In this document: one piece after another, positions 1 to 64,000 of the stretch
Layout of the letters: the number at the start of each line of letters is the position of its first letter
Position numbering within the stretch: the first letter of the stretch is position 1
Assembly: GCA_022361195.1 (NCBI GenBank)
Contig: JAKSBJ010000339.1
Span: 1 to 64,000 of the forward strand
Direction of reading: 5' to 3'
DNA: 64,000 nt
DNA from: Flavobacteriales bacterium
GTDB taxonomy: Bacteria > Bacteroidota > Bacteroidia > Flavobacteriales_D > Crocinitomicaceae
Notes under the pieces: generated by a model
The model's database searches: none
What the model was told of the DNA's origin: nothing
Seen by the model: only the letters and a program-made list of their open reading frames with translations
Made by a program: the position numbers and the translations under genes

Positions 1-207
1 ATTGGTTACAAATGCTCCTGAAATCGATGGCCATTGATTCCGATGGTTTAAATTCAGCCTTGGACATCCGTGTGAACCTGCAAAGGCCGGATTTAAATAG
101 ATCGGATTGGCATAAAATTGGGTGAACTCCGGATCTTGAGACCATGAAGTTCCGCTGATAAGCAGCGTAAATGCCCCGATTACAGTATTTTTTATAAAAC
201 TTTTCAT
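1..207 (-). CDS. PorP/SprF family T9SS membrane protein (N-terminal part, cut by window edge)
   Basis: Only the first 69 codons lie in the window; the gene runs off the left edge. The translation begins with a signal peptide (MKSFIKNTVIGAFTLL, cleavage near the SWSQ site) followed by DPEFTQFYANPIYLNPAFAGS. The pattern Q-F-Y-x-N-P-x-Y-x-N-P-A-x-x-G is the hallmark N-terminus of the PorP/SprF family, outer-membrane proteins associated with type IX secretion and gliding. It is divergent from porU with a 146-bp spacer, which fits a T9SS neighbourhood. Genomes of this group carry many SprF paralogues, so whether this is the core PorP or a paralogue paired with a large adhesin cannot be told from 69 residues. 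Confidence 0.85.
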   Translation of the reverse strand, partial: MKSFIKNTVIGAFTLLISGTSWSQDPEFTQFYANPIYLNPAFAGSHGCPRLNLNHRNQWPSISGAFVTN

Positions 208-353
208 TTCATTTAAATGTAATCTATCTCAACAAAGTACGTCACATACTTCAGAAAGTTACATGCACTTCTTTTAGCAAGATTTGCAATATTAATTAAT
301 TTAGTTCGTTTTTGAAAGGAATTTTTAGATCACTTTTGTTGTATTATTATAAT

Positions 354-3300
354 ATGAGATTCTTCTTCCAACACAAATCAGCCCTGATTTTTAATTTGCT
401 ATTATGCTTATCTGTAAGCGGATTTGCGCAAACAGAACGTTATTCGATTCATTCAACTTGGGATAATGAGTCTAAACGGTGCATTCCTTGCGATTACAAT
501 GAACTAACAGCAGAGGTTATGGCCTCCAAAACCGTAAAGATTAATTTTCGGGGAGAGCATAAATTCTCAAATCGAATTGACCAGCTTCAATATGAGGATA
601 TTGTATTACCATCTTATTACGATAAAAATGCCCTTCCAAATAAAACAACGGTTAAAGTCGATTTTGGTACATCCCGCAGTGAAAATTATTTAATTGTATC
701 CTACGATCCGTTGATTAATGTGAACGGACAGGTTAAATTGGTAAAGAAAATTGACATTGAGGTCAGTGGAGAAGCTGTTCCAAAATCGGGTGATAGAGGA
801 GCAGATTTTGCCTCAGTTTCGGTATTAAAAACAGGTGATTGGTATAAAATTGGGGTATCTCAATCAGGAGTTCATAAGTTAGATTATACTTTTTTGAATG
901 ATTTAGGGATAAATATGAGTTCGCTCAATCCTAATCATATTAATATATACGGAAATCATGTCCCAACGCTTCCAGTACAAAATAACGCTTATCACCCCGA
1001 TGATTTGATTAAAAATTCAATCGTTATTCAAGGTGATGCAGATGGAGTATTTAATGCATCAGACTATATTTTGTTTTATGCTACAGGTCCCGATCCTCTT
1101 TACATCAATCCATCAAGCATGATTGAGAGAAAAGGGCAAAATGATTCTCTGGCATATTACTTTATTCATGTTGATGCTTCAGATGCTCCTAAACGTCTTG
1201 AAAACATTAGTAATTCGTCGTCTCCTGTTACACATACGGTTAGTAAAGGAAATGCAGTTGCGCTTCACGAGGTAAACTCTACCAATTTGTTAAAGTCAGG
1301 TGATGGATGGATTGGAGAACATTTTGACATTGAATTGGTCAAAAATGTCACCTTGAACTTAGAAGAAGTAACAACCGATAGTGTTTCTTTCCGAACCGTG
1401 GTCGCTTCTTACCATAAAACGGGTAGTTGTGGAATGAAAGTGGTCGTTAATGGTGTAACAAGAGATTATATTGACACACCTGCTGTTGTGGGAGAATTTA
1501 CAGAAGCTAATGTAAATAGTTCAGAAGTTAAGTTTATTACAACCGCTGATAATTTGAATATTCAGCTCACTTTTGAGCGAACAAGTCCATCGGCTGAAGC
1601 ATGGTTGGATTATATTTTGGTGAATTATGTACGAAATCTGCGAATGGGCTCAAACCAATTTACCATTCGATCTCTTCCATCTACTGGAGTTGGAAATGTA
1701 GTGAGTTACAATGTTAGTAATGCAACATCGGCTCTGGCAGTTTGGGAAATTACTGATCCAACCAATGTACGAAGGGTAAATGGAACATTGAGTGGGTCAA
1801 TGTATAATTTCATTCAAGATGCAGATTCGGTTCGATCATTTATTGCTTTTAATAGTGTTCAGGCTCATACACCAGTTTATGGAGAGTCCATTACCAACCA
1901 AAACCTGCATAGCTTAGGACAGGCAGATTATTTAATTGTAACCCATCCAACTTTACGCACACAGGCCGATCGTTTAGCAGACCTGCATCGAGCTCAAGGA
2001 ACAATAGTTCACGTAGTAAATATTGGACAGGTTTATAATGAATTTAGTGGTGGTGCAGCAGATCCAGTGGCAGTTCGTTGGTTTGCAAAGATGTTTTATG
2101 ATCGAGCAGAGGGGGATCCGAGTCTAGAGCCTGAAAACCTTTGTTTATTTGGGGATGGAACCTATGATCCTTTAAATAGGGTGGCGAATAATAATTATTT
2201 ACTACCAACCTACCAAAGTGTTGAAAGTGGACAAATTGATTACATCAATTCATACACTTCTGATGACTTTTTTGGAATTCTCGATGATCTGGAAGGAATG
2301 GGGTCAAGTGATTTGATGGATATTGGAGTAGGACGGATTCCGGTTTCAGATTTAGAAACAGCTGAGGATGTCGTGAACAAAATTGAACATTACATGAACT
2401 ACGGTTCATACCTTTATTCTAATGCTTCTGGTGTGCAGTGTGATGCGAATGGTTACTCCTCAACTTTTGGAGATTGGCGAACGCGAGTTGTATTAATGGC
2501 CGATGATGAGGATAATGGAACTTTTGTGGAAGATTGCGAAAACTTGAGTGATACGGTAGAAAATAAGTTTCCAGAAATGAATGTGGTGAAAATTTATCTA
2601 GATGCTTATCAACAAGTTGTGACTTCTGGAGGTCAACGTTATCCGGATGTGGAAGAGGCGATTAATCAAAATATCAATAAAGGAGCCTTGGTATTCAATT
2701 ATGTAGGGCACGGTGGAGAGACAGGCTTATCATTGGAAAGAGTGGTTACTATTCCGCAAATAGAATCCTGGTCAAACATTAACAACCTGACTATTTTTAT
2801 CTCAGCAACTTGTGAGTTTAGTCGTTATGATGATCCAGGCCGAATTTCGGCAGGTGAAATTACGCTGACCACACCATTTGGTGGAGCGGTTAGTATGCTT
2901 ACAACAACCCGTCTGGTTTACATTAATGTAAATACGACCATGGTGAAAAACCTTTACTCTCAAATTTTCCTTGAAGAAAATGGTAAGCCACTAACTCTTG
3001 GAGAGATTATGCGAAGAACAAAAGTACTTTCTTCTGGTTCTGGAAATAATCGTAGAGCCTTTAGCATTCTAGGTGACCCAGCATTACGAATGGGTAAACC
3101 TCGTCCAAATATTGTAACCGATAGTTTAAATGGAGTGGCTATTACAGCCGGAACTGATTCATTGAAAGCCTTGTCTAAGATTACGGTTAAAGGACATGTT
3201 GAAAATGCTTCCGGTTCATTACTTAGTTCATACAACGGTATAGTATTCCCAACGGTTTATGATAAGGCTAAGATCAGAACTACTTTAGGACAAGATTCCA

Positions 3301-4181
3301 AATCACCAGTACTTAATTACGATTCAAGAGATAATATTATCTATAAAGGAAAATCAACTGTAACTAACGGAAGGTTTGAGTTCTCATTTGTCGTACCAAA
3401 GGATATTGACTACGAATATGGAAAGGGTAAAATTTCCTATTATTCCAATAATACTTCATATGATAATTATGGCTTGGATTCAACCATTGTTGTTGGTGGA
3501 GTTGATCCAAATGGAATTGAGGATAATATTGGACCTGAGATTAGTTTATTCATGAATGATAAAAACTTCGCTAATGGTGGGTTAACAGATGAATCGCCAC
3601 AGTTTATGGCAGAGATTAGTGATGAAAATGGTATTAATACTACCGGGAACGGAATTGGACATGACATTACCTTGATTATAGATGGTAATACAGCCGATCC
3701 TATCATCCTCAATAATTTCTACGAGGCTGATTTGGATACCTATCAAAGTGGTACTATTGCTTATCCACTTTCCAATTTAGAGGAAGGTGAACATCAATTG
3801 ACCTTTAAGGTTTGGGATGTAAATAACAATTCATCTGAGGAGTCACTGGATTTTGTTGTGGTGAAAGAACAAGAGATTGGAATTTCACATCTACTTAATT
3901 ATCCAAATCCATTTACAACAAATACAGACTTTTTCTTTGAGCACAACCAGGTTTGTAATTCACTGGATGTGAAAATTGAAATCTTTACCGTTTCAGGAAA
4001 AGTGGTGAAGACAATTTTAGAAACAGTAAATACCACTGGATTTAGATCGGACGGAATTAATTGGGATGGAAAAGATGAATATGGAGATAAACTCGGAAGA
4101 GGAGTTTATGTTTACCGTCTGTCCATTGAAACTCCTGAAGGTAAGAAGGCCGAAAAAATTGAAAAATTGGTGATTTTGTGA
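354..4181 (+). CDS. porU: Type IX secretion sortase PorU (C25 family peptidase)
   Basis: Large exported protein, 1275 residues from the ATG at 354. An in-frame TTG at 312 would add 14 residues, but the ATG places the signal peptide (hydrophobic stretch ending SGFAQ) at the very N-terminus. The gingipain-like C25 peptidase domain is in the middle; the catalytic pair is visible as His786 in VGHGGE and Cys820 in SATCEFSRYD. The last ~100 residues (NYPNPF ... WDGKDEYGDKLGRGVYVY) form a FlgD-like Ig domain, as expected for PorU. In the family, PorU sits at the cell surface, removes the C-terminal sorting domain of T9SS cargo and attaches the cargo to lipopolysaccharide. It lies directly upstream of porV, its outer-membrane partner. 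Confidence 0.95.
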   Translation: MRFFFQHKSALIFNLLLCLSVSGFAQTERYSIHSTWDNESKRCIPCDYNELTAEVMASKTVKINFRGEHKFSNRIDQLQYEDIVLPSYYDKNALPNKTTVKVDFGTSRSENYLIVSYDPLINVNGQVKLVKKIDIEVSGEAVPKSGDRGADFASVSVLKTGDWYKIGVSQSGVHKLDYTFLNDLGINMSSLNPNHINIYGNHVPTLPVQNNAYHPDDLIKNSIVIQGDADGVFNASDYILFYATGPDPLYINPSSMIERKGQNDSLAYYFIHVDASDAPKRLENISNSSSPVTHTVSKGNAVALHEVNSTNLLKSGDGWIGEHFDIELVKNVTLNLEEVTTDSVSFRTVVASYHKTGSCGMKVVVNGVTRDYIDTPAVVGEFTEANVNSSEVKFITTADNLNIQLTFERTSPSAEAWLDYILVNYVRNLRMGSNQFTIRSLPSTGVGNVVSYNVSNATSALAVWEITDPTNVRRVNGTLSGSMYNFIQDADSVRSFIAFNSVQAHTPVYGESITNQNLHSLGQADYLIVTHPTLRTQADRLADLHRAQGTIVHVVNIGQVYNEFSGGAADPVAVRWFAKMFYDRAEGDPSLEPENLCLFGDGTYDPLNRVANNNYLLPTYQSVESGQIDYINSYTSDDFFGILDDLEGMGSSDLMDIGVGRIPVSDLETAEDVVNKIEHYMNYGSYLYSNASGVQCDANGYSSTFGDWRTRVVLMADDEDNGTFVEDCENLSDTVENKFPEMNVVKIYLDAYQQVVTSGGQRYPDVEEAINQNINKGALVFNYVGHGGETGLSLERVVTIPQIESWSNINNLTIFISATCEFSRYDDPGRISAGEITLTTPFGGAVSMLTTTRLVYINVNTTMVKNLYSQIFLEENGKPLTLGEIMRRTKVLSSGSGNNRRAFSILGDPALRMGKPRPNIVTDSLNGVAITAGTDSLKALSKITVKGHVENASGSLLSSYNGIVFPTVYDKAKIRTTLGQDSKSPVLNYDSRDNIIYKGKSTVTNGRFEFSFVVPKDIDYEYGKGKISYYSNNTSYDNYGLDSTIVVGGVDPNGIEDNIGPEISLFMNDKNFANGGLTDESPQFMAEISDENGINTTGNGIGHDITLIIDGNTADPIILNNFYEADLDTYQSGTIAYPLSNLEEGEHQLTFKVWDVNNNSSEESLDFVVVKEQEIGISHLLNYPNPFTTNTDFFFEHNQVCNSLDVKIEIFTVSGKVVKTILETVNTTGFRSDGINWDGKDEYGDKLGRGVYVYRLSIETPEGKKAEKIEKLVIL

Positions 4182-4303
4182 TTTCTTTTGAATCGACCAC
4201 ACTTTTTAAATGTTTTTGCCGTTAATGGAAATGAAGATTAGTGATGCCCGGTTATCACAAAATCTGCTCAGATTGATAAAACAAAGAGATATTAAATAAA
4301 ACC

Positions 4304-4337
4304 TTGTTCGATATACATGGATTAATCCGTATATTTG
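4304..4337 (+). promoter_or_regulatory. Promoter of porV
   Basis: TATATTTG at 4330-4337 is an exact match to the Bacteroidota -7 consensus TAnnTTTG, 17 nt before the porV ATG. A TTG at 4304-4306 lies 23 nt upstream and can serve as the -33 element. A GGATTAATCC palindrome (4319-4328) sits in the spacer against the -7 box, a position where a bound protein would block the polymerase. Confidence 0.6.
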
Positions 4338-4354
4338 ACGCACTTTATTTTTAG

Positions 4355-5593
4355 ATGAAAAAATTAGTTCTTCTCCTAGCGCTTATTGTCAGTATATCAG
4401 CTACTGCGCAAAATGTTGGTGTCACTCAAGATTCAGCTGCACAGCAAATTCAGTTGAACACGATTACAACAGCAGTTCCTTTTTTGATCATTACTCCAGA
4501 TTCCAGATCAGGAGCATTGGGTGATGCAGGGGCGGCTTTGTCCCCAGACGCAAATTCATTGTATTGGAATACTTCCAAATTGGCATTTTCAAAAGAAAAG
4601 GCTGAGTTTTCAGCTTCATATTCTCCCTGGTTAAGACAATTGGTTGACGATATTCACTTATCGTACATTGCTGGTTACAAAAAACTAGGCGATCGACACG
4701 CAATTGGAGGATCATTACGTTATTTCTCATTGGGGAATATCACTTTTACAGATCAGTTAGGTAACGTTATTCGTGAGTTTAATCCAAATGAGTTTGAAGT
4801 TTTGGGTGGATATGCTTTTAAACTTTCTGAACGATCAGCTCTTGGATTTAATGGGAAATTCATTTATTCAAATTTAACGGGTGGAATCAATGTTGGATCA
4901 GCTGGATCTAAATCTGGATTAGCAGGTGCCGTTGACCTTTCGTATTCTTATTTTAACGAAGATGTTTCTATCGGTAAAACAGACGCTGTTTGGTCATTTG
5001 CAACAACCATTTCTAACATCGGTAACCGAATTGCTTATACAACAGATGCAGATCGTGATTTCTTGCCTGCGAATCTTAGAATTGGAACGGCTTTAAAAAT
5101 GGAGTTTGATAAGTATAACTCTATAACTGGGACAATTGACTTTAATAAACTATTGGTTCCAACTCCACCTGTATTGGATGGATCAGGAAAAGTTATTTCA
5201 GGAATCAATAATGATGTCGGTGTGACACAAGGAATCCTTCAATCATTCTATGATGCTCCAGGGCAAGTTACTACGGATGCTGATGGAACCGTAAATGTTA
5301 AAAAGGGGAGTAAATTTGCAGAGGAATTGAGAGAGATTAACATTGGTGGAGGAATGGAATATTGGTATTCGGACATTCTTGCGGTAAGAGCAGGATATTT
5401 CCACGAGCATGATTCAAAAGGTGCTAGAAGATATTTGACTTTTGGAGCTGGAATTTACTACAGTGTATTCGGAATTGATGTTTCTTACTTAGCTGCTTTC
5501 CGAAGAACAAATCCTTTGGCAAATACAGTTCGTTTTTCGCTTAAATTCAAATTCGGCGGAGACAAAAAAGAAAAAGAATCCAGTTTTGAGTAA
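4355..5593 (+). CDS. porV: Type IX secretion outer-membrane protein PorV (LptO)
   Basis: 412 residues with a signal peptide (MKKLVLLLALIVSISATAQ) and a beta-barrel pattern of alternating hydrophobic strands ending in an aromatic-rich C-terminus. The N-terminal segment FLIITPDSRSGALGDAGAA ... SLYWNTSKLAF is characteristic of PorV. PorV is an FadL-like outer-membrane barrel that collects folded cargo from the SprA translocon and hands it to PorU; it also takes part in attachment. It is placed 173 bp downstream of porU with its own promoter. The 3' end overlaps the ispF start by 8 bp, which suggests co-transcription with ispF. Confidence 0.94.
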   Translation: MKKLVLLLALIVSISATAQNVGVTQDSAAQQIQLNTITTAVPFLIITPDSRSGALGDAGAALSPDANSLYWNTSKLAFSKEKAEFSASYSPWLRQLVDDIHLSYIAGYKKLGDRHAIGGSLRYFSLGNITFTDQLGNVIREFNPNEFEVLGGYAFKLSERSALGFNGKFIYSNLTGGINVGSAGSKSGLAGAVDLSYSYFNEDVSIGKTDAVWSFATTISNIGNRIAYTTDADRDFLPANLRIGTALKMEFDKYNSITGTIDFNKLLVPTPPVLDGSGKVISGINNDVGVTQGILQSFYDAPGQVTTDADGTVNVKKGSKFAEELREINIGGGMEYWYSDILAVRAGYFHEHDSKGARRYLTFGAGIYYSVFGIDVSYLAAFRRTNPLANTVRFSLKFKFGGDKKEKESSFE

Positions 5594-6083
5594 TTCAACC
5601 ACTCATCCTTTTCGTATTGGTTTTGGAGTTGACATTCACCAGTTGGTGGAAGGTCGTGATCTCATTGTCGGAGGCGTTAAAATCGAATCTGATTTAGGTG
5701 CCCTAGGACATTCTGATGCTGACGTTTTACTTCATGCTATCTGTGATGCCTTGCTTGGGGCGGCTAACCTTAGAGATATTGGCTATCACTTTTCAGATAC
5801 CGATCCAAAGTTTAAAGGGATTGACTCCCGTATACTTTTAAAAGAATCCTATAAGCTGGTGAAGGAAAAGGGATATCGTTTAGGGAATATCGATTCAACC
5901 GTTTTATTAGAAGCTCCAAAATTAAATCCTCACATCACATCTATGCAGCAAATTATTGCCGAGGTATTAGAGGTGGATGTGGATCTTATTTCTATTAAAG
6001 CAACTCGTGGAGAAAAGATGGGATTTGTTGGAGAACGCAAAGGGATTCAGGCTTACGCCAACGCGCTTATCTACGCTGTTTAA
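5586..6083 (+). CDS. ispF: 2-C-methyl-D-erythritol 2,4-cyclodiphosphate synthase
   Basis: 165 residues. IspF forms the cyclic diphosphate intermediate of the MEP isoprenoid pathway from CDP-ME 2-phosphate, releasing CMP. Metal ligands are visible as Asp16 and His18 (GVDIHQL) and His50 (LGHSDADVLLHAI), matching Asp8/His10/His42 of the Escherichia coli enzyme with a constant offset of 8. The signature KATRGEKMGFVGERKGI is near the C-terminus. Length is normal for the family. The start is a TTG inside the end of porV; no ATG lies between it and the active-site motif, so a non-ATG start looks genuine. The stop codon overlaps that of the convergent gene at 6080. Confidence 0.95.
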   Translation: MSNSTTHPFRIGFGVDIHQLVEGRDLIVGGVKIESDLGALGHSDADVLLHAICDALLGAANLRDIGYHFSDTDPKFKGIDSRILLKESYKLVKEKGYRLGNIDSTVLLEAPKLNPHITSMQQIIAEVLEVDVDLISIKATRGEKMGFVGERKGIQAYANALIYAV

Positions 6084-6346
6084 TATTCATTCCAAATTAA
6101 TTGATGAATCTCATGTGGAAAGTGGGAGCAATAGGGGAGAGTTGAAATAACCTCTTTAGCTGTTTCTTTATCTTTTACTTTTAAAATCATCCATACCCTT
6201 TCCAGATCTGCACTAACCTGAACACTGTGCAAGAGATTCTCATGCATTAGGTCCTGAAATCGTTGTTGCTCTTTTACCATTTTATCTTCTGAAAAAAGTT
6301 CGGAATGTTTGCGTTGAAATTCGATCATGTAATATTCTAAGGTCAT
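6080..6346 (-). CDS. Small hypothetical protein, muconolactone-isomerase-like size and pattern
   Basis: 88 residues, no signal peptide. The sequence starts MTLEYYMIEFQRKHSELF, has a charged helix (EDKMVKEQQRFQDLMHENL), then a strand-rich half (VQVSADLERVWMILKV) and a second helix (KDKETAKEVISTLPY). This beta-alpha-beta-beta-alpha-beta order and length resemble dimeric ferredoxin-like alpha/beta barrel proteins (muconolactone isomerase or YciI type), but no catalytic residues can be assigned and the match is by pattern only. It is convergent with ispF, sharing the TTAA at its end, and divergent from the SRPBCC/ArsR pair. Confidence 0.65.
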   Translation of the reverse strand: MTLEYYMIEFQRKHSELFSEDKMVKEQQRFQDLMHENLLHSVQVSADLERVWMILKVKDKETAKEVISTLPYCSHFPHEIHQLIWNEY

Positions 6347-6403
6347 ACTTTATTAGACTTTTATTTTTTAGAGTCTTACAAAAAAGGTATAAAAAACAAA
6401 TAA

Positions 6404-6465
6404 GCAACTAAAAAGTTGCGTTTTGAAAATTAAATCGTAAATTAGCAACTGAAAGGTTGCGCAAC
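6404..6465. promoter_or_regulatory. Double inverted-repeat operator upstream of SRPBCC/ArsR pair
   Basis: Two copies of a 16-bp dyad: GCAACT-AAAA-AGTTGC at 6404-6419 and GCAACT-GAAA-GGTTGC at 6445-6460. They are spaced 41 bp start to start, about four helical turns, so they face the same side of the DNA. The second copy runs into a further GCAAC, giving a GTTGCGCAAC palindrome at 6456-6465. The sites lie 27 bp before the SRPBCC start codon and downstream of the divergent gene's start. A dimeric ArsR-type regulator encoded in the same operon is the obvious candidate ligand (inference). Confidence 0.6.
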
Positions 6466-6491
6466 GAAACTTAATTTTTAAATTTAGAATC

Positions 6492-6923
6492 ATGAAAGAT
6501 GTAATTAAAAGAGAAGAGATTATTCATCATCCAATAGATAAAGTGTGGAATGCCATTTCGCGAGCAGAGGAGATTTCCACCTGGTTTATTAAAACGGACT
6601 TTAAAGCAGAGGTCGGCAGTATGTACACCTTTACAGCTAGTGAAGAACAAAACTGCACTCAGATTACTGGTTGTGTTAAAGTAGCCACCCCTTACACCCT
6701 AATCTACACCTGGATTATGGAAAATACAGATGTGGAGACTACTGTTAAATGGGAATTGGAAAAGGAGTCCGACACTGTTACAAAACTTTACCTAGAGCAT
6801 GCGGGTATTTCACAATATGAGGGAGATACTGCAGTTAAAATGTTTGAAAACTATAGCGGAGGCTGGAAGGCTTGTGTAGATGAACTCAATGAATATTTAA
6901 AGAAACTGGTTCATGCAGGATAA
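6492..6923 (+). CDS. SRPBCC (AHSA1-like) domain protein
   Basis: 143 residues spanning a single SRPBCC/START-like domain of the AHSA1 (activator of Hsp90 ATPase homologue) group. Visible signs are the opening IKREEIIHHPIDKVWNAISRAEEISTWF, the central strand T-Y-x-x-x-W ending in ETTVKWELE, and the C-terminal helix with the GGWKACVDEL motif. Such proteins bind hydrophobic ligands in a cavity; the ligand here is unknown. The gene overlaps the following ArsR regulator by 11 bp, and the ArsR + AHSA1 pairing is very common in bacteria, though the regulator is usually first. It is probably controlled by the repeats at 6404-6465. Confidence 0.88.
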   Translation: MKDVIKREEIIHHPIDKVWNAISRAEEISTWFIKTDFKAEVGSMYTFTASEEQNCTQITGCVKVATPYTLIYTWIMENTDVETTVKWELEKESDTVTKLYLEHAGISQYEGDTAVKMFENYSGGWKACVDELNEYLKKLVHAG

Positions 6924-7236
6924 AATCAACAAAATATTTAAAGCTATTGCTGACCCCACAAGGCGTGAAATACTTCATGCCCTTGTGGTGGCCAGTACGG
7001 CATTACCCATTACACAAATATCAGAGCAGTTCAATATTTCGCGTCAGGGGGTTACCAAGCACATTAAGAATTTACAAGAAGCCGATTTGGTAAAAATCAG
7101 TAAGAAAGGAAGAGAAAGTATGGTTCATGCAAATTTGGCTCCACTTAAAACAGTAAAAGACTGGGTGATGTTCTATGAGCAGTTCTGGGATGATAAGCTC
7201 AAAAGTCTTACGGACTATTTGGATAATAAAGCCTAA
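6913..7236 (+). CDS. ArsR family winged-helix transcriptional regulator
   Basis: 107 residues. The N-terminal winged helix-turn-helix is clear: KAIADPTRREILHAL is the typical ArsR opening and ISEQFNISRQGVTKHIKNLQEADLV covers the recognition helix, followed by a wing (ISKKGRESMVHANL). No metal-binding Cys cluster (such as CxC in helix 3) is present, so it is not a classical arsenic sensor; it belongs to the subgroup that travels with AHSA1 domain proteins. The start lies inside the 3' end of the SRPBCC gene. Likely role is autoregulation of the pair. The stop codon overlaps that of the convergent pbpC. Confidence 0.9.
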   Translation: MQDKINKIFKAIADPTRREILHALVVASTALPITQISEQFNISRQGVTKHIKNLQEADLVKISKKGRESMVHANLAPLKTVKDWVMFYEQFWDDKLKSLTDYLDNKA

Positions 7237-9602
7237 TCGTCTTTACCTACCACCTGGAACTTGACCAGGGCACTGCGTCCCTTTTCATCCATGATTGTTA
7301 AGGTGTGCTCACCTACTTTTGGAATGAATTCGTATTGATGAATGAGTTGGGTTTCGCCTAAATAAACTTCGTCCAAATGCCAAAATAATTTAGCGTTGGT
7401 TTGAATATGGGCGGCTTCAAACACTATTTTTTCTTTTTGTTCATCAAAATTGGTAGGGACGTAAATGGTGCTGTTGTCTTTTGGGTAAATAATCGCGAGC
7501 TCCTCTCGATTTTCTGTTTGACCACAATCTGGATGATAAGGAGGAGGAGAACTATAGTTAGGGTCGTGATTTTTGTAGAAGTATTCAGCAACTGTTGGAA
7601 GAATAAACCAACTCTTCTTACGAGCCTTTGAAAGATCGTAGCAAGAAGCATTGACTTGATATTGCTCCGTTTCATCTACAAATAGATAATCATGATAAGG
7701 GCAGGAAACAGTATTTAAGCAACTTTTGGGAATCCACTTTTCCTGAACATGTTCGCAAGCTTCACCTGCACGATATCCAGATTTAATACAAATAGGAACT
7801 TGGGCCATTTCATCATAGGGTTGTTCAAACCACTCCGATTGGGGAAAGGCCGAAAAAACATCGAATAAAATTGGGGCAGCAGCTTCCCGACCAATTAAAC
7901 CAGGTCTTCCTTCTCCATCAGCATTACCCACCCACACGCCAACAACAAAACGTGGTGTACAACCAACGGCCCAGGCATCTCTAAATCCAAAACTAGTTCC
8001 GGTTTTCCAGGCAATCTGTTGCGAAGTTGAAAAGAGTTCCCAGTTAATGTCATCTTCTGGTCGTGCTACTTCCTTCATGGCTTCCATGGTGAACCAACAA
8101 CTAGCTGGATTGAGAATTGGGTTTTCTTCCTCAAAGGATCCATGAGATTTTAAATAGTGAGCTTTTCTGTTAATTCCTTTCTGATAATTAGGGTATTGAT
8201 TCAGGCTACGTGCCATCATTCCATAAGCCGAAACTAAGTCCCATAAATTAGCCTCAGCTCCACCCAAAACCAATGATAAACCATAATGGTCCGGACTTTT
8301 ATTGATGGTACTGAATTTTAACTTACGTAATAGAAAATGAAACTTCGGAACTTTAAACTTAGTCAATAGTCTAACTAAAGGAACATTCAATGATTTGGAA
8401 AGAGCTGTATTTGCTGCAATAACCCCATCATACTTTAGATTATAGTTTTCAGGAGAATAACCAGACATGACGGTTGGGACATCCTGTACAATCATCTCGG
8501 GTGTAATTTCACCATTTTCCAGCATTCCCGCATAAAGGAAAGGTTTTAGAATACTACCAGTACTTCTGGGGGCAGTAATGATATCAACATCTTTACCATG
8601 TTCAGCTTCAACGTCAGGAACGTTCCCAGTGTAGGCAATTACGTCACCACTTTCAACCTCCATAACCAATACAGCTGCATTATGAATTTGATTTTCTTTT
8701 AAATGTTCATGATGAAATTGAACAATGGCATTTACTCGTTCCTGAGCTGAAATATCTAATGTTGTGTGAACAACTTGTCCCTTAAAACCATCTTTTATGA
8801 TTCGGGTATAGAGTTGTGGAGCAATCATTGGAATGGGATGTGGTTCTTCTGGTAAAGGTTCAAGTTTGGATAAAACCCAGGTAAGAGAGTCCATGACTTC
8901 CACTTCATATAGACGATCCAAAAGTCGGTTTCGTTTTTCAACTAGTTTTTCTCTGTTTTTGCCCGGATGCATCAAGGATGGTGCATTAGGTAAGATGGCT
9001 AAAGTCGCCGATTCAGCCCAGGTCAAATCGTTGGCGGGACGACCAAAGTATCTCCAGGCAGCAGCATCCAGTCCAACTACATTTCCTCCCATAGGGGCAT
9101 TACTGGCATAAAGGGCTAAAATCTCATCTTTAGAATAACGCCATTCGGCACGAGTAGCCCAAAAAATCTCAACAACCTTTTGCCAAACGGTTCGGCTTTG
9201 TCCTTTTCGCGCCATTCGCATTAATTGCATGGTAATGGTACTTCCTCCACTGACTTTTCTCCCTTCCTTAATATTTTGATACATGGCTCTTCCCATGCCT
9301 TTCATGCTAACTCCCCAATGTGATTCGAATGAGCGGTCTTCAAATTCAATAATGGCCCGTTTGAACTTTTCGGGGACTATGGGGTTATATGGAAAACGCC
9401 ATTGACCATCATCCGCAATAGTGGCTCCAATCAAATTTCCATTTCGATCATAAATAACGGTGCTGGTAGGATCATCAAATAGTTCTTTTGGGAGACAAAA
9501 TAACCACAGTAAAAAGATCGTTAACCAAAAAGTTCCGATCATATATTTATAACGTTTGGTAAAACGCCATAATCGTGATACTATTTTTCGAATGAATTTC
9601 AA
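7233..9602 (-). CDS. pbpC: Penicillin-binding protein 1C (bifunctional transglycosylase/transpeptidase)
   Basis: 789 residues. One membrane segment near residues 20-40 anchors the protein in the inner membrane. The GT51 glycosyltransferase domain follows, with catalytic Glu88 in EFEDRSFESHWG and the GGSTITMQL motif at 119-127. The transpeptidase domain has the SxxK motif at Ser350-Lys353 (TGSILKPF), SLN at 404-406 and KTG at 533-535. The Cys-containing C-terminal part and the last ~90 residues match the PBP1C C-terminal domain (BiPBP_C). PbpC polymerises and cross-links peptidoglycan. The alpha-2-macroglobulin gene often paired with pbpC is not adjacent here. Confidence 0.93.
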   Translation of the reverse strand: MKFIRKIVSRLWRFTKRYKYMIGTFWLTIFLLWLFCLPKELFDDPTSTVIYDRNGNLIGATIADDGQWRFPYNPIVPEKFKRAIIEFEDRSFESHWGVSMKGMGRAMYQNIKEGRKVSGGSTITMQLMRMARKGQSRTVWQKVVEIFWATRAEWRYSKDEILALYASNAPMGGNVVGLDAAAWRYFGRPANDLTWAESATLAILPNAPSLMHPGKNREKLVEKRNRLLDRLYEVEVMDSLTWVLSKLEPLPEEPHPIPMIAPQLYTRIIKDGFKGQVVHTTLDISAQERVNAIVQFHHEHLKENQIHNAAVLVMEVESGDVIAYTGNVPDVEAEHGKDVDIITAPRSTGSILKPFLYAGMLENGEITPEMIVQDVPTVMSGYSPENYNLKYDGVIAANTALSKSLNVPLVRLLTKFKVPKFHFLLRKLKFSTINKSPDHYGLSLVLGGAEANLWDLVSAYGMMARSLNQYPNYQKGINRKAHYLKSHGSFEEENPILNPASCWFTMEAMKEVARPEDDINWELFSTSQQIAWKTGTSFGFRDAWAVGCTPRFVVGVWVGNADGEGRPGLIGREAAAPILFDVFSAFPQSEWFEQPYDEMAQVPICIKSGYRAGEACEHVQEKWIPKSCLNTVSCPYHDYLFVDETEQYQVNASCYDLSKARKKSWFILPTVAEYFYKNHDPNYSSPPPYHPDCGQTENREELAIIYPKDNSTIYVPTNFDEQKEKIVFEAAHIQTNAKLFWHLDEVYLGETQLIHQYEFIPKVGEHTLTIMDEKGRSALVKFQVVGKDD

Positions 9603-9649
9603 ATTATATTTATCTTCCGTTTTGCTTATCGAAAACTACACATTTTAAT

Positions 9650-9664
9650 AGAATCTGAGATTCT
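9650..9664. promoter_or_regulatory. 15-bp palindrome between pbpC and histidine kinase
   Basis: AGAATC-TGA-GATTCT is a perfect 6-bp dyad around a 3-nt centre. It lies in the 82-bp spacer between two divergent genes, 48 bp from the pbpC start and 21 bp from the kinase start. The position suits an operator; no known regulator is assigned. Confidence 0.35.
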
Positions 9665-9684
9665 GTTTTATTAATTGTATTTGT

Positions 9685-12600
9685 TTGTTTTTTAATTGCC
9701 GGATCATACAGATTTTAGTCCTGAAGGGAATTTTGTTGCTCTCCTTTTTCCAAATAGGAGGTGGTAAGGCTAATGCCCAGGCTTTCAATTTTCAGGAGTT
9801 ATCCATTCAACAGGGGCTACCCCAATCGCAAGCATACGCGATTTTATTTGATTCGCGTAACATGGCTTGGATTGGAACACAAGGTGGTGGACTTTGTATT
9901 TATGATGGTGCGGAGATTAAAATCAAAACCAAAAATGACTCCCTCATTTCAAATCGTATTTATAGCCTAAAACAGATTGATAATGAAATTTGGGTTGGTC
10001 AAAAAGGAGGAGTCAGCATTTTTTCTTTAAAAGGACAGTTCCGCCGAAACTTTCAATTCGCTAATAAGTCAATCATTGTTCAGGACATTATTAAATACGA
10101 AAACGAAATTTTGCTGGCAACTAATGGTGGAGTGATGATTTATTTTGCTGGGGAGTTTCAGAACTATCAGGAAAACCCAAATATCAGCACAGTGAACTGT
10201 GAGAGTTTTTATCTCGATTCAAAAGAAGATTTATGGTGTTGTACTGTTGTAGGATTACTCAACTATAAGGATCCCTTAAAAAAGATTAGCAAGGATCGTA
10301 AAATGCTAACGGGGAATAGAGTCACTACAGCTATTGACTTTCTAAATTATCGACTTGTTGGAACTTATGATGGAGGATTGAATGTATTACATCCAACAGA
10401 GGGGAGAGTAGACTTACCAGCCTTAGAGGAACTGTCTGACAAAATTATTTGGGATCTTTTTGTATCGGAGAATAGTGAATTATGGATTGCGACCTTGAAC
10501 AATGGGGTTTATGTTTACAATCGTCGGGATAAGTCGCTGAAAAACTTTAATTCAGAGAATGGCTTAACGAATAACAATGTCAAGGTTATCGCTGCGGATT
10601 ATTGGGAAAATATTTGGTTAGGAACGAGTGGAGGGGGAGTGTCCATTTTTCAAAATAGTCCTTTCATTAAATATTCAACGGCTAGTGGGCTCAATTCAAA
10701 CTATATTTTTTCCGTCCTTCATGATAGAGATGAAAATTTGTGGGTGGCGACTGAAGGAACGGGGGTGCTGAGAATTAATGATACTTCCACTGTTTTATTT
10801 GACGAAGAATTTGGGTTTCATTCCTCAAAGGTGAAAGCTTTATATCAGGATAGAACCGGAGATGTGTGGATTGGAACAGAGGGACAAGGTTTAGGAATCT
10901 TTTCTGCTTCTGATCAAAAGGATACCATTTATAGTGTCAAAGGAAGATTGGGCCTAAATGCAAATTGGATTAAATGTTTTGAAGAAGATCCTGAGTCGGG
11001 AACGATGTATGTAGGATCAAGTGATGGAGGGATTTATAAAGTAAATAAAGGGAGAGATTTTCCTGTTTCATTGAAGTTTTCCAGGCTAAAGGTGAATAAA
11101 GGAAAACTGCCATCAAAGGTATCTGATTTGTGTTTTGTTGATGATAGGTTATGGTATACAACTGGAACATCGGGTACTATTGGATATGTTCATCAAAAAG
11201 AGGTGTATAACTTTAGTGAGAGTCAAACTACCTTTCGAAACATTGTTGGAAAAGATGGTTTTTACTGGGCGGGAACTTCAGAAGATGGCATATTCAGTTT
11301 TCAGTTAAAAGATGATTCTTTGTTTAATACTAGTTGGGTGACTTCTTCAGAGGAATTGAGTTCTAATAATATCTATCAACTAATTCTAAACGACAATGAA
11401 ATTTGGGTTGGAACGGAGAAAGGGTTAGATCGACTGTATTTGGATTCGCTTAACGAAATTCGCTCAGTTGAGCATTATGGTTTTGAAGAAGGGTTTGAAG
11501 GTGTAGAAACCAATATCAATGCAAACTATTGTGACCAGGATGATAATTTGTGGTTTGGAACGGTTAATGGACTTTACAAATATCAAGGGGGAGAGGTCAA
11601 TTATGCTCAACGCAAGCCTCCACTTTTATGGATAGAAGATTTTCAAATAGCTTATCAGTCGATTGAAGAAACGGAATACCGTGACTATTATGAAGATGGT
11701 AAAATGGTCAAAGATCTACTCTTGCCTTATGATCAAAACAACATTCAATTCAATTTTAAGGCAATCCATTTTATCTATTGGAAAAACATTCAATACCGAT
11801 GGCGATTATCAGGAGTTAATCCGGATTGGACGCCGCCTTCTAAAATTAATGCAGCTGTTTATTCTAACCTTACTCCGGGCAAATACACTTTTGAGGTTAA
11901 AGCGTCTATCGATGATAACTGGGATGTAGAAGCATTGCAAATAAATTTTGAGATCGATCAACCTTATTGGGAGAAGTTTTGGTTTAAAGCAAGCTACTAC
12001 AGTTTAACAGCTTTCATCCTTTTATTGATCATTTTAATCATTGTTTTTCGTGTCCGGAGGAAGAATAGGGCGATTCGTGAGAAATTGGAAATGGAAAAGA
12101 ACTTAATTGAACTGGAGCAAAAGGCTTTGCGTTTGCAAATGAATCCGCACTTTATATTTAATGTACTCAACTCTATTCATAACCTCATTATTTTAAACGA
12201 TCCTGATAAGGCACGTTATGCTCTTTCTAAATTCTCAAAGCTTATGAGGAGAGTATTAGAAAACTCAAGGGAGAAATTTATATCTATTGACGATGAAGTA
12301 GAGACCTTAGAAAACTATGTCCAGTTGGAGAAGCTAACTTCAGGAATTGATCTAAATCTGGAGTTTGACATTGACGAGGAGTTGGATACTCATGAAGAAT
12401 TGCTTCCTCCTTTAATGATTCAACCTTTTATTGAGAATGCCATTATTCATGGATTAAAAGACTTGGATAGAAGAGGGGAGATTAAAATAGGCTTTAAACT
12501 TCTCAACGAACATTTACTTGAATGTTCAATTGCCGATAATGGCCGTGGAAGGAAAAAGGCAGCTCAAATCAATTCTCAAAAAGAAAACTATCATAAATCA

Positions 12601-12738
12601 ACGGCACTTGCTGTAACTCAGGAAAGATTGTCTAACCTCAATGAAGATGGCTCTTTTGTTCCGTTTGAAATTGTTGATCTTACAACTAAATTGGGGGATC
12701 CTTGCGGAACTCAAATTGTCTTCCGCTTACAGATTTAG
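9685..12738 (+). CDS. Two-component-propeller sensor histidine kinase (LytS/YehU-type kinase core)
   Basis: 1017 residues from a TTG start that directly precedes a signal peptide (IQILVLKGILLLSFF, cleavage near ANAQA). The periplasmic part holds a long series of Reg_prop propeller repeats (for example MAWIGTQGGGLCIY, LWIATLNNGVYVY, IWLGTSGGGVSIF, VWIGTEGQGLGIF), followed by a Y_Y_Y domain (YRWRLSGVNPDWTP ... LTPGKYTFEVKA). One membrane span lies at about residues 770-790, then a coiled coil and a His_kinase domain with phospho-acceptor His822 in LQMNPHFIFN. The HATPase N-box is PPLMIQPFIENAIIHG. It has no receiver or AraC domain, and no LytTR response regulator follows, so the partner is elsewhere. 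The stop codon overlaps that of the helicase gene. Confidence 0.9.
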   Translation: MFFNCRIIQILVLKGILLLSFFQIGGGKANAQAFNFQELSIQQGLPQSQAYAILFDSRNMAWIGTQGGGLCIYDGAEIKIKTKNDSLISNRIYSLKQIDNEIWVGQKGGVSIFSLKGQFRRNFQFANKSIIVQDIIKYENEILLATNGGVMIYFAGEFQNYQENPNISTVNCESFYLDSKEDLWCCTVVGLLNYKDPLKKISKDRKMLTGNRVTTAIDFLNYRLVGTYDGGLNVLHPTEGRVDLPALEELSDKIIWDLFVSENSELWIATLNNGVYVYNRRDKSLKNFNSENGLTNNNVKVIAADYWENIWLGTSGGGVSIFQNSPFIKYSTASGLNSNYIFSVLHDRDENLWVATEGTGVLRINDTSTVLFDEEFGFHSSKVKALYQDRTGDVWIGTEGQGLGIFSASDQKDTIYSVKGRLGLNANWIKCFEEDPESGTMYVGSSDGGIYKVNKGRDFPVSLKFSRLKVNKGKLPSKVSDLCFVDDRLWYTTGTSGTIGYVHQKEVYNFSESQTTFRNIVGKDGFYWAGTSEDGIFSFQLKDDSLFNTSWVTSSEELSSNNIYQLILNDNEIWVGTEKGLDRLYLDSLNEIRSVEHYGFEEGFEGVETNINANYCDQDDNLWFGTVNGLYKYQGGEVNYAQRKPPLLWIEDFQIAYQSIEETEYRDYYEDGKMVKDLLLPYDQNNIQFNFKAIHFIYWKNIQYRWRLSGVNPDWTPPSKINAAVYSNLTPGKYTFEVKASIDDNWDVEALQINFEIDQPYWEKFWFKASYYSLTAFILLLIILIIVFRVRRKNRAIREKLEMEKNLIELEQKALRLQMNPHFIFNVLNSIHNLIILNDPDKARYALSKFSKLMRRVLENSREKFISIDDEVETLENYVQLEKLTSGIDLNLEFDIDEELDTHEELLPPLMIQPFIENAIIHGLKDLDRRGEIKIGFKLLNEHLLECSIADNGRGRKKAAQINSQKENYHKSTALAVTQERLSNLNEDGSFVPFEIVDLTTKLGDPCGTQIVFRLQI

Positions 12739-15026
12739 TCGAGAATTTCCAGTCGGGCGAACTTTAGTAGTAGTTGCTTATTTCCGGATTTAGGAAAAAA
12801 CACAGTTGCCTTTACTGGAGGACTTCCTTCTAAGCCCACAACTTTTCCTTTTCCAAATCGTTCGTGCATCACATTATTCCCAACTTTTAAATCCAATAAA
12901 CTGGCTTGTGTTCCACTTTTAGGTTTTGTATCAGCCGAAGAAACTCGCTTTAGGTTTCTTTGTTTCGTAGAGAAAACACTTTTGGTGGCTGATCCCGTCT
13001 TCCGTTCCAAGTTTACCTGGTTCAATGACCTTCCGCCTCCGCTACTTCTTCCTGATTTGGCTACATCTAAATGCTGCTTGTCGATCTCCTCAATGAATCT
13101 GCTTGGTTCACTTGTTATCAAATTTCCCCAGCGATAGCGACTTGTAGCGTAGGTCAAAGTAGCATTTTTCTCCGCTCGGGTTAAGGCAACGTAAAAGAGT
13201 CGTCTTTCTTCCTCTAACTCCGTTCGGGAATTCAATGCCATTTGAGATGGAAAGAGGTTCTCCTCTAGTCCTACTATATATACATAAGGGAACTCCAAAC
13301 CTTTTGAGGAGTGAATAGTCATTAAAGTGATCTTATCCTTATCTTCTTCTTTTTCTTCATCGGCATCGGTCAAAAGTGCAACATCAACCATAAAGTCACT
13401 CAAATAAGCAGTTTCATCTTCACCTACATTTTCAGTGAATTCTTTAATACCTGCTAATAAAGCCTGAATATTTTCGTAACGTGATACCCCTTCTGGACTT
13501 TTATCATCATAAAGATCTTTTAATATACCGGAACTTTTAGCGATGTTCTGTGCCAGTTCGTAAGCATCGACTTTATCGAGTTGAACCGTATAGCTTTTAA
13601 TAGCCGTGACAAAAGCTGCAATCTTGTTCATGGTTCCAGAAGGAATTCCAGCTGGGTATTTTGAAGGTTGGGTAATTATATCCCACAAACTCACCGGATT
13701 TTCATCAGTGCTGTAATGGTCAGCAGCAACAATCACCTTTTCAATTGAGGTTTTCCCAATTCCACGTTTAGGGTAGTTGATTACCCTTTTTAAAGCTTCC
13801 TCATCTTTTGGATTGGCGGTTAAACGGAAATAAGCCAAAAGGTCCTTAATCTCTTTTCGTTGATAGAAGGATAGTCCACCGTATATTTTATAGGGAAGGT
13901 TGAGTTTTCGTAAAGCTTCCTCAAAAGAACGTGACTGTGCATTGGTTCTGTACAAAATTGCAAAGTCCGAATTGGCTGCTTGTTCATTGACCTTTGTCTC
14001 ATAAATTAAGTTGGTGACCACTTTACCTTCTTCATTATCGGTCAAGGTCCGAATAACTTTTATTTTATTTCCCTCAGTATTGTCAGTCCAAACTGTTTTT
14101 TCAATTTGATCTTTATTCTTGGCAATGACACTATTGGCTGCATTAACAATCGTTTTAGTGCTTCGATAATTTTGCTCTAGTTTAAAAGTCGTATGCTTAG
14201 GGTAGTCATTCTTAAAGTTGAGAATGTTCTCAATATTTGCTCCACGGAAAGAGTAAATACTTTGAGCATCGTCCCCAACAACACAGATGTTCTCATACAT
14301 TGCCGCTAGCTTTTTGACAATTAAATATTGAGAGTAATTGGTGTCCTGATACTCATCTACTAAAATATAGCGAAAGCGTCTTTGATAAAAATGAAGCACA
14401 TCCGGATGATCGCGGAACAAAACATTGGTCTTATACAATAAATCGTCAAAGTCCATTGCTCCTGCGGCAAAGCATCGTTTTTCGTAAGCCTTGTAAATTT
14501 CAAATAATCGAGGCTTACCACTCATACGATCTTCGGTAACAATATCTGAATTGGCTTCATAGGCTGCAGCCGAAATTAAATTATTCTTTGCTGATGAAAT
14601 TCGTCCATGAACTAAACTGGGTTTGTAGGTTTTATCATCTAACTTCAAGTCCTTGATAATCGCCTTTAATAAAGAACGGGAGTCCTGAGTATCGTAAATG
14701 GTAAAGTTGGATGGGTAGCCTAACTTGTCCGAATGAAAGCGCAATATTTTAGCAAATACCGAGTGAAAAGTTCCCATGGTCACATTCTTGGCCTCCGAGC
14801 CTCCAATAATGTCTGAAATCCTCGTTTTCATTTCACGAGCAGCTTTATTGGTAAAGGTCAATGCAAGGATGTTGAATGCATCAACTCCTGAATCAATCAA
14901 ATAAGCAATTCTGAAAGTTAAAACACGGGTCTTTCCCGATCCGGCTCCGGCTATTACCATGGAGGCTCCTTCAGTATGTTTTACGGCTTTTCTTTGTGGA
15001 GGATTTAGGCTTTCCAGATAGTTCAT
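12735..15026 (-). CDS. UvrD/PcrA-type superfamily 1A DNA helicase
   Basis: 763 residues from the ATG at 15026; a GTG two codons upstream is less likely. Walker A is AGAGSGKT with Lys32, motif II is VDEYQDTN, motif III GDDAQSIYSFRGA, motif V/VI VALTRAEK. The C-terminal ~50 residues (VGNNVMHERFGKGKVV ... KFARLEIL) form the Tudor-like domain of PcrA/UvrD, which contacts RNA polymerase in studied homologues. The enzyme is a 3'-5' helicase in nucleotide-excision and transcription-coupled repair. The name pcrA or uvrD cannot be chosen on sequence alone. It is divergent from the str operon and convergent with the kinase gene. Confidence 0.93.
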   Translation of the reverse strand: MNYLESLNPPQRKAVKHTEGASMVIAGAGSGKTRVLTFRIAYLIDSGVDAFNILALTFTNKAAREMKTRISDIIGGSEAKNVTMGTFHSVFAKILRFHSDKLGYPSNFTIYDTQDSRSLLKAIIKDLKLDDKTYKPSLVHGRISSAKNNLISAAAYEANSDIVTEDRMSGKPRLFEIYKAYEKRCFAAGAMDFDDLLYKTNVLFRDHPDVLHFYQRRFRYILVDEYQDTNYSQYLIVKKLAAMYENICVVGDDAQSIYSFRGANIENILNFKNDYPKHTTFKLEQNYRSTKTIVNAANSVIAKNKDQIEKTVWTDNTEGNKIKVIRTLTDNEEGKVVTNLIYETKVNEQAANSDFAILYRTNAQSRSFEEALRKLNLPYKIYGGLSFYQRKEIKDLLAYFRLTANPKDEEALKRVINYPKRGIGKTSIEKVIVAADHYSTDENPVSLWDIITQPSKYPAGIPSGTMNKIAAFVTAIKSYTVQLDKVDAYELAQNIAKSSGILKDLYDDKSPEGVSRYENIQALLAGIKEFTENVGEDETAYLSDFMVDVALLTDADEEKEEDKDKITLMTIHSSKGLEFPYVYIVGLEENLFPSQMALNSRTELEEERRLFYVALTRAEKNATLTYATSRYRWGNLITSEPSRFIEEIDKQHLDVAKSGRSSGGGRSLNQVNLERKTGSATKSVFSTKQRNLKRVSSADTKPKSGTQASLLDLKVGNNVMHERFGKGKVVGLEGSPPVKATVFFPKSGNKQLLLKFARLEILD

Positions 15027-15132
15027 AAACACAAAAATAGCTAAAATCCCTAGGGGATTGGCTTGAGCAAAGGGAAAAAAAATAAAAACTTAATCGATAA
15101 AAAATTGATGTTCAGGGGAAGTAATAGAGGGG

Positions 15133-15185
15133 TTGAGAGCTATTTTAACAGTCGATCGTGAAAAAAGTTAAAATAATGCTCTCAA
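15133..15185. repeat. Long inverted repeat just upstream of the str operon promoter
   Basis: The left arm TTGAGAGCTATTTTAAC (15133-15149) is complementary to GTTAAAATA (15167-15175) plus GCTCTCAA (15178-15185), a 17-bp stem interrupted only by a 2-nt AT bulge. The centre is 17 nt and contains CGATCG. The right arm ends 3 nt before the -33 element of the str promoter. There is no T-run, and no plus-strand gene ends here, so it is not a terminator for that strand. It could be an operator, or a structure in the leader of the divergent helicase mRNA. Confidence 0.7.
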
Positions 15186-15187
15186 AA

Positions 15188-15218
15188 ATTGTATTATAAA
15201 AAAAACTTAATACCTTTG
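15188..15218 (+). promoter_or_regulatory. Promoter of the str-S10 ribosomal operon
   Basis: TACCTTTG (15211-15218) matches the Bacteroidota -7 consensus TAnnTTTG. ATTG (15188-15191) is 19 nt upstream, the expected spacing for the -33 element. Transcription would start near 15224, giving a leader of about 65 nt before rpsL. This is the only strong match in the spacer. Confidence 0.75.
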
Positions 15219-15288
15219 CACTCCGAATTTTGACGAATTTGGATGTGTTTTATATGTGTAACAGTAGTAAATAATAAGATTAGTTAAG

Positions 15289-15663
15289 ATGCCAACTATT
15301 CAACAATTAGTAAGAAAAGGGAGAAAAGCTCAAGTTAAAGCAAGTAAGTCTGCTGCGCTTGACTCTTGTCCACAAAGAAGAGGTGTTTGCGTTAGGGTTT
15401 ACACCACCACTCCTAAAAAGCCTAACTCAGCAATGCGTAAAGTAGCAAGGGTAAGGTTAACCAATGGAAAAGAAGTGAATGCTTACATCGGTGGTGAAGG
15501 ACATAACTTACAGGAACACTCGATTGTGTTGGTAAGAGGTGGAAGGGTAAAAGACCTTCCGGGAGTTAGATATCACATTGTAAGAGGAGCGTTGGATACA
15601 GCTGGAGTAGAAGGAAGATTACAAAGACGATCAAAATACGGAGCTAAACGACCTAAGAAATAA
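15289..15663 (+). CDS. rpsL: 30S ribosomal protein S12
   Basis: 124 residues, full length. Decoding-centre protein of the small subunit and target of streptomycin-resistance mutations. The conserved blocks [18 protein letters not shown] and [17 protein letters not shown] are intact; the lysines of KKPNS and VKDLP, where resistance changes usually occur, are wild type. First gene of the str operon, 10 bp before rpsG. Confidence 0.98.
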
Positions 15664-15673
15664 TTAAGGAGTC

Positions 15674-16144
15674 ATGAGAAGAAGACAAGCAAAAAAGCAT
15701 ACAATTTTACCTGATCCAAAGTTTAAAGACGTTCAGGTGACTAAGTTCGTCAATAACCTAATGTTACACGGGAAAAAGAGTGTTTCTTTTAAGATCTTTT
15801 ACGATGCAATGGCAATTGTTGAGTCAAAGGTTGAAGATGAGAAACCTCTAGAGGTTTGGAAGCGAGCGTTGTCAAATGTAGCTCCTGGTGTTGAAGTACG
15901 TTCAAGAAGAGTTGGTGGAGCAACGTTCCAGATTCCAACTCCTGTTCGTGAAAACAGAAAGCAATCATTAGCCATGAAATGGTTGATTGGTTTCGCAAGA
16001 AAAAGAAATGAAAAAACAATGTCGCAAAAATTAGCGGCAGAGATCATCGCAGCGTCTAAAGAAGAAGGTGCAGCTTTCAAAAAGAAAGAAGATATGCACA
16101 GAATGGCTGAAGCGAATAAAGCATTTTCACATTTTAGAGTTTAA
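15674..16144 (+). CDS. rpsG: 30S ribosomal protein S7
   Basis: 156 residues, the usual bacterial length. Primary binder of the 3' major domain of 16S rRNA; lines the E site. Typical sequence [17 protein letters not shown] at the start and [13 protein letters not shown] in the middle. Lies between rpsL and fusA with 10-bp and 2-bp gaps, so the three are translated from one mRNA. Confidence 0.98.
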
Positions 16145-16146
16145 TC

Positions 16147-18288
16147 ATGGCTAAGAAAAGAGATTTAACATACACAAGAAATATCGGAATCATGGCTCAC
16201 GTTGATGCCGGTAAAACGACAACGACAGAGCGTATTCTGTATTACACAGGTATTTCTCATAAAATTGGTGAGGTGCATGATGGTGCCGCTACCATGGACT
16301 GGATGGAGCAAGAGCAAGAAAGAGGTATTACAATTACTTCGGCTGCTACAACTTGTTTCTGGAAGTACCCAACTGTATTGGGTGAACAAACTCCTGACTC
16401 TAAAGAGTACAGAATTAACATTATCGATACCCCAGGTCACGTTGACTTTACTGTAGAGGTAGAACGTTCATTACGTGTATTGGATGGTTCGGTAGCTTTG
16501 ATTTGTGCAGCTTCAGGTGTTGAGCCTCAGTCTGAGACTGTATGGAGACAAGCAAACAAGTATGGAGTTCCAAGATTGATCTTCGTGAACAAAATGGACC
16601 GTGCTGGTGCTGACTTCTTCAGATGTTATAACGAAGTTAAAGAAAGATTACGTGGTAACCCTGTTCCTCTTCAAATTCCAATTGGAGCTGAAGATGATTT
16701 TAAAGGGGTTGTTGACTTGATCAAAATGAAAGCGATCAACTGGAACGAGTCTGATATGGGAATGACTTACGAAGAGTATGAAATTCCAGCTGACTTAGTT
16801 GACGAAGCAAATGAGTGGAGAGATAAATTAGTTGAGTCTGTAGCAGAATCAGATGAAGCATTGATGGAGAAATTCTTCGAGGATGCTGATTCAATTACTG
16901 TTGAAGAAATGATGGCAGCAATTAGAACTGCTACATTGAAAATGGAAATTCAACCAATGTTGTGTGGATCTGCTTTCAAAAATAAAGGTGTTCAAACTAT
17001 GTTGGATGCGGTTATGGCTTACATGCCTTCTCCGTATGACGTAGGTGCTGTTGAAGGAACAGATGTTGATGACGAAGAAAAGACGATCACTAGAGAGCCT
17101 AACCCAGATGAGCCAACAGCGGCATTAGCATTTAAAATTGCTACTGACCCATTCGTAGGAAGACTTTGCTTCTTCAGAATGTACTCTGGTAAAATTGATG
17201 CTGGTTCTTACGTTCACGTTCCAAGAACAGGAAAGAAAGAAAGAATTTCAAGAATCTTCCAAATGCACTCAAACAAACAAAACCCAATCGATTTTATCGA
17301 GGCTGGTGATATTGGTGCAGGTGTTGGATTTAAAGATATTAGAACAGGAGATACTCTTTGTGATGAAAAGAACAAAATCGTTCTTGAGTCAATGACTTTC
17401 CCTGATCCGGTAATCGGAATTGCAATTGAGCCTAAAACTCAAGCTGACCTTGATAAGTTAGGTGTTGGACTTTCTAAATTATCTGAAGAGGATCCAACTT
17501 TCCAAATCAAGACAGATGAAGATTCAGGACAAACTGTAATCTCAGGAATGGGCGAGCTTCACTTAGAAGTATTGATCGATCGTTTAAAGCGTGAGTTCAA
17601 AGTAGAGGTAAACGAAGGTGCTCCTCAAGTAGCTTACAAAGAGCGTATCAATGCTCCTGTTGAACACAGAGAGACTTATAAGAAACAAACTGGTGGTCGT
17701 GGTAAATTTGCCGATATCGTGGTTAAAATCATGCCTCAGGATGATGAAGAGAAAACAGGATTGGAATTCGTTAACAACATTAAAGGTGGTAACATTCCAA
17801 GAGAGTATATTCCTTCAGTAGAAAAAGGATTCAAAGATTCAATGAAGAATGGTGTATTAGCAGGATTCCCTGTTGATTCATTAAAAGTTGAATTGAATGA
17901 TGGTTCTTATCATGATGTGGATTCAGATTCACTTTCGTTTGAGGTTTGTGCGAAATTGGCATACAAGAATGCTTTAAAAGCTGCACGTCCAGAATTATTG
18001 GAGCCAGTAATGAAAGTTGAAATTGTAACTCCAGAGGAGAACATGGGGGATATCGTTGCTGACTTGAACAGAAGAAGAGGTCAAATGGCTGGAATGGATG
18101 ACAGAGCTGGAGCTAAAGTTATTAAAGCTGACGTTCCTCTTTCTGAGATGTTCGGTTATGTAACAACCTTGAGAACACTTTCATCAGGTAGAGCAACTTC
18201 TACAATGGAGTTCTCACACTACGCGCCATGTCCTAAGAACATTGCGGATGATGTGATTTCAAAAGTTAAAGGAAAAATAGAAGCTTAA
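16147..18288 (+). CDS. fusA: Elongation factor G
   Basis: 713 residues. Translocase GTPase of the ribosome. G1 is [20 protein letters not shown]2 [11 protein letters not shown]3 [10 protein letters not shown]4 NKMDRAGAD. Domains II to V follow, with domain IV sequence [10 protein letters not shown] and the C-terminal block [22 protein letters not shown]. It starts 2 bp after rpsG. Unlike the E. coli str operon there is no tuf behind it; rpsJ follows directly after 22 bp, fusing str to the S10 operon. Confidence 0.98.
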
Positions 18289-18310
18289 TTATTATATAGA
18301 TCTAAATAAA

Positions 18311-18616
18311 ATGAGTCAAAAGATCAGAATAAAATTAAAGTCTTACGATCACAACTTAGTTGATAAATCGGCTGAAAAGATTGTAAAGGCGGTGAAGATT
18401 ACAGGTGCAGTGGTAAGTGGACCAATTCCTCTTCCAACTCACAAAAGAATCTATACGGTTCTTAAATCTCCACACGTAAACAAGAAGTCGAGAGAACAAT
18501 TTCAATTGTGCGCGTACAAGAGATTGATTGATATTTACAGTTCTTCTTCGAAAACTGTAGACGCGTTAATGAAACTTGAATTGCCAAGTGGAGTAAACGT
18601 AGAAATTAAAGTTTAA
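18311..18616 (+). CDS. rpsJ: 30S ribosomal protein S10
   Basis: 101 residues. Small-subunit head protein, also NusE in transcription antitermination. Signature [29 protein letters not shown] is intact. First gene of the S10 block; no separate promoter or S10-type leader is evident in the 22 bp after fusA. Confidence 0.98.
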
Positions 18617-18633
18617 TACAAACAATTTAAAGA

Positions 18634-19251
18634 ATGCCAGGACTAATAGGAAAGAAAATCGGGATGACTAGCATCTACAGTGCCGAGGGTAAGGCAACAC
18701 CATGCACAGTGATAGAAGCTGGTCCTTGCGTAGTGACGCAAGTGAAAACCGAAGAGAAAGATGGCTACGAAGCGATTCAATTAGCGTTTGGAGACAAGCG
18801 TGAGAAGAATACTTCTGGAGCTATGCAAGGTCACTTCAAAAAGGCTAAGACGACACCAAAAAGAAAGTTGGTTGAGTTTGACGGATTTGGAGATGACGTA
18901 AAATTGGGAGATGTTGTCAATGTTGACATTTTCCAGGAAGGACAATTTGTTGATGTTACCGGAACTTCAAAAGGAAAAGGTTTCCAAGGTGTTGTTAAGA
19001 GACACGGATTTGGAGGAGTAGGTCAGCAAACACACGGTCAACATAACCGTTTAAGAGCGCCAGGATCAATTGGTGCCGCTTCATACCCTGCGAGAGTTTT
19101 CAAAGGAATGAGAATGGCTGGTCAAATGGGGAACGCGCGTGTTAAGCAAACAAATTTGCAAGTGTTGAAAGTATTAACTGATAAGAATATCATCTTGGTT
19201 AAAGGGTCTGTACCCGGACACAAAGGTTCTTATGTTTTAATTGAGAGATAA
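18634..19251 (+). CDS. rplC: 50S ribosomal protein L3
   Basis: 205 residues. Early 23S rRNA assembly protein that reaches into the peptidyl-transferase centre. Begins [16 protein letters not shown] and carries the loop [20 protein letters not shown], the site near which L3 contacts the catalytic centre. Its stop is 1 bp before the rplD ATG. Confidence 0.97.
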
Positions 19252-19252
19252 G

Positions 19253-19879
19253 ATGGAAATTAAGGTAATCGATTCAAAAGGAAAAGAGACTTCGTCTAAG
19301 GTGAAGCTTGCCGATTCCATCTATGGAATTGAGCCAAATGATCACGCTATTTACTTAGATGTAAAGCAGTATTTGGCAGCTCAAAGACAAGGTACTCACA
19401 AAGCGAAAGAAAGAGGAGAAATTAAAGGAAGTACCCGAAAACTTAAGAAACAAAAAGGTACAGGTACTGCAAGAGCAGGTAGTATTAAATCTCCTGTATT
19501 CAGAGGTGGAGGTCGTATTTTTGGACCAAGACCGAGAAACTACGATTTCAAAGTAAATACAAAGGTGAAGCGTTTAGCCAGAAAGTCCGCATTGACTTAC
19601 AAAGCGCAAGAGAACAACATCATCGTATTGAAAGATATCGATATGAATGAACCAAAAACAAAAGAGTTCATGGCAGTTATGGCTAGCATGGATTTGGCTT
19701 ATGAAAAAGTGTTGATGGTTCTTCCTGAAGATAATAAGAATGTGTACTTGTCTTCGAGAAATGTACAAGGAGCAAACGTTGTAACGGCTGATTCTTTGAA
19801 CACTTACGAGATCTTGAACGCAAATAAATTAGTAATCGTTGAGGGAGCTGTTGAGAAGATTGAAAACGTATTGAATTAA
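19253..19879 (+). CDS. rplD: 50S ribosomal protein L4
   Basis: 208 residues from the ATG at 19253; a longer reading frame from a TTG at 19241 would overlap rplC and is unlikely. The exit-tunnel loop is present (KLKKQKGTGTARAGSIKSP ... GGGRIFGPRPRNY). In Gammaproteobacteria L4 represses its own operon; no such leader was recognised here. Confidence 0.97.
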   Translation: MEIKVIDSKGKETSSKVKLADSIYGIEPNDHAIYLDVKQYLAAQRQGTHKAKERGEIKGSTRKLKKQKGTGTARAGSIKSPVFRGGGRIFGPRPRNYDFKVNTKVKRLARKSALTYKAQENNIIVLKDIDMNEPKTKEFMAVMASMDLAYEKVLMVLPEDNKNVYLSSRNVQGANVVTADSLNTYEILNANKLVIVEGAVEKIENVLN

Positions 19880-19890
19880 TTACAGGAGAG

Positions 19891-20187
19891 ATGAAAAGTA
19901 TTATCAAGAGACCTATACTTACGGAGAAAGCAACGCTTGACAGCGAGTTGAACAACAGATTTGCATTTGTGGTTGATCGTAGAGCTAATAAACTTGAGAT
20001 CAAAGCAGCAATTGAAGAATTGTACGGTAAAACTGTTGAAAGCGTAAGAACGATGACTTACGGTGGAGGTAAAGCAAAGAGAAAATATACCGCTAGAGGT
20101 ATCTCTGAACAAACTGTTCCACTTTGGAAAAAGGCTATAGTGACTATTGCCGAAGGTGAAACAATCGATTTATACGAAAACATTTAA
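19891..20187 (+). CDS. rplW: 50S ribosomal protein L23
   Basis: 98 residues. Sits at the tunnel exit and docks trigger factor and SRP. Opening IIKRPILTEKATLDSELNNR and the RNA-binding stretch GGGKAKRKYTARG are typical. The gene begins 11 bp after rplD. Confidence 0.97.
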   Translation: MKSIIKRPILTEKATLDSELNNRFAFVVDRRANKLEIKAAIEELYGKTVESVRTMTYGGGKAKRKYTARGISEQTVPLWKKAIVTIAEGETIDLYENI

Positions 20188-20198
20188 GACATTGAAAA

Positions 20199-21023
20199 AT
20201 GGGAGTTAGAAAACTAAAACCGATTACCCCTGGGCAAAGACATAAAATCGCGAGTGATTTTTCGAACATTACGAAATCCACTCCTGAGAAATCTTTGCTA
20301 GCGAAGAAAAATCGTAACGGAGGAAGAAATAGTCAGGGAAAGATGACCATTCGAAATGTTGGTGGTGGTCACAAAAAGAAATACAGAATTATTGACTTTA
20401 AGCGTGATAAATTTGGTATTCCTGCAACTGTAAAAGCGATCGAGTACGATCCAAACAGAACTGCACGTATCGCTTTATTGTTTTACGCTGATGGAGAAAA
20501 GAGATACATTATCGCTCCAGAAGGTTTGAAAGTTGGTATGAAAGTGAATTCAGGAGCTGGTGTTGCACCAGAAATCGGAAACACACTTTACCTTTCAGAC
20601 ATTCCTTTGGGAACAGTGATTCATAATATTGAATTGAAACCAGGAAGAGGTGCTGCTATTGCAAGAAGTGCTGGATCTTACGCTCAGTTGAACGCAAGAG
20701 ATGGTAAATACGCAATCGTTAAGATGCCTTCTGGTGAAACAAGAATGATTTTAACATCTTGTTTAGCGACAATCGGATCTGTATCCAATTCAGAGCACAT
20801 GTTGATCGTTTCTGGTAAAGCTGGACGTTCAAGATGGAAAGGAAGAAGACCAAGAGTAAGAGGTGTTGTAATGAACCCAGTTGATCACCCAATGGGAGGT
20901 GGTGAAGGAAGATCTTCAGGAGGACATCCAAGATCTAGAAACGGAATGCCGGCTAAAGGATTCAAAACAAGATCTAAGAAGAAGTACTCTTCACGTTATA
21001 TAATTGAAAAAAGCAAGAAATAA
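20199..21023 (+). CDS. rplB: 50S ribosomal protein L2
   Basis: 274 residues. Binds 23S rRNA near the peptidyl-transferase centre. C-terminal signature [20 protein letters not shown] includes the conserved histidine linked to activity. The [12 protein letters not shown] block in the N-terminal OB fold is intact. Gap of 11 bp after rplW. Confidence 0.98.
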
Positions 21024-21029
21024 TTTGGT

Positions 21030-21302
21030 ATGAGTAGATCATTAAAAAAACCACCTTTTGTTCATTACAAACTAATGAAAAGGGTTGAGGAAGCTCAGGA
21101 GTCACAAAAGAAATCAGTGATTAAGACTTGGTCAAGATCATCTACGATCACTCCCGAATTTGTGAATCTTACAATTGCTGTTCATAACGGAAATAAATTC
21201 ATTCCGGTTTACGTAACAGAGAACATGGTAGGACACAAGTTAGGTGAGTTCGCTCCGACGAGAACGTTTAGAGGTCATGCCGATAAAAAAGGAAAAAAAT
21301 AA
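21030..21302 (+). CDS. rpsS: 30S ribosomal protein S19
   Basis: 90 residues. Head protein that contacts S13. [15 protein letters not shown] and the C-terminal [16 protein letters not shown] are diagnostic. Begins 6 bp after rplB. Confidence 0.98.
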
Positions 21303-21323
21303 TTAGTCTAAAAGATATACGTC

Positions 21324-21728
21324 ATGGGGGCTAGAAAAAGATTAAAAGCAGAACAGTTAAAAGAACAGCGTAAAAACATCGCTTTCGCGAAGTTGAACAA
21401 CTGTCCTATTTCTGCTAGAAAGATGAGATTAGTAGCTGATATCGTAAGAGGACAAGAGGTGAATAAAGCCTTGAACATTTTGTCCCATAATTCAAAAGAA
21501 GCTGCTGGCCGATTAGAAAAATTGTTGCGTTCTGCAATTGCCAATTGGGAGGCAAAGAATGAGGACAAAAACTTAGAAGATGAGACTTTAATTATCTCAG
21601 AAATCAGAGTTGATAACGCAGGAATGTTGAAGAGAATTCAACCTGCACCTCAAGGTAGAGCTCACAGAATTAGAAAACGATCAAATCACACTACTATCGT
21701 TGTTGATAGTGTAAAAACTAAAGCATAG
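21324..21728 (+). CDS. rplV: 50S ribosomal protein L22
   Basis: 134 residues, slightly extended at the N-terminus ([17 protein letters not shown]) before the usual start of the fold. The core [21 protein letters not shown] and the tunnel hairpin [16 protein letters not shown] are present; the hairpin is where macrolide-resistance changes occur, and it looks wild type. Confidence 0.96.
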
Positions 21729-21729
21729 A

Positions 21730-22443
21730 ATGGGACAAAAAACGAATCCAATAGGAAACAGATTAGGATTTATCCAAGGATGGGAATCTAACTGGTTTGG
21801 TGGAAAAGACTATTCTGCTAAGATTGTAGAAGACGACAAAATCAGAAAATACTTGTTAATCCGTTTGTCGAAAGCAAGTATCGCGAAGATTATTATTGAG
21901 CGAACAATCAAGTTGGTTACAGTAACTATCAATACGGCTCGACCTGGTGTGATCATCGGTAAAGGTGGTAAAGAAGTTGATAAACTGAAAGAAGAGTTGA
22001 AGAAAATTACCGGAAAAGAGGTACAAATCAACATCTTTGAGATCAAGCGACCTGAGTTGGATGCGAAATTAGTTGCCGATTCTATTGCTCGTCAAATTGA
22101 AGGACGTATCTCATTCCGAAGAGCTATCAAAATGGCTATCTCTTCGACGATGAGAATGGGAGCTGAAGGTATCAAAGTAAAGATCTCAGGAAGATTGAAT
22201 GGTGCGGAGATGGCAAGAACTGAGATGTACAAAGATGGTAGAACTCCTCTTCATACTTTCAGAGCAGATATCGATTACGCTTTGTCTGAAGCTCATACCA
22301 CTTATGGACGTATCGGTATCAAAGTATGGATCTGTAAAGGTGAAGTATACGGAAGAAGAGACCTTTCTCCAAATGTTGGCCTACAACAAAAAAGAGGTGG
22401 CGGAGGAAAGTCCAAATTCAACAACAGAAGAAAGAATAACTAA
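21730..22443 (+). CDS. rpsC: 30S ribosomal protein S3
   Basis: 237 residues. mRNA entry-channel protein with a KH domain ([16 protein letters not shown] holds the GxxG loop). [15 protein letters not shown] start and the GRRDLSPN block near the end are typical. The C-terminal tail is glycine/lysine-rich ([15 protein letters not shown]). One bp separates it from rplV. Confidence 0.98.
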
Positions 22444-22460
22444 GATAAAGGGATAGTAAG

Positions 22461-22889
22461 ATGTTACAGCCTAAAAGAACAAAATTTAGAAAAGCCCAGA
22501 AAGGAAGAAACCGTGGTTTGGCGCAAAGAGGAAGTCAGATCGCTTACGGATCTTTCGGATTGAAAGCGCTTGAGCCAGGATGGATTACCTCCCGTCAAAT
22601 TGAGGCGGCTCGTATCGCGGTAACGAGATACATGAAAAGGGAAGGAAAAGTATGGATCCGAATCTTTCCGGACAAACCAATTACTTCAAAGCCTGCAGAG
22701 GTACGTATGGGTAAAGGTAAAGGTGCTCCTTCTCATTGGGTAGCAGTAATCCGACCAGGAAGAATATTGTTTGAAGCAGAAGGTGTCCCTTTTGAAGTTG
22801 CTCAGGAAGCACTTCGCTTGGCTGCACAAAAGCTTCCATTGAAATGTAAATTTGTTGTTCGTAAAGATTATGTAGCACCTGCTAAGTAA
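22461..22889 (+). CDS. rplP: 50S ribosomal protein L16
   Basis: 142 residues. Organises tRNA binding in the A site. [19 protein letters not shown] and [19 protein letters not shown] are diagnostic; the Arg in the MGKGKGAP loop region, hydroxylated in some bacteria, is followed here by the standard context. Begins 17 bp after rpsC. Confidence 0.98.
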
Positions 22890-22913
22890 TCAGGACAAAA
22901 AAAGAAAAAGACA

Positions 22914-23138
22914 ATGAAAGCAGTAGAAATAAGAGAATTATCAGTAGAAGATCTTAAAGAAAAGATCGCAGATATGGAGCAAGCTCAGGAGAAGTTACTT
23001 TTGACTCACGCTGTATCTCAACTGGAAAACCCTATGCAATTAAGAGACAATAGAAAAACTATTGCAAGATTGCATACGGAATTGAACATGCGATTAAAAG
23101 GTGAAACAACGGAGGTAGGATCTACTGAAGAAGGCTAA
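22914..23138 (+). CDS. rpmC: 50S ribosomal protein L29
   Basis: 74 residues. Two-helix protein at the tunnel exit. The helix pair EIRELSVEDLKEKIADMEQAQEKL and QLRDNRKTIARLHTEL is typical. A short C-terminal tail (RLKGETTEVGSTEEG) exceeds the E. coli length by about ten residues. Confidence 0.96.
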   Translation: MKAVEIRELSVEDLKEKIADMEQAQEKLLLTHAVSQLENPMQLRDNRKTIARLHTELNMRLKGETTEVGSTEEG

Positions 23139-23156
23139 AAGATATAATTTTCTGTG

Positions 23157-23420
23157 ATGGAAGAAACAAAAAGAAACCTAAGAAAAGAGCGTATCGGGAT
23201 TGTAACCAGTGCGAAAATGGAAAAGTCAATTGTCGTTTCCGTTGAGCGTAGAGAGAAACATCCTAAGTACGGTAAATTCGTAAAGAAAACGAAGAAATTC
23301 GTTGCACATGATGAAACAAACGACTGTAACGTAGGTGATACAGTTAGAATCATGGAAACCAGACCACTTAGTAAGAGAAAGTGCTGGAGATTAGTAGAAA
23401 TTGTAGAAAGAGCTAAATAA
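23157..23420 (+). CDS. rpsQ: 30S ribosomal protein S17
   Basis: 87 residues from the ATG at 23157; a GTG one codon upstream is the alternative. OB-fold protein of the 16S 5' domain. The blocks [20 protein letters not shown] and [20 protein letters not shown] are diagnostic. Confidence 0.96.
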
Positions 23421-23426
23421 GAAATT

Positions 23427-23795
23427 ATGATTCAGCAGGAAAGTAGATTGGACGTAGCCGACAACAGTGGAGCAAAAGAAGTTTTGTGCATCCGTGTACT
23501 AGGAGGTACGAAAAGAAGATACGCTTCTATTGGTGATAAAATTGTTGTAACAGTTAAGAATGCAGTTCCTCAGGGAAATGTTAAAAAAGGTCAGGTTACC
23601 AAAGCAGTTGTTGTAAGAACAAAGAAGGAAATTAAAAGACCGGACGGATCATATATCAGATTCGATGACAATGCGGTCGTTCTTTTGAATGAAGCTGGAG
23701 AAATGAGAGGTACAAGGATTTTTGGACCTGTAGCTCGTGAGCTCAGAGATAAAGAATATATGAAAGTTGTTTCACTAGCACCAGAAGTGCTTTAA
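23427..23795 (+). CDS. rplN: 50S ribosomal protein L14
   Basis: 122 residues, exact family length. Forms intersubunit bridges and binds Rsf[21 protein letters not shown] start and the [25 protein letters not shown] end are typical. First gene of the spc block; begins 6 bp after rpsQ, with no promoter in between. Confidence 0.98.
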
Positions 23796-23805
23796 TTTTG
23801 ACGAA

Positions 23806-24123
23806 ATGCAAAAGAAATTACACGTAAAAGTTGGTGATACGGTAAAGGTAATCAGCGGAACTTCTAAAGGAAGTGAAGGAAAAGTGTTGAAAATCGACCG
23901 TAAAAACAACAGAGTTATTGTAGAAGGTGTGAACATCGTAAAGAAGCACCTTAAGCCTAGCGCTTCTAGTCCACAAGGTGGAATCGAAGAAGCTGAAGCT
24001 GGGGTTCATCTTTCTAACGTGATGTTGGTTGTTGGTGGTGTTGCATCCAGAGTAGGAAGAAAGAAGGACGAAGAAGGTAAACTAGTTAGATATTTAAAAA
24101 AGAACGGGGAGGTAGTTAAGTAA
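23806..24123 (+). CDS. rplX: 50S ribosomal protein L24
   Basis: 105 residues. Assembly initiator of the large subunit with a KOW motif ([23 protein letters not shown]). The middle [17 protein letters not shown] is conserved. The stop TAA shares its last A with the rplE ATG, so the two are translationally coupled. Confidence 0.97.
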
Positions 24124-24674
24124 TGAGCTATACACCAAGGTTAAGAGACAAGTACTCCGCTGAGATTGCCAAAAATTTGCAAGAGCAATTTGGTTTTAAG
24201 TCTATCATGCGAGTACCTAAACTCGAAAAGATTGTTTTGAGCCAGGGATTAGGTGATGCAATCACAGACAAGAAAATTATTGAAGCTGCGGTAAATGATA
24301 TGTCATTAATCGCTGGTCAAAGAGCTGTTTCTACGGTTTCAAAAAAGGATATCTCAAACTTTAAATTGAGAAAAGGAATGCCTGTTGGAGCTAAAGTTAC
24401 TTTGAGAGGTGAAAAAATGTACGAGTTCTTAGATCGTTTGATCAATATCGCACTTCCAAGAACACGTGACTTCCGTGGAGTAAGCCCTAAAGGATTTGAT
24501 GGAAGAGGTAATTTCTCAATGGGAATTACTGAGCATATCATTTTTCCTGAAATTGATATCGATAAAGTGAACAGAATATTCGGTATGGATATTACATTTG
24601 TATCTTCCGCTGAAACGGATGAAGAATGTAAAGCCTTAATGGAGCAATTTGGATTTCCATTCAAAAAAAATTAA
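24123..24674 (+). CDS. rplE: 50S ribosomal protein L5
   Basis: 183 residues. 5S rRNA-binding protein of the central protuberance. [15 protein letters not shown] and the GKGNF-like block [20 protein letters not shown] are diagnostic. Start overlaps the rplX stop by one base. Confidence 0.98.
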
Positions 24675-24677
24675 GAG

Positions 24678-24965
24678 ATGGCAAAAGAATCAATGAAAGC
24701 AAAGCAGCGTAAGAAAATCAAAATGGCTGCTAAGTATGAAGCAAAAAGAGCTGAATTGAGAAAAGCAGCTAACGAAGGTGATTGGGATGCGATGATGGCT
24801 TTGCAAAAGCTTCCAAAGAACTCAATGAAAGTTAGAGTTCACAACCGTTGTGGTTTGACAGGAAGACCAAGAGGTTATATGAGACAATTTGGTATTTCCA
24901 GAGTAACATTCAGAGAAATGGCTTTAGCCGGAAAGATCCCTGGTGTAACTAAATCAAGCTGGTAG
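24678..24965 (+). CDS. rpsN: 30S ribosomal protein S14 (zinc-independent type)
   Basis: 95 residues. Contains the diagnostic [27 protein letters not shown] block but no CxxC...CxxC zinc ribbon, so it is the C-minus form. A small insertion (NEGDWDAMM) in the helical part makes it a few residues longer than the common 89. Ends with the usual SSW. Confidence 0.97.
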
Positions 24966-24989
24966 ACAAAAGAATATTAATTAGAAACT

Positions 24990-25019
24990 AAGGCATCCCC
25001 CAAATGTTGGGACGGCCTT
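24990..25019 (+). promoter_or_regulatory. Stem-loop in the rpsN-rpsH spacer
   Basis: AAGGC (24990-24994) pairs with GCCTT (25015-25019) and CCCAA (24999-25003) with TTGGG (25007-25011), leaving an ATG triloop and an asymmetric internal loop (ATCC/ACG). The hairpin fills the 73-bp spacer and ends 19 nt before rpsH. With no T-run it is not an intrinsic terminator. S8, encoded next, regulates the spc operon by binding mRNA in E. coli, so a protein-binding leader is one possibility (inference). Confidence 0.5.
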
Positions 25020-25038
25020 AAGTCTAAAACTTAAATAA

Positions 25039-25431
25039 ATGAATACAGATCCAATAGCAGATTATTTGACGCGAATTCGGAATGCTCAAAGTGCCAGACA
25101 TAAGGTAGTTGAAATTCCTGCATCAAATATCAAAAAAGAGATTACAAAAATCCTTGAAGACAAGGGTTACATCCTTTCTCATAAATTTGAGGACGATGGA
25201 AAGCAAGGGAAAATTAAGATTGCATTGAAATATGTAAACAATTCTCCTGCTATTAAAAGAATTGAAAGAGTTTCTAAACCTGGTTTGAGAAAATATGCAG
25301 GTGCTGGAAAACTTCCTCGTGTACTCAACGGATTGGGAATTGCTATTTTATCAACTTCTAAAGGAGTAATTACTGATAAAGAAGCAAGAAATGAGAATGT
25401 AGGTGGTGAAGTACTTTGCTACGTTTATTAA
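25039..25431 (+). CDS. rpsH: 30S ribosomal protein S8
   Basis: 130 residues, normal length. Central-domain 16S binder. [16 protein letters not shown] start and the C-terminal [20 protein letters not shown] block are diagnostic. Preceded by the largest spacer of the spc block, which holds a stem-loop. Confidence 0.98.
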
Positions 25432-25451
25432 AAAGATTAGAAAGATAAGTT

Positions 25452-26006
25452 ATGTCTAGAGTAGGAAAAGCACCGATCACAGTAACCGCTGGAGTAGATG
25501 TAAAAGTCGAAAATGGTTCGGTAACTGTAAAAGGACCGAAAGGAGAATTATCTCAGGAAATTGACTCAGAAGCTGTAGAAATTGCGCTTGAGGATGGTAT
25601 CATTACATTAAATCGTAAATCTGATGCCCCAGATCATCGTGCAAAACATGGTTTATACCGTGCTTTGATTTATAACATGATCGAAGGTGTATCAAAAGGA
25701 TTTAGTAAAAAATTAGAGTTCCACGGAGTTGGTTACAGAGCCACTGCAAAAGGACAAATTTTGGAAATGGTAATTGGATACTCACATGGAGTTCACATTG
25801 AATTGCCTTCTGAAATTAAGTTAACAGCCGAAACACAAAAAGGTCAACCACCAGTGGTTACTTTGGAGTCTCATGACAAACAATTGTTAGGACAAGTTGC
25901 GGCTAAGATTAGATCATTGAGAAAACCTGAACCATACAAAGGAAAAGGTATTCGATATGCAGATGAATATATTAGAAGAAAAGCTGGTAAAGCAGCATCA
26001 AAATAA
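25452..26006 (+). CDS. rplF: 50S ribosomal protein L6
   Basis: 184 residues. Two-domain protein near the GTPase centre. MSRVGKAPITV start and the C-terminal signature PEPYKGKGIRYADEYIRRKAGK are diagnostic. Confidence 0.98.
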   Translation: MSRVGKAPITVTAGVDVKVENGSVTVKGPKGELSQEIDSEAVEIALEDGIITLNRKSDAPDHRAKHGLYRALIYNMIEGVSKGFSKKLEFHGVGYRATAKGQILEMVIGYSHGVHIELPSEIKLTAETQKGQPPVVTLESHDKQLLGQVAAKIRSLRKPEPYKGKGIRYADEYIRRKAGKAASK

Positions 26007-26014
26007 TTTGAGTT

Positions 26015-26368
26015 ATGCCGTCTAAGAAAGTAGAAAAGAGAGCAAAAATTAAAAGAAGAATCCGAAAAAATGTATTCGGAACTTCTGATAAGCCAAGATT
26101 GAGTGTTTTCAGATCGAACAAGCAGATTTACGCTCAGATTATTGATGATGTGAAAGGAGTTACCATCGTTTCTTCCTCTTCATATAACAATAAGACTGTT
26201 GAAGGTAAAGCTAAATCTGAAGTTGCAACAATCGTTGGAAAAGAATTAGCAGAAAAAGCGGTTAAGGCCGGAGTAGAAAAAGTAGTATTTGATAGAAACG
26301 GTTATCAGTACCACGGTAGAGTGAAAGCACTAGCTGACGGTGCACGTGAAGGAGGACTAAAATTTTAA
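26015..26368 (+). CDS. rplR: 50S ribosomal protein L18
   Basis: 117 residues. 5S rRNA binder with L5. [18 protein letters not shown] and the C-terminal [26 protein letters not shown] are diagnostic. Confidence 0.98.
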
Positions 26369-26374
26369 GAAACA

Positions 26375-26884
26375 ATGAAGGAGAATAAAGTTAGATCAAC
26401 GGACATTGAATTAAAAGACAAGCTTGTTGCGCTCAATCGTGTTACCAAGGTAACAAAAGGTGGTCGTACCTTTAGCTTTTCTGCCGTAGTTGTTGTAGGA
26501 AATGAAGATGGAGTTGTTGGGCACGGTTTAGGTAAAGCAAAAGAGGTTGTTGAAGCCATTTCTAAAGGAGTGGACGATGCTAAGAAAAATTTAATCCGTG
26601 TACCGGTTATTAACGGTTCGGTTCCTCATATCCAAAAAGGGAAGTATTCAGGAGCTAGAGTTTTCTTAAGACCTGCAGCAAATGGTACCGGGGTTATTGC
26701 CGGTGGTGCGATGCGTGCTGTTTTGGAGAGTGCTGGTATTACTGATATTCTTGCTAAGTCACAAGGATCATCTAACCCACACAATGTGGTTAAAGCGACA
26801 ATGAATGCGCTTTCATTGATGAGAGACGCGGCAACTGTTGCAAGAGATCGTGGAGTATCAATGGATAAAGTATTTAACGGTTAA
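26375..26884 (+). CDS. rpsE: 30S ribosomal protein S5
   Basis: 169 residues. Accuracy protein at the mRNA entry site. The double-stranded RNA-binding half is [21 protein letters not shown] and the C-terminal half includes [17 protein letters not shown]. Begins 6 bp after rplR. Confidence 0.98.
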
Positions 26885-26895
26885 GATTTATACCA

Positions 26896-27072
26896 ATGGC
26901 GAAGATTAAAATAAAACAGGTAAGAAGTTCAATTAACCGTCCAAAGGATCAAAAAAGAACCATTGAGGCTTTGGGATTCAAAAAATTGAACCAGGTAATT
27001 GAGAAAGAAGCTACTCCTCAAGTTTTAGGAATGGTGAAAAAAGTTTCTCACTTAGTTGAAGTTATTGATTAA
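26896..27072 (+). CDS. rpmD: 50S ribosomal protein L30
   Basis: 58 residues, a short gene that is easily missed. The translation starts MAKIKIKQVRSSINRP and continues with the typical QKRTIEALGFKKLNQVIEKEATPQVLGMV. It lies in the 220 bp between rpsE and rplO, exactly where L30 is expected in the spc operon; start and stop were read directly from the sequence. Confidence 0.96.
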   Translation: MAKIKIKQVRSSINRPKDQKRTIEALGFKKLNQVIEKEATPQVLGMVKKVSHLVEVID

Positions 27073-27104
27073 ATAATTCTGTAGTTCAGAATAATAGTTG
27101 AAAA

Positions 27105-27551
27105 ATGAAATTAAACGCAATTAAACCGGCTGCGGGATCAACCAAAAAGACTAAGCGTATCGCGCGTGGTCAAGGATCTGGTTCTGCTGGAACTGCCGGT
27201 AGAGGACATAAAGGAGCGAAATCAAGATCAGGTTATAGTAAAAAGATCGGTTTTGAAGGTGGACAAATGCCACTTCAAAGACGAGTACCTAAGTTTGGTT
27301 TCAAAAACATCAACAGAGTTGAGTATAAAGGAATCAACCTTGACACACTTCAAAAATTAGTTGATGACAAAAAAGTGAAGGAAGTAACTCCAGAAGTTCT
27401 TCAGGAAAACGGTCTGGCTTCTAAAAAGGACAGAATCAAGATCTTGGGAAGAGGTGAATTAAGTGCATCTCTTACTGTAAAAGCTCATGGTTTTTCTGCT
27501 ACTGCTAAAGAAGCAATTGAAAAAGCCGGAGGAAGCACAGAGACTGTTTAA
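27105..27551 (+). CDS. rplO: 50S ribosomal protein L15
   Basis: 148 residues. Late-assembly protein with a glycine-rich, basic N-terminus (GQGSGSAGTAGRGHKGAKSR) that winds through 23S rRNA, then a globular C-terminal half. The GFEGGQMPLQRRVPKFGF block is diagnostic. 19 bp before secY. Confidence 0.98.
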   Translation: MKLNAIKPAAGSTKKTKRIARGQGSGSAGTAGRGHKGAKSRSGYSKKIGFEGGQMPLQRRVPKFGFKNINRVEYKGINLDTLQKLVDDKKVKEVTPEVLQENGLASKKDRIKILGRGELSASLTVKAHGFSATAKEAIEKAGGSTETV

Positions 27552-27570
27552 CATCCTATATTTCACCTGA

Positions 27571-28899
27571 ATGAAAAAATTTATAGATACCATAAAGAAT
27601 ATTTGGAAAGTCGAAGAGCTTCGTAGCCGAATCCTATTGACTTTAGGTTTGATTCTGATCTACCGGATTGGTTCTTTCATTATCCTACCCGGAATTGATC
27701 AGACTGCTTTAGGTAGCGCAGGACCTAGTAATGGATTGGTTGGATTGTTGGACCTCTTTGCGGGGGGAGCATTCTCTAAAGCGTCAATTATGGCCTTGGG
27801 GATTATGCCTTACATTTCGGCATCCATTATCATGCAGCTATTAGGTATGGCTGTTCCAGTGGTTCAAAAAATGCAAAAAGAAGGTGAGAGTGGGAGAAGA
27901 AAAATTAATGGATATACACGGTTTTTAACGATCGCTATTTGTGCGTTCCAAGGACCGTCTTACTTGCAAATGTATGTGATCCAAAAAGGAGGAGCTGTTG
28001 ACCCAAGTGTTATTTGGTGGATTAGCTCAATTACATTGCTTGTAGCTGGTACTATGTTTGCCATGTGGTTGGGTGAAAGAATCACGGATAAAGGTGTAGG
28101 AAACGGAATCTCATTGTTGATTACTGTTGGTATCCTTGCTCGATTCCCTGGATCAGTTATTACTGAGTTCACACAACGTATGGAAGGAGCTGGATCTATT
28201 TTCATGTTCATCGTAGAATTGTTAGTGTTCTTTGCTATCATAATGGTGACCGTGCTAATTGTTCAGGGTGTGAGAAGGGTTCCTATCAATTATGCTAAAC
28301 GTGTAGTTGGTGGACAAGGAGGTGCTGAACAAGGAGCCAGAAGTTATATTCCTTTAAAAGTAAACGCATCTGGGGTTATGCCGATCATCTTTGCTCAGGC
28401 AATTATGACAGTTCCAACTATGATCAACTCAAACAATGTTGTTTTGAACGCATTGGCTGATTATAAAGGATTCTGGTACAACTTCATCTTTGCTTTGATG
28501 ATTATAATCTTTACCTATTTCTATACGGCGATTACAATCAATCCAAAACAAATTGCAGATGACCTAAAACGAAACGGAGGATTTGTTCCTGGGGTAAAAC
28601 CAGGTTCTGATACAGCTGAATTCTTGGATAATATTTTATCTAGAATTACTTTCCCTGGATCGTTAATGTTGGCCGCTATTGCAATTATTCCTGCTTTTGC
28701 CATGCTATTCGGAATTGGAGATTCTTTTGCCATGTTTATGGGAGGAACGTCCATGCTGATTATGGTAGGAGTTGTATTGGATACATTACAGCAAATAGAA
28801 ACGTATCTATTAAATCGTCACTATGATGGCTTAATGGAAGGTGGAAGAATTAAAGGAAGAAGAGGTAACGATATAAATATCGGCGGAGCCACAATGTAA
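27571..28899 (+). CDS. secY: Preprotein translocase subunit SecY
   Basis: 442 residues with about ten membrane helices. Forms the protein-conducting channel of the inner membrane with SecE. Visible marks are the plug region after TM1 ([23 protein letters not shown]), the cytosolic loop [14 protein letters not shown] and the pore loop around [10 protein letters not shown]. SecA, its motor, is encoded at 48.5 kb in this window. Embedded in the spc block between rplO and infA, as in most bacteria. Confidence 0.98.
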
Positions 28900-28904
28900 A
28901 GAAT

Positions 28905-29123
28905 ATGGCAAAACAACCTTCAATAGAACAAGACGGAACGATCATCGAGGCATTGTCAAATGCAATGTTTAGAGTCGAACTGCAAAATGGGCATGTAATT
29001 ACTGCTCACATTTCAGGTAAGATGAGAATGCACTACATCAAAATTTTACCTGGAGATAAAGTTAAATTAGAAATGTCTCCTTACGATTTATCGAAAGGAA
29101 GAATTACGTACAGATATAAATAA
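28905..29123 (+). CDS. infA: Translation initiation factor IF-1
   Basis: 72 residues, exact family length, one S1-like OB fold. [30 protein letters not shown] and the [13 protein letters not shown] end are diagnostic. IF-1 blocks the A site during initiation. Located between secY and rpmJ. Confidence 0.98.
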
Positions 29124-29129
29124 AGAACG

Positions 29130-29246
29130 ATGAAAGTTAGAGCATCTGTAAAAAAGCGATCGGCAGATTGCAAAATAGTAAAGAGAAAAGGTAGGGTTTA
29201 TGTAATTAACAAAAAGAACCCTAAGTTTAAACAAAGACAAGGTTAA
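29130..29246 (+). CDS. rpmJ: 50S ribosomal protein L36
   Basis: 38 residues, too short for most gene finders. [21 protein letters not shown] is the L36 signature and the protein ends KQRQG. Of the zinc ligands of the classical form (Cys-x2-Cys ... Cys-x4-His) only one Cys remains, so this is the zinc-independent version. Starts 6 bp after infA and 10 bp before rpsM. Confidence 0.96.
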
Positions 29247-29256
29247 GAATTGAATT

Positions 29257-29631
29257 ATGGCTAGAATTGCTGGAATAGATTTACCAAAGAACAAAAGAGG
29301 GGTTATTGGATTAACCTATATCTATGGTATTGGTAAAAGTACTGCTTCTAAAATTTTATCAGAAGCTGGAATTGATGAAAACATCAAAGTTCAAGATTGG
29401 GACGATGAGCAAACTGGTAAAATTCGTGCAATAATTGCCGAGATGAAAGTTGAGGGTGCTTTGAGATCTGAAGTACAACTAAACATCAAGCGTTTGATGG
29501 ATATCGGTTGTTACAGAGGAATTCGTCATAGAGCCGGACTTCCATTGAGAGGGCAACGCACTAAGAACAATTCAAGAACCAGAAAAGGTAGAAGAAAAAC
29601 TGTTGCTAACAAAAAGAAAGCAACTAAATAA
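29257..29631 (+). CDS. rpsM: 30S ribosomal protein S13
   Basis: 124 residues. Head protein contacting P-site tRNA and the large subunit. [26 protein letters not shown] and [22 protein letters not shown] are diagnostic. First ribosomal gene of the alpha block. Confidence 0.98.
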
Positions 29632-29742
29632 TTTGACCAGGCTGTAAGTCCGGTGGAAGTTTGAACCTCTGTTTGTCTATATTGACTTAACAAGGCACCC
29701 AAACTAAAATCGATACGACGACAAAGTCACAAGCTAAATGAT

Positions 29743-30129
29743 ATGGCAAAATCAGGAAAAGTAAAAAAGAAGAATGTAAAGATTGATGCAGTAGGACAAG
29801 CGCACATTCAGGCGTCGTTCAACAACATCATCATCTCTCTAACTAACAACGCTGGTGAAGTGATCTCATGGTCATCTGCTGGTAAACAAGGATTCAGAGG
29901 TTCTAAGAAAAATACTCCTTATGCTGCACAGGTTGCTGCTGAAGAGTGTACTAAAGAGGCTTACGAATTAGGACTTAGAAAAGTAAAAGTTTACGTTAAA
30001 GGTCCTGGTTCTGGAAGAGAGTCTGCTATCAGAACAATCCATAACAATGGAGTAGAAGTAACAGAAATCGTTGATGTTACACCGATGCCACATAACGGTT
30101 GTCGTCCTCCTAAGAGAAGAAGAGTATAA
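29743..30129 (+). CDS. rpsK: 30S ribosomal protein S11
   Basis: 128 residues. Platform protein at the E site. The block [20 protein letters not shown] and the C-terminal [18 protein letters not shown] are diagnostic. A 111-bp spacer separates it from rpsM, unusually long for this operon, with no promoter or terminator recognised in it. Confidence 0.98.
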
Positions 30130-30153
30130 TTTTACTATACGAAATAAAAAGAA

Positions 30154-30177
30154 AGAAGCCGGATTCGTCTGGCTTCT
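30154..30177 (+). terminator. TTCG-tetraloop hairpin after rpsK (weak terminator or attenuator)
   Basis: AGAAGCCGGA (30154-30163) pairs over 10 bp with TCTGGCTTCT (30168-30177) around a TTCG tetraloop, with one G-U pair. It is followed by GGTTTT, so the U-tract is short. The hairpin begins 25 nt after the rpsK stop and could end part of the transcripts or protect the upstream mRNA. Confidence 0.5.
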
Positions 30178-30209
30178 GGTTTTAAATCATAATAATTAAT
30201 AAGACCATT

Positions 30210-30238
30210 GATCGAAAGGAAGAGTTCGGTCACCGATC
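30210..30238 (+). promoter_or_regulatory. Mutually exclusive hairpins in the rpsD leader
   Basis: GATCGAA (30210-30216) can pair with TTCGGTC (30225-30231), 7 bp with one G-U, exposing a purine loop AGGAAGAG. The same GATCG can instead pair with CGATC (30234-30238), and GACC (30203-30206) with GGTC (30228-30231). The two sets cannot all form as simple hairpins. They lie 15-50 nt before rpsD, whose product S4 is a known mRNA-binding autoregulator in other bacteria. Function is inference. Confidence 0.4.
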
Positions 30239-30253
30239 TAAAAAAAAGTAGAA

Positions 30254-30859
30254 ATGGCAAGATACAGAGGCCCTAAATCAAAAATTGCAAGAAAATTCAG
30301 AGACCCTATTTTCGGGGATGATAAAGCTTTAGAAAGAAAGAATTATCCTCCAGGACAACACGGTCCTAACAAGAGAAGAGGAAAGCAGTCTGAATATGCA
30401 ATTCAGTTAATGGAGAAACAAAAAGCAAAATACACTTACGGTATTTTGGAAAGACAATTCTCTAACTTGTTCAAAAAAGCATCCCGAATGAAAGGGATTA
30501 CAGGTGAAAACCTTTTGAGCTTGTGTGAATCAAGATTGGATAACACTGTTTTTCGTTTAGGAATTGCTCCTACTCGTAGAGGTGCAAGACAATTGGTTGG
30601 GCATAGACACATTACAGTTAATGGTAATGTAGTAAACATTCCTTCTTACCAATTAAAAGAAGGAGATGTTATTGGAGTAAGAGAAAAGTCAAAGTCTTTG
30701 GAAGTAATTTCAAATTCTTTAGCAACTAACGTTCAATCATTCGATTGGTTAGATTGGAATCCATCACAAATGGAAGGAAAGTTCATGAACGTTCCAAGCC
30801 GTGAAATGATCCCTGAAAATATCAAAGAACAGTTGATCGTCGAGTTGTACTCGAAATAA
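30254..30859 (+). CDS. rpsD: 30S ribosomal protein S4
   Basis: 201 residues. Assembly initiator of the small subunit. [18 protein letters not shown] start, the S4 RNA-binding domain ([35 protein letters not shown]) and the usual C-terminus are present. No zinc-binding Cys pairs in the N-terminal domain, so it is the zinc-free type. Followed by a strong terminator. Confidence 0.98.
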
Positions 30860-30872
30860 TGAATTATATTTG
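30845..30872 (+). promoter_or_regulatory. Promoter of rpoA
   Basis: TATATTTG (30865-30872) is an exact TAnnTTTG match; TTG at 30845-30847 is 17 nt upstream as a -33 element. The last three bases of the -7 box are already part of the terminator stem that follows rpsD, so this promoter would start transcripts inside the left arm of the hairpin. Confidence 0.6.
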
Positions 30873-30919
30873 CGCCGCGATCCCGAAATTTGGTTTTGGG
30901 ATGGGCGCAATTTTTTTTT
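30870..30919 (+). terminator. Intrinsic terminator between rpsD and rpoA
   Basis: TTGCGCC (30870-30876) pairs with GGCGCAA (30904-30910); the inner stem ATCCC (30880-30884) pairs with GGGAT (30898-30902) and continues with AAA/TTT. The hairpin is followed by nine T (30911-30919). This is a textbook intrinsic terminator inside what is normally one alpha operon, 10 nt after the rpsD stop. Confidence 0.8.
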
Positions 30920-31023
30920 AATAAATAGTATAAACACATTGGCTTGCGGCCAAAGGATTAAATTGAATCTCTTCATTCTTTTGAATCGCGCAACCGTAAG
31001 ACAATTAAAACAGAAGAACTAAC

Positions 31024-32016
31024 ATGGCTATTTTAGATTTTCAAAAACCAGACAAGGTAATTATGATTGAATCGGACGACTTCAGAGGTCAGTTCGAATT
31101 TCGCCCATTAGAACCTGGTTATGGTATTACAGTTGGAAATGCTTTGAGAAGAATTTTACTTTCTTCTTTAGAAGGATTTGCAATTTCATCCGTAAAAATT
31201 GACGGAGTTGATCACGAATTCTCTACAATCAAAGGTGTAGTAGATGACGTAACAGAAATTATCCTGAACTTAAAGCAGGTTCGATTCAAACAGCAAATCG
31301 AAGGAACAGACTCTGAGAAAGTAATCGTTTCAGTTTCTGGACAGGATACTTTAACTGCTGGAGATATTGGGAAATTTACAACTGCTTTCCAGGTATTGAA
31401 CCCGGATTTGGTAATTTGTAAAATGGAACCAAGTGTGAAATTGAACATGGAGTTAGAGATTATCAAAGGAAGAGGTTATGTTCCTGCTGAAGAGAACAAA
31501 ACTTCTAACGCTCCTATTGGAACAATCTTTACTGATTCAATTTTTACACCAATCAAAAACGTTAAGTACAGCGTTGAAAACTTCCGTGTAGAGCAAAAAA
31601 CGGATTACGAAAAATTGATTTTCGATATCCAAACTGATGGATCTATTACTCCAAAAGATGCTTTACAAGAAGCTGCTAAAATCTTGATTCACCACTTCAT
31701 GTTGTTCTCGGATGAGAGAATTACATTGGAAACTGAAATCAAGTCTGAAACTGAAGAGTTTGATGAGACTTCATTGCACATGCGTCAGTTGCTTAAATCG
31801 AAATTGGTTGACCTTGACCTTTCGGTAAGAGCATTGAACTGTTTGAAAGCTGCTGATGTTGAAACATTAGGTGATTTGGTTTCTTACAACAAAAATGACT
31901 TGTTGAAATTCAGAAACTTCGGTAAAAAATCATTAACTGAGTTGGAAGACTTAGTAGAAGCTAAAGGTTTAGCTTTCGGAATGAATGTATCGAAATACAA
32001 ATTAGACAAAGAATAA
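31024..32016 (+). CDS. rpoA: DNA-directed RNA polymerase subunit alpha
   Basis: 330 residues. The N-terminal dimerisation domain ([26 protein letters not shown] in substance) spans about residues 20-230 and the C-terminal domain that binds UP elements and regulators follows ([23 protein letters not shown]). Preceded by a terminator and its own promoter, so its level may be set apart from that of the ribosomal proteins. Downstream of it lie a repeat element and rplQ. Confidence 0.98.
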
Positions 32017-32028
32017 ATAGAGTAAACG

Positions 32029-32115
32029 AAGTAGAAAGTATTAAGTAGAAAGTATTTTGAGTCAAATTGAAATACTTTCTACTAAAAAGAAGGCGAAGCC
32101 GACTGTTCTTTCTAC
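32029..32115. repeat. Nested direct/inverted repeat element between rpoA and rplQ
   Basis: AAGTAGAAAGTATT occurs twice in tandem (32029-32042 and 32043-32056). The second copy forms a perfect 14-bp inverted repeat with AAATACTTTCTACT (32070-32083). The first GTAGAAAG (32031-32038) matches a distal inverted CTTTCTAC (32108-32115). Between the inner and outer arms is GGCGAAGCC (32092-32100), a small GNR-type hairpin. The layout resembles REP-like extragenic palindromic elements. Copies elsewhere in the genome cannot be checked here. Confidence 0.65.
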
Positions 32116-32192
32116 CTACTACTATAAAAGTCCCAAAATCCTTGTGAGGGAGTAAAATAACATTAAGGTCAAGTTTAATTATTTATAAACAA

Positions 32193-32220
32193 CGTTCAGG
32201 TTCTATAGCAGGTCTGAACG
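32193..32220 (+). promoter_or_regulatory. Hairpin in the rplQ leader
   Basis: CGTTCAG (32193-32199) pairs with CTGAACG (32214-32220) around a 14-nt loop, ending 13 nt before the rplQ ATG. The position would allow control of ribosome access. No family is assigned. Confidence 0.35.
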
Positions 32221-32233
32221 CAAATTGAAAGAA

Positions 32234-32806
32234 ATGAGACACGGTAAAAAATTTAACCACTTAGGAAGAAAGTCAGCTCACAGAAAAGCAATGCTTTCTA
32301 ACATGGCTTGTTCATTGATCGAACACAAAAGAATCAATACAACTTTGGCTAAGGCTAAAGCGTTGAAAGGATTCGTTGAGCCGATAATTACTAAGTCAAA
32401 AACAGATTCAACTCATTCAAGAAGAGTTGTATTCAGCAAACTTAAAGATAAGTACGCTGTTACTGAATTGTTTAGAGAAGTTGCTCCTAAGGTTGCAGAC
32501 AGGCAAGGTGGTTACACACGAATTATTCGTACCGGAAAACGTTTGGGAGATAACGCAGAAATGTGTTTGATCGAGCTAGTTGACTTCAATGAAATCTACG
32601 GAACTGAAACGAAGAAGAAAACTACAAGACGTTCAAGAAGAGGTAAAGGAGGTGCTGCTAAAACTGCTGCAACTGAAGCTAAAGCGGAAGAAGTTGTTGA
32701 AGAAACAGTTGAAGAGCAAAAAGAAGAAACTCCTAAGGCTGAAGAAGCTCCTGCTGCAGATGCAGAAGAGACTAAAGCTGAAGATGCTGCTTCTGAAGAA
32801 GAGTAA
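32234..32806 (+). CDS. rplQ: 50S ribosomal protein L17 with acidic Ala/Glu-rich tail
   Basis: 190 residues from the ATG at 32234; an upstream TTG at 32225 is less likely. The first ~120 residues are a standard L17 ([21 protein letters not shown] ... [14 protein letters not shown]). Then comes a basic linker ([17 protein letters not shown]) and about 60 residues made almost only of Ala, Glu, Lys, Thr, Val and Asp. Bacterial L17 usually ends near 120-130 residues. Similar tails are known in Bacteroidota; the role is not known. Last gene of the cluster, followed by a terminator. Confidence 0.95.
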
Positions 32807-32831
32807 ATTTCTTCTGAAATCTATAAAACTG

Positions 32832-32861
32832 AAAGGGGATCTGGACAAGATCCCTTTTTTT
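32832..32861 (+). terminator. Intrinsic terminator after rplQ
   Basis: AAAGGGGATCT pairs with AGATCCCTTT (one bulged G) around a 5-nt loop and ends in seven T. It begins 25 nt after the rplQ stop and closes the ribosomal cluster. Confidence 0.85.
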
Positions 32862-32943
32862 ATGCTTGCTTTTCAAGGATTGAGGAGAAAGGAGTTTGAT
32901 AGCTGAATGACATTTTCTAATTTTATCCAAAGAAGCTCATCAA

Positions 32944-35900
32944 ATGAAAACATTTCAAAAACAACTCGCCTTTTTTCTTTTAGGTATTCTATTTCCGGTT
33001 TTAGCAAAAGCTCAAAATCAGGATCATTTTTTTAAAGTTCTTCCCTCCTTAGATGGAACTGAGGCACTTTGGATTCAGAAAATGTATGAGGATAATCCCA
33101 ACGTTTTTGAAGTCAATCAGCTGTATGAACAATACTATAAAGAGCATAAGTGGGAAAAGAACATCCACACACAGAACTACAAATATTGGTTAAAGCAAAT
33201 CAAGCCTTATGTTCAGGTAGAAGGAAATATTGTAGTTCCTTCTTATAATAGTTTGTCCACTAAGCATCATAACTTAAAGGAACAACGGAATTTTAAAAGT
33301 GGTAGTCGAACATCAGATACCTGGTCTAATGTAGGTCCTTTCAATACCTATAAAAATGATGGAACGCTTAATTTGCGTCCAACTCAGGTTAATGTTTATT
33401 GCATTGAAATAGCTCCATCAGACAACGATATAATGTATTGTGCTACCGAAGGAGGAGGACTGTTCAAGTCAATTGATCATGGGCTTAATTGGAACCTAAT
33501 TACACTCAATGAAGTTTTCACTAAAGCACAGGATATTAAAGTTCATCCTTTTGATACCGATATTTTATATGTGGCTCACAATAATCAAATCTATAAATCA
33601 ACTGATGGTGGAGATACATGGGAGCTAAACTTTACGGCTTCAGGAACGGTTGAGCAATTTTATATTCATAAAACGAATCCATCCATTGTGTTTGCTGCTA
33701 CTTCAGGCGGACTTTACCAAACGATGGATGATGGAGGAAGCTGGACGAATATTTTTGATGAACGTTGTTGGGATATTGAGGCTCATGCTATCGCAGCTGA
33801 TACCATGTACCTGTCCATTCACAATGCTGCGGAAAAAAGAGCAGAGATTTATCGTTCGCAAGATGGTGGCGATAGTTGGGAATTAAAAGACAATGGTTGG
33901 TACACACCTACCGTTTTTGCTGAAGCATCAGATATTGGATGTAAAGTTGCTGTTACTCCTGCTGATCCAGATAGAGTATATGCTTGTTTAATTGGTGAAA
34001 GTAAAGCAGATGATAATGGATGGATAGGAGTGTATTATAGTTTGGATGAAGGTGAAAATTGGGTAAACCCTGATGGCATTGATGGCGGGCCTTATGCTCC
34101 AGGATCTGATATGATGACCAATTGGTTTGTTGCCGGTTATAGTGGAGGCTATCATCAGGGATGGTACAACTTTGATTTGGATGCTTCTCATCTCGATCCT
34201 GATAAAATATGGATTGGAACCATTTGGGATTGCGAATCAGGAAATAGAGGAGAAAATATTGAGTACATCCGAGGCACTCGTGGTTTGGAAATGCATGCAG
34301 ATGTACAGGATATTGAAGTAATTGGAGACGAAATTTGGATTGTTTCCGATGGAGGGATTAACTATTCTAATGATGAATGCTTAAGTGTTGAAATTAGAAA
34401 CACCGGAATCGGCGCAAGTACTTTTTGGGGATTCAATCAAGGCTGGAATGAAGATACCTGGACAGGTGGACGATACCACAATGGAGATGCTACTTATCAC
34501 GAAAACTATGGAGTAGGGAATACGATGTTTATGGGCGGAGCAGAAACTGCAACTGGCTATGTGAATCCACTGAATAACCGCCTGACTCATTTTTCAGATA
34601 TCACAGATAAAAAAACTCCAGGAAGTTTAAGCGAAAGCTCTCAAAATATCGCCAACTTTAGTTTGTATCCAAACGAGAGCTATTTTACATTAAGTTCCAG
34701 TGAGGTAGAGTACGATCCTCGTTATTCTAATCATGTTTATCTGGGGAAGGATAATATTTTTTATAAATCAACTGATGGAGGATCGATCTTTAATGCTCTT
34801 TTTACTTTCCCAACAGGAAGTACAGTCTTGGAGTTTGAAATTTCACGATCAAACCCAGAGATCATTTATTGCTTTGTTCGAGTAGGTGGAAATTGTGTCT
34901 TGTATAAATCAGAAGAGATGGGAGCATCTTTTAGCATCATTGGAGCTATTTCATCTTCTAGTTTAAGTCATCTCGATTTGTCTCTCAACCCTTCCAATCC
35001 AGATGAACTTTGGGTGATCAGTCATTACGGGCCAAATGGTCAAAAAGTCTATCAAACAACAAATGGAGGTAGTAGTTGGTCGAATCGAACTACTTCAACC
35101 TTGGATGATCACAAACCATTAGATGTGTTATTTCAGGCTGGTACAGAATCGGTTGTTTATGTTTTGACGGATTATGCCGTTTTTCATTGGGATAATTCAA
35201 CGGCTGACTGGGTAATGTATGCTGATGGATTACCTTTTGTTACACAAGGATTGTCCTTAAAGCCCTTTTATCGTGATGAAAAAATTCGGATGAGTAGCGG
35301 AAGAGGAATTTGGGAAGCCGCCTTGTGTGCTCCTTCAATGCCTATTGCACAGCCTATGACATCTTCTGATACGGTTTATTGTAGTCGTGATACGGTTCAG
35401 TTTGATTGTTATTCGGTACTGAACCATGCGGGTGCTACTTGGGAATGGGCATTTTCTCCCGAACCAGAATATGTGAGTTCATTGACAGATCGAAATCCAA
35501 AAGTGGTTTTTGGTACTGAGGGAAATTATGATGTGACTTTAACAGTGACTGATGGTTTAGGAAATGCATCATCCAAAACGGTTGAAAATATGGTGCACTT
35601 GAGCAATCTATGTGAAGCTGATTCTGTTCCTGGATTGGCCATGGAATGTTATGTTGATGGAGATTATGCAAATGTTCCTGACTTAAATTTGGAAGCAACT
35701 GAATATTTTACCATTTCAGCCTGGATTAAGCCAGATGGTATTCAGGGGGATTATACAGGAATTGTCATGAGTGACGGAACGGCTGGAGGTCTTAATTTCC
35801 GTTCGGGGAATGAATTGGGGTACCATTGGCCAGGAGGTGCCTGGTGGTGGGGAAGTGGATTAATTGTTCCTTCAGGAAGATGGTCACATGTTGCTATGGT

Positions 35901-36948
35901 GGCCTCGCCAGGCTCAATAACCATCTATTTAAATGGAGTAGGTGAGACTCATTTTGTGGATCTGGATCCGGTTGACATACACAGTATGAAAATTGGTAGT
36001 TATCAAGGTTGGGGTGGAAGAAACTTTAAAGGACTCGTAGATGAAGTGTGTATTTGGGACAGAGCCTTAACGCAAGAAGAAATTCGCGAATCAAGACATT
36101 TAACTCGAACTGGGATTGAACCTTTTTCGGATGATTTAGTAGCTTATTATCAGTTTAATTTACCAGCTTCTTCGCAAGTGTTAGATAGAGAAGATATTCA
36201 TCACGCTCAATTGAGTGGTGGAGCAGAAAAAGTACTTTCAACAGCACCATTGGGTGGTGGAGTCAGTGATCGTATTTCGATTACCTCTGAGGGAGCCTAT
36301 ACGCTTTGGGATACAGAAACTGAGTTGGTTTTTGGTGCTGGAACAGTTCCAAATGGAGAAATTGTGGTAAGTAGATTACACATTCAACCCGATAGTTTAC
36401 CTTCATCCAATCCAAATACTGGGAATTATTGGATTGTGAACAATTACGGAACAGAGAGCTCTTTTTCTCCACTTGAGGAAATTAAATTTTATCCATTTAA
36501 CGCCACACCAGAAGGAGATCCGGAAAATGCGAGATTATTTGTTCGTAGCGAAAATGAAGATGTCAATAATTGGGAGGAACTTTGTGGAGCTTCAGCATTA
36601 GATGTCTCTTCTTTTACGTATGATGTGACTTGTGATATTTTATCCTTTTCACAGTTTTACATTGAATCAGCGGATGGAACCGATATTGTCACCAAATTGG
36701 ATGAAAATGATTTGGGACTTGATTTATTGCTTTATCCGAATCCAACCAACAACTCTGTTCGGGTTCAAATTCGAGACGGAGAAATTCAAGCATACGAATT
36801 ATACAACTCGGTTGGTCAAATAATAGAAACTGCTCAAATAAATCAATCACAGTTGGATATTCAGTTGGCAGAAAGAGGGGCAGGGATTTATGTACTTCGT
36901 ATGCAGGTGAATGGCGAGTTTATTCAGCGAAAAATTATTCGCTTGTAA
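32944..36948 (+). CDS. T9SS-secreted protein with sortilin/BNR-type propeller repeats, PKD and LamG domains
   Basis: 1334 residues. Signal peptide at 1-24 (LLGILFPVLAKAQ). The N-terminal ~800 residues hold Asp-box repeats of the sortilin/glycosidase kind (STDGGDTWEL, TMDDGGSWTN, SQDGGDSWEL, TTNGGSSWSN). A PKD-like domain follows (GNYDVTLTVTDGLGN), then a LamG/concanavalin-like domain (YFTISAWIKPDG ... GRWSHVAMV ... VDEVCIWDRALTQEEI). The end is a type A T9SS sorting domain: LLLYPNPTNNSVRVQI ... AGIYVLRMQVNGEFIQRKIIRL. It is therefore exported by Sec, crosses the outer membrane through T9SS and is probably surface-bound. Ligand or enzyme activity is not evident. Confidence 0.88.
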   Translation: MKTFQKQLAFFLLGILFPVLAKAQNQDHFFKVLPSLDGTEALWIQKMYEDNPNVFEVNQLYEQYYKEHKWEKNIHTQNYKYWLKQIKPYVQVEGNIVVPSYNSLSTKHHNLKEQRNFKSGSRTSDTWSNVGPFNTYKNDGTLNLRPTQVNVYCIEIAPSDNDIMYCATEGGGLFKSIDHGLNWNLITLNEVFTKAQDIKVHPFDTDILYVAHNNQIYKSTDGGDTWELNFTASGTVEQFYIHKTNPSIVFAATSGGLYQTMDDGGSWTNIFDERCWDIEAHAIAADTMYLSIHNAAEKRAEIYRSQDGGDSWELKDNGWYTPTVFAEASDIGCKVAVTPADPDRVYACLIGESKADDNGWIGVYYSLDEGENWVNPDGIDGGPYAPGSDMMTNWFVAGYSGGYHQGWYNFDLDASHLDPDKIWIGTIWDCESGNRGENIEYIRGTRGLEMHADVQDIEVIGDEIWIVSDGGINYSNDECLSVEIRNTGIGASTFWGFNQGWNEDTWTGGRYHNGDATYHENYGVGNTMFMGGAETATGYVNPLNNRLTHFSDITDKKTPGSLSESSQNIANFSLYPNESYFTLSSSEVEYDPRYSNHVYLGKDNIFYKSTDGGSIFNALFTFPTGSTVLEFEISRSNPEIIYCFVRVGGNCVLYKSEEMGASFSIIGAISSSSLSHLDLSLNPSNPDELWVISHYGPNGQKVYQTTNGGSSWSNRTTSTLDDHKPLDVLFQAGTESVVYVLTDYAVFHWDNSTADWVMYADGLPFVTQGLSLKPFYRDEKIRMSSGRGIWEAALCAPSMPIAQPMTSSDTVYCSRDTVQFDCYSVLNHAGATWEWAFSPEPEYVSSLTDRNPKVVFGTEGNYDVTLTVTDGLGNASSKTVENMVHLSNLCEADSVPGLAMECYVDGDYANVPDLNLEATEYFTISAWIKPDGIQGDYTGIVMSDGTAGGLNFRSGNELGYHWPGGAWWWGSGLIVPSGRWSHVAMVASPGSITIYLNGVGETHFVDLDPVDIHSMKIGSYQGWGGRNFKGLVDEVCIWDRALTQEEIRESRHLTRTGIEPFSDDLVAYYQFNLPASSQVLDREDIHHAQLSGGAEKVLSTAPLGGGVSDRISITSEGAYTLWDTETELVFGAGTVPNGEIVVSRLHIQPDSLPSSNPNTGNYWIVNNYGTESSFSPLEEIKFYPFNATPEGDPENARLFVRSENEDVNNWEELCGASALDVSSFTYDVTCDILSFSQFYIESADGTDIVTKLDENDLGLDLLLYPNPTNNSVRVQIRDGEIQAYELYNSVGQIIETAQINQSQLDIQLAERGAGIYVLRMQVNGEFIQRKIIRL

Positions 36949-36953
36949 GAAGG

Positions 36954-36990
36954 AAATTGTGGCTAAAAAGAAATAACTAATCCACAATTT
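36954..36990. repeat. 9-bp inverted repeat after the T9SS cargo gene
   Basis: AAATTGTGG (36954-36962) and CCACAATTT (36982-36990) are perfectly complementary with a 19-nt loop, starting 5 nt after the stop codon. It lacks a real T-run, so it may be an mRNA 3'-end structure rather than an intrinsic terminator. Confidence 0.4.
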
Positions 36991-36997
36991 ATAAACA

Positions 36998-37032
36998 TTG
37001 TTCGGCCAAACTATATTTTAATCCTAAATTTG
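36998..37032 (+). promoter_or_regulatory. Promoter of carA
   Basis: TAAATTTG (37025-37032) matches TAnnTTTG exactly; TTGT at 36998-37001 lies 23 nt upstream. Predicted start near 37039 gives a leader of about 36 nt before carA. Confidence 0.55.
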
Positions 37033-37074
37033 TGCTTCGATTATAAACCACCCTCAAGGGAATAAAAAAGTCGA

Positions 37075-38211
37075 ATGGAAGGAATGACAATTCCAAAACC
37101 TGCAGTTCTAGTTCTTGAAGACGGAACTGTTTTCAAAGGAAACGCCATTGGGAAAATTGGCACAACTACCGGAGAAATTGCCTTCAATACAGGAATGACC
37201 GGTTATCAAGAAGTTTTTACTGACCCATCTTACTGGAAACAAATTCTTGTGATGAACACCGCCCATATCGGGAATTATGGAGTTCATCCGGAAGAAATTG
37301 AATCAGATTCAATGAAAATTTCTGGTTTGGTGACGAAAAAGTTTTCTCCCACTTATTCAAGACCTTCTGCTAATGGTTCATTACAGGAGTTCATGGAGAG
37401 AGACGAAGTGGTAGGAATTTCAGATATTGATACGCGAGCATTAGTACGTCACATCCGAAGCAAGGGAGCGATGAATGCAATTATTTCTTCAGAAGATTTA
37501 GATGAAGAAAGCCTAAAAGCCAAAGTAAAGGAAATTCCTTCAATGGCCGGATTGGAGTTAGCTTCTCAGGTTTCATGTCAGGAACCTTACATTGTAGGAG
37601 ATGAAAATGCCCCTTACCGTGTTGCTCTATTGGATTTGGGTGTGAAGAAAAACATCGTTCGTTGTCTAAACGAAAGAGGATGTCTTGTGAAGGTTTTCCC
37701 TTACGATACTAATTTGGAAGGATTAAAAGAATTCAATCCTCATGGAATTATGTTGTCGAATGGACCTGGAGATCCATCAGCTATGACAAATGTTGTTGAG
37801 CATGTGAAAGAGATGGCTGGTAGCGAATTACCAATTTTTGGTATTTGTTTAGGACATCAGGTGTTGGCATTAAGTCAGGGATTAACGACTGAAAAAATGC
37901 ACAACGGTCACCGTGGAATCAATCATCCAATTAAGAATTTAAAAACCGGAAAAGGAGAAATTACTTCTCAAAATCACGGATTTGTGGTTTCAAAAGATTC
38001 GGTTTCTAATAACGGTGAAATAGAGTTAACACACATTCATTTGAACGATGATACTGTTGCCGGAATTGAGTTAAAAGGGAAGAAAGTATTTTCAGTACAA
38101 TATCACCCTGAGGCTTCTGCCGGTCCGCATGATTCACGTTACTTGTTTGACCAGTTTATTAGCAACATCAAAGCTTACATTGAAGAGACTTCTGGTGTTG
38201 AAACCAATTGA
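37075..38211 (+). CDS. carA: Carbamoyl-phosphate synthase small subunit
   Basis: 378 residues. The glutaminase subunit that feeds ammonia to CarB for carbamoyl phosphate, used in pyrimidine and arginine synthesis. N-terminal CPSase domain: LVLEDGTVFKGNAIG ... GEIAFNTGMTGYQEVFTDPSY. Class I amidotransferase domain: the nucleophile Cys lies in FGICLGHQVLAL, His-Glu in QYHPEASAGP. A second ATG at 37084 is possible. The large subunit gene is not adjacent, so carA and carB are split in this genome or carB lies elsewhere. Confidence 0.97.
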   Translation: MEGMTIPKPAVLVLEDGTVFKGNAIGKIGTTTGEIAFNTGMTGYQEVFTDPSYWKQILVMNTAHIGNYGVHPEEIESDSMKISGLVTKKFSPTYSRPSANGSLQEFMERDEVVGISDIDTRALVRHIRSKGAMNAIISSEDLDEESLKAKVKEIPSMAGLELASQVSCQEPYIVGDENAPYRVALLDLGVKKNIVRCLNERGCLVKVFPYDTNLEGLKEFNPHGIMLSNGPGDPSAMTNVVEHVKEMAGSELPIFGICLGHQVLALSQGLTTEKMHNGHRGINHPIKNLKTGKGEITSQNHGFVVSKDSVSNNGEIELTHIHLNDDTVAGIELKGKKVFSVQYHPEASAGPHDSRYLFDQFISNIKAYIEETSGVETN

Positions 38212-38239
38212 TAACATTTCTTAACACAAATACATTAGC

Positions 38240-39587
<1,348 letters not shown>

Positions 39588-39610
39588 AAAACAAACACGA
39601 AATAAGAAGA

Positions 39611-39634
39611 GGCACTCGAAAGGGTGCCTTTTTT
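39611..39634 (+). terminator. Intrinsic terminator after eno
   Basis: GGCACTC pairs with GGGTGCC around a GAAA tetraloop (one T-G pair), followed by six T. It lies 24 nt after the eno stop and 35 nt before the TIR gene, which therefore needs its own promoter. Confidence 0.88.
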
Positions 39635-39668
39635 GTTTTAGTACCTTGCCTTGTTCAATAACCCACTT

Positions 39669-40553
39669 ATGAAAATTTATATTGATCATATTATTGAAGA
39701 GGAGGTTGGAGAGTTTGTGAAAAAACTGGGGAGTAGGCTAAGGTCATTAGGTGGTTCGGTTGAGCTTACTGACTATAGTGAGCTATATTCTTCTCTAAAA
39801 GATGCTGGTAAGGAAGAGATCTCCAAAATGGTTTTGGAGGTGCTAAGAAGCTCTGACGTGATTATTCCACTAGTTAATTCAGAGTATCTCTCGTCAGATT
39901 ATCCCATTATTTTAGAAGAGCTTTATAACATCAATAAAAATCCGGGAAAATTCTTGTTCCCGGTGGTGTTTAGAGAATCTAACTGGGCCTCACAATCATG
40001 GATGGTGAAAAGTCGTATTTTCCCCAAAGGAGGTCGATCGTATTCTGATTTAAACCTGTCCGATCGGGACACTGTTCTAAATGAATTAGTACAAATCGTT
40101 CGGCGAATTTATTTTGAATATTTTGAGGAGAAATCCGACTTTGATAGGAGTATAAGTTTGCAAGCTCTCAATAAATTCGTTTTCATCTCTCACGATCATG
40201 ATGATGCTGATTTTGCAGAATTACTGCAAATGAAATTAGAAAAGAATGGGATTAACACCTGGATTGATTCTCAACGCTTGAGAATTGGTCAAGATTGGAG
40301 AGAAGAAATCGACGAGGCGATTAAACAATCCTTGGCCGTAATCGCTATTATGTCACCTGAAGCTCGAAAATCAGAATATGTCACCTACGAATGGGCCTTT
40401 GCATGGGGAAACAACAATATTATTTTTCCAGTCATGCTAAGGCAAACAAATCTGCATCCACGGCTAGAATCACTACAGTATTTAGATTTTACTGTTCGTT
40501 ATTCCCGTCCATGGGATGAGTTGATCAATGCCATCAAAAAGTTAAAGGACTAA
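39669..40553 (+). CDS. Tandem TIR-domain protein
   Basis: 294 residues from the ATG at 39669 (a TTG at 39651 is possible). No signal peptide or membrane span. The C-terminal half is a clear TIR domain: NKFVFISHDHDDADFAELL, NGINTWIDSQRLRIGQDW, LAVIAIMSPEARKSEYVTYEWAFAW, with the putative NADase Glu at 241 in the S-E-Y-V-T-Y-E motif. The N-terminal half also reads as a TIR-like domain: MKIYIDHI, SSDVIIPLVNSEYLSSDYPIILEE with Glu83 seven residues after Ser76, then FLFPVVFRESNW and FPKGG, a pattern of TIRs fused to STAND proteins. TIR proteins of bacteria often hydrolyse NAD+ or make signalling nucleotides in phage defence; that role is inference here. It stands alone between eno and a T9SS cargo gene. 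Confidence 0.8.
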   Translation: MKIYIDHIIEEEVGEFVKKLGSRLRSLGGSVELTDYSELYSSLKDAGKEEISKMVLEVLRSSDVIIPLVNSEYLSSDYPIILEELYNINKNPGKFLFPVVFRESNWASQSWMVKSRIFPKGGRSYSDLNLSDRDTVLNELVQIVRRIYFEYFEEKSDFDRSISLQALNKFVFISHDHDDADFAELLQMKLEKNGINTWIDSQRLRIGQDWREEIDEAIKQSLAVIAIMSPEARKSEYVTYEWAFAWGNNNIIFPVMLRQTNLHPRLESLQYLDFTVRYSRPWDELINAIKKLKD

Positions 40554-40693
40554 GTCGACTCAAATGAAGAATCGTAAAGAATAAGACTGTAATTGTATAG
40601 AATTACAAGCCATTTTCAAGAATATTTCCTTTTTTTAGTCTGTAGAGGGACTATAAGAATAATTGCTAACTTATCACAATCCCTCTTTTAAGA

Positions 40694-42304
40694 ATGAAAA
40701 GCTCAATCAACATAATTATTGCCTTTTGTTTTTTACAAACACTGTCGTTTGCACAAAATGGAACGGTTGATTCTGACTTTGGAGTGGAGGGAGAATTACA
40801 CCTTGATATTGACGCTTTGGATGAGTTAGAGGGATTGTTGACTGATCCGGACGGAAATACATATTTCTATGGACATTCTTCTGAGGATTTGGATGGAATA
40901 TATCCATTTGATATCATTATCGGAAAAATAGACCCCAATGGACAATTGGATTTAACCTTTGGAGAGGATGGCCTTTTTCGGGATGATTTTCCAGGCTATT
41001 CAATTTCTTCTTTAACTCATGCGGTTTGGGATACATCAGGGATTTATTTTTTAGGACAAGGGCGAAATAATGGAGAACTAAATGAAAATGGCTTTTTCAT
41101 AGGTAAAATAAATTTGGATGGAGATTTAGATCTTTCTTTTGGTGAAGATGGGTTTTATACAAGTGATTTTATGGGGACTTACAACACCGCTGGTAGTTTA
41201 ATCATGGATAGCAATGCTAAAGTGGTTTTTTGTGGAGCAACTACTAATGATGTGGCTACGGGATTGGAGTATCCAATGGTAGGTCGATTAAATCAGAATG
41301 GTGTTCCCGATTCAACTTTTGGAACAACGGGAGTTGTGGTTTGGGATTATTTTGAAGAGGTGGTGGTGGACTTGATGGATCTACCTTTGTATTTTGACAG
41401 ACATGGAGAAGGAGGTTATTTTACCGAAATTATTGAGGTGAATGATTCCTATTTCTGCTCGGGATATTTTCAAAATAGTGCCCATACGCAAATGTATATT
41501 GCCAAGCTTTCAAATAGCGGGAGTTTCTCGTCAGACTTTGTTGCACCAATGCCTTATCCTTATCAGGTTGAAACAGGAGTAAACCACTTCACCGAAGATT
41601 TGGATTTTTTTGAGAATCATATTTACCTGTCTTTTCGAGTGTATGGGTTTGAATATGGAACCTCATTTACCATTCAAAAGTTGGATACTACAGGGGAAGT
41701 ATTGAATACGTATGCCATTGAATACGAAGGAAATTATTCGTACATAAAGGGATTGGAGTTTTATGAAGGAAATCCTTATGTTACTGGCTATACTGTTGAC
41801 ATAGATAATGTGGCTCCCGGACATGCCTCGGATGATTTTATGTTATATTCCCTAAATCAAAATTTTAATCCGCATAAACCCTTTGGTACAAATGGTTTTG
41901 TTAAATATCATTTTCCCTTTGATGATGAGCAGGGAGCTGAAGATTTGATCTATTCTAACAATCGTTTTGTGGTGGGAGGTTATGTTAATAACGTTCACAG
42001 TGGTAATTATACTGATTTGGCTTTTCTAGGGATAAAAGTTGATCCAACAAATGGAATTGAAAAGGAAGAAAAAGAAAGTTTAATCTTATATCCGAATCCA
42101 ACCCAAAATACATTTCAAGTAAAAGGAAATGGACAAATCAATTTTGACTACGAAATTTATAATCTTAGCGGAAAAAAACTTGCTGAAGGCAGTTGTACAT
42201 CCATCCATCAAACAATCAACGTTTCGTCTTTAAAACAAGGTTATTACACCCTTAGGGTAACGTCTTCTGAAAATTCCTTTGAGTTGTCTTTCATCAAAGA
42301 GTAA
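40694..42304 (+). CDS. T9SS-secreted delta-60 repeat protein
   Basis: 536 residues with a signal peptide (IIIAFCFLQTLSFAQ). The body contains delta-60 repeats, each with the signature G-K-I-x-x-x-G-x-L-D-x-x-F-G-x-x-G: GKIDPNGQLDLTFGEDG, GKINLDGDLDLSFGEDG, GRLNQNGVPDSTFGTTG. These probably form a propeller. The last ~75 residues are a type A T9SS sorting domain (LILYPNPTQNTFQVKGNGQ ... LKQGYYTLRVTSSENSF). Extracellular or surface location is inferred; function is unknown. It starts 140 bp after the TIR gene; no strong promoter was seen there. Confidence 0.85.
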   Translation: MKSSINIIIAFCFLQTLSFAQNGTVDSDFGVEGELHLDIDALDELEGLLTDPDGNTYFYGHSSEDLDGIYPFDIIIGKIDPNGQLDLTFGEDGLFRDDFPGYSISSLTHAVWDTSGIYFLGQGRNNGELNENGFFIGKINLDGDLDLSFGEDGFYTSDFMGTYNTAGSLIMDSNAKVVFCGATTNDVATGLEYPMVGRLNQNGVPDSTFGTTGVVVWDYFEEVVVDLMDLPLYFDRHGEGGYFTEIIEVNDSYFCSGYFQNSAHTQMYIAKLSNSGSFSSDFVAPMPYPYQVETGVNHFTEDLDFFENHIYLSFRVYGFEYGTSFTIQKLDTTGEVLNTYAIEYEGNYSYIKGLEFYEGNPYVTGYTVDIDNVAPGHASDDFMLYSLNQNFNPHKPFGTNGFVKYHFPFDDEQGAEDLIYSNNRFVVGGYVNNVHSGNYTDLAFLGIKVDPTNGIEKEEKESLILYPNPTQNTFQVKGNGQINFDYEIYNLSGKKLAEGSCTSIHQTINVSSLKQGYYTLRVTSSENSFELSFIKE

Positions 42305-42383
42305 TTAAGCCTTCTAAAAACCTGAGTTGACAGGAAGTTTATAATACCATAAAAGTGGTAGTCTCAAAAGTGGAATAAATGGC

Positions 42384-42391
42384 TAAATTTG
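42384..42391 (+). promoter_or_regulatory. Candidate -7 box of feoA
   Basis: TAAATTTG is an exact TAnnTTTG match, 15 nt before the feoA ATG. No convincing -33 element is seen at the expected distance, which could mean an activator is needed. No Fur-like box was recognised nearby. Confidence 0.4.
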
Positions 42392-42406
42392 CCCTTCCGC
42401 CAGAGT

Positions 42407-42628
42407 ATGTCAAAGAAATTAACTTCATTATCAAAAGATTCGATGGGAATCATATCAGAGATTGTTAGAAATGACGTGTCTGAAAAGCTTAACGAATTGG
42501 GCATTTTTGAAGGTAGTGAGGTCAAATTAATAGAGAAACTTCCGTTTAAAGGTCCGCTTTGCATTTGGGTTGAGGAGAATAGAATTGTATTGAGACATTC
42601 AGAGGCAAAAGCCATCTTGGTTAAATGA
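42407..42628 (+). CDS. feoA: Ferrous iron transport protein A
   Basis: 73 residues from the ATG at 42407. A TTG 18 bp upstream lies inside the predicted -7 box and is excluded. Single SH3-like FeoA domain: VSEKLNELGIFEGSEVKLIEKLPFKGPLCIWVEENRIVLRHSEAKAIL in outline. FeoA is a cytosolic partner of the FeoB Fe(II) transporter. Overlaps feoB by 4 bp. Confidence 0.92.
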   Translation: MSKKLTSLSKDSMGIISEIVRNDVSEKLNELGIFEGSEVKLIEKLPFKGPLCIWVEENRIVLRHSEAKAILVK

Positions 42629-44724
42629 AGCAAAGGGACAGTCATAAACAAATAAAGCGGGTTGCTTTAGTGGGAAACGCCAATATTGGTAAGTCCACGC
42701 TTTTCAATAAACTTTGCGGTTTAAGGCAAAAAACAGGAAATTATCCTGGCGTAACGGTCAACAAAAAAAAGGGGAAATTCAAACATGATGATCTCGATTT
42801 TGAATTGATTGACTTACCAGGGATTAGTAGTTTGTATCCTGCTTCTAAAGATGAAGAATTGGTGCTGGATTACATCCTTGATCGATCAAATGAAGAATAT
42901 CCGGAGATTATTTTGGTTGTCGCTTCGGCCTTGAACTTGAAAAGAAGTCTCTACTTAATCGAGCAATTGAAAGATTTGGAATTGCCTTTGGTAATGGCTG
43001 TTAATCTCATGGATGCTGCCGAAAAAAGAGGAATTTCAATTGATACCGATCAATTGTCCGAAAAAGTAGGTATTCCGGTTTATGCCATCTCTGCAAAAAA
43101 AGAAGAAGGTTTAACAGAATTGAAAGAAGGTTTAAGCAAACCAGTTACTAATACAGTAATATCAAATCATTTTGTCGAAGAAGGTAATTTGCCTTTGCTC
43201 AAAAAGTTCACGGCTATTAGTCGAGTGAACAATGCTTATGAAAATTTTCTGCACCTCTGTCAACCTTTAAAACAAAATAACCCAGAATTTACCTCTCGAA
43301 AGGAAGGATTTATTCACGAGGAGGACATTAAGGTTAAGAAATTAAAGGTAAACGAATCTATTTTACGTTATAAACACATCAATTCATACTTGGATGATTG
43401 TTTGACGGTTGATGAATTAAAAGCAACTGATTTTACCAGTAAACTTGACAAGGTTCTAATTCACCCGGTATGGGGATATTTGATCTTTTTATTGTTAATG
43501 TTTACGGTTTTTCAGGCCATTTTTTGGTTGGCTACTTACCCTATGGATTGGATTGATGCCACTTTTGCCTCTTTATCAGAGATTACGGCTTCATCGTTAC
43601 CAGAAGGGTATTTTACTGATCTTTTGGCTGAAGGAATTATTCCTGGAATAGGAGGTGTGGTGATATTTGTACCGCAAATTGCCATTTTGTTTTTGATCTT
43701 CTCCATTTTAGAAGAAAGTGGCTACATGCCACGAATTGTCTATTTGACGGACAAACTAATGCAACGATTTGGAATGAGTGGGAAGAGTATTGTTCCGCTT
43801 ATTTCTGGAATGGCATGTGCTGTTCCGGCAATTATGGCGGCTCGTACCATCGAAAATAATCGAGAGCGTTTGATTACGATTATGGTTACACCTTTGTTGA
43901 CCTGTTCGGCTCGTTTACCAGTTTATGTGATTTTAATTGCTCTTATTGTTCCGGACGAAACTTATGGTATTTTTAATGCACAGGGATTGGCACTTATGGC
44001 CATGTACTTACTAGGTGTCTTAATGGCTTTAGTAGCTGGTTTTGTCTTTAAAAAAATCTTGAAGACAAAGTTTAAGAGTTATCTCATCATGGAGTTGCCA
44101 CAATACCTTATGCCGGATATAAAGAATGTGCTTTTATCGGTTTGGACAAACGCCAAGGCATTTATTTGGGATGCTGGTAAAATCATTTTAGCAGCTTCAA
44201 TTATATTGTTTGTTTTGGCGACGAACGGTGGTTCTAAATTTGACAATGCTAAAGAAATTGTGGCGGAAGAATACCCAGGTATGGAGTATGAGGAGTTTCA
44301 ACAAGAAGTATCGTCATATAAGCTAGAGAATTCCTATTTAGGTTTAATGGGAAGGGCTATTGAGCCTTCAATAAAGCCCTTGGGGTATGATTGGAAAATT
44401 GGAATAGCAATTATTTCGTCTTTGGCAGCTAGAGAGGTCTTTGTAGGAACCATTTCTACCATTTATGCCATTGATTCAGAAGAAGAAATGACCATCCGAG
44501 ATCGGCTAAAAACTGAAGTGAATTCAAACAATGGTCAACCAGCATTTGGTTTCGCAACTTGTGTGTCTCTTTTGTTGTTTTATGCCTTTTCTTTGCAATG
44601 TTTGAGTACTGTAGCCGTCACATATAAAGAAACAGCTTCCATTAAATGGACGGCGATTCAATTTGTTTACATGACAGCATTGGCTTATTTTTCAGCCATG
44701 TTGGCGTATCAATTATTAGGATAA
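42625..44724 (+). CDS. feoB: Ferrous iron transport protein B
   Basis: 699 residues. N-terminal G domain: G1 is GNANIGKS at residues 17-24 (the family more often has GNPNVGKS), G3 DLPG at 63-66, G4 NLMD. The membrane part has the duplicated gate regions; the SGMACAVPAIMAART block holds the conserved Cys that lines the pore in FeoB models. The protein moves Fe(II) across the inner membrane. It is translationally coupled to feoA (4-bp overlap) and to the small gene after it (1-bp overlap). Confidence 0.95.
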   Translation: MKQRDSHKQIKRVALVGNANIGKSTLFNKLCGLRQKTGNYPGVTVNKKKGKFKHDDLDFELIDLPGISSLYPASKDEELVLDYILDRSNEEYPEIILVVASALNLKRSLYLIEQLKDLELPLVMAVNLMDAAEKRGISIDTDQLSEKVGIPVYAISAKKEEGLTELKEGLSKPVTNTVISNHFVEEGNLPLLKKFTAISRVNNAYENFLHLCQPLKQNNPEFTSRKEGFIHEEDIKVKKLKVNESILRYKHINSYLDDCLTVDELKATDFTSKLDKVLIHPVWGYLIFLLLMFTVFQAIFWLATYPMDWIDATFASLSEITASSLPEGYFTDLLAEGIIPGIGGVVIFVPQIAILFLIFSILEESGYMPRIVYLTDKLMQRFGMSGKSIVPLISGMACAVPAIMAARTIENNRERLITIMVTPLLTCSARLPVYVILIALIVPDETYGIFNAQGLALMAMYLLGVLMALVAGFVFKKILKTKFKSYLIMELPQYLMPDIKNVLLSVWTNAKAFIWDAGKIILAASIILFVLATNGGSKFDNAKEIVAEEYPGMEYEEFQQEVSSYKLENSYLGLMGRAIEPSIKPLGYDWKIGIAIISSLAAREVFVGTISTIYAIDSEEEMTIRDRLKTEVNSNNGQPAFGFATCVSLLLFYAFSLQCLSTVAVTYKETASIKWTAIQFVYMTALAYFSAMLAYQLLG

Positions 44725-44867
44725 TGGATGCACAGGAAATAATTGTTTATGCTTTGTTTATAGTAGCTTTAGGCTTCTTTGCTTATCGTTTTTATGCAAA
44801 GAACATCCAAAAAAAGAAACTAAAGTCAACAAAGTCTTGCGGTCAGGACGATTGTGGTTGTCACTGA
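44724..44867 (+). CDS. FeoB-associated Cys-rich membrane protein
   Basis: 47 residues. The ATG shares its A with the feoB stop, so it is read as the third gene of the operon. One N-terminal membrane helix (IIVYALFIVALGFFAYRFY) is followed by a basic stretch and the Cys-rich tail CGQDDCGCH. This layout matches the small FeoB-associated Cys-rich proteins found after feoB in many Bacteroidota, proposed to handle iron near FeoB. Its stop overlaps the convergent DUF4301 gene. Confidence 0.85.
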   Translation: MDAQEIIVYALFIVALGFFAYRFYAKNIQKKKLKSTKSCGQDDCGCH

Positions 44868-46276
44868 GGATTGTGAGAATCATTCAATAAATCCAACACA
44901 GTTTTTACAGGACTAAAGCATTGGGTGTCGATCTCATAAAATAAGGTAATCCACTCAGCCATAGCTCCATTCCAAAGGCCCGGTTTTTCAATGTAGCGGA
45001 TAGGTTTACCCTCATGGGTTTTATTCACAATAAAATACAAATCCTGGTTCTTGAATTGGTTGAGTTCAAATTTATTGCCCTCATAATCCTTAACAGCACA
45101 AATGAGCTCCACAGGGTTAAAGTGAGTAGCCATCACCAAAATATCCAACTGATCTCCTTTTTGGCTAATTTGAGCCTTCTCAACAATTTGTCGGGAAATA
45201 TGCCCTTTTTCATCGGATACCCAAAATGGTCCTCCTCCTGGTTGCCCTTCATTTTTTACCATTCCACAAATGCGCAATGGCCGGTTGAGGTAAGTATGCA
45301 GAAGTTCTGGTTTTGTTAAAATTTCATTAGAAATTTGAAGTCCGTATTTTTCATTTAAACGGGCCATTTCTTCAGAAACATCCATTCCTTGATCCAACTG
45401 ACGAAGTAGGTCATGAATGCTATTTTGAAATTCAATTAAAACGCCTCCCAAGGCTTTGCGATAAAGTAATGATTTATCGGCCCTGCTAGGATGCTGAATG
45501 TTATCAATATTTCGGATAAAAATGAAATCACTGTCAATAGAGTTTAAATTTTGTAAAAGAGCTCCATGACCTGCAGGACGAGTAATAACTTTCCCGTTTT
45601 CATCTTTAACAGGGGTTAAATTCTTTCCAAAAGCGTAAGAGTTGCTTTCTGGATTTTGTTCACTGTACGTAATATTGAAATTTCGATTACTTTGTTGCTC
45701 GTAAGTCTCAATACAGTCCGTTATTTTATCCTCAAATAAACGGTTAATGGTAAAATGAAAAGTTGCATCTTCTCCCGCAATTTGAGTTCCTTGGATAAGG
45801 TGCTCCTGAAAAGGTGTATGCCATTTTTCATCGTGAAAATGAAATGGAACAAGCCCTTTAGGGAGTCCACCATAATCTAATCCATTAGTTGTCAAAATAA
45901 ACTCAATTAAACCTTTTATATCTACATCACCTTCTTCTAATTGCTTTTGGTAGTGCTCTGGTAATTGAGAATAAAAAGCAAAGTCCTTTAAGTTTTGAAT
46001 AAAAGATTCGGTAAACTTAATCGCCTCAGAACTAGGGTTTGAGCTTTGCATGTATTCATACAAAAAACCAAACATTCGTGATCCCGATCCACTGGCAGGA
46101 ATAAAAAAACTAATGGTTTTAGAACCTTTTAGTGATTCAAAGTCAGATGATTTTTGATCCAGCTCATCTTTTGATAAACTTAAAATTCCATCACCAATTC
46201 GACAAGGTTTGCTCAGTTCAATTTTGGGATTACCTTTTTGGATTTGTTCTCTCTGTATGATTATGTTTTGACTCAA
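44861..46276 (-). CDS. DUF4301 family protein
   Basis: 471 residues, cytosolic, no signal or membrane span. The motif FFIPASGSGSRMFGFLYEY near the N-terminus resembles the nucleotide-binding start of sugar-nucleotidyltransferase folds (G-x-G-x-R), and VITRPAGHGALLQNLNSIDSDFIFIRNIDN looks like a nucleotidyltransferase core (Gly-rich, then a D-x-D-like acidic pair). The family is annotated as DUF4301. A nucleotidyltransferase activity is inference from these patterns. Convergent with the feo operon by 7 bp. Confidence 0.8.
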   Translation of the reverse strand: MSQNIIIQREQIQKGNPKIELSKPCRIGDGILSLSKDELDQKSSDFESLKGSKTISFFIPASGSGSRMFGFLYEYMQSSNPSSEAIKFTESFIQNLKDFAFYSQLPEHYQKQLEEGDVDIKGLIEFILTTNGLDYGGLPKGLVPFHFHDEKWHTPFQEHLIQGTQIAGEDATFHFTINRLFEDKITDCIETYEQQSNRNFNITYSEQNPESNSYAFGKNLTPVKDENGKVITRPAGHGALLQNLNSIDSDFIFIRNIDNIQHPSRADKSLLYRKALGGVLIEFQNSIHDLLRQLDQGMDVSEEMARLNEKYGLQISNEILTKPELLHTYLNRPLRICGMVKNEGQPGGGPFWVSDEKGHISRQIVEKAQISQKGDQLDILVMATHFNPVELICAVKDYEGNKFELNQFKNQDLYFIVNKTHEGKPIRYIEKPGLWNGAMAEWITLFYEIDTQCFSPVKTVLDLLNDSHNPQ

Positions 46277-46299
46277 GACTTAATGTTTAGCTTAATTCG

Positions 46300-46307
46300 C
46301 AAAGATA
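46300..46307 (-). promoter_or_regulatory. -7 box of the DUF4301 gene
   Basis: On the minus strand this reads TATCTTTG, an exact TAnnTTTG match, 24 nt before the DUF4301 ATG. No clear -33 TTG is seen. Confidence 0.5.
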
Positions 46308-46410
46308 AAGCCTTTTGGGCTTCATCATACTTCTCCGGTCAGACAGATTTATTTTTCTGTCTTTTTAGCATCTTCCAATTGACCTTCCTAAAAGAGGCTC
46401 TTATTCTTAA

Positions 46411-47217
46411 ATGCTCATTACCTTTGGTATTAAACTTATCCCATTTTTGGTGCTAAAGGCTTACTTTAAATATGTACTTAATCGTTACAGATCAATGAAT
46501 CGAAAGCATCCTTTTTTAAAGGAGTTTTACACTGAGGTAATGAAAAAATCATTAAATATTAATGATACTAAAATTCAGGAACTAAGAAATGTTTTGTCAC
46601 AATCGAAAAAGCAAATTTCATTCAACGATTTGGGGGCAGGTTCACGAAAAGGGACAAAAAGTGATAAAAGGTTGGTTTCTGAAATTCTAAAAAACTCATC
46701 CATTCAGCAAAAGCACGGTAAATTATTGAGCAGGATGGTTGAGTATTATGGAATCCGAAATTCAGCTGAGCTAGGAACTTCTTTGGGATTAGGAACAGCT
46801 TATTTGGCTTTAGGAGCTCAAGAAAATCAAATTCAAACTATTGAAGGGTGTGAGTCGGTTTATGAATTAGCCAGTCATAATTTTAAAGACTTGGAAATAG
46901 AACAGCAAATCAAAGCTTACCGAGCTAATTTTGATGATGTATTGGAAGATCTGTTTCCACTTAATACTAGTTTAGATTTGGTGTACATAGATGGAAATCA
47001 TACTTATGAGGCGACAAAACGCTATTTTGAGTTCTTTTTAAAACGACTCAATAAAAATGGATTTATCATCTTTGATGATATTTACTGGAGTGATGGAATG
47101 GAGAAGGCCTGGAATGAAATAAAAGAATCAGATCAAATAGGAGTGAGTATTGACCTTTTTAGAATGGGAATTGTAAGTAAAAGGCAATTTGAAACTAGAA
47201 TAAACGGAGCCTTTTAG
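46411..47217 (+). CDS. Class I SAM-dependent methyltransferase
   Basis: 268 residues. The Rossmann core is visible: motif I SAELGTSLGLGTAYLALGA, an acidic ribose-binding position in QTIEGCESVYELA, and LDLVYIDGNHTYEATKRYFEFFLKRLNKNGFIIFDDIYWSDGM, the layout of O-methyltransferase-like enzymes (YIDGNH ... FDD). The first ~90 residues are a helical cap. Substrate unknown. It lies 29 bp upstream of the cobalamin adenosyltransferase gene and may be co-transcribed with it. Confidence 0.85.
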   Translation: MLITFGIKLIPFLVLKAYFKYVLNRYRSMNRKHPFLKEFYTEVMKKSLNINDTKIQELRNVLSQSKKQISFNDLGAGSRKGTKSDKRLVSEILKNSSIQQKHGKLLSRMVEYYGIRNSAELGTSLGLGTAYLALGAQENQIQTIEGCESVYELASHNFKDLEIEQQIKAYRANFDDVLEDLFPLNTSLDLVYIDGNHTYEATKRYFEFFLKRLNKNGFIIFDDIYWSDGMEKAWNEIKESDQIGVSIDLFRMGIVSKRQFETRINGAF

Positions 47218-47246
47218 GGCCGATAAACGAAAATATTAAAAGAACG

Positions 47247-47792
47247 ATGAAAGTTTATACAAAAAAGGGAGACGAAGGTAAAACAGGGTTAATCGGAGGT
47301 ACTAGAGTGCCCAAATATTCCCTGCGAATTGATGCTTATGGAACCGTGGATGAATTAAATTCTTACATGGGATTATTACGGGATAGAGCTGTCTCAGATG
47401 AGTATAAAGAGCAGATTATTGAAATTCAAGACCGTTTATTTACGCTCGGTTCGCATTTGGCCTCAGATCCTGAAAAGTCAAAAATGAAGCTCCCCGAAAT
47501 TGGAGAAAACGACATCGAGTACTTGGAAAGAGCCATTGATAAAATGGATGAAGAACTGGAGCCAATGAAGTTTTTTGTTTTACCAGGTGGGCATGAAACA
47601 GTCTCATTTTGTCATATTGCACGTTGTGTATGTCGACGAGCCGAACGTTTAGTGGTTGAGTTGGATGAACAATTTGAGCAAAATCCTGTAATTTTAGCTT
47701 ATCTCAACCGTTTAAGTGATTACATCTTTGTTTACGGGCGATACGTTTCGGTACAATTAAATGCCGAAGAAATTCCGTGGAAACCCAGATAA
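47247..47792 (+). CDS. PduO-type cob(I)alamin adenosyltransferase
   Basis: 181 residues, family length. Transfers adenosyl from ATP to Co(I) of corrinoids to give adenosylcobalamin. The ATP-binding N-terminus MKVYTKKGDEGKTGLIGGTRVPK and the motif RIDAYGTVDELNSYMGLLRD are diagnostic, as is the C-terminal block ARCVCRRAERLVVEL. Members are called PduO, MMAB or CobO-like; no symbol is chosen. No other B12 gene is nearby, so it probably serves salvage for methylmalonyl-CoA mutase or similar enzymes. Confidence 0.95.
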   Translation: MKVYTKKGDEGKTGLIGGTRVPKYSLRIDAYGTVDELNSYMGLLRDRAVSDEYKEQIIEIQDRLFTLGSHLASDPEKSKMKLPEIGENDIEYLERAIDKMDEELEPMKFFVLPGGHETVSFCHIARCVCRRAERLVVELDEQFEQNPVILAYLNRLSDYIFVYGRYVSVQLNAEEIPWKPR

Positions 47793-47835
47793 TGAGGGTG
47801 TTGTTAATAAAATAGAGCAGATTTTTTCCTAAAAA

Positions 47836-47866
47836 TTTGGATGTAAAAGAAAAAAATCTACTTTTG
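47836..47866 (+). promoter_or_regulatory. Consensus promoter of the DUF2795 gene
   Basis: TTTG (47836-47839), 19 nt, then TACTTTTG (47859-47866). Both boxes and the spacing fit the Bacteroidota housekeeping consensus exactly, the best promoter match in the window. Start near 47873, 16 nt before the ATG. Confidence 0.8.
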
Positions 47867-47888
47867 CGAAAAAGTAAAAGATCAAATT

Positions 47889-48110
47889 ATGTATTGGACA
47901 CTGGAATTGGCTTCATATTTAGAAGATGCTCCATGGCCGGCAGCAAAAGACGAATTGATTGATTTTGCAATGCGGACCGGGGCTCCCTTAGAGGTGGTAG
48001 AAAATTTGCAGGAGATTGAAGATGAAGGAGAAATCTATGAAAGCATCGAAGAAATCTGGCCAGATTATCCGACCAAAGAGGACTTTTTCTTTAATGAAGA
48101 CGAATATTAA
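47889..48110 (+). CDS. DUF2795 family small acidic protein
   Basis: 73 residues, strongly acidic, cytosolic. MYWTLELASYLEDAPWPAAKDELIDFAMRTGAPLEVVENLQEI is the DUF2795 signature, a small helical domain common in Bacteroidota. The tail EDEGEIYESIEEIWPDYPTKEDFFFNEDEY carries most of the negative charge. The gene is monocistronic between a perfect promoter and a strong terminator, which suggests high expression. Function unknown. Confidence 0.88.
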   Translation: MYWTLELASYLEDAPWPAAKDELIDFAMRTGAPLEVVENLQEIEDEGEIYESIEEIWPDYPTKEDFFFNEDEY

Positions 48111-48150
48111 AGTCTAAAACTTAAATGAATAGACTCAAATTAAAAAATTA

Positions 48151-48178
48151 AGCCTTCCTTTTCAGGAGGGCTTTTTTT
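48151..48178 (+). terminator. Intrinsic terminator after the DUF2795 gene
   Basis: AGCCTTCC (48151-48158) pairs with GGAGGGCT (48165-48172) around TTTTCA, with one T-G pair, and is followed by seven T. It begins 41 nt after the stop codon. Confidence 0.88.
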
Positions 48179-48459
48179 GTCTTCATTTTAAAACAATTTT
48201 GGCATTAAGCTGACAAAATGAGTCGGAAAAGTGAAAGCAACCGACAATATTTCAACTTTTTAGGAAAAATCAGTATAAAAACCGACATCTTGACCGAAAA
48301 AAGAAGTTGGTATGATTTGTGACTTTTCTTGTTCCTGAAATTAGATTAAATCAAGATATCTCCTTATTTTTACTGCCTTGCGAAAAGGCGTTTTGAGAAT
48401 GTGTAGAATGATGGAAAACAGAGAAAGAGCGTAATTCGGAGAATCGAAAAAAAGAACAG
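48179..48459 (+). other. 281-bp leader region of secA
   Basis: With the terminator before it, this is the longest non-coding stretch in the window (349 bp from the DUF2795 stop). No promoter matching the consensus was found. It contains GTCGG (48222-48226), which can pair with CCGAC at either 48241-48245 or 48282-48286; a GCCTT/AAGGC hairpin (48375-48389) followed by GTTTTG; and a 34-codon open frame from ATG 48218 to TGA 48322. None of these is proven to be functional. Confidence 0.45.
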
Positions 48460-51400
48460 ATGTTAGGTATACTTAAGAATATTGTAGGAAACAAGTCAAA
48501 GAAGGATGATAAAATCTACCAACCCTACGTAGACAAAGTAAAGTCTTTTGAAGGAGCAATCTCTGCTTTGACTAACGATCAGTTGAGAGCGAAGACAGTA
48601 GAATTCCAGGAAAAAATAAAAGCACATACAAAAAGCCTGGAAGATGAAATTAAGGCATTAGAAAAGCAGGTAGATGACAATCCGGGAATGGATTTTCAGG
48701 AAAAAGACGCTATTTATACCAAAGTCGATAAGCTTAAGTTAAAGGTTGATGAGGAGTTAGAGGTGATTTTAGAACACATTTTACCTGAAGCTTTTGCTGT
48801 GGTGAAAGACACTGCTCGCCGTTTTGCTCAAAACGAACAAGTTGAGGTTACAGCTAGTGATTTTGACCGAGAATTAGCCAATGAATATGAGCACATCAAC
48901 ATTAAAGATGATAAGGCGGTTTGGAATAATTCATGGGATGCCTTTGGGACGGAAGTTACCTGGAATATGATTCATTATGATGTGCAGTTGTACGGTGGAT
49001 CTGTTTTACATAAAGGAAATATTGCTGAGATGCAAACAGGGGAGGGAAAAACCCTCGTGGCAACTTTGCCTGTTTATCTCAACGCCTTGGCTGGAAAAGG
49101 GGTACATGTGGTAACGGTGAATGATTACCTGGCAAAAAGGGACTCCGAATGGATGGGACCTTTATACCAGTTTCACGGATTAACTGTTGATTGTATTGAT
49201 AAACACCGTCCAAATTCTGACGAACGACGAAAAGCATACCGAGCGGATATTACATTTGGTACCAATAACGAATTTGGGTTCGATTACTTGAGAGACAATA
49301 TGTCTTCTAATCCGGATGAGATTGTACAGTTGAAACATCACTTTGCCATTGTTGATGAGGTGGATTCCGTTTTAATTGATGATGCAAGAACACCATTGAT
49401 CATTTCAGGACCTACTTCTGGTGGTGATAAGCATGAATTTGAAGGCTTAAAACCAAAGGTAGAAAAGGTTGTTAGTGCACAACGAAAGCTCGTTCAAGCT
49501 TATTTAATTGAAGCTAAGCAGAAGTTAAAAGGATTGGAAACAGGAGATGTGGATAAAGAAACATTGCAAGAAGGTAGTGATGCTTTATTACGCGCTCATA
49601 GAGGTTTCCCTAAAAATAAAGCACTCATTAAATATTTGTCCGAAGGTGGAATTAAAGCTCAGCTTCAAAAAACGGAGAATTATTACATGCAAGATCGAGA
49701 GCGTGAAATGCCTAAGATCGACAAAGAGCTTTATTTCGTTATCAATGAAAAGCACAATACCATTGAGTTAACTGAGAAAGGGATTGACTTACTTTCGGAT
49801 GGAGAGGATCGCGACTATTTCGTGATGCCGGATATTGGTTTGGGCTTAAAAGAATTAGAAGATAGAGGCTTAGAGCGTCAGGAAATGCTAAAGGAAAAAG
49901 AGGCATTGATTGATAACTTTACTGTTAAATCGGAGCGAATCCATACCATTAACCAATTGTTGAAAGCGTATTCACTTTTTGAGAAAGAAGTAGAATATGT
50001 GATCATGGATGGAAAGGTGAAAATCGTTGATGAGCAAACTGGTCGTATCATGGACGGAAGAAGATATTCGGACGGATTACACCAGGCGATTGAAGCCAAA
50101 GAAAATGTGAAAATTGAAGCTGCAACTCAGACCTATGCAACGGTTACTTTGCAGAACTTCTTTAGAATGTATCATAAGCTTTCTGGAATGACCGGTACAG
50201 CCGAAACGGAAGCACAAGAGCTTTGGGACATCTACGAGTTGGATGTGGTTGTCATTCCAACAAATAAACCAATTCAACGAAAAGATCAACAAGATTTGGT
50301 ATACCGTACGCAACGTGAAAAGTACAATGCGGTGGTTGATGAGATTGAAAAAATGGTAAATGCCGGGCGACCGGTATTGGTAGGAACAACAACCGTTGAG
50401 ATTTCAGAGTTGTTGAGTCGTGTATTGAAAGGAAAAGGAATTGAGCATAATGTCCTCAATGCTAAATACCATAAAAAGGAGTCAGAAATTGTAGCAGAAG
50501 CTGGTCACACAGGAAAAGTAACCATCGCTACAAATATGGCCGGTAGGGGTACGGATATTAAGCTTTCAAAAGAAGTATTAGATGCTGGTGGATTGGCAAT
50601 TATTGCTACTGAACGTCACGATTCACGACGTGTAGACAGACAGTTAAGAGGTCGTGCTGGTCGTCAGGGAGATCCGGGATCATCACAGTTCTTCGTTTCA
50701 TTAGAGGATGATTTGATGCGTAAATTTGGTTCAGAGCGTATTGCTAAAATCATGGACCGAATGGGATATAAAGAAGGAGAGGTAATTCAACATTCAATGA
50801 TTACCAAATCCATCGAAAGAGCCCAGCGTAAAGTAGAAGAAAATGCATTTGGTGTTCGTAAACGTTTATTGGAGTATGATGACGTAATGAATGCACAGCG
50901 TAATGCAATTTATAAGAAGAGGAGAAATGCACTTTACGGAGATCGTTTGGAGTTGGACGTTTCTAACATGTTCTATGATGTAGCAGAGGAAATCGTAAAT
51001 GATCATTACCATGCAAAAGATTTTGATTCATTTGAGTTGGATTTGGTAAAATACCTTAAAATCCAATCACCGGTTCAACGTGGTGATTTTGAAAACACCA
51101 ATGCAAGTGATTTAATTGACACGATTTACGACAAAGCAGTTGAGACTTACGAAGCGAAATCAGAGCTATTAGGTAAAACAGCGGCTCCTGTTTTGAAACA
51201 AGTGCTTGAAAACGAAGGTGAAAAGTACCGTAATATGGCTTTCCCTATCTCGGATGGAACTAAGTCATTGAACGTGGTTGTTAATCTGGAAGAAGGGGTT
51301 AAAACTGAAGGAAAGATTTTAAAGAAACAAATCGAGAAAATCATCACTTTAGGATTTATCGATAACCAGTGGAAAGAACATTTACGTAAAATGGATGATT

Positions 51401-51849
51401 TGCGTCAAACGGTGCAACATGCACAGTTAGAGCAAAAAGATCCATTGGTAATCTATAAAAAAGAGTCTTATGGCTTGTTTACGGATATGATGGCTAAGAT
51501 GAGTAAAGAAGTGGTTAGCTTCCTTACTAAAGCTAATTTACCACAGCAAGCTCAAGCTAATCGTCCAACTAAACAACAGGAATTTGAAAGTGCTTATGAA
51601 AATGCATCAGAGCACAAGCAAGAAGAGTTCCAGGGGTCAGAAGGGTACGATGAAGCTCGTGAAAATTCAGGAGTCCAGCAACAGCAACAACCAAAGCGTA
51701 AGCCAGTAACGGTTGCTCCTAAAATTGGACGAAACGATAAAGTTGAAATCCGTAATTTGAAGAATGGTGAAACCAAAGTCGTGAAATTTAAACAAGCTGA
51801 GCCTTTGGTGAAAACTGGGCAATGGGTAATTACGAAAAAAGAGGCTTAA
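48460..51849 (+). CDS. secA: Protein translocase ATPase SecA
   Basis: 1129 residues, longer than the ~900 of E. coli, as usual in Bacteroidota. ATPase motor driving proteins through SecYEG. Walker A is MQTGEGKTLVA, motif II DEVDSVLIDDARTPLIISG, and the motif IV-VI region includes ATNMAGRGTDIKL and QLRGRAGRQGDPGSSQFF. An extra ~50-residue charged insertion lies near residues 45-100 (KALEKQVDDNPGMDFQEKD) and another in the region 330-400. The C-terminus lacks the CxCxSGxxxxHC zinc motif and ends GRNDKVEIRNLKNGETKVVKFK, so SecB is not bound in the standard way. It sits after a long leader. Confidence 0.97.
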   Translation: MLGILKNIVGNKSKKDDKIYQPYVDKVKSFEGAISALTNDQLRAKTVEFQEKIKAHTKSLEDEIKALEKQVDDNPGMDFQEKDAIYTKVDKLKLKVDEELEVILEHILPEAFAVVKDTARRFAQNEQVEVTASDFDRELANEYEHINIKDDKAVWNNSWDAFGTEVTWNMIHYDVQLYGGSVLHKGNIAEMQTGEGKTLVATLPVYLNALAGKGVHVVTVNDYLAKRDSEWMGPLYQFHGLTVDCIDKHRPNSDERRKAYRADITFGTNNEFGFDYLRDNMSSNPDEIVQLKHHFAIVDEVDSVLIDDARTPLIISGPTSGGDKHEFEGLKPKVEKVVSAQRKLVQAYLIEAKQKLKGLETGDVDKETLQEGSDALLRAHRGFPKNKALIKYLSEGGIKAQLQKTENYYMQDREREMPKIDKELYFVINEKHNTIELTEKGIDLLSDGEDRDYFVMPDIGLGLKELEDRGLERQEMLKEKEALIDNFTVKSERIHTINQLLKAYSLFEKEVEYVIMDGKVKIVDEQTGRIMDGRRYSDGLHQAIEAKENVKIEAATQTYATVTLQNFFRMYHKLSGMTGTAETEAQELWDIYELDVVVIPTNKPIQRKDQQDLVYRTQREKYNAVVDEIEKMVNAGRPVLVGTTTVEISELLSRVLKGKGIEHNVLNAKYHKKESEIVAEAGHTGKVTIATNMAGRGTDIKLSKEVLDAGGLAIIATERHDSRRVDRQLRGRAGRQGDPGSSQFFVSLEDDLMRKFGSERIAKIMDRMGYKEGEVIQHSMITKSIERAQRKVEENAFGVRKRLLEYDDVMNAQRNAIYKKRRNALYGDRLELDVSNMFYDVAEEIVNDHYHAKDFDSFELDLVKYLKIQSPVQRGDFENTNASDLIDTIYDKAVETYEAKSELLGKTAAPVLKQVLENEGEKYRNMAFPISDGTKSLNVVVNLEEGVKTEGKILKKQIEKIITLGFIDNQWKEHLRKMDDLRQTVQHAQLEQKDPLVIYKKESYGLFTDMMAKMSKEVVSFLTKANLPQQAQANRPTKQQEFESAYENASEHKQEEFQGSEGYDEARENSGVQQQQQPKRKPVTVAPKIGRNDKVEIRNLKNGETKVVKFKQAEPLVKTGQWVITKKEA

Positions 51850-51909
51850 ATTTGATGTCCTGCCTAACGAATTGAATGGTTTTGGCGTTAATCTCGATAA
51901 TTCAATAGT

Positions 51910-53115
51910 ATGCGAGGATTTTTAATTTTAACTTTTTGTTTGGCGGCTCAGTTGAGTTTTGCCCATGGATCTGATACCACTTATGATGAATCAGGAAATG
52001 TCTATTCCATTTGTCATACCCATGAGGAAAATGGTATAACCGATTGTAAATACTATTATAAAACCGGACAGCTTTATCAAATAGGTAGTCTTAAAGACAC
52101 TTTGCGTGTTGGGAACTGGGTGAGTTATTACCGGAATCATTTTACGAAAGACAGTATCTATTACGCAATTATTCAAAAGGAAGGAATAGAAGTATCCGTT
52201 AAAGATAGTTTTGCTTTTTATTATTTCAGCAATGGTGCTATTCGTACGCGCGGAACTTTTGATGAGGATAAGAAAACTGGTAAGTGGATTACCAATTTCC
52301 CCGATGGGCGTGAAAAGGAAATCGTTCGATATAAAAATGATGTGAGAGATGGTCAGTTTCATGTCAACTACCGTAACGGAAAGCTTCGAGAGAAAGGTGT
52401 TTATGCCGAAGGTATGCGAATTGGAATGTGGAATACTTATCATAAAAATGGTCAATTATGGGGAGTAGGAGAGTTTCAAGAGGATATCAGAACTGGAGAG
52501 TGGGTATGGAATTATGATAATGGAAAGCTTCAGGCAAAAGGACTTTTTAATAAAGAGGGGAGAAGTGGTGTTTGGACTTACCATCATCGTAATGGGCAAT
52601 TGATGAAAACCGGAACTTTTCTTAACAATGAGGAGGAAGGAGAGTGGAAATTTTATTTTGATGATGGCGAATTAGAAGCAGAGGGTGGTTTTAAATTAGG
52701 GAATAAAGAAGGTGCCTGGAAAGAGCGAGAAGTGGCTTCAACAGACAGTAGTGGAGTTCGGACTTATGGTCCTTTTATGAAAGGGGAGTATGAGTTAGAT
52801 AAGCGAACAGGGGATTGGTACATCTATTATGAAAATGGAAAACCAAAAGAAATGTGGACTTACGTTTTGGGGCAACAAACAGGATCTTATAAAGCGTTTT
52901 ATCCTAATGGTAAGTTAAAAACACATTGGCGTTTGATTGATGGAAGACTCCTTCAGGTTTTTGAATGCCGAAATAAAAGAGGAAAGCAAATTGATTGTGG
53001 TACCGTGAAGTTAGGAAGCGGTACAGTTACAATTCTTGATGAAAAAGGAAAACCACTTAGAACTGAGGTTTACAAAGATGGTTACATCCAATCAGAAGAG
53101 AAAGTAGAAAAGTAA
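51910..53115 (+). CDS. MORN/YwqK-repeat exported protein
   Basis: 401 residues with a signal peptide (MRGFLILTFCLAAQLSFAHG). The rest is a run of ~23-residue repeats of the form Y-x-x-N-G-x-L-x-x-x-G-x-F-x-x-x-x-x-x-G-x-W-x-x-Y, for example YRNGKLREKGVYAEGMRIGMWNTY, YDNGKLQAKGLFNKEGRSGVW and HRNGQLMKTGTFLNNEEEGEW. Such repeats are annotated as MORN variants or YwqK-type antitoxin repeats; the toxin-antitoxin label is not supported here because the protein is exported and alone. Periplasmic or outer-membrane location is likely. Its stop abuts that of the convergent thioesterase. Confidence 0.82.
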   Translation: MRGFLILTFCLAAQLSFAHGSDTTYDESGNVYSICHTHEENGITDCKYYYKTGQLYQIGSLKDTLRVGNWVSYYRNHFTKDSIYYAIIQKEGIEVSVKDSFAFYYFSNGAIRTRGTFDEDKKTGKWITNFPDGREKEIVRYKNDVRDGQFHVNYRNGKLREKGVYAEGMRIGMWNTYHKNGQLWGVGEFQEDIRTGEWVWNYDNGKLQAKGLFNKEGRSGVWTYHHRNGQLMKTGTFLNNEEEGEWKFYFDDGELEAEGGFKLGNKEGAWKEREVASTDSSGVRTYGPFMKGEYELDKRTGDWYIYYENGKPKEMWTYVLGQQTGSYKAFYPNGKLKTHWRLIDGRLLQVFECRNKRGKQIDCGTVKLGSGTVTILDEKGKPLRTEVYKDGYIQSEEKVEK

Positions 53116-53520
53116 TTACCAGTTTTTATCGCTTCTATAGACTGTTCCTTTAAAGTGGGCTACACGTTCCTCTTTTTGATTAAAAATATCCATTTCATAC
53201 AAGCCTGTTTTACGCGTTAAATTCAACTCTTTTGTGTGAACGGTTAACACATCTCCCGTATGAACGCTTTTGGTGTGAGAAATAGACGTTTCAATAGACA
53301 TTGCTCGCATTCCGTGTGAATTGCATGAAAAAGCCAAAGCACTATCCGCTAAACAATAAGTAATACCTCCATGTGTTACACCAAAACCATTCACCATCTC
53401 GGATCTGACAGTCATTTTAAGCGAAACACTACCTGGTGTATAAGTCAATACCTCAATTCCGAGCCATTGGCTCATGGAATCGGATTCCATCATCGTATCA
53501 ATAATCTCTTTGGGAGTCAT
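53116..53520 (-). CDS. PaaI-type hotdog-fold acyl-CoA thioesterase
   Basis: 134 residues. The hotdog signature HGGITYCLADSALAFSCNSHG includes the conserved H-G-G and the Asp that activates water. The rest (MSIETSISHTKSVHTGDVLTVHTKEL) fits PaaI, which releases CoA from hydroxyphenylacetyl-CoA dead-end products. PaaC and PaaD of the same pathway lie 10 kb away, which supports a phenylacetate role, but broad thioesterases of this group are common. The downstream neighbour of unknown function (53526) is 5 bp upstream in the same operon. Confidence 0.85.
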   Translation of the reverse strand: MTPKEIIDTMMESDSMSQWLGIEVLTYTPGSVSLKMTVRSEMVNGFGVTHGGITYCLADSALAFSCNSHGMRAMSIETSISHTKSVHTGDVLTVHTKELNLTRKTGLYEMDIFNQKEERVAHFKGTVYRSDKNW

Positions 53521-53525
53521 GGAAT

Positions 53526-54005
53526 TTATTTGGTAATGGCCTGATTCATTAAACCAATCATTCCTGAACTTACAATAAACAACTGTAATTTGGTTTCTTC
53601 ATCCAATACTTCTCCATCCTCATCAGCAGCCTCAATTTCATGCATCATAAATTGCATAAGGTGATGCTGACGCGTTAAATCCTGCATAGGTTCGTAATCT
53701 TCTTCCTTATGAATGGCATCCAAAGCCAATAAAAAGGGATCCTGAAAATTGTCAATATCTTCTTCAGAGATTTCTTTTAATTGTAAACCTTCGTTTAAAA
53801 AAGCTTCCAACACAATGGCAAAATAGTAAATTGAAAAAACGTTCAACTCCTCATTTTCATATTCAACTCCAGCTTGTAAAAGGTAGCTAACCAATTGTTC
53901 TTGCTTAAGGGTAAAAGTCTCAATTAACTTATCAAGAGCTTCGTCGTTAAGCGAATCAATTTTCTCAATTGCTTTTTCAATACTTTGCACACTAACCTGA
54001 CTCAT
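53526..54005 (-). CDS. Hypothetical helical protein
   Basis: 159 residues, not recognised. It is strongly acidic and predicted helical throughout, without signal peptide or membrane span. Starts MSQVSVQSIEKAIEKIDSLNDEALDKLIETF. Contains acidic patches EEDIDNFQDP and EAADEDGEVLDEETK. It lies 5 bp upstream of the PaaI-type thioesterase gene on the same strand, so the two are almost surely co-transcribed, and it is divergent from the DUF2461 gene. Confidence 0.75.
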   Translation of the reverse strand: MSQVSVQSIEKAIEKIDSLNDEALDKLIETFTLKQEQLVSYLLQAGVEYENEELNVFSIYYFAIVLEAFLNEGLQLKEISEEDIDNFQDPFLLALDAIHKEEDYEPMQDLTRQHHLMQFMMHEIEAADEDGEVLDEETKLQLFIVSSGMIGLMNQAITK

Positions 54006-54118
54006 TCGGATATAGATTTTATTTGAGGGTAAAGGTAGAAACTATTTTATTTTGCCTCCGAAATGTTTTCAAATTTTATAACTTTAAAAAGTACTCAAAT
54101 ACTGATAAACGAATAAAA

Positions 54119-54784
54119 ATGAGCTATTTTTCAGAAGACTATCTTAACTTTTTTAAAGAACTGGCAGCCAATAACCATAAAGATTGGTTTGACGAAAATC
54201 GAAAACGATATACAAATAACATCAAAGAGCCTTTTGAAAAATTTGTGAATGATCTTATTGCTGAGGTACAAAAACACGATAAAAAGATCCAAATCACACA
54301 TAAAGAAGCTGTTTTTAGAATCAACAGAGATATCCGTTTTTCAAAGGACAAGTCGCCATATAAATTGAATCGTTCGGCTATCATTTCTCCAAAAGGAAGA
54401 AAAGACAAAGCTTATCCAGGTTTGTATGTAGAGGCCGGACCAGAACATTACCGTATTTATGGAGGTGTTTATATGCCGGATAAAGAACAACTTTTATCAA
54501 TCCGAAATACAATTGCTGCTGCTCCAAAAAAAATTGAGAAACTCATGGCTGATGAAAGCTTTAAATCTGTTTTTGGGGAAATAAGAGGAGAAAAGAACAA
54601 AATCCTTCCTAAAGAATTAAAGGAAGCTGGAGAGAAGACTCCGATTCTGTTCAATAAGCAATTTTATTGGTTTGTAGAGTTAGAACCTGAGGTTATTGAA
54701 CAAGATGATATTTTGGAAAAAACCATGGAGGCTTATTTGGCGAACAAAAAAATGATGGACTATTTTGCTTCGGCTATGGGGTAA
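54119..54784 (+). CDS. DUF2461 family protein
   Basis: 221 residues from the ATG at 54119 (MSYFSEDYLNFFKELAANNHKDWFDENRKRY). The open frame extends upstream to 54023, but the family starts at this FFKEL ... WFDENRKRY motif. FRINRDIRFSKDKSPYKLNRSAIISPKGRK and GPEHYRIYGGVYMP are the other DUF2461 blocks. The function of the family is not established. The stop overlaps the start of the next gene (TAATG), so the two are coupled. Confidence 0.88.
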   Translation: MSYFSEDYLNFFKELAANNHKDWFDENRKRYTNNIKEPFEKFVNDLIAEVQKHDKKIQITHKEAVFRINRDIRFSKDKSPYKLNRSAIISPKGRKDKAYPGLYVEAGPEHYRIYGGVYMPDKEQLLSIRNTIAAAPKKIEKLMADESFKSVFGEIRGEKNKILPKELKEAGEKTPILFNKQFYWFVELEPEVIEQDDILEKTMEAYLANKKMMDYFASAMG

Positions 54785-56148
54785 TGAGAAGTATTGTATT
54801 TCTCTTTTTATGTGCTTTTACAGCACTTTCGCAAAATAAGGAAGTAGTTGATGCTATTGAATGGTCTAATGCAGGCTTAAAGCTGGATTTCGTAAAGCAG
54901 TCACAAGCACTGCGCTTTGATGACATTGGAGGTGTAGCAGATGGGAAAACAGCCAATGATGCCATTCTAAAAAAGATCTTTCAAACCTACCCAGATGGTC
55001 GGGAAATTCAATTCTCAGAGGGAGTTTATTACTTTGAAGAGCGTATTCAATTACCCGGGAATTTTGTGTTGAAAGGAGCCGGAATAGATAAAACGACCTT
55101 TGTTTTTAATCTGGAGAAGGAGCATGATTTAATTTTAACGCAAGGACAAAAAACGGTAGATACGGTCTTCTTTGAGCAGGGGGTAAATAGGTTTGATGAA
55201 AGTATTCTAATTCAGGAAAATTCAACTTTAAAGGCAGGGGATTGGATTATTCTGGGCGACAATGATTAAGATTTTGTCCACTCCAATTGGGCTTGGGGTA
55301 AATCAGGGCAAATAATTAAAATTGAGAAAATTGATGGGGATAAGATTTTTCTGGAAGGTCAATTGAGGAGAGATTACCATCTCCAAAACAAGCCTTACGC
55401 CGTGAAACTCTTACCAGCTGAAGGGGCCGGAATTGAAAAACTGAGTTTAAAACGACGAAATCAAACAAAGTTGCAGACCTCCAACATTCAATTTCGTTTT
55501 GCTGTGAATTGCTGGGTGAATAATGTTCGAAGTGATTCTACAAATTATGCTCATGTCTTACTGGAATATGCGGCTAATTGTGAAGTGAAGAATAGTCATT
55601 TTGCTTACGGTTATGATTATGGAGCCGGAGGAAAAGCTTATGGAGTTGTTTTGCAATTTGCAACCAGTGAATGTGCAATCATGTATAATCATTTCAATCA
55701 TCTAAGGCATGCTATGCTTTTACAAGCAGGAGCAAACGGAAATGTTATCATTGAAAACGAATCAGACAATCCGTATTGGAAAGAGCCTTTTTTGCCAAAA
55801 CGAGCAGCTGGAGATTTAGTTTTACATGGAAATTATCCCTATGTCAATTTCTTTGAGCGTAATCGCATTCAAAATTTGGTAATTGATGATTCGCATGGTA
55901 TAAATGGGCCGTACAATGTATTTGCCTTAAACAAGGTGGAATCTTACGGGATAATTATGGGGAATTCTCCGGCTACAGATAGTTTAGTTTTTGTTGGGAA
56001 CGAAGTTAGTGGTAAGGGAATTTTTAAGGGAAAGTACAGACTAAAAGGAAATGGACATTTTGAATTTGCTAATCGAGTGAAGAGAAAAGCAATTCCAAAA
56101 GGAACTCGAATGCGACCTGATTATGGGATTAGTATTTATAGAAATTAA
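54784..56148 (+). pseudogene. Exported beta-helix (pectate-lyase-like) protein with an in-frame stop
   Basis: One continuous reading frame of 455 codons that is interrupted by a single TAA at 55267-55269 (after LGDND) and then continues without shift as DFVHSNWAWGKSGQIIKIEK through to the stop at 56148. The 31 codons after the stop are open and keep the protein character, so only one codon is wrong. The first part has a signal peptide (MRSIVFLFLCAFTALSQ) and the entry motif of pectate-lyase-3-type right-handed helices (FDDIGGVADGKTANDAI ... FSEGVYYFEERIQLPGNFVLKGAG). The second part has the beta-helix ladder (NCEVKNSHFAYGYDYGAGG, NHFNHLRHAMLL). No T9SS tail. Most likely a nonsense mutation, else a sequencing error or readthrough. 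Confidence 0.8.
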
Positions 56149-56152
56149 TTAG

Positions 56153-57397
56153 CTATTCTTCTTTAATGTACTGTTGAAGATAGTTGGGGAATGTCTTAAT
56201 GGCCGATTCAATCTTTGGTAGTAAGTAAGCTTTTTGTGATTCTTCGGTTAAATGATAAGTATAAGAGGTAATCATGTAATAGGCCAATAGACGGTTGTAA
56301 TCATCCAATTTTGTATCACTGATTGCCAATAATAAAGCCATTTCAACTTCTTTTGGATTAGCTGTCTCCGATAGAGCTCGACCAAGTCGTCCTATACTGC
56401 CGTAATAATGATTTCTTGACGCATTTTCAACTCTAAGACTTATCCCAAAAATCAGTTGTAAAACATCAATGTTAAGCTCTTCAAGTTCTTTTATATAAGT
56501 TAAACGTTCTCCCCAGGCATAGCTCCCGTCGGACATCCGCTCGAAATTGTCATTCATAATATCTAAATGAGCTCTTAAGAAAACGCCCCAGTTTCCTGTT
56601 TCTGCAGACAATAAAGCAATGTTAACTGCATGAATTCTTGGTCCATCATCCATGCTACAAAAGCCTATAACCCGCGTACTTCGGAATTCCTCCAGCAACT
56701 TTTCTTTTTTCTTTTGAGATAGGTTCTCAAAGTTATTTGGAAGCGTTATGTGTCCCATTTCTGCGTTATCCCTTAGCTTAACAGTATTAGTATCCACCAA
56801 ACAGTCGGCGTACTGAATTATCCTGGCGTATTTTTCTGGCAATTCAGTTGATTGCATTCCATTGGGAAAAAAGAATCCTATTACTTCTTCTTCACTGTAT
56901 CTCGTTTCAGGACTGTAGCTGAACTGAATAGAATTGGCTAAAACTTCTTCAATGTTCTTTTTGACACTGAGTTGTTTTCCGTAGTAGGCGCCTCCAGCTT
57001 CTTCAAATGTGGTGATTGGTTTCCCATCCTCCGTATTCGTCATCTGGTATTTGATAACCAGGAGATTCTCTTTCATCTTCAAAGAGGGATATTTGCTTCG
57101 TATTTCATCAAAGGATACGCCATTATCGAGGTCTTCAGCCAGTTTTACTGCCTTTTTTCCTTTTAGTACAAAGTAAATTCCTTCACCTTGTTGTTTGGAA
57201 TAATAGGTTCGATCTAAATCACATTGTAAATACTTTAAATTCAAGGAATCGGCAATAGCCGACAGCTTTTCCATAGTGGATACAGAATACATCAAACCAT
57301 TATCATGTGTTGTGAATTCAGTTTTTCCAAATTCATCCTGGCCAAATACCAGTGATAAATGACTGAAAAAAAGTAAGGATAATAATTGTCGAATCAT
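56153..57397 (-). CDS. Hypothetical exported protein
   Basis: 414 residues, no recognised family. A signal peptide (MIRQLLSLLFFSHLSLVFGQ) is followed by a globular, charged sequence with no membrane span and no T9SS tail. The first half is strand-rich (GIYFVLKGKKAVKLAEDL), while the last ~200 residues look helical and repeat-like (AVNIALLSAETGNWGVFLRAHLDIM, EVEMALLLAISDTKLDDYNRLLAYY), similar to alpha-solenoid proteins. Probably periplasmic or a lipid-free exported protein. Convergent with the interrupted beta-helix gene with a 4-bp gap. Confidence 0.7.
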   Translation of the reverse strand: MIRQLLSLLFFSHLSLVFGQDEFGKTEFTTHDNGLMYSVSTMEKLSAIADSLNLKYLQCDLDRTYYSKQQGEGIYFVLKGKKAVKLAEDLDNGVSFDEIRSKYPSLKMKENLLVIKYQMTNTEDGKPITTFEEAGGAYYGKQLSVKKNIEEVLANSIQFSYSPETRYSEEEVIGFFFPNGMQSTELPEKYARIIQYADCLVDTNTVKLRDNAEMGHITLPNNFENLSQKKKEKLLEEFRSTRVIGFCSMDDGPRIHAVNIALLSAETGNWGVFLRAHLDIMNDNFERMSDGSYAWGERLTYIKELEELNIDVLQLIFGISLRVENASRNHYYGSIGRLGRALSETANPKEVEMALLLAISDTKLDDYNRLLAYYMITSYTYHLTEESQKAYLLPKIESAIKTFPNYLQQYIKEE

Positions 57398-57487
57398 GGC
57401 AAGTGATTGAATATTAATAAATCGTAGAAACTTTAGAAAGTTACAATTTAATGATTCAGTACTTGCTGAAAATCCACAAATTAAGAA

Positions 57488-58501
57488 TTAAATAATATTC
57501 ACCTCCCGCTCGAGGTCAACATCATAAATGTCTTTTACAGATTGCAAAATATCTTCGGATAATTGCCAAATATCAGCTCCTGAAGCGCCGCCATAGTTAA
57601 CTAAAACCAGAGCTTGATTTTTATGAACACCATAGTTCCCAATGGTTTTTCCTTTCCACCCGGCTTGGTCAATGAGCCAGCCCGCAGCCAATTTTACCTC
57701 ACCGTTTGGAAGTGGGTAGTTGGCAATATCTGGAAATTTAGATTTTAATTGTTCAAATTTTTCGGCACTTACTACTGGGTTTTTGAAGAAACTTCCCGAA
57801 TTACCAATTTCCGCAGGATCGGGTAATTTGGATTGTCGAATGGCAATAACAGCCTCACTAACATCTTTTATACCTGGTGTATCAATTCCTTTCTTGGTTA
57901 ATTCCTGCTCAATTGCTCCATAAGAGGTGTTTAACTGATGCTTCTTACTCAATAGAAGTGTAACGCTAAGAATGATGTATTGATCCTTTAAATCACGTTT
58001 AAAAACACTTTCCCGATATCCGAATTTGCAATTCTCTTTGGTAAACGTTTCAATTTGAAGACTTTTTCGGTTTAAGGCTTCTAATTCAACAAAAACATCT
58101 TTGATTTCAACACCATAAGCTCCAATGTTTTGCATAGGAGCAGCTCCAACCGAACCTGGAATTAAAGAAAGGTTTTCAATACCGCCATATCCATTAGAGA
58201 CGGCGTACATAACTAGTTCATGCCATACTTCTCCGGCCATGGCCCTAATTTTAACTTGTTGCTCATCTTCCTCCACTACATCAATCCCAGTCAATTCGTT
58301 TTTAATGGCCAAACCTTCGTAATCACGAGTGAGTAGAATATTACTACCCCCTCCCAAAATAAGTAAAGGGTCATTAATACTTTTTCTTGATTGAAGAATT
58401 TCAACCAATTCGTCAATGGATTGAAACTTGGCAAAAGAATAGGCTTTTGCTTCAATTCCAAATGTATTATACTCTTTTAAACTGTGCTGTTTTTGAATCA
58501 T
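57488..58501 (-). CDS. murB: UDP-N-acetylenolpyruvoylglucosamine reductase (MurB)
   Basis: 337 residues. FAD enzyme that reduces UDP-GlcNAc-enolpyruvate to UDP-MurNAc in peptidoglycan synthesis. The FAD-binding block is LILGGGSNILLTRDYEG, followed by GGIENLSLIPGSVGAAPMQNIGAYGVEI. FGYRESVFK is the type I loop (as in E. coli). The catalytic Ser lies in GNSGSFFKNPVV and the Glu near the C-terminus. The minus-strand -7 box at 58520-58527 is 19 nt before the start. Single gene between two terminator/spacer regions. Confidence 0.96.
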   Translation of the reverse strand: MIQKQHSLKEYNTFGIEAKAYSFAKFQSIDELVEILQSRKSINDPLLILGGGSNILLTRDYEGLAIKNELTGIDVVEEDEQQVKIRAMAGEVWHELVMYAVSNGYGGIENLSLIPGSVGAAPMQNIGAYGVEIKDVFVELEALNRKSLQIETFTKENCKFGYRESVFKRDLKDQYIILSVTLLLSKKHQLNTSYGAIEQELTKKGIDTPGIKDVSEAVIAIRQSKLPDPAEIGNSGSFFKNPVVSAEKFEQLKSKFPDIANYPLPNGEVKLAAGWLIDQAGWKGKTIGNYGVHKNQALVLVNYGGASGADIWQLSEDILQSVKDIYDVDLEREVNII

Positions 58502-58519
58502 GTGCAGATCAATCTAAAT

Positions 58520-58527
58520 CAAAAGTA
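58520..58527 (-). promoter_or_regulatory. -7 box of murB
   Basis: On the minus strand this reads TACTTTTG, an exact TAnnTTTG match, ending 19 nt before the murB ATG. No -33 element is evident upstream. Confidence 0.45.
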
Positions 58528-58593
58528 CATATAAGGGATGCTTCTTATCCTTTACTTGAGATTACTTATTAAGAGCTTGAATTTTAAAACTAA

Positions 58594-58623
58594 AAAAGGG
58601 ACTCTGTACTCAGAGTCCCTTTT
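58594..58623 (-). terminator. Intrinsic terminator of the OmpA-like gene
   Basis: AAAAGGGACTCTG and CAGAGTCCCTTTT form a perfect 13-bp stem with a 4-nt loop. Read on the minus strand it ends in six T. It begins 19 nt after the stop of the OmpA-like gene. Confidence 0.85.
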
Positions 58624-58641
58624 GTTGTTAATCGCATGGAA

Positions 58642-61011
58642 TTAATTCCGCATCACCTGAATCTCACATCTTCGGTTAATTCCTTTATTTTTCTCATTAT
58701 CGTTAGAGTAAAGTGGTTGCCACTCTCCATAATAATAAACTTCAATTTGTGAAGCTGGAACCCCTTGATTAATTAAGTGCTTTTTCACCGTTTCAGCTCT
58801 TCGTTTAGATAACAGCAAATTGTAGTTATCAGATCCTACATTGTCTGTATGACCAATAACGATGAATTTCACTTTTGGATTTCTTTCAAAGTCGGTATCC
58901 TTAATCATTTTATTAACCTCTTTGATATACTGATCTTCCAAATAAGCCTGGTTGTGATCAAAGTAAACTGTCATTCCTCTCAGGTTAGTTCCACTATTCA
59001 TGATTGGAATGTCTTTGATATCCTCAATTTGTTTAGGTTCTTCCTCTTTTCCTTTATCAATATCAGTTGAACCTTTACTCAAGGTATCCTTGATTTGAAC
59101 GTCGGTATGATTTGGATTGATAACAGGTTTTACTTCCTCCCATTTGATTTTTTCAAGGTTTGTTGAGTCAACCGGACATCCCTCGTTATAAACTGAACCG
59201 GAAACTTCAGGACATTTGTCAACGGCATTGGAAATACCATCTCCATCATTGTCCATACAACATCCTTGATTTTCAAAAGGACACCCATTGTTCAATTCAA
59301 TTCCTGGAACGTCAGGACATCTATCGGCAGCATCAATTACACCATCTTTATCTCTATCCGGGCATCCGTAATGAACAGCTAATCCTGGATTATCAGGACA
59401 ACGATCATTTACATCAATTACTCCATCATTATCTCTATCCGGACATCCGTAATTCTTTTCATCTCCTGCATCGTAGATACAATGATCAATTAAGTCAATT
59501 AAACCATCACCATCCGTATCAGGACATCCTTTGTATTCCCATAATCCCGGATCGTCAGGGCAACGATCTTTCTGATCAGAAACCTTGTCCTTATCGCGGT
59601 CTTTAGGAACACGGTGTCTCAAACCAAAACTAACTCCAGCAAAAAAGCTTTGGTCGTATCTTCTTCTTTGTCCAAAAAGAAACGTTAGGTTATGACTTCC
59701 CATAAAGAAGTTAACATTTCCTGCTGCAATTCGACCCGTAATACCAAAGTTGAACTGTCCATTTCGTTTAATGGTGAAAGGAGTCATAATGGACCATCTC
59801 ATACTTTCGTAGCGTGGGGTAATGGAATGTGTCGTTGGATTGTAAACTCTACTTCCATCTCCCGGAATAGCGATTGGAATGGAACCAGAGTAGGCTGCAT
59901 AAAATCCTTTCCAAATGTGATAATCAGCCTGAATATTTAAGGCCGTTGGCAAACTCATATTAAAAGTTTCTTTGTTGGATCCTGACTGAGTTGAAGTAGG
60001 GGAGTTGGCAACACTACCACTTAAATAATTAAAGGTATTATTGGTCAACGAAGCTCCGTTCATGATTTGATTTCCGTCTACAACTGTTCCCGTTGTGCTA
60101 AAATCAAAACTATTGGTGTCTTTGAAAAATTTTACACGTCCGATATCTACCAAAGAAACTCCCACTTTAAACTTGTATTTGTTGACGTCATAACGTGGAA
60201 TGTTGGTTTCACCATCCATGTCGTAAACGTAAGAATCATGATCTGGACGGAATTCATAAACAATTCCCAAATCCAAACCAATTCCGGAGTTACGGTTATC
60301 TAAAGATTCATCATTGTTGGCAACACCATATTTAATGTCATCTGAAACTAAATCAAACTGAGGACCATTGGCATTTTGAAACTGCATGGTTCCACTTTTG
60401 CTATACAGGGAAGCTCCGTTAGCCCCATTAATGATTTTAAATGCTCCAGCAGCTTTCAAATAATGTTCATCATCTTCTTTAAGTACACGTCCGTAATACC
60501 AATTATGTGCAAAGTAAGAAAAGCGTTGAATCATCAAACGCTTGTAAGCAATTGGTACTCCAACAACAGAATTTTGTGTGAAATCTTCAAATCCTGCAGC
60601 AGTAAAATCGGCTGGTAAACCATCAATTAGGCGATAGTTATTAAATGTCATGGAATAACCAATTGCATTTTTGTGATTGATTTCAAACATTCCATTAATA
60701 ATGTCCAATCGAATATGATTGGTACGATACCCTCTTAAGTTATGATCACGGTATGAATTCAATTGATTGTTTACAAATCCGGTAAACACGTTAAAGTTGG
60801 TTGCCGAATAATTGTTAGAGCCCTGAAAGGCCATTGAAGCACCAAAGTGAAATTTATAGCGATTATCAACAATCTCTGCAGGCTGTACGGCTACAGCGGT
60901 CATACCTGCATAGTTGTCAGTATGATAACCTGTATAAAATTCTTGTGCCCAAATGTGGTTAAAGGTTCCGGCCAGAAGAAACCCTGTTGCGAAAAGTAAG
61001 TTTTTTAACAT
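58642..61011 (-). CDS. OmpA-family outer-membrane protein with thrombospondin type 3 repeats
   Basis: 789 residues from the ATG at 61011 (MLKNLLFATGFLLAGTF... ends IWAQ); a longer frame from 61092 would put 27 residues before the signal peptide. The first ~470 residues after the signal form an outer-membrane barrel (DUF5723-like opening FYTGYHTDNYAGM). Then six calcium-binding TSP type 3 repeats (D-x-D-x-D-G-x-x-D ... D-x-C-P-D-x-P-G). The last ~110 residues are an OmpA domain that binds peptidoglycan: FIVIGHTDNVGSDNYNLLLSKRRAETVKKHL. It tethers outer membrane to cell wall. Own terminator at 58594-58623. Confidence 0.9.
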   Translation of the reverse strand: MLKNLLFATGFLLAGTFNHIWAQEFYTGYHTDNYAGMTAVAVQPAEIVDNRYKFHFGASMAFQGSNNYSATNFNVFTGFVNNQLNSYRDHNLRGYRTNHIRLDIINGMFEINHKNAIGYSMTFNNYRLIDGLPADFTAAGFEDFTQNSVVGVPIAYKRLMIQRFSYFAHNWYYGRVLKEDDEHYLKAAGAFKIINGANGASLYSKSGTMQFQNANGPQFDLVSDDIKYGVANNDESLDNRNSGIGLDLGIVYEFRPDHDSYVYDMDGETNIPRYDVNKYKFKVGVSLVDIGRVKFFKDTNSFDFSTTGTVVDGNQIMNGASLTNNTFNYLSGSVANSPTSTQSGSNKETFNMSLPTALNIQADYHIWKGFYAAYSGSIPIAIPGDGSRVYNPTTHSITPRYESMRWSIMTPFTIKRNGQFNFGITGRIAAGNVNFFMGSHNLTFLFGQRRRYDQSFFAGVSFGLRHRVPKDRDKDKVSDQKDRCPDDPGLWEYKGCPDTDGDGLIDLIDHCIYDAGDEKNYGCPDRDNDGVIDVNDRCPDNPGLAVHYGCPDRDKDGVIDAADRCPDVPGIELNNGCPFENQGCCMDNDGDGISNAVDKCPEVSGSVYNEGCPVDSTNLEKIKWEEVKPVINPNHTDVQIKDTLSKGSTDIDKGKEEEPKQIEDIKDIPIMNSGTNLRGMTVYFDHNQAYLEDQYIKEVNKMIKDTDFERNPKVKFIVIGHTDNVGSDNYNLLLSKRRAETVKKHLINQGVPASQIEVYYYGEWQPLYSNDNEKNKGINRRCEIQVMRN

Positions 61012-61107
61012 TTGAATTTTAAAATTGTTCTTGTTATTAGCATGTCGATCCAGTAAAATAAAACCCCTATTTTTTTGAGGCAAAGTACACAATGTGAATT
61101 TATATCC

Positions 61108-63270
61108 TCACACCCTAATATTGATAACGCAAACGTCATCAGTTTGTTCAAAGCTTCCTTTCCACTGGTCAAAAGCTCGTTTTAATTGCTCCTGATAATA
61201 TGGAGGTTCAAGACTAGCCAAATTCAACAAGGTCTGTTTAAAGGCTTTGTACTTTAGCTTTTTTCCTTTTGGTCCTCCAAATTGATCTGGATATCCATCA
61301 CTAAAGGTAATGATTTGATCATTGGGTTTGAGTTGAATTTTTTGAGCTATGAAAGGAACGTTTTTGGAGGTGTGAAAACCTACTGGCATTTTATTGGCTT
61401 GTAGTTCAATGAGACTAAAGTTTTCATTGCTGAATGCAATTTTATAATCTTGTTGCTCTTTAAGCTGATTTTGTTCCCGAATAATCCAAAGTGGATTGTT
61501 GGCACCACAAAATTCAAGTTCATTGGTGTTTTTGTTCCATACGCATAGGCCAATGTCCATCCCATCTTTTTGGCTTTCAATACTGTCTTTTTGTCTGAGG
61601 GCTTTAATAATCTTATCTCTAAGCTGATTTAGGATTTCAGAGGGAGATGCTATTTTATTTTCGACGACAATTTCATTGAGAAATCCTATTCCCAACATAC
61701 TCATAAAAGCTCCCGGAACTCCATGACCGGTGCAATCAGCAGCAGCCCAAACCGATATGTTTTCATTAACTAAATGATGGGCCCAATAAAAGTCACCGCT
61801 TACAACATCTTTTGGTCTAAAGAATATTGTGTTTTGTGGTGATATTCGATTCCACTCTTCCTCAGTTGATAAAAGGGCTTTTTGAATTCGTTCGGCGTAA
61901 TGAATACTGTCTGTTATTTCCTTATGTTGCTCTTCTAATTCAGCTTTTTGATGCCGAACTTCATCATTTTTTTGTGAGATGATTTCGTTTTGAGATTTAA
62001 CTTTTCGGTTTTGGCTAAAGAGGAAATAGATTCCGATGATGACAATGATTAAGGCTATTCCCGAGGCCCAAAGAAGTGATTCTCGTGATTTAACTTTTTG
62101 ACGATTGATTTTCTTTTCATTGGAAATTTGAAGTTCTGTGATTTCTTGACTTTTAGCATGTTCTAATGAGTCCTGAAGATTTTCTTTTTCCAGTAAAAAT
62201 TGACTCTCGTATTTCAAAGCTGCATTGTTGAGTCGATCGAGGTATTGAGAATCAGTTAATGTGTAATAGATGAACATGTCATCGTAGGCTTTTTTGTAAT
62301 TTCCCTTTGCCGCATAAAGTTCAGCACGTAAGCCATAGGACTCTGTCAAAACCTCTTTGAATTGCGCCATTTCTCCGTATTTAAAGGCCTTTGTGTTGGC
62401 TTCTAAAGCTTTATCGTAATAACCAACATCAAAATAACTGTAAGCCAGGTTGTGGTAATTAATGGCATGATCACGATTGTTTGAAAAAGGTTCCGAAATT
62501 TCAATAGATTCAACAAGAAGCTCTAAACCTTTGTCATGATGCCCCATGCGATTATAAACGGAAGAGAGGTTTTGAAGCAGTTCTGATTTTCTTCGTGGAT
62601 TACTAAGGGCATTGGCGTAAACAAGACCTTCTTCGTACAGTTGAATAGCATCTTCATATCTACCTTCATTTTTAGCAATGATTCCTCGGTTATTGAGAAC
62701 GAACATGAGTGTACTACTGTCTTTGTAAACCGTGGCCAATTGGTGAGCTTTTACCAGATACGTTTCTGCTTTGGCATAATTACTCATGTTCTGGAAAATT
62801 AAACCAACAGAGGCGTTATATACGGCAGAGCTTTGTGGGTATTTTTCCTCAGCAATTTTTAAAGCTTTGAGGTACATTTCCAATGCCCGATCAGGATCAC
62901 TTTTATAGAAATAATAATGACCGTAGACATGATAGGCTTCCATTTTCTCTTTGCCTAAATTATATTTTTGGCAAACTTTTAGGGCCTCTTGAATGTGATA
63001 TTCGGCAGAATCAAATTTGGATAAATAGATTTGACTGTAAGCTAAATAGGTATAACCAACAGCTGTTCCTGATTTATAATTGACTTGTCGGGAAGAACTT
63101 GTAATTTGTCTGGCAAGGTTTTCAGCCTCATCTGGAGATTGATACAACAGTTTTTCAAAATGGTCAATATCCTCCTGTATTTGTATGCTATCTGCGGGTG
63201 CACAAAATACAAGAGAAGGCTGCCACAATAACCATATCAGGCTAAGTAGTGTGATTACCAGTGTCTTCAT
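61108..63270 (-). CDS. TPR sensor with SpoIIE-type PP2C phosphatase
   Basis: 720 residues. Signal peptide or first anchor MKTLVITLLSLIWLLWQPSLVFCA, then about eight tetratricopeptide repeats in the periplasm (AEYHIQEALKVCQKYNLG, ALEMYLKALKIAEEKYP, AIQLYEEGLVYANALSNPRR). A membrane span (LLWASGIALIIVIIGIYFLF) near residue 400 is followed by a coiled coil and the SpoIIE phosphatase domain: FRPKDVVSGDFYWAHHL, WAAADCTGHGVPGAFMSM and IITFSDGYPDQFGG, with the metal-binding Asp residues kept. Such proteins dephosphorylate anti-anti-sigma proteins, but no STAS or anti-sigma gene is adjacent, so the target is unknown. Confidence 0.9.
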   Translation of the reverse strand: MKTLVITLLSLIWLLWQPSLVFCAPADSIQIQEDIDHFEKLLYQSPDEAENLARQITSSSRQVNYKSGTAVGYTYLAYSQIYLSKFDSAEYHIQEALKVCQKYNLGKEKMEAYHVYGHYYFYKSDPDRALEMYLKALKIAEEKYPQSSAVYNASVGLIFQNMSNYAKAETYLVKAHQLATVYKDSSTLMFVLNNRGIIAKNEGRYEDAIQLYEEGLVYANALSNPRRKSELLQNLSSVYNRMGHHDKGLELLVESIEISEPFSNNRDHAINYHNLAYSYFDVGYYDKALEANTKAFKYGEMAQFKEVLTESYGLRAELYAAKGNYKKAYDDMFIYYTLTDSQYLDRLNNAALKYESQFLLEKENLQDSLEHAKSQEITELQISNEKKINRQKVKSRESLLWASGIALIIVIIGIYFLFSQNRKVKSQNEIISQKNDEVRHQKAELEEQHKEITDSIHYAERIQKALLSTEEEWNRISPQNTIFFRPKDVVSGDFYWAHHLVNENISVWAAADCTGHGVPGAFMSMLGIGFLNEIVVENKIASPSEILNQLRDKIIKALRQKDSIESQKDGMDIGLCVWNKNTNELEFCGANNPLWIIREQNQLKEQQDYKIAFSNENFSLIELQANKMPVGFHTSKNVPFIAQKIQLKPNDQIITFSDGYPDQFGGPKGKKLKYKAFKQTLLNLASLEPPYYQEQLKRAFDQWKGSFEQTDDVCVINIRV

Positions 63271-63317
63271 TCTTGTAATTCAAAGATAATGAAGTATTCA
63301 GAAAGAAAAAGTGTTGT

Positions 63318-63791
63318 TTAACGATGACACTTAAAGTAACTGAATGGTTCTTTGCAACTATTGCAGCTATAAAGTGATTGACAGGGAACCGATCCAAAAT
63401 CAGAAATGACTTTAGTGTCGGTTGATTTACAAACTGGACATTGAACGATTTGATTATCTCCTGTAGGAGGAGAAATACCATCTTTCATGAGCTTTTGACG
63501 GGTTTCTTCACTCAACCAGTCGGTAGACCATGCTGGAGAAAGCTGAGTAATAATTTCTACTTTGTCGTAGCCATTTTCTCGCAGCTTCTCCAATATAAGG
63601 TCTTCAAAGAATTTTTTTGCAGGGCAGGCAGTGTAGGTAGGAGTGATTACAACCGTAATTAATCCATCTTCAGAACGACTCACATTTCGTACTACTCCTA
63701 ATTCAACCAAATTGATGATAGGAATTTCCGGATCAGGAACCTCTTCCAGCAACTGCCATAAATCAGTATTCTGAGTTTTATCAACTACCAC
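63318..63791 (-). CDS. paaD: Phenylacetyl-CoA epoxidase subunit PaaD
   Basis: 157 residues from a GTG start inside the end of paaC. The DUF59/MIP18 domain is VPDPEIPIINLVELGVVRNV ... PTYTACPAKKFFEDLI, with the conserved Cys of iron-sulfur assembly factors. The C-terminal zinc ribbon VQCPVCKSTDTKVIS ... CNSCKEPFSYFKC is typical of PaaD. PaaD helps mature the diiron PaaABCE monooxygenase that epoxidises phenylacetyl-CoA. Last gene of the operon visible here. Confidence 0.93.
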   Translation of the reverse strand: MVVDKTQNTDLWQLLEEVPDPEIPIINLVELGVVRNVSRSEDGLITVVITPTYTACPAKKFFEDLILEKLRENGYDKVEIITQLSPAWSTDWLSEETRQKLMKDGISPPTGDNQIVQCPVCKSTDTKVISDFGSVPCQSLYSCNSCKEPFSYFKCHR

Positions 63792-64000
63792 TTTGCGTCT
63801 GGATAAGCTCTTGGTAAATATTGCATGATACTCAATAAATGACCAATGTGCTCACTATGGAATCCGTCTCTGTAATCGCGCATTGATTGAGAAGGAATGT
63901 CTTCTCTTGTAATATTACAAGCATCTAAAGTTGCATTAACTTCAGATTCCCAGTTTGATTTAATTTTATCACAATCCTGATAGTACTCACGATCTAGCTC
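63785..64000 (-). CDS. paaC: Phenylacetyl-CoA epoxidase subunit PaaC (C-terminal part, cut by window edge)
   Basis: The last 71 codons lie in the window and read EYYQDCDKIKSNWESEVN ... GFHSEHIGHLLSIMQYL, ending in PDAKW and a TAG stop at 63785-63787. The GFHSEHxGHLLxxMQxLxRAYPxAKW ending is the PaaC signature. PaaC is the non-catalytic partner of PaaA in the epoxidase. Its end overlaps the paaD GTG start by 7 bp, so the operon continues to the right. Confidence 0.92.
   Translation of the reverse strand, partial: ELDREYYQDCDKIKSNWESEVNATLDACNITREDIPSQSMRDYRDGFHSEHIGHLLSIMQYLPRAYPDAKW

Follow-up and report, generated by a model that had tools for sequence, protein, structure and literature searches.

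A conserved 18-bp palindrome as putative operator upstream of the str operon promoter in Crocinitomicaceae, recurring at other promoters across Bacteroidia

Control of bacterial ribosomal-protein operons is usually attributed to signals linked to rRNA and to feedback at the mRNA level; the str operon of E. coli is under autogenous control by S7 at the RNA level. Among regulators acting on DNA, E. coli CRP is a class I activator with sites at -61.5 and -71.5, and orphan global activators of the NarL/FixJ type are also a known kind. For Bacteroides thetaiotaomicron, a near-palindromic promoter motif (PM2) with elements centred at -10 and -30 has been reported (PMC7366714), and the main text of the F. 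psychrophilum transcription start site paper covers sigma-factor motifs only (PMC9723704). In the open-access literature searched, which was a limited set, neither a description of the TNMACA-N6-TGTKNA motif reported here or of a corresponding regulon, nor a paper joining clpC, ftsK, Bacteroidetes and a binding motif was found.

The window (the whole stretch of DNA analysed, 64,000 nucleotides) contains the str operon and, divergently oriented, a gene for a helicase. At its N-terminus, the helicase shares 83 % identity with that of Crocinitomix catalasitica. This is the nearest named relative in the collection, so that the window belongs to the Crocinitomicaceae (Flavobacteriales) or to a lineage near them. 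The elements on the str side are:

15145-15162, plus strand: conserved palindromic site, a putative regulator operator (TTAACA-GTCGAT-CGTGAA; extended match 15143-15165)
15189-15191, plus strand: TTG, the -33 element of the rpsL (str operon) promoter, with a 19-nt spacer to the -7 box that is the same in nearly all relatives
15211-15218, plus strand: -7 box of the rpsL promoter, TACCTTTG (TAnnTTTG), of the Bacteroidota -33/-7 promoter type
15289-15663, plus strand: rpsL (ribosomal protein S12), first gene of the str operon, with its ATG at 15289

The putative site would belong to the common dimeric operators, and its geometry is similar to that of class I sites. It resembles the class I sites of CRP in being a dimeric palindrome upstream of the -35/-33 element, with centres near -62 to -64 and -70, and in occupying alternative positions about one helical turn apart. 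In contrast to CRP, the half-sites are inverted (ACA-N6-TGT here versus TGTGA-N6-TCACA), and the promoter is of the Bacteroidota type. Control by S7 concerns the same operon but acts on the mRNA, whereas the conserved site described here lies upstream of the predicted transcript. PM2 is likewise near-palindromic and located at Bacteroidota start sites, but its elements at -10 and -30 differ in position from the palindrome at -60 to -70. Uncommon, by comparison, are a conserved DNA operator at str and a regulon that would link the synthesis of ribosomes to ClpC, to hydrolysis of the wall and to division.

For comparison among relatives, the rpsL upstream regions were aligned by anchoring on the TTG of the -33 element. 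The palindrome (T-N-M-ACA-N6-TGT-K-N-A, with A's following) is present at 22 of 32 rpsL promoters of the family, its TGT always being located 32 or 33 nt upstream of TTG; dinucleotide-shuffled rpsL upstream regions contained a mean of 0.20 sites, none of them at the 32/33-nt position. A strict pattern comprising site and promoter was matched exactly once in each of 61 out of 120 family genomes, and a reversed pattern, serving as a test of composition only, yielded 0 matches. No recognisable rpsL site was detected in at least seven genera of the family. Beyond the family, the site is found at 33 nt from TTG in families f2, f11 and f76, and at 22 nt, i.e., about one helical turn closer, in f6 and f3; in f10 it is likewise shifted by one turn towards the promoter. 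The half-sites are symmetric in ACA/TGT, M/K and T/A, including the T at -12, which had not been imposed by the pattern. Dyad-symmetric half-sites at a fixed spacing of 6 bp are conserved across species, and the site recurs at set positions of orthologous target promoters, both being marks of an operator. Since the palindrome is also kept in genomes where pcrA is not the neighbour, it belongs to rpsL.

The copy in the window departs once from the core, having C at 15157 where the consensus has the first T of TGT (CGTG versus TGTG in the right half-site), and therefore escapes the strict patterns; we infer that it may be a working site despite this change. Taken together, the palindrome in our judgement quite probably serves a dimeric transcription regulator as operator, and this regulator would be widespread in Bacteroidia. 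In part, this agrees with the original prediction of a DNA-level site at the str promoter fitting a dimeric regulator: such a site is probably present as the 18-bp palindrome, but the 17-bp dyad to which this role had been assigned (see below) is unlikely to be that site.

Two other explanations concern the conserved element itself. It could represent an A/T-rich, UP-like contact for RNA polymerase, with promoter composition accounting for its recurrence at other genes; the right flank indeed forms an A-tract and promoters in these genomes are A/T-rich. Composition of this kind does not explain the exact 6-bp spacing of ACA and TGT, the symmetric positions that were not imposed by the search, the sharp distance peak and the recurrence at orthologues (see below), and known UP elements are located nearer to the promoter (about -40 to -60), rendering this explanation rather improbable. 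Alternatively, the two halves could form an inverted pair of DnaA boxes (cf. TTWTNCACA) by which DnaA would regulate str. The words TGTGGAAAA and TGTGAAAAA resemble relaxed DnaA boxes, and box-like words occur beside the site in some clpC regions. Against this, the base required by DnaA as C is often A (at the K/M position, T is found in 66 % of the sites), and the spacing is strictly 6 bp with dyad symmetry, so that a pair of DnaA boxes is considered very unlikely. The dnaA-proximal regions of the family contain no box cluster and hence provide no local DnaA consensus for comparison.

The palindrome overlaps with a longer inverted repeat, which had been the subject of the original prediction:

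15133-15185, no strand assigned: 17-bp dyad with arms at 15133-15149 and 15167-15185 and a 2-nt bulge at 15176-15177

The left arm reads TTGAGAGC-TATTTTAAC (15133-15149) and the right arm GTTAAAATA-AT-GCTCTCAA (15167-15185), AT at 15176-15177 being the bulge. The arms form 9+8, i.e., 17 Watson-Crick pairs around a loop of 17 nt (15150-15166), and the TTG of the -33 element begins 3 nt past the end of the dyad. The nearly perfect repeat and its position thus were as originally described. In a search allowing one bulge, the 17 pairs compare with a maximum of 15 over 1000 dinucleotide shuffles of the spacer (0 of 1000 equal), and the dyad ranks first in the 64-kb window, the runner-up having 14 pairs. 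Folding z-scores are -4.0 for the plus and -6.2 for the minus strand, with 0 shuffles equally stable. The dyad is present as a single copy in the genome, ruling out a repeat family or mobile element. An intrinsic terminator, for which a GC-rich hairpin and a subsequent T-run would be expected where a gene ends, was also rejected: no terminator-like site and no T-run were found at the dyad, and both flanking genes diverge from it, in agreement with the earlier view that there is no plus-strand gene to be terminated. A search of positions 14900-15700 against Rfam 15 gave nothing at the gathering score and just two hits far under the threshold.

Among relatives, the dyad is not retained. Within 120 nt upstream of the -33 element, 17 pairs are formed here, and the next best values among 50 other rpsL regions are 14, 13 and 11; a dyad of 17 pairs occurs in 0 of these 50, and the best dyads of the closest relatives with divergent pcrA comprise 6-8 pairs. 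Absence from close relatives had been named beforehand as the outcome that would refute a regulatory role of the dyad, and it is what was observed (0 of 50 regions with a comparable dyad). The dyad was accordingly rejected as a conserved element, and it appears to be specific to this genome or lineage, where the lineage is to be read with the composition of the comparison in mind (no second genome of the same genus among the relatives searched). The palindrome consists of the inner end of the left arm plus part of the loop, and its axis lies about 4.5 bp off that of the dyad. The perfect 17-bp dyad would be a recent lineage-specific outgrowth using the left half-site of the operator, and it may either influence binding or be incidental.

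The earlier reading, in which the whole dyad is the operator of a large dimeric or tetrameric regulator of str, is favoured by a repeat that is far more perfect than expected by chance, occurs only once and exactly abuts the -33 element; moreover, conservation at the genus level is possible, as the compared rpsL regions are all from other genera. Nothing comparable exists in the 50 other rpsL regions (next best 14 pairs; 6-8 in the closest pcrA-divergent relatives), and the symmetry that is conserved has a different axis. A role of the entire dyad as operator is hence regarded as unlikely, and the 18-bp palindrome remains the preferred candidate.

An alternative that had also been suggested is an RNA fold of the dyad within the leader of the divergent helicase transcript; on this view, the fold would regulate pcrA. 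The features on this side are:

12735-15026, minus strand: divergent gene for a pcrA/uvrD-type helicase, with ATG 15026-15024 taken as its start
15032-15039, minus strand: -7 box of pcrA, TATTTTTG, 5 nt before the pcrA ATG

In flavobacterial start mapping, the -7 box spans -12 to -5 (PMC9723704). Of 17 genomes in which pcrA is divergent, 16 have a TAnnTTTG box 4-6 nt ahead of its start codon (loci L003-L031, L085). Because a box at -12 to -5 here abuts the start codon, the pcrA mRNA is predicted to be essentially leaderless, and conservedly so; the prediction rests on the promoter position. With the same assignment, rpsL transcription would start near 15223. The minus strand of the dyad does fold stably (z -6.2) and the dyad is located upstream of pcrA, but the predicted mRNA start is about 110 nt downstream of the dyad and the pairing is not conserved. 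A structured pcrA 5' leader was therefore rejected and is considered extremely unlikely. As pcrA is predicted to be essentially leaderless and the predicted rpsL start lies downstream of the dyad, the latter would be contained in neither mRNA, and dyad and operator, being upstream of both predicted starts, would act as DNA, if at all.

The palindrome is not restricted to rpsL. In 14 site-bearing genomes, it was searched for at 30-60 nt before any -7 box. The rpsL matches lie at 54 or 55 nt (TGT to TA of the -7 box); of the 31 distances allowed, just three (46-48 nt) account for 16 of the 23 matches outside str. A search over a narrowed range of distances yielded 59 matches in 59 relatives versus 2 control matches, and a class-wide search of 159 genomes gave matches in 70 of them versus 9 control matches, the preferred distance at targets across Bacteroidia being 46-49 nt from the -7 box. 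We regard the distance peak together with the recurrence at orthologues as stronger evidence than the reversed control.

One recurrent target is clpC (about 20 order-level genomes and further ones at class level). Others are ftsK, the gene for DivIC, genes for DUF3352-type proteins, an orphan NarL-type response regulator and a small SINDLRE protein. Pfam confirmed ClpC, FtsK, DivIC, one DUF3352 protein and the response regulator, and the remaining names were given from the sequences: a secreted glucosaminidase-like protein, whose family is without profile-search confirmation, an outer-membrane-like protein (OMP) starting with MKKS..DLTSKKGEPILPE, an alpha/beta hydrolase, a UPF0173-like hydrolase and ExbB/TolQ-like proteins. 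The genome analysed here contains a second site (G000:C13:9045-9110, L291), which precedes the -7 box of a gene for a DUF3352-like membrane protein by 48 nt; the protein has no Pfam match, and counterparts of its gene in other families also possess the site (L298, L344, L361). The best reading of these data is that the palindrome marks a regulon, which in Crocinitomicaceae would include str. The SINDLRE(K/R)EF proteins (89-95 aa) are uncharacterised and occur as targets in different families of Bacteroidia (L401, L408, L418, L432).

The sole transcription-factor gene among the targets is that of the orphan NarL-type response regulator. Of 59 relatives, 58 have one clear orthologue, in which the GerE domain is conserved; the exception is G057 of family f13, and both f13 genomes have no regulon match either. 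The DNA-binding domain of the regulator is more conserved than the receiver domain (mean top-residue frequency 0.83 versus 0.64). No description of this Bacteroidia orthologue was found in the papers searched. The palindrome precedes the regulator gene in three other Bacteroidia genomes (of two families), and by inspection it is absent from the corresponding promoter in Crocinitomicaceae. With three Bacteroidia genomes carrying the site and the family genomes being without it, the near-universal GerE-domain protein remains a candidate only. Its self-control would at best be lineage-dependent, because the Crocinitomicaceae promoter has a TTATTTAAAATCATTCTAAATAA box instead. A conserved TTATTTAAAATCATTCTAAATAA palindrome, observed just upstream of this near-universal regulator gene (L187-L236), resembles a metal-responsive operator.

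DnaA is a weaker candidate than the NarL-type protein. As a tentative and rather doubtful proposal, a Bacteroidia-wide regulon under the near-universal orphan NarL-type regulator, able to control itself, would join str, ClpC, wall hydrolysis, OMPs and division (ftsK, DivIC) via TNMACA-N6-TGTKNA. Whatever the regulator, a conserved DNA operator that str (the largest ribosomal operon) has in common with clpC, ftsK and envelope genes would provide Bacteroidota with a transcription-factor route tying ribosome synthesis to proteolysis, wall turnover and division. The precise motif, its geometry and the list of targets provide the means to find the regulator.

With the -7 box at -12 to -5, the operator centre would be at about -69.5 to -70.5 at str in the family, at about -59.5 at str in f3, f6 and f10, and at about -62 to -64 at most other targets. 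A dimeric regulator would bind TNMACA-N6-TGTKNA as a DNA site upstream of the promoter and, once bound, might contact RNA polymerase from the upstream side, as class I activators do. As the centres match positions from which dimeric activators usually contact RNA polymerase, class-I-type activation is the leading guess for the sign of regulation, and the regulator is probably of this type; repression or DNA bending from the operator position is possible. The rpsL distances of 33 versus 22 nt are one helical turn apart, and the spacing of 54/55 nt at str versus 46-49 nt at other targets differs by about 7 bp; for class I sites, allowed positions about 10-11 bp apart on one helical face would be expected.

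Two further observations concern the str mRNA and the promoters of 16S rRNA. Close to the predicted rpsL start, a hairpin is located:

15222-15243, plus strand: hairpin predicted at the 5' end of the str mRNA, with z averaging -2.5 across 69 leaders

Most relatives fold a hairpin at the same place with stems differing in sequence, e.g., CCCTCAAA/TTTGAGG, CCTGAAA/TTTTCAGG and CCGAATTT/AATTTGG, and these changed stems suggest a conserved 5' structure of the str mRNA. In Fluviicola-type genomes, two extra identical sites coincide with the -33 region of promoters for 16S rRNA; they were taken as chance matches, TTG-TTAAAAA mimicking a half-site. In three Fluviicola-type loci (L165, L166, L168), the region shortly before 16S rRNA contains -7 box units that are stacked and almost identical to one another (GGGGTGCAAAGGTAA, other strand), and these look like tandem rRNA promoters.
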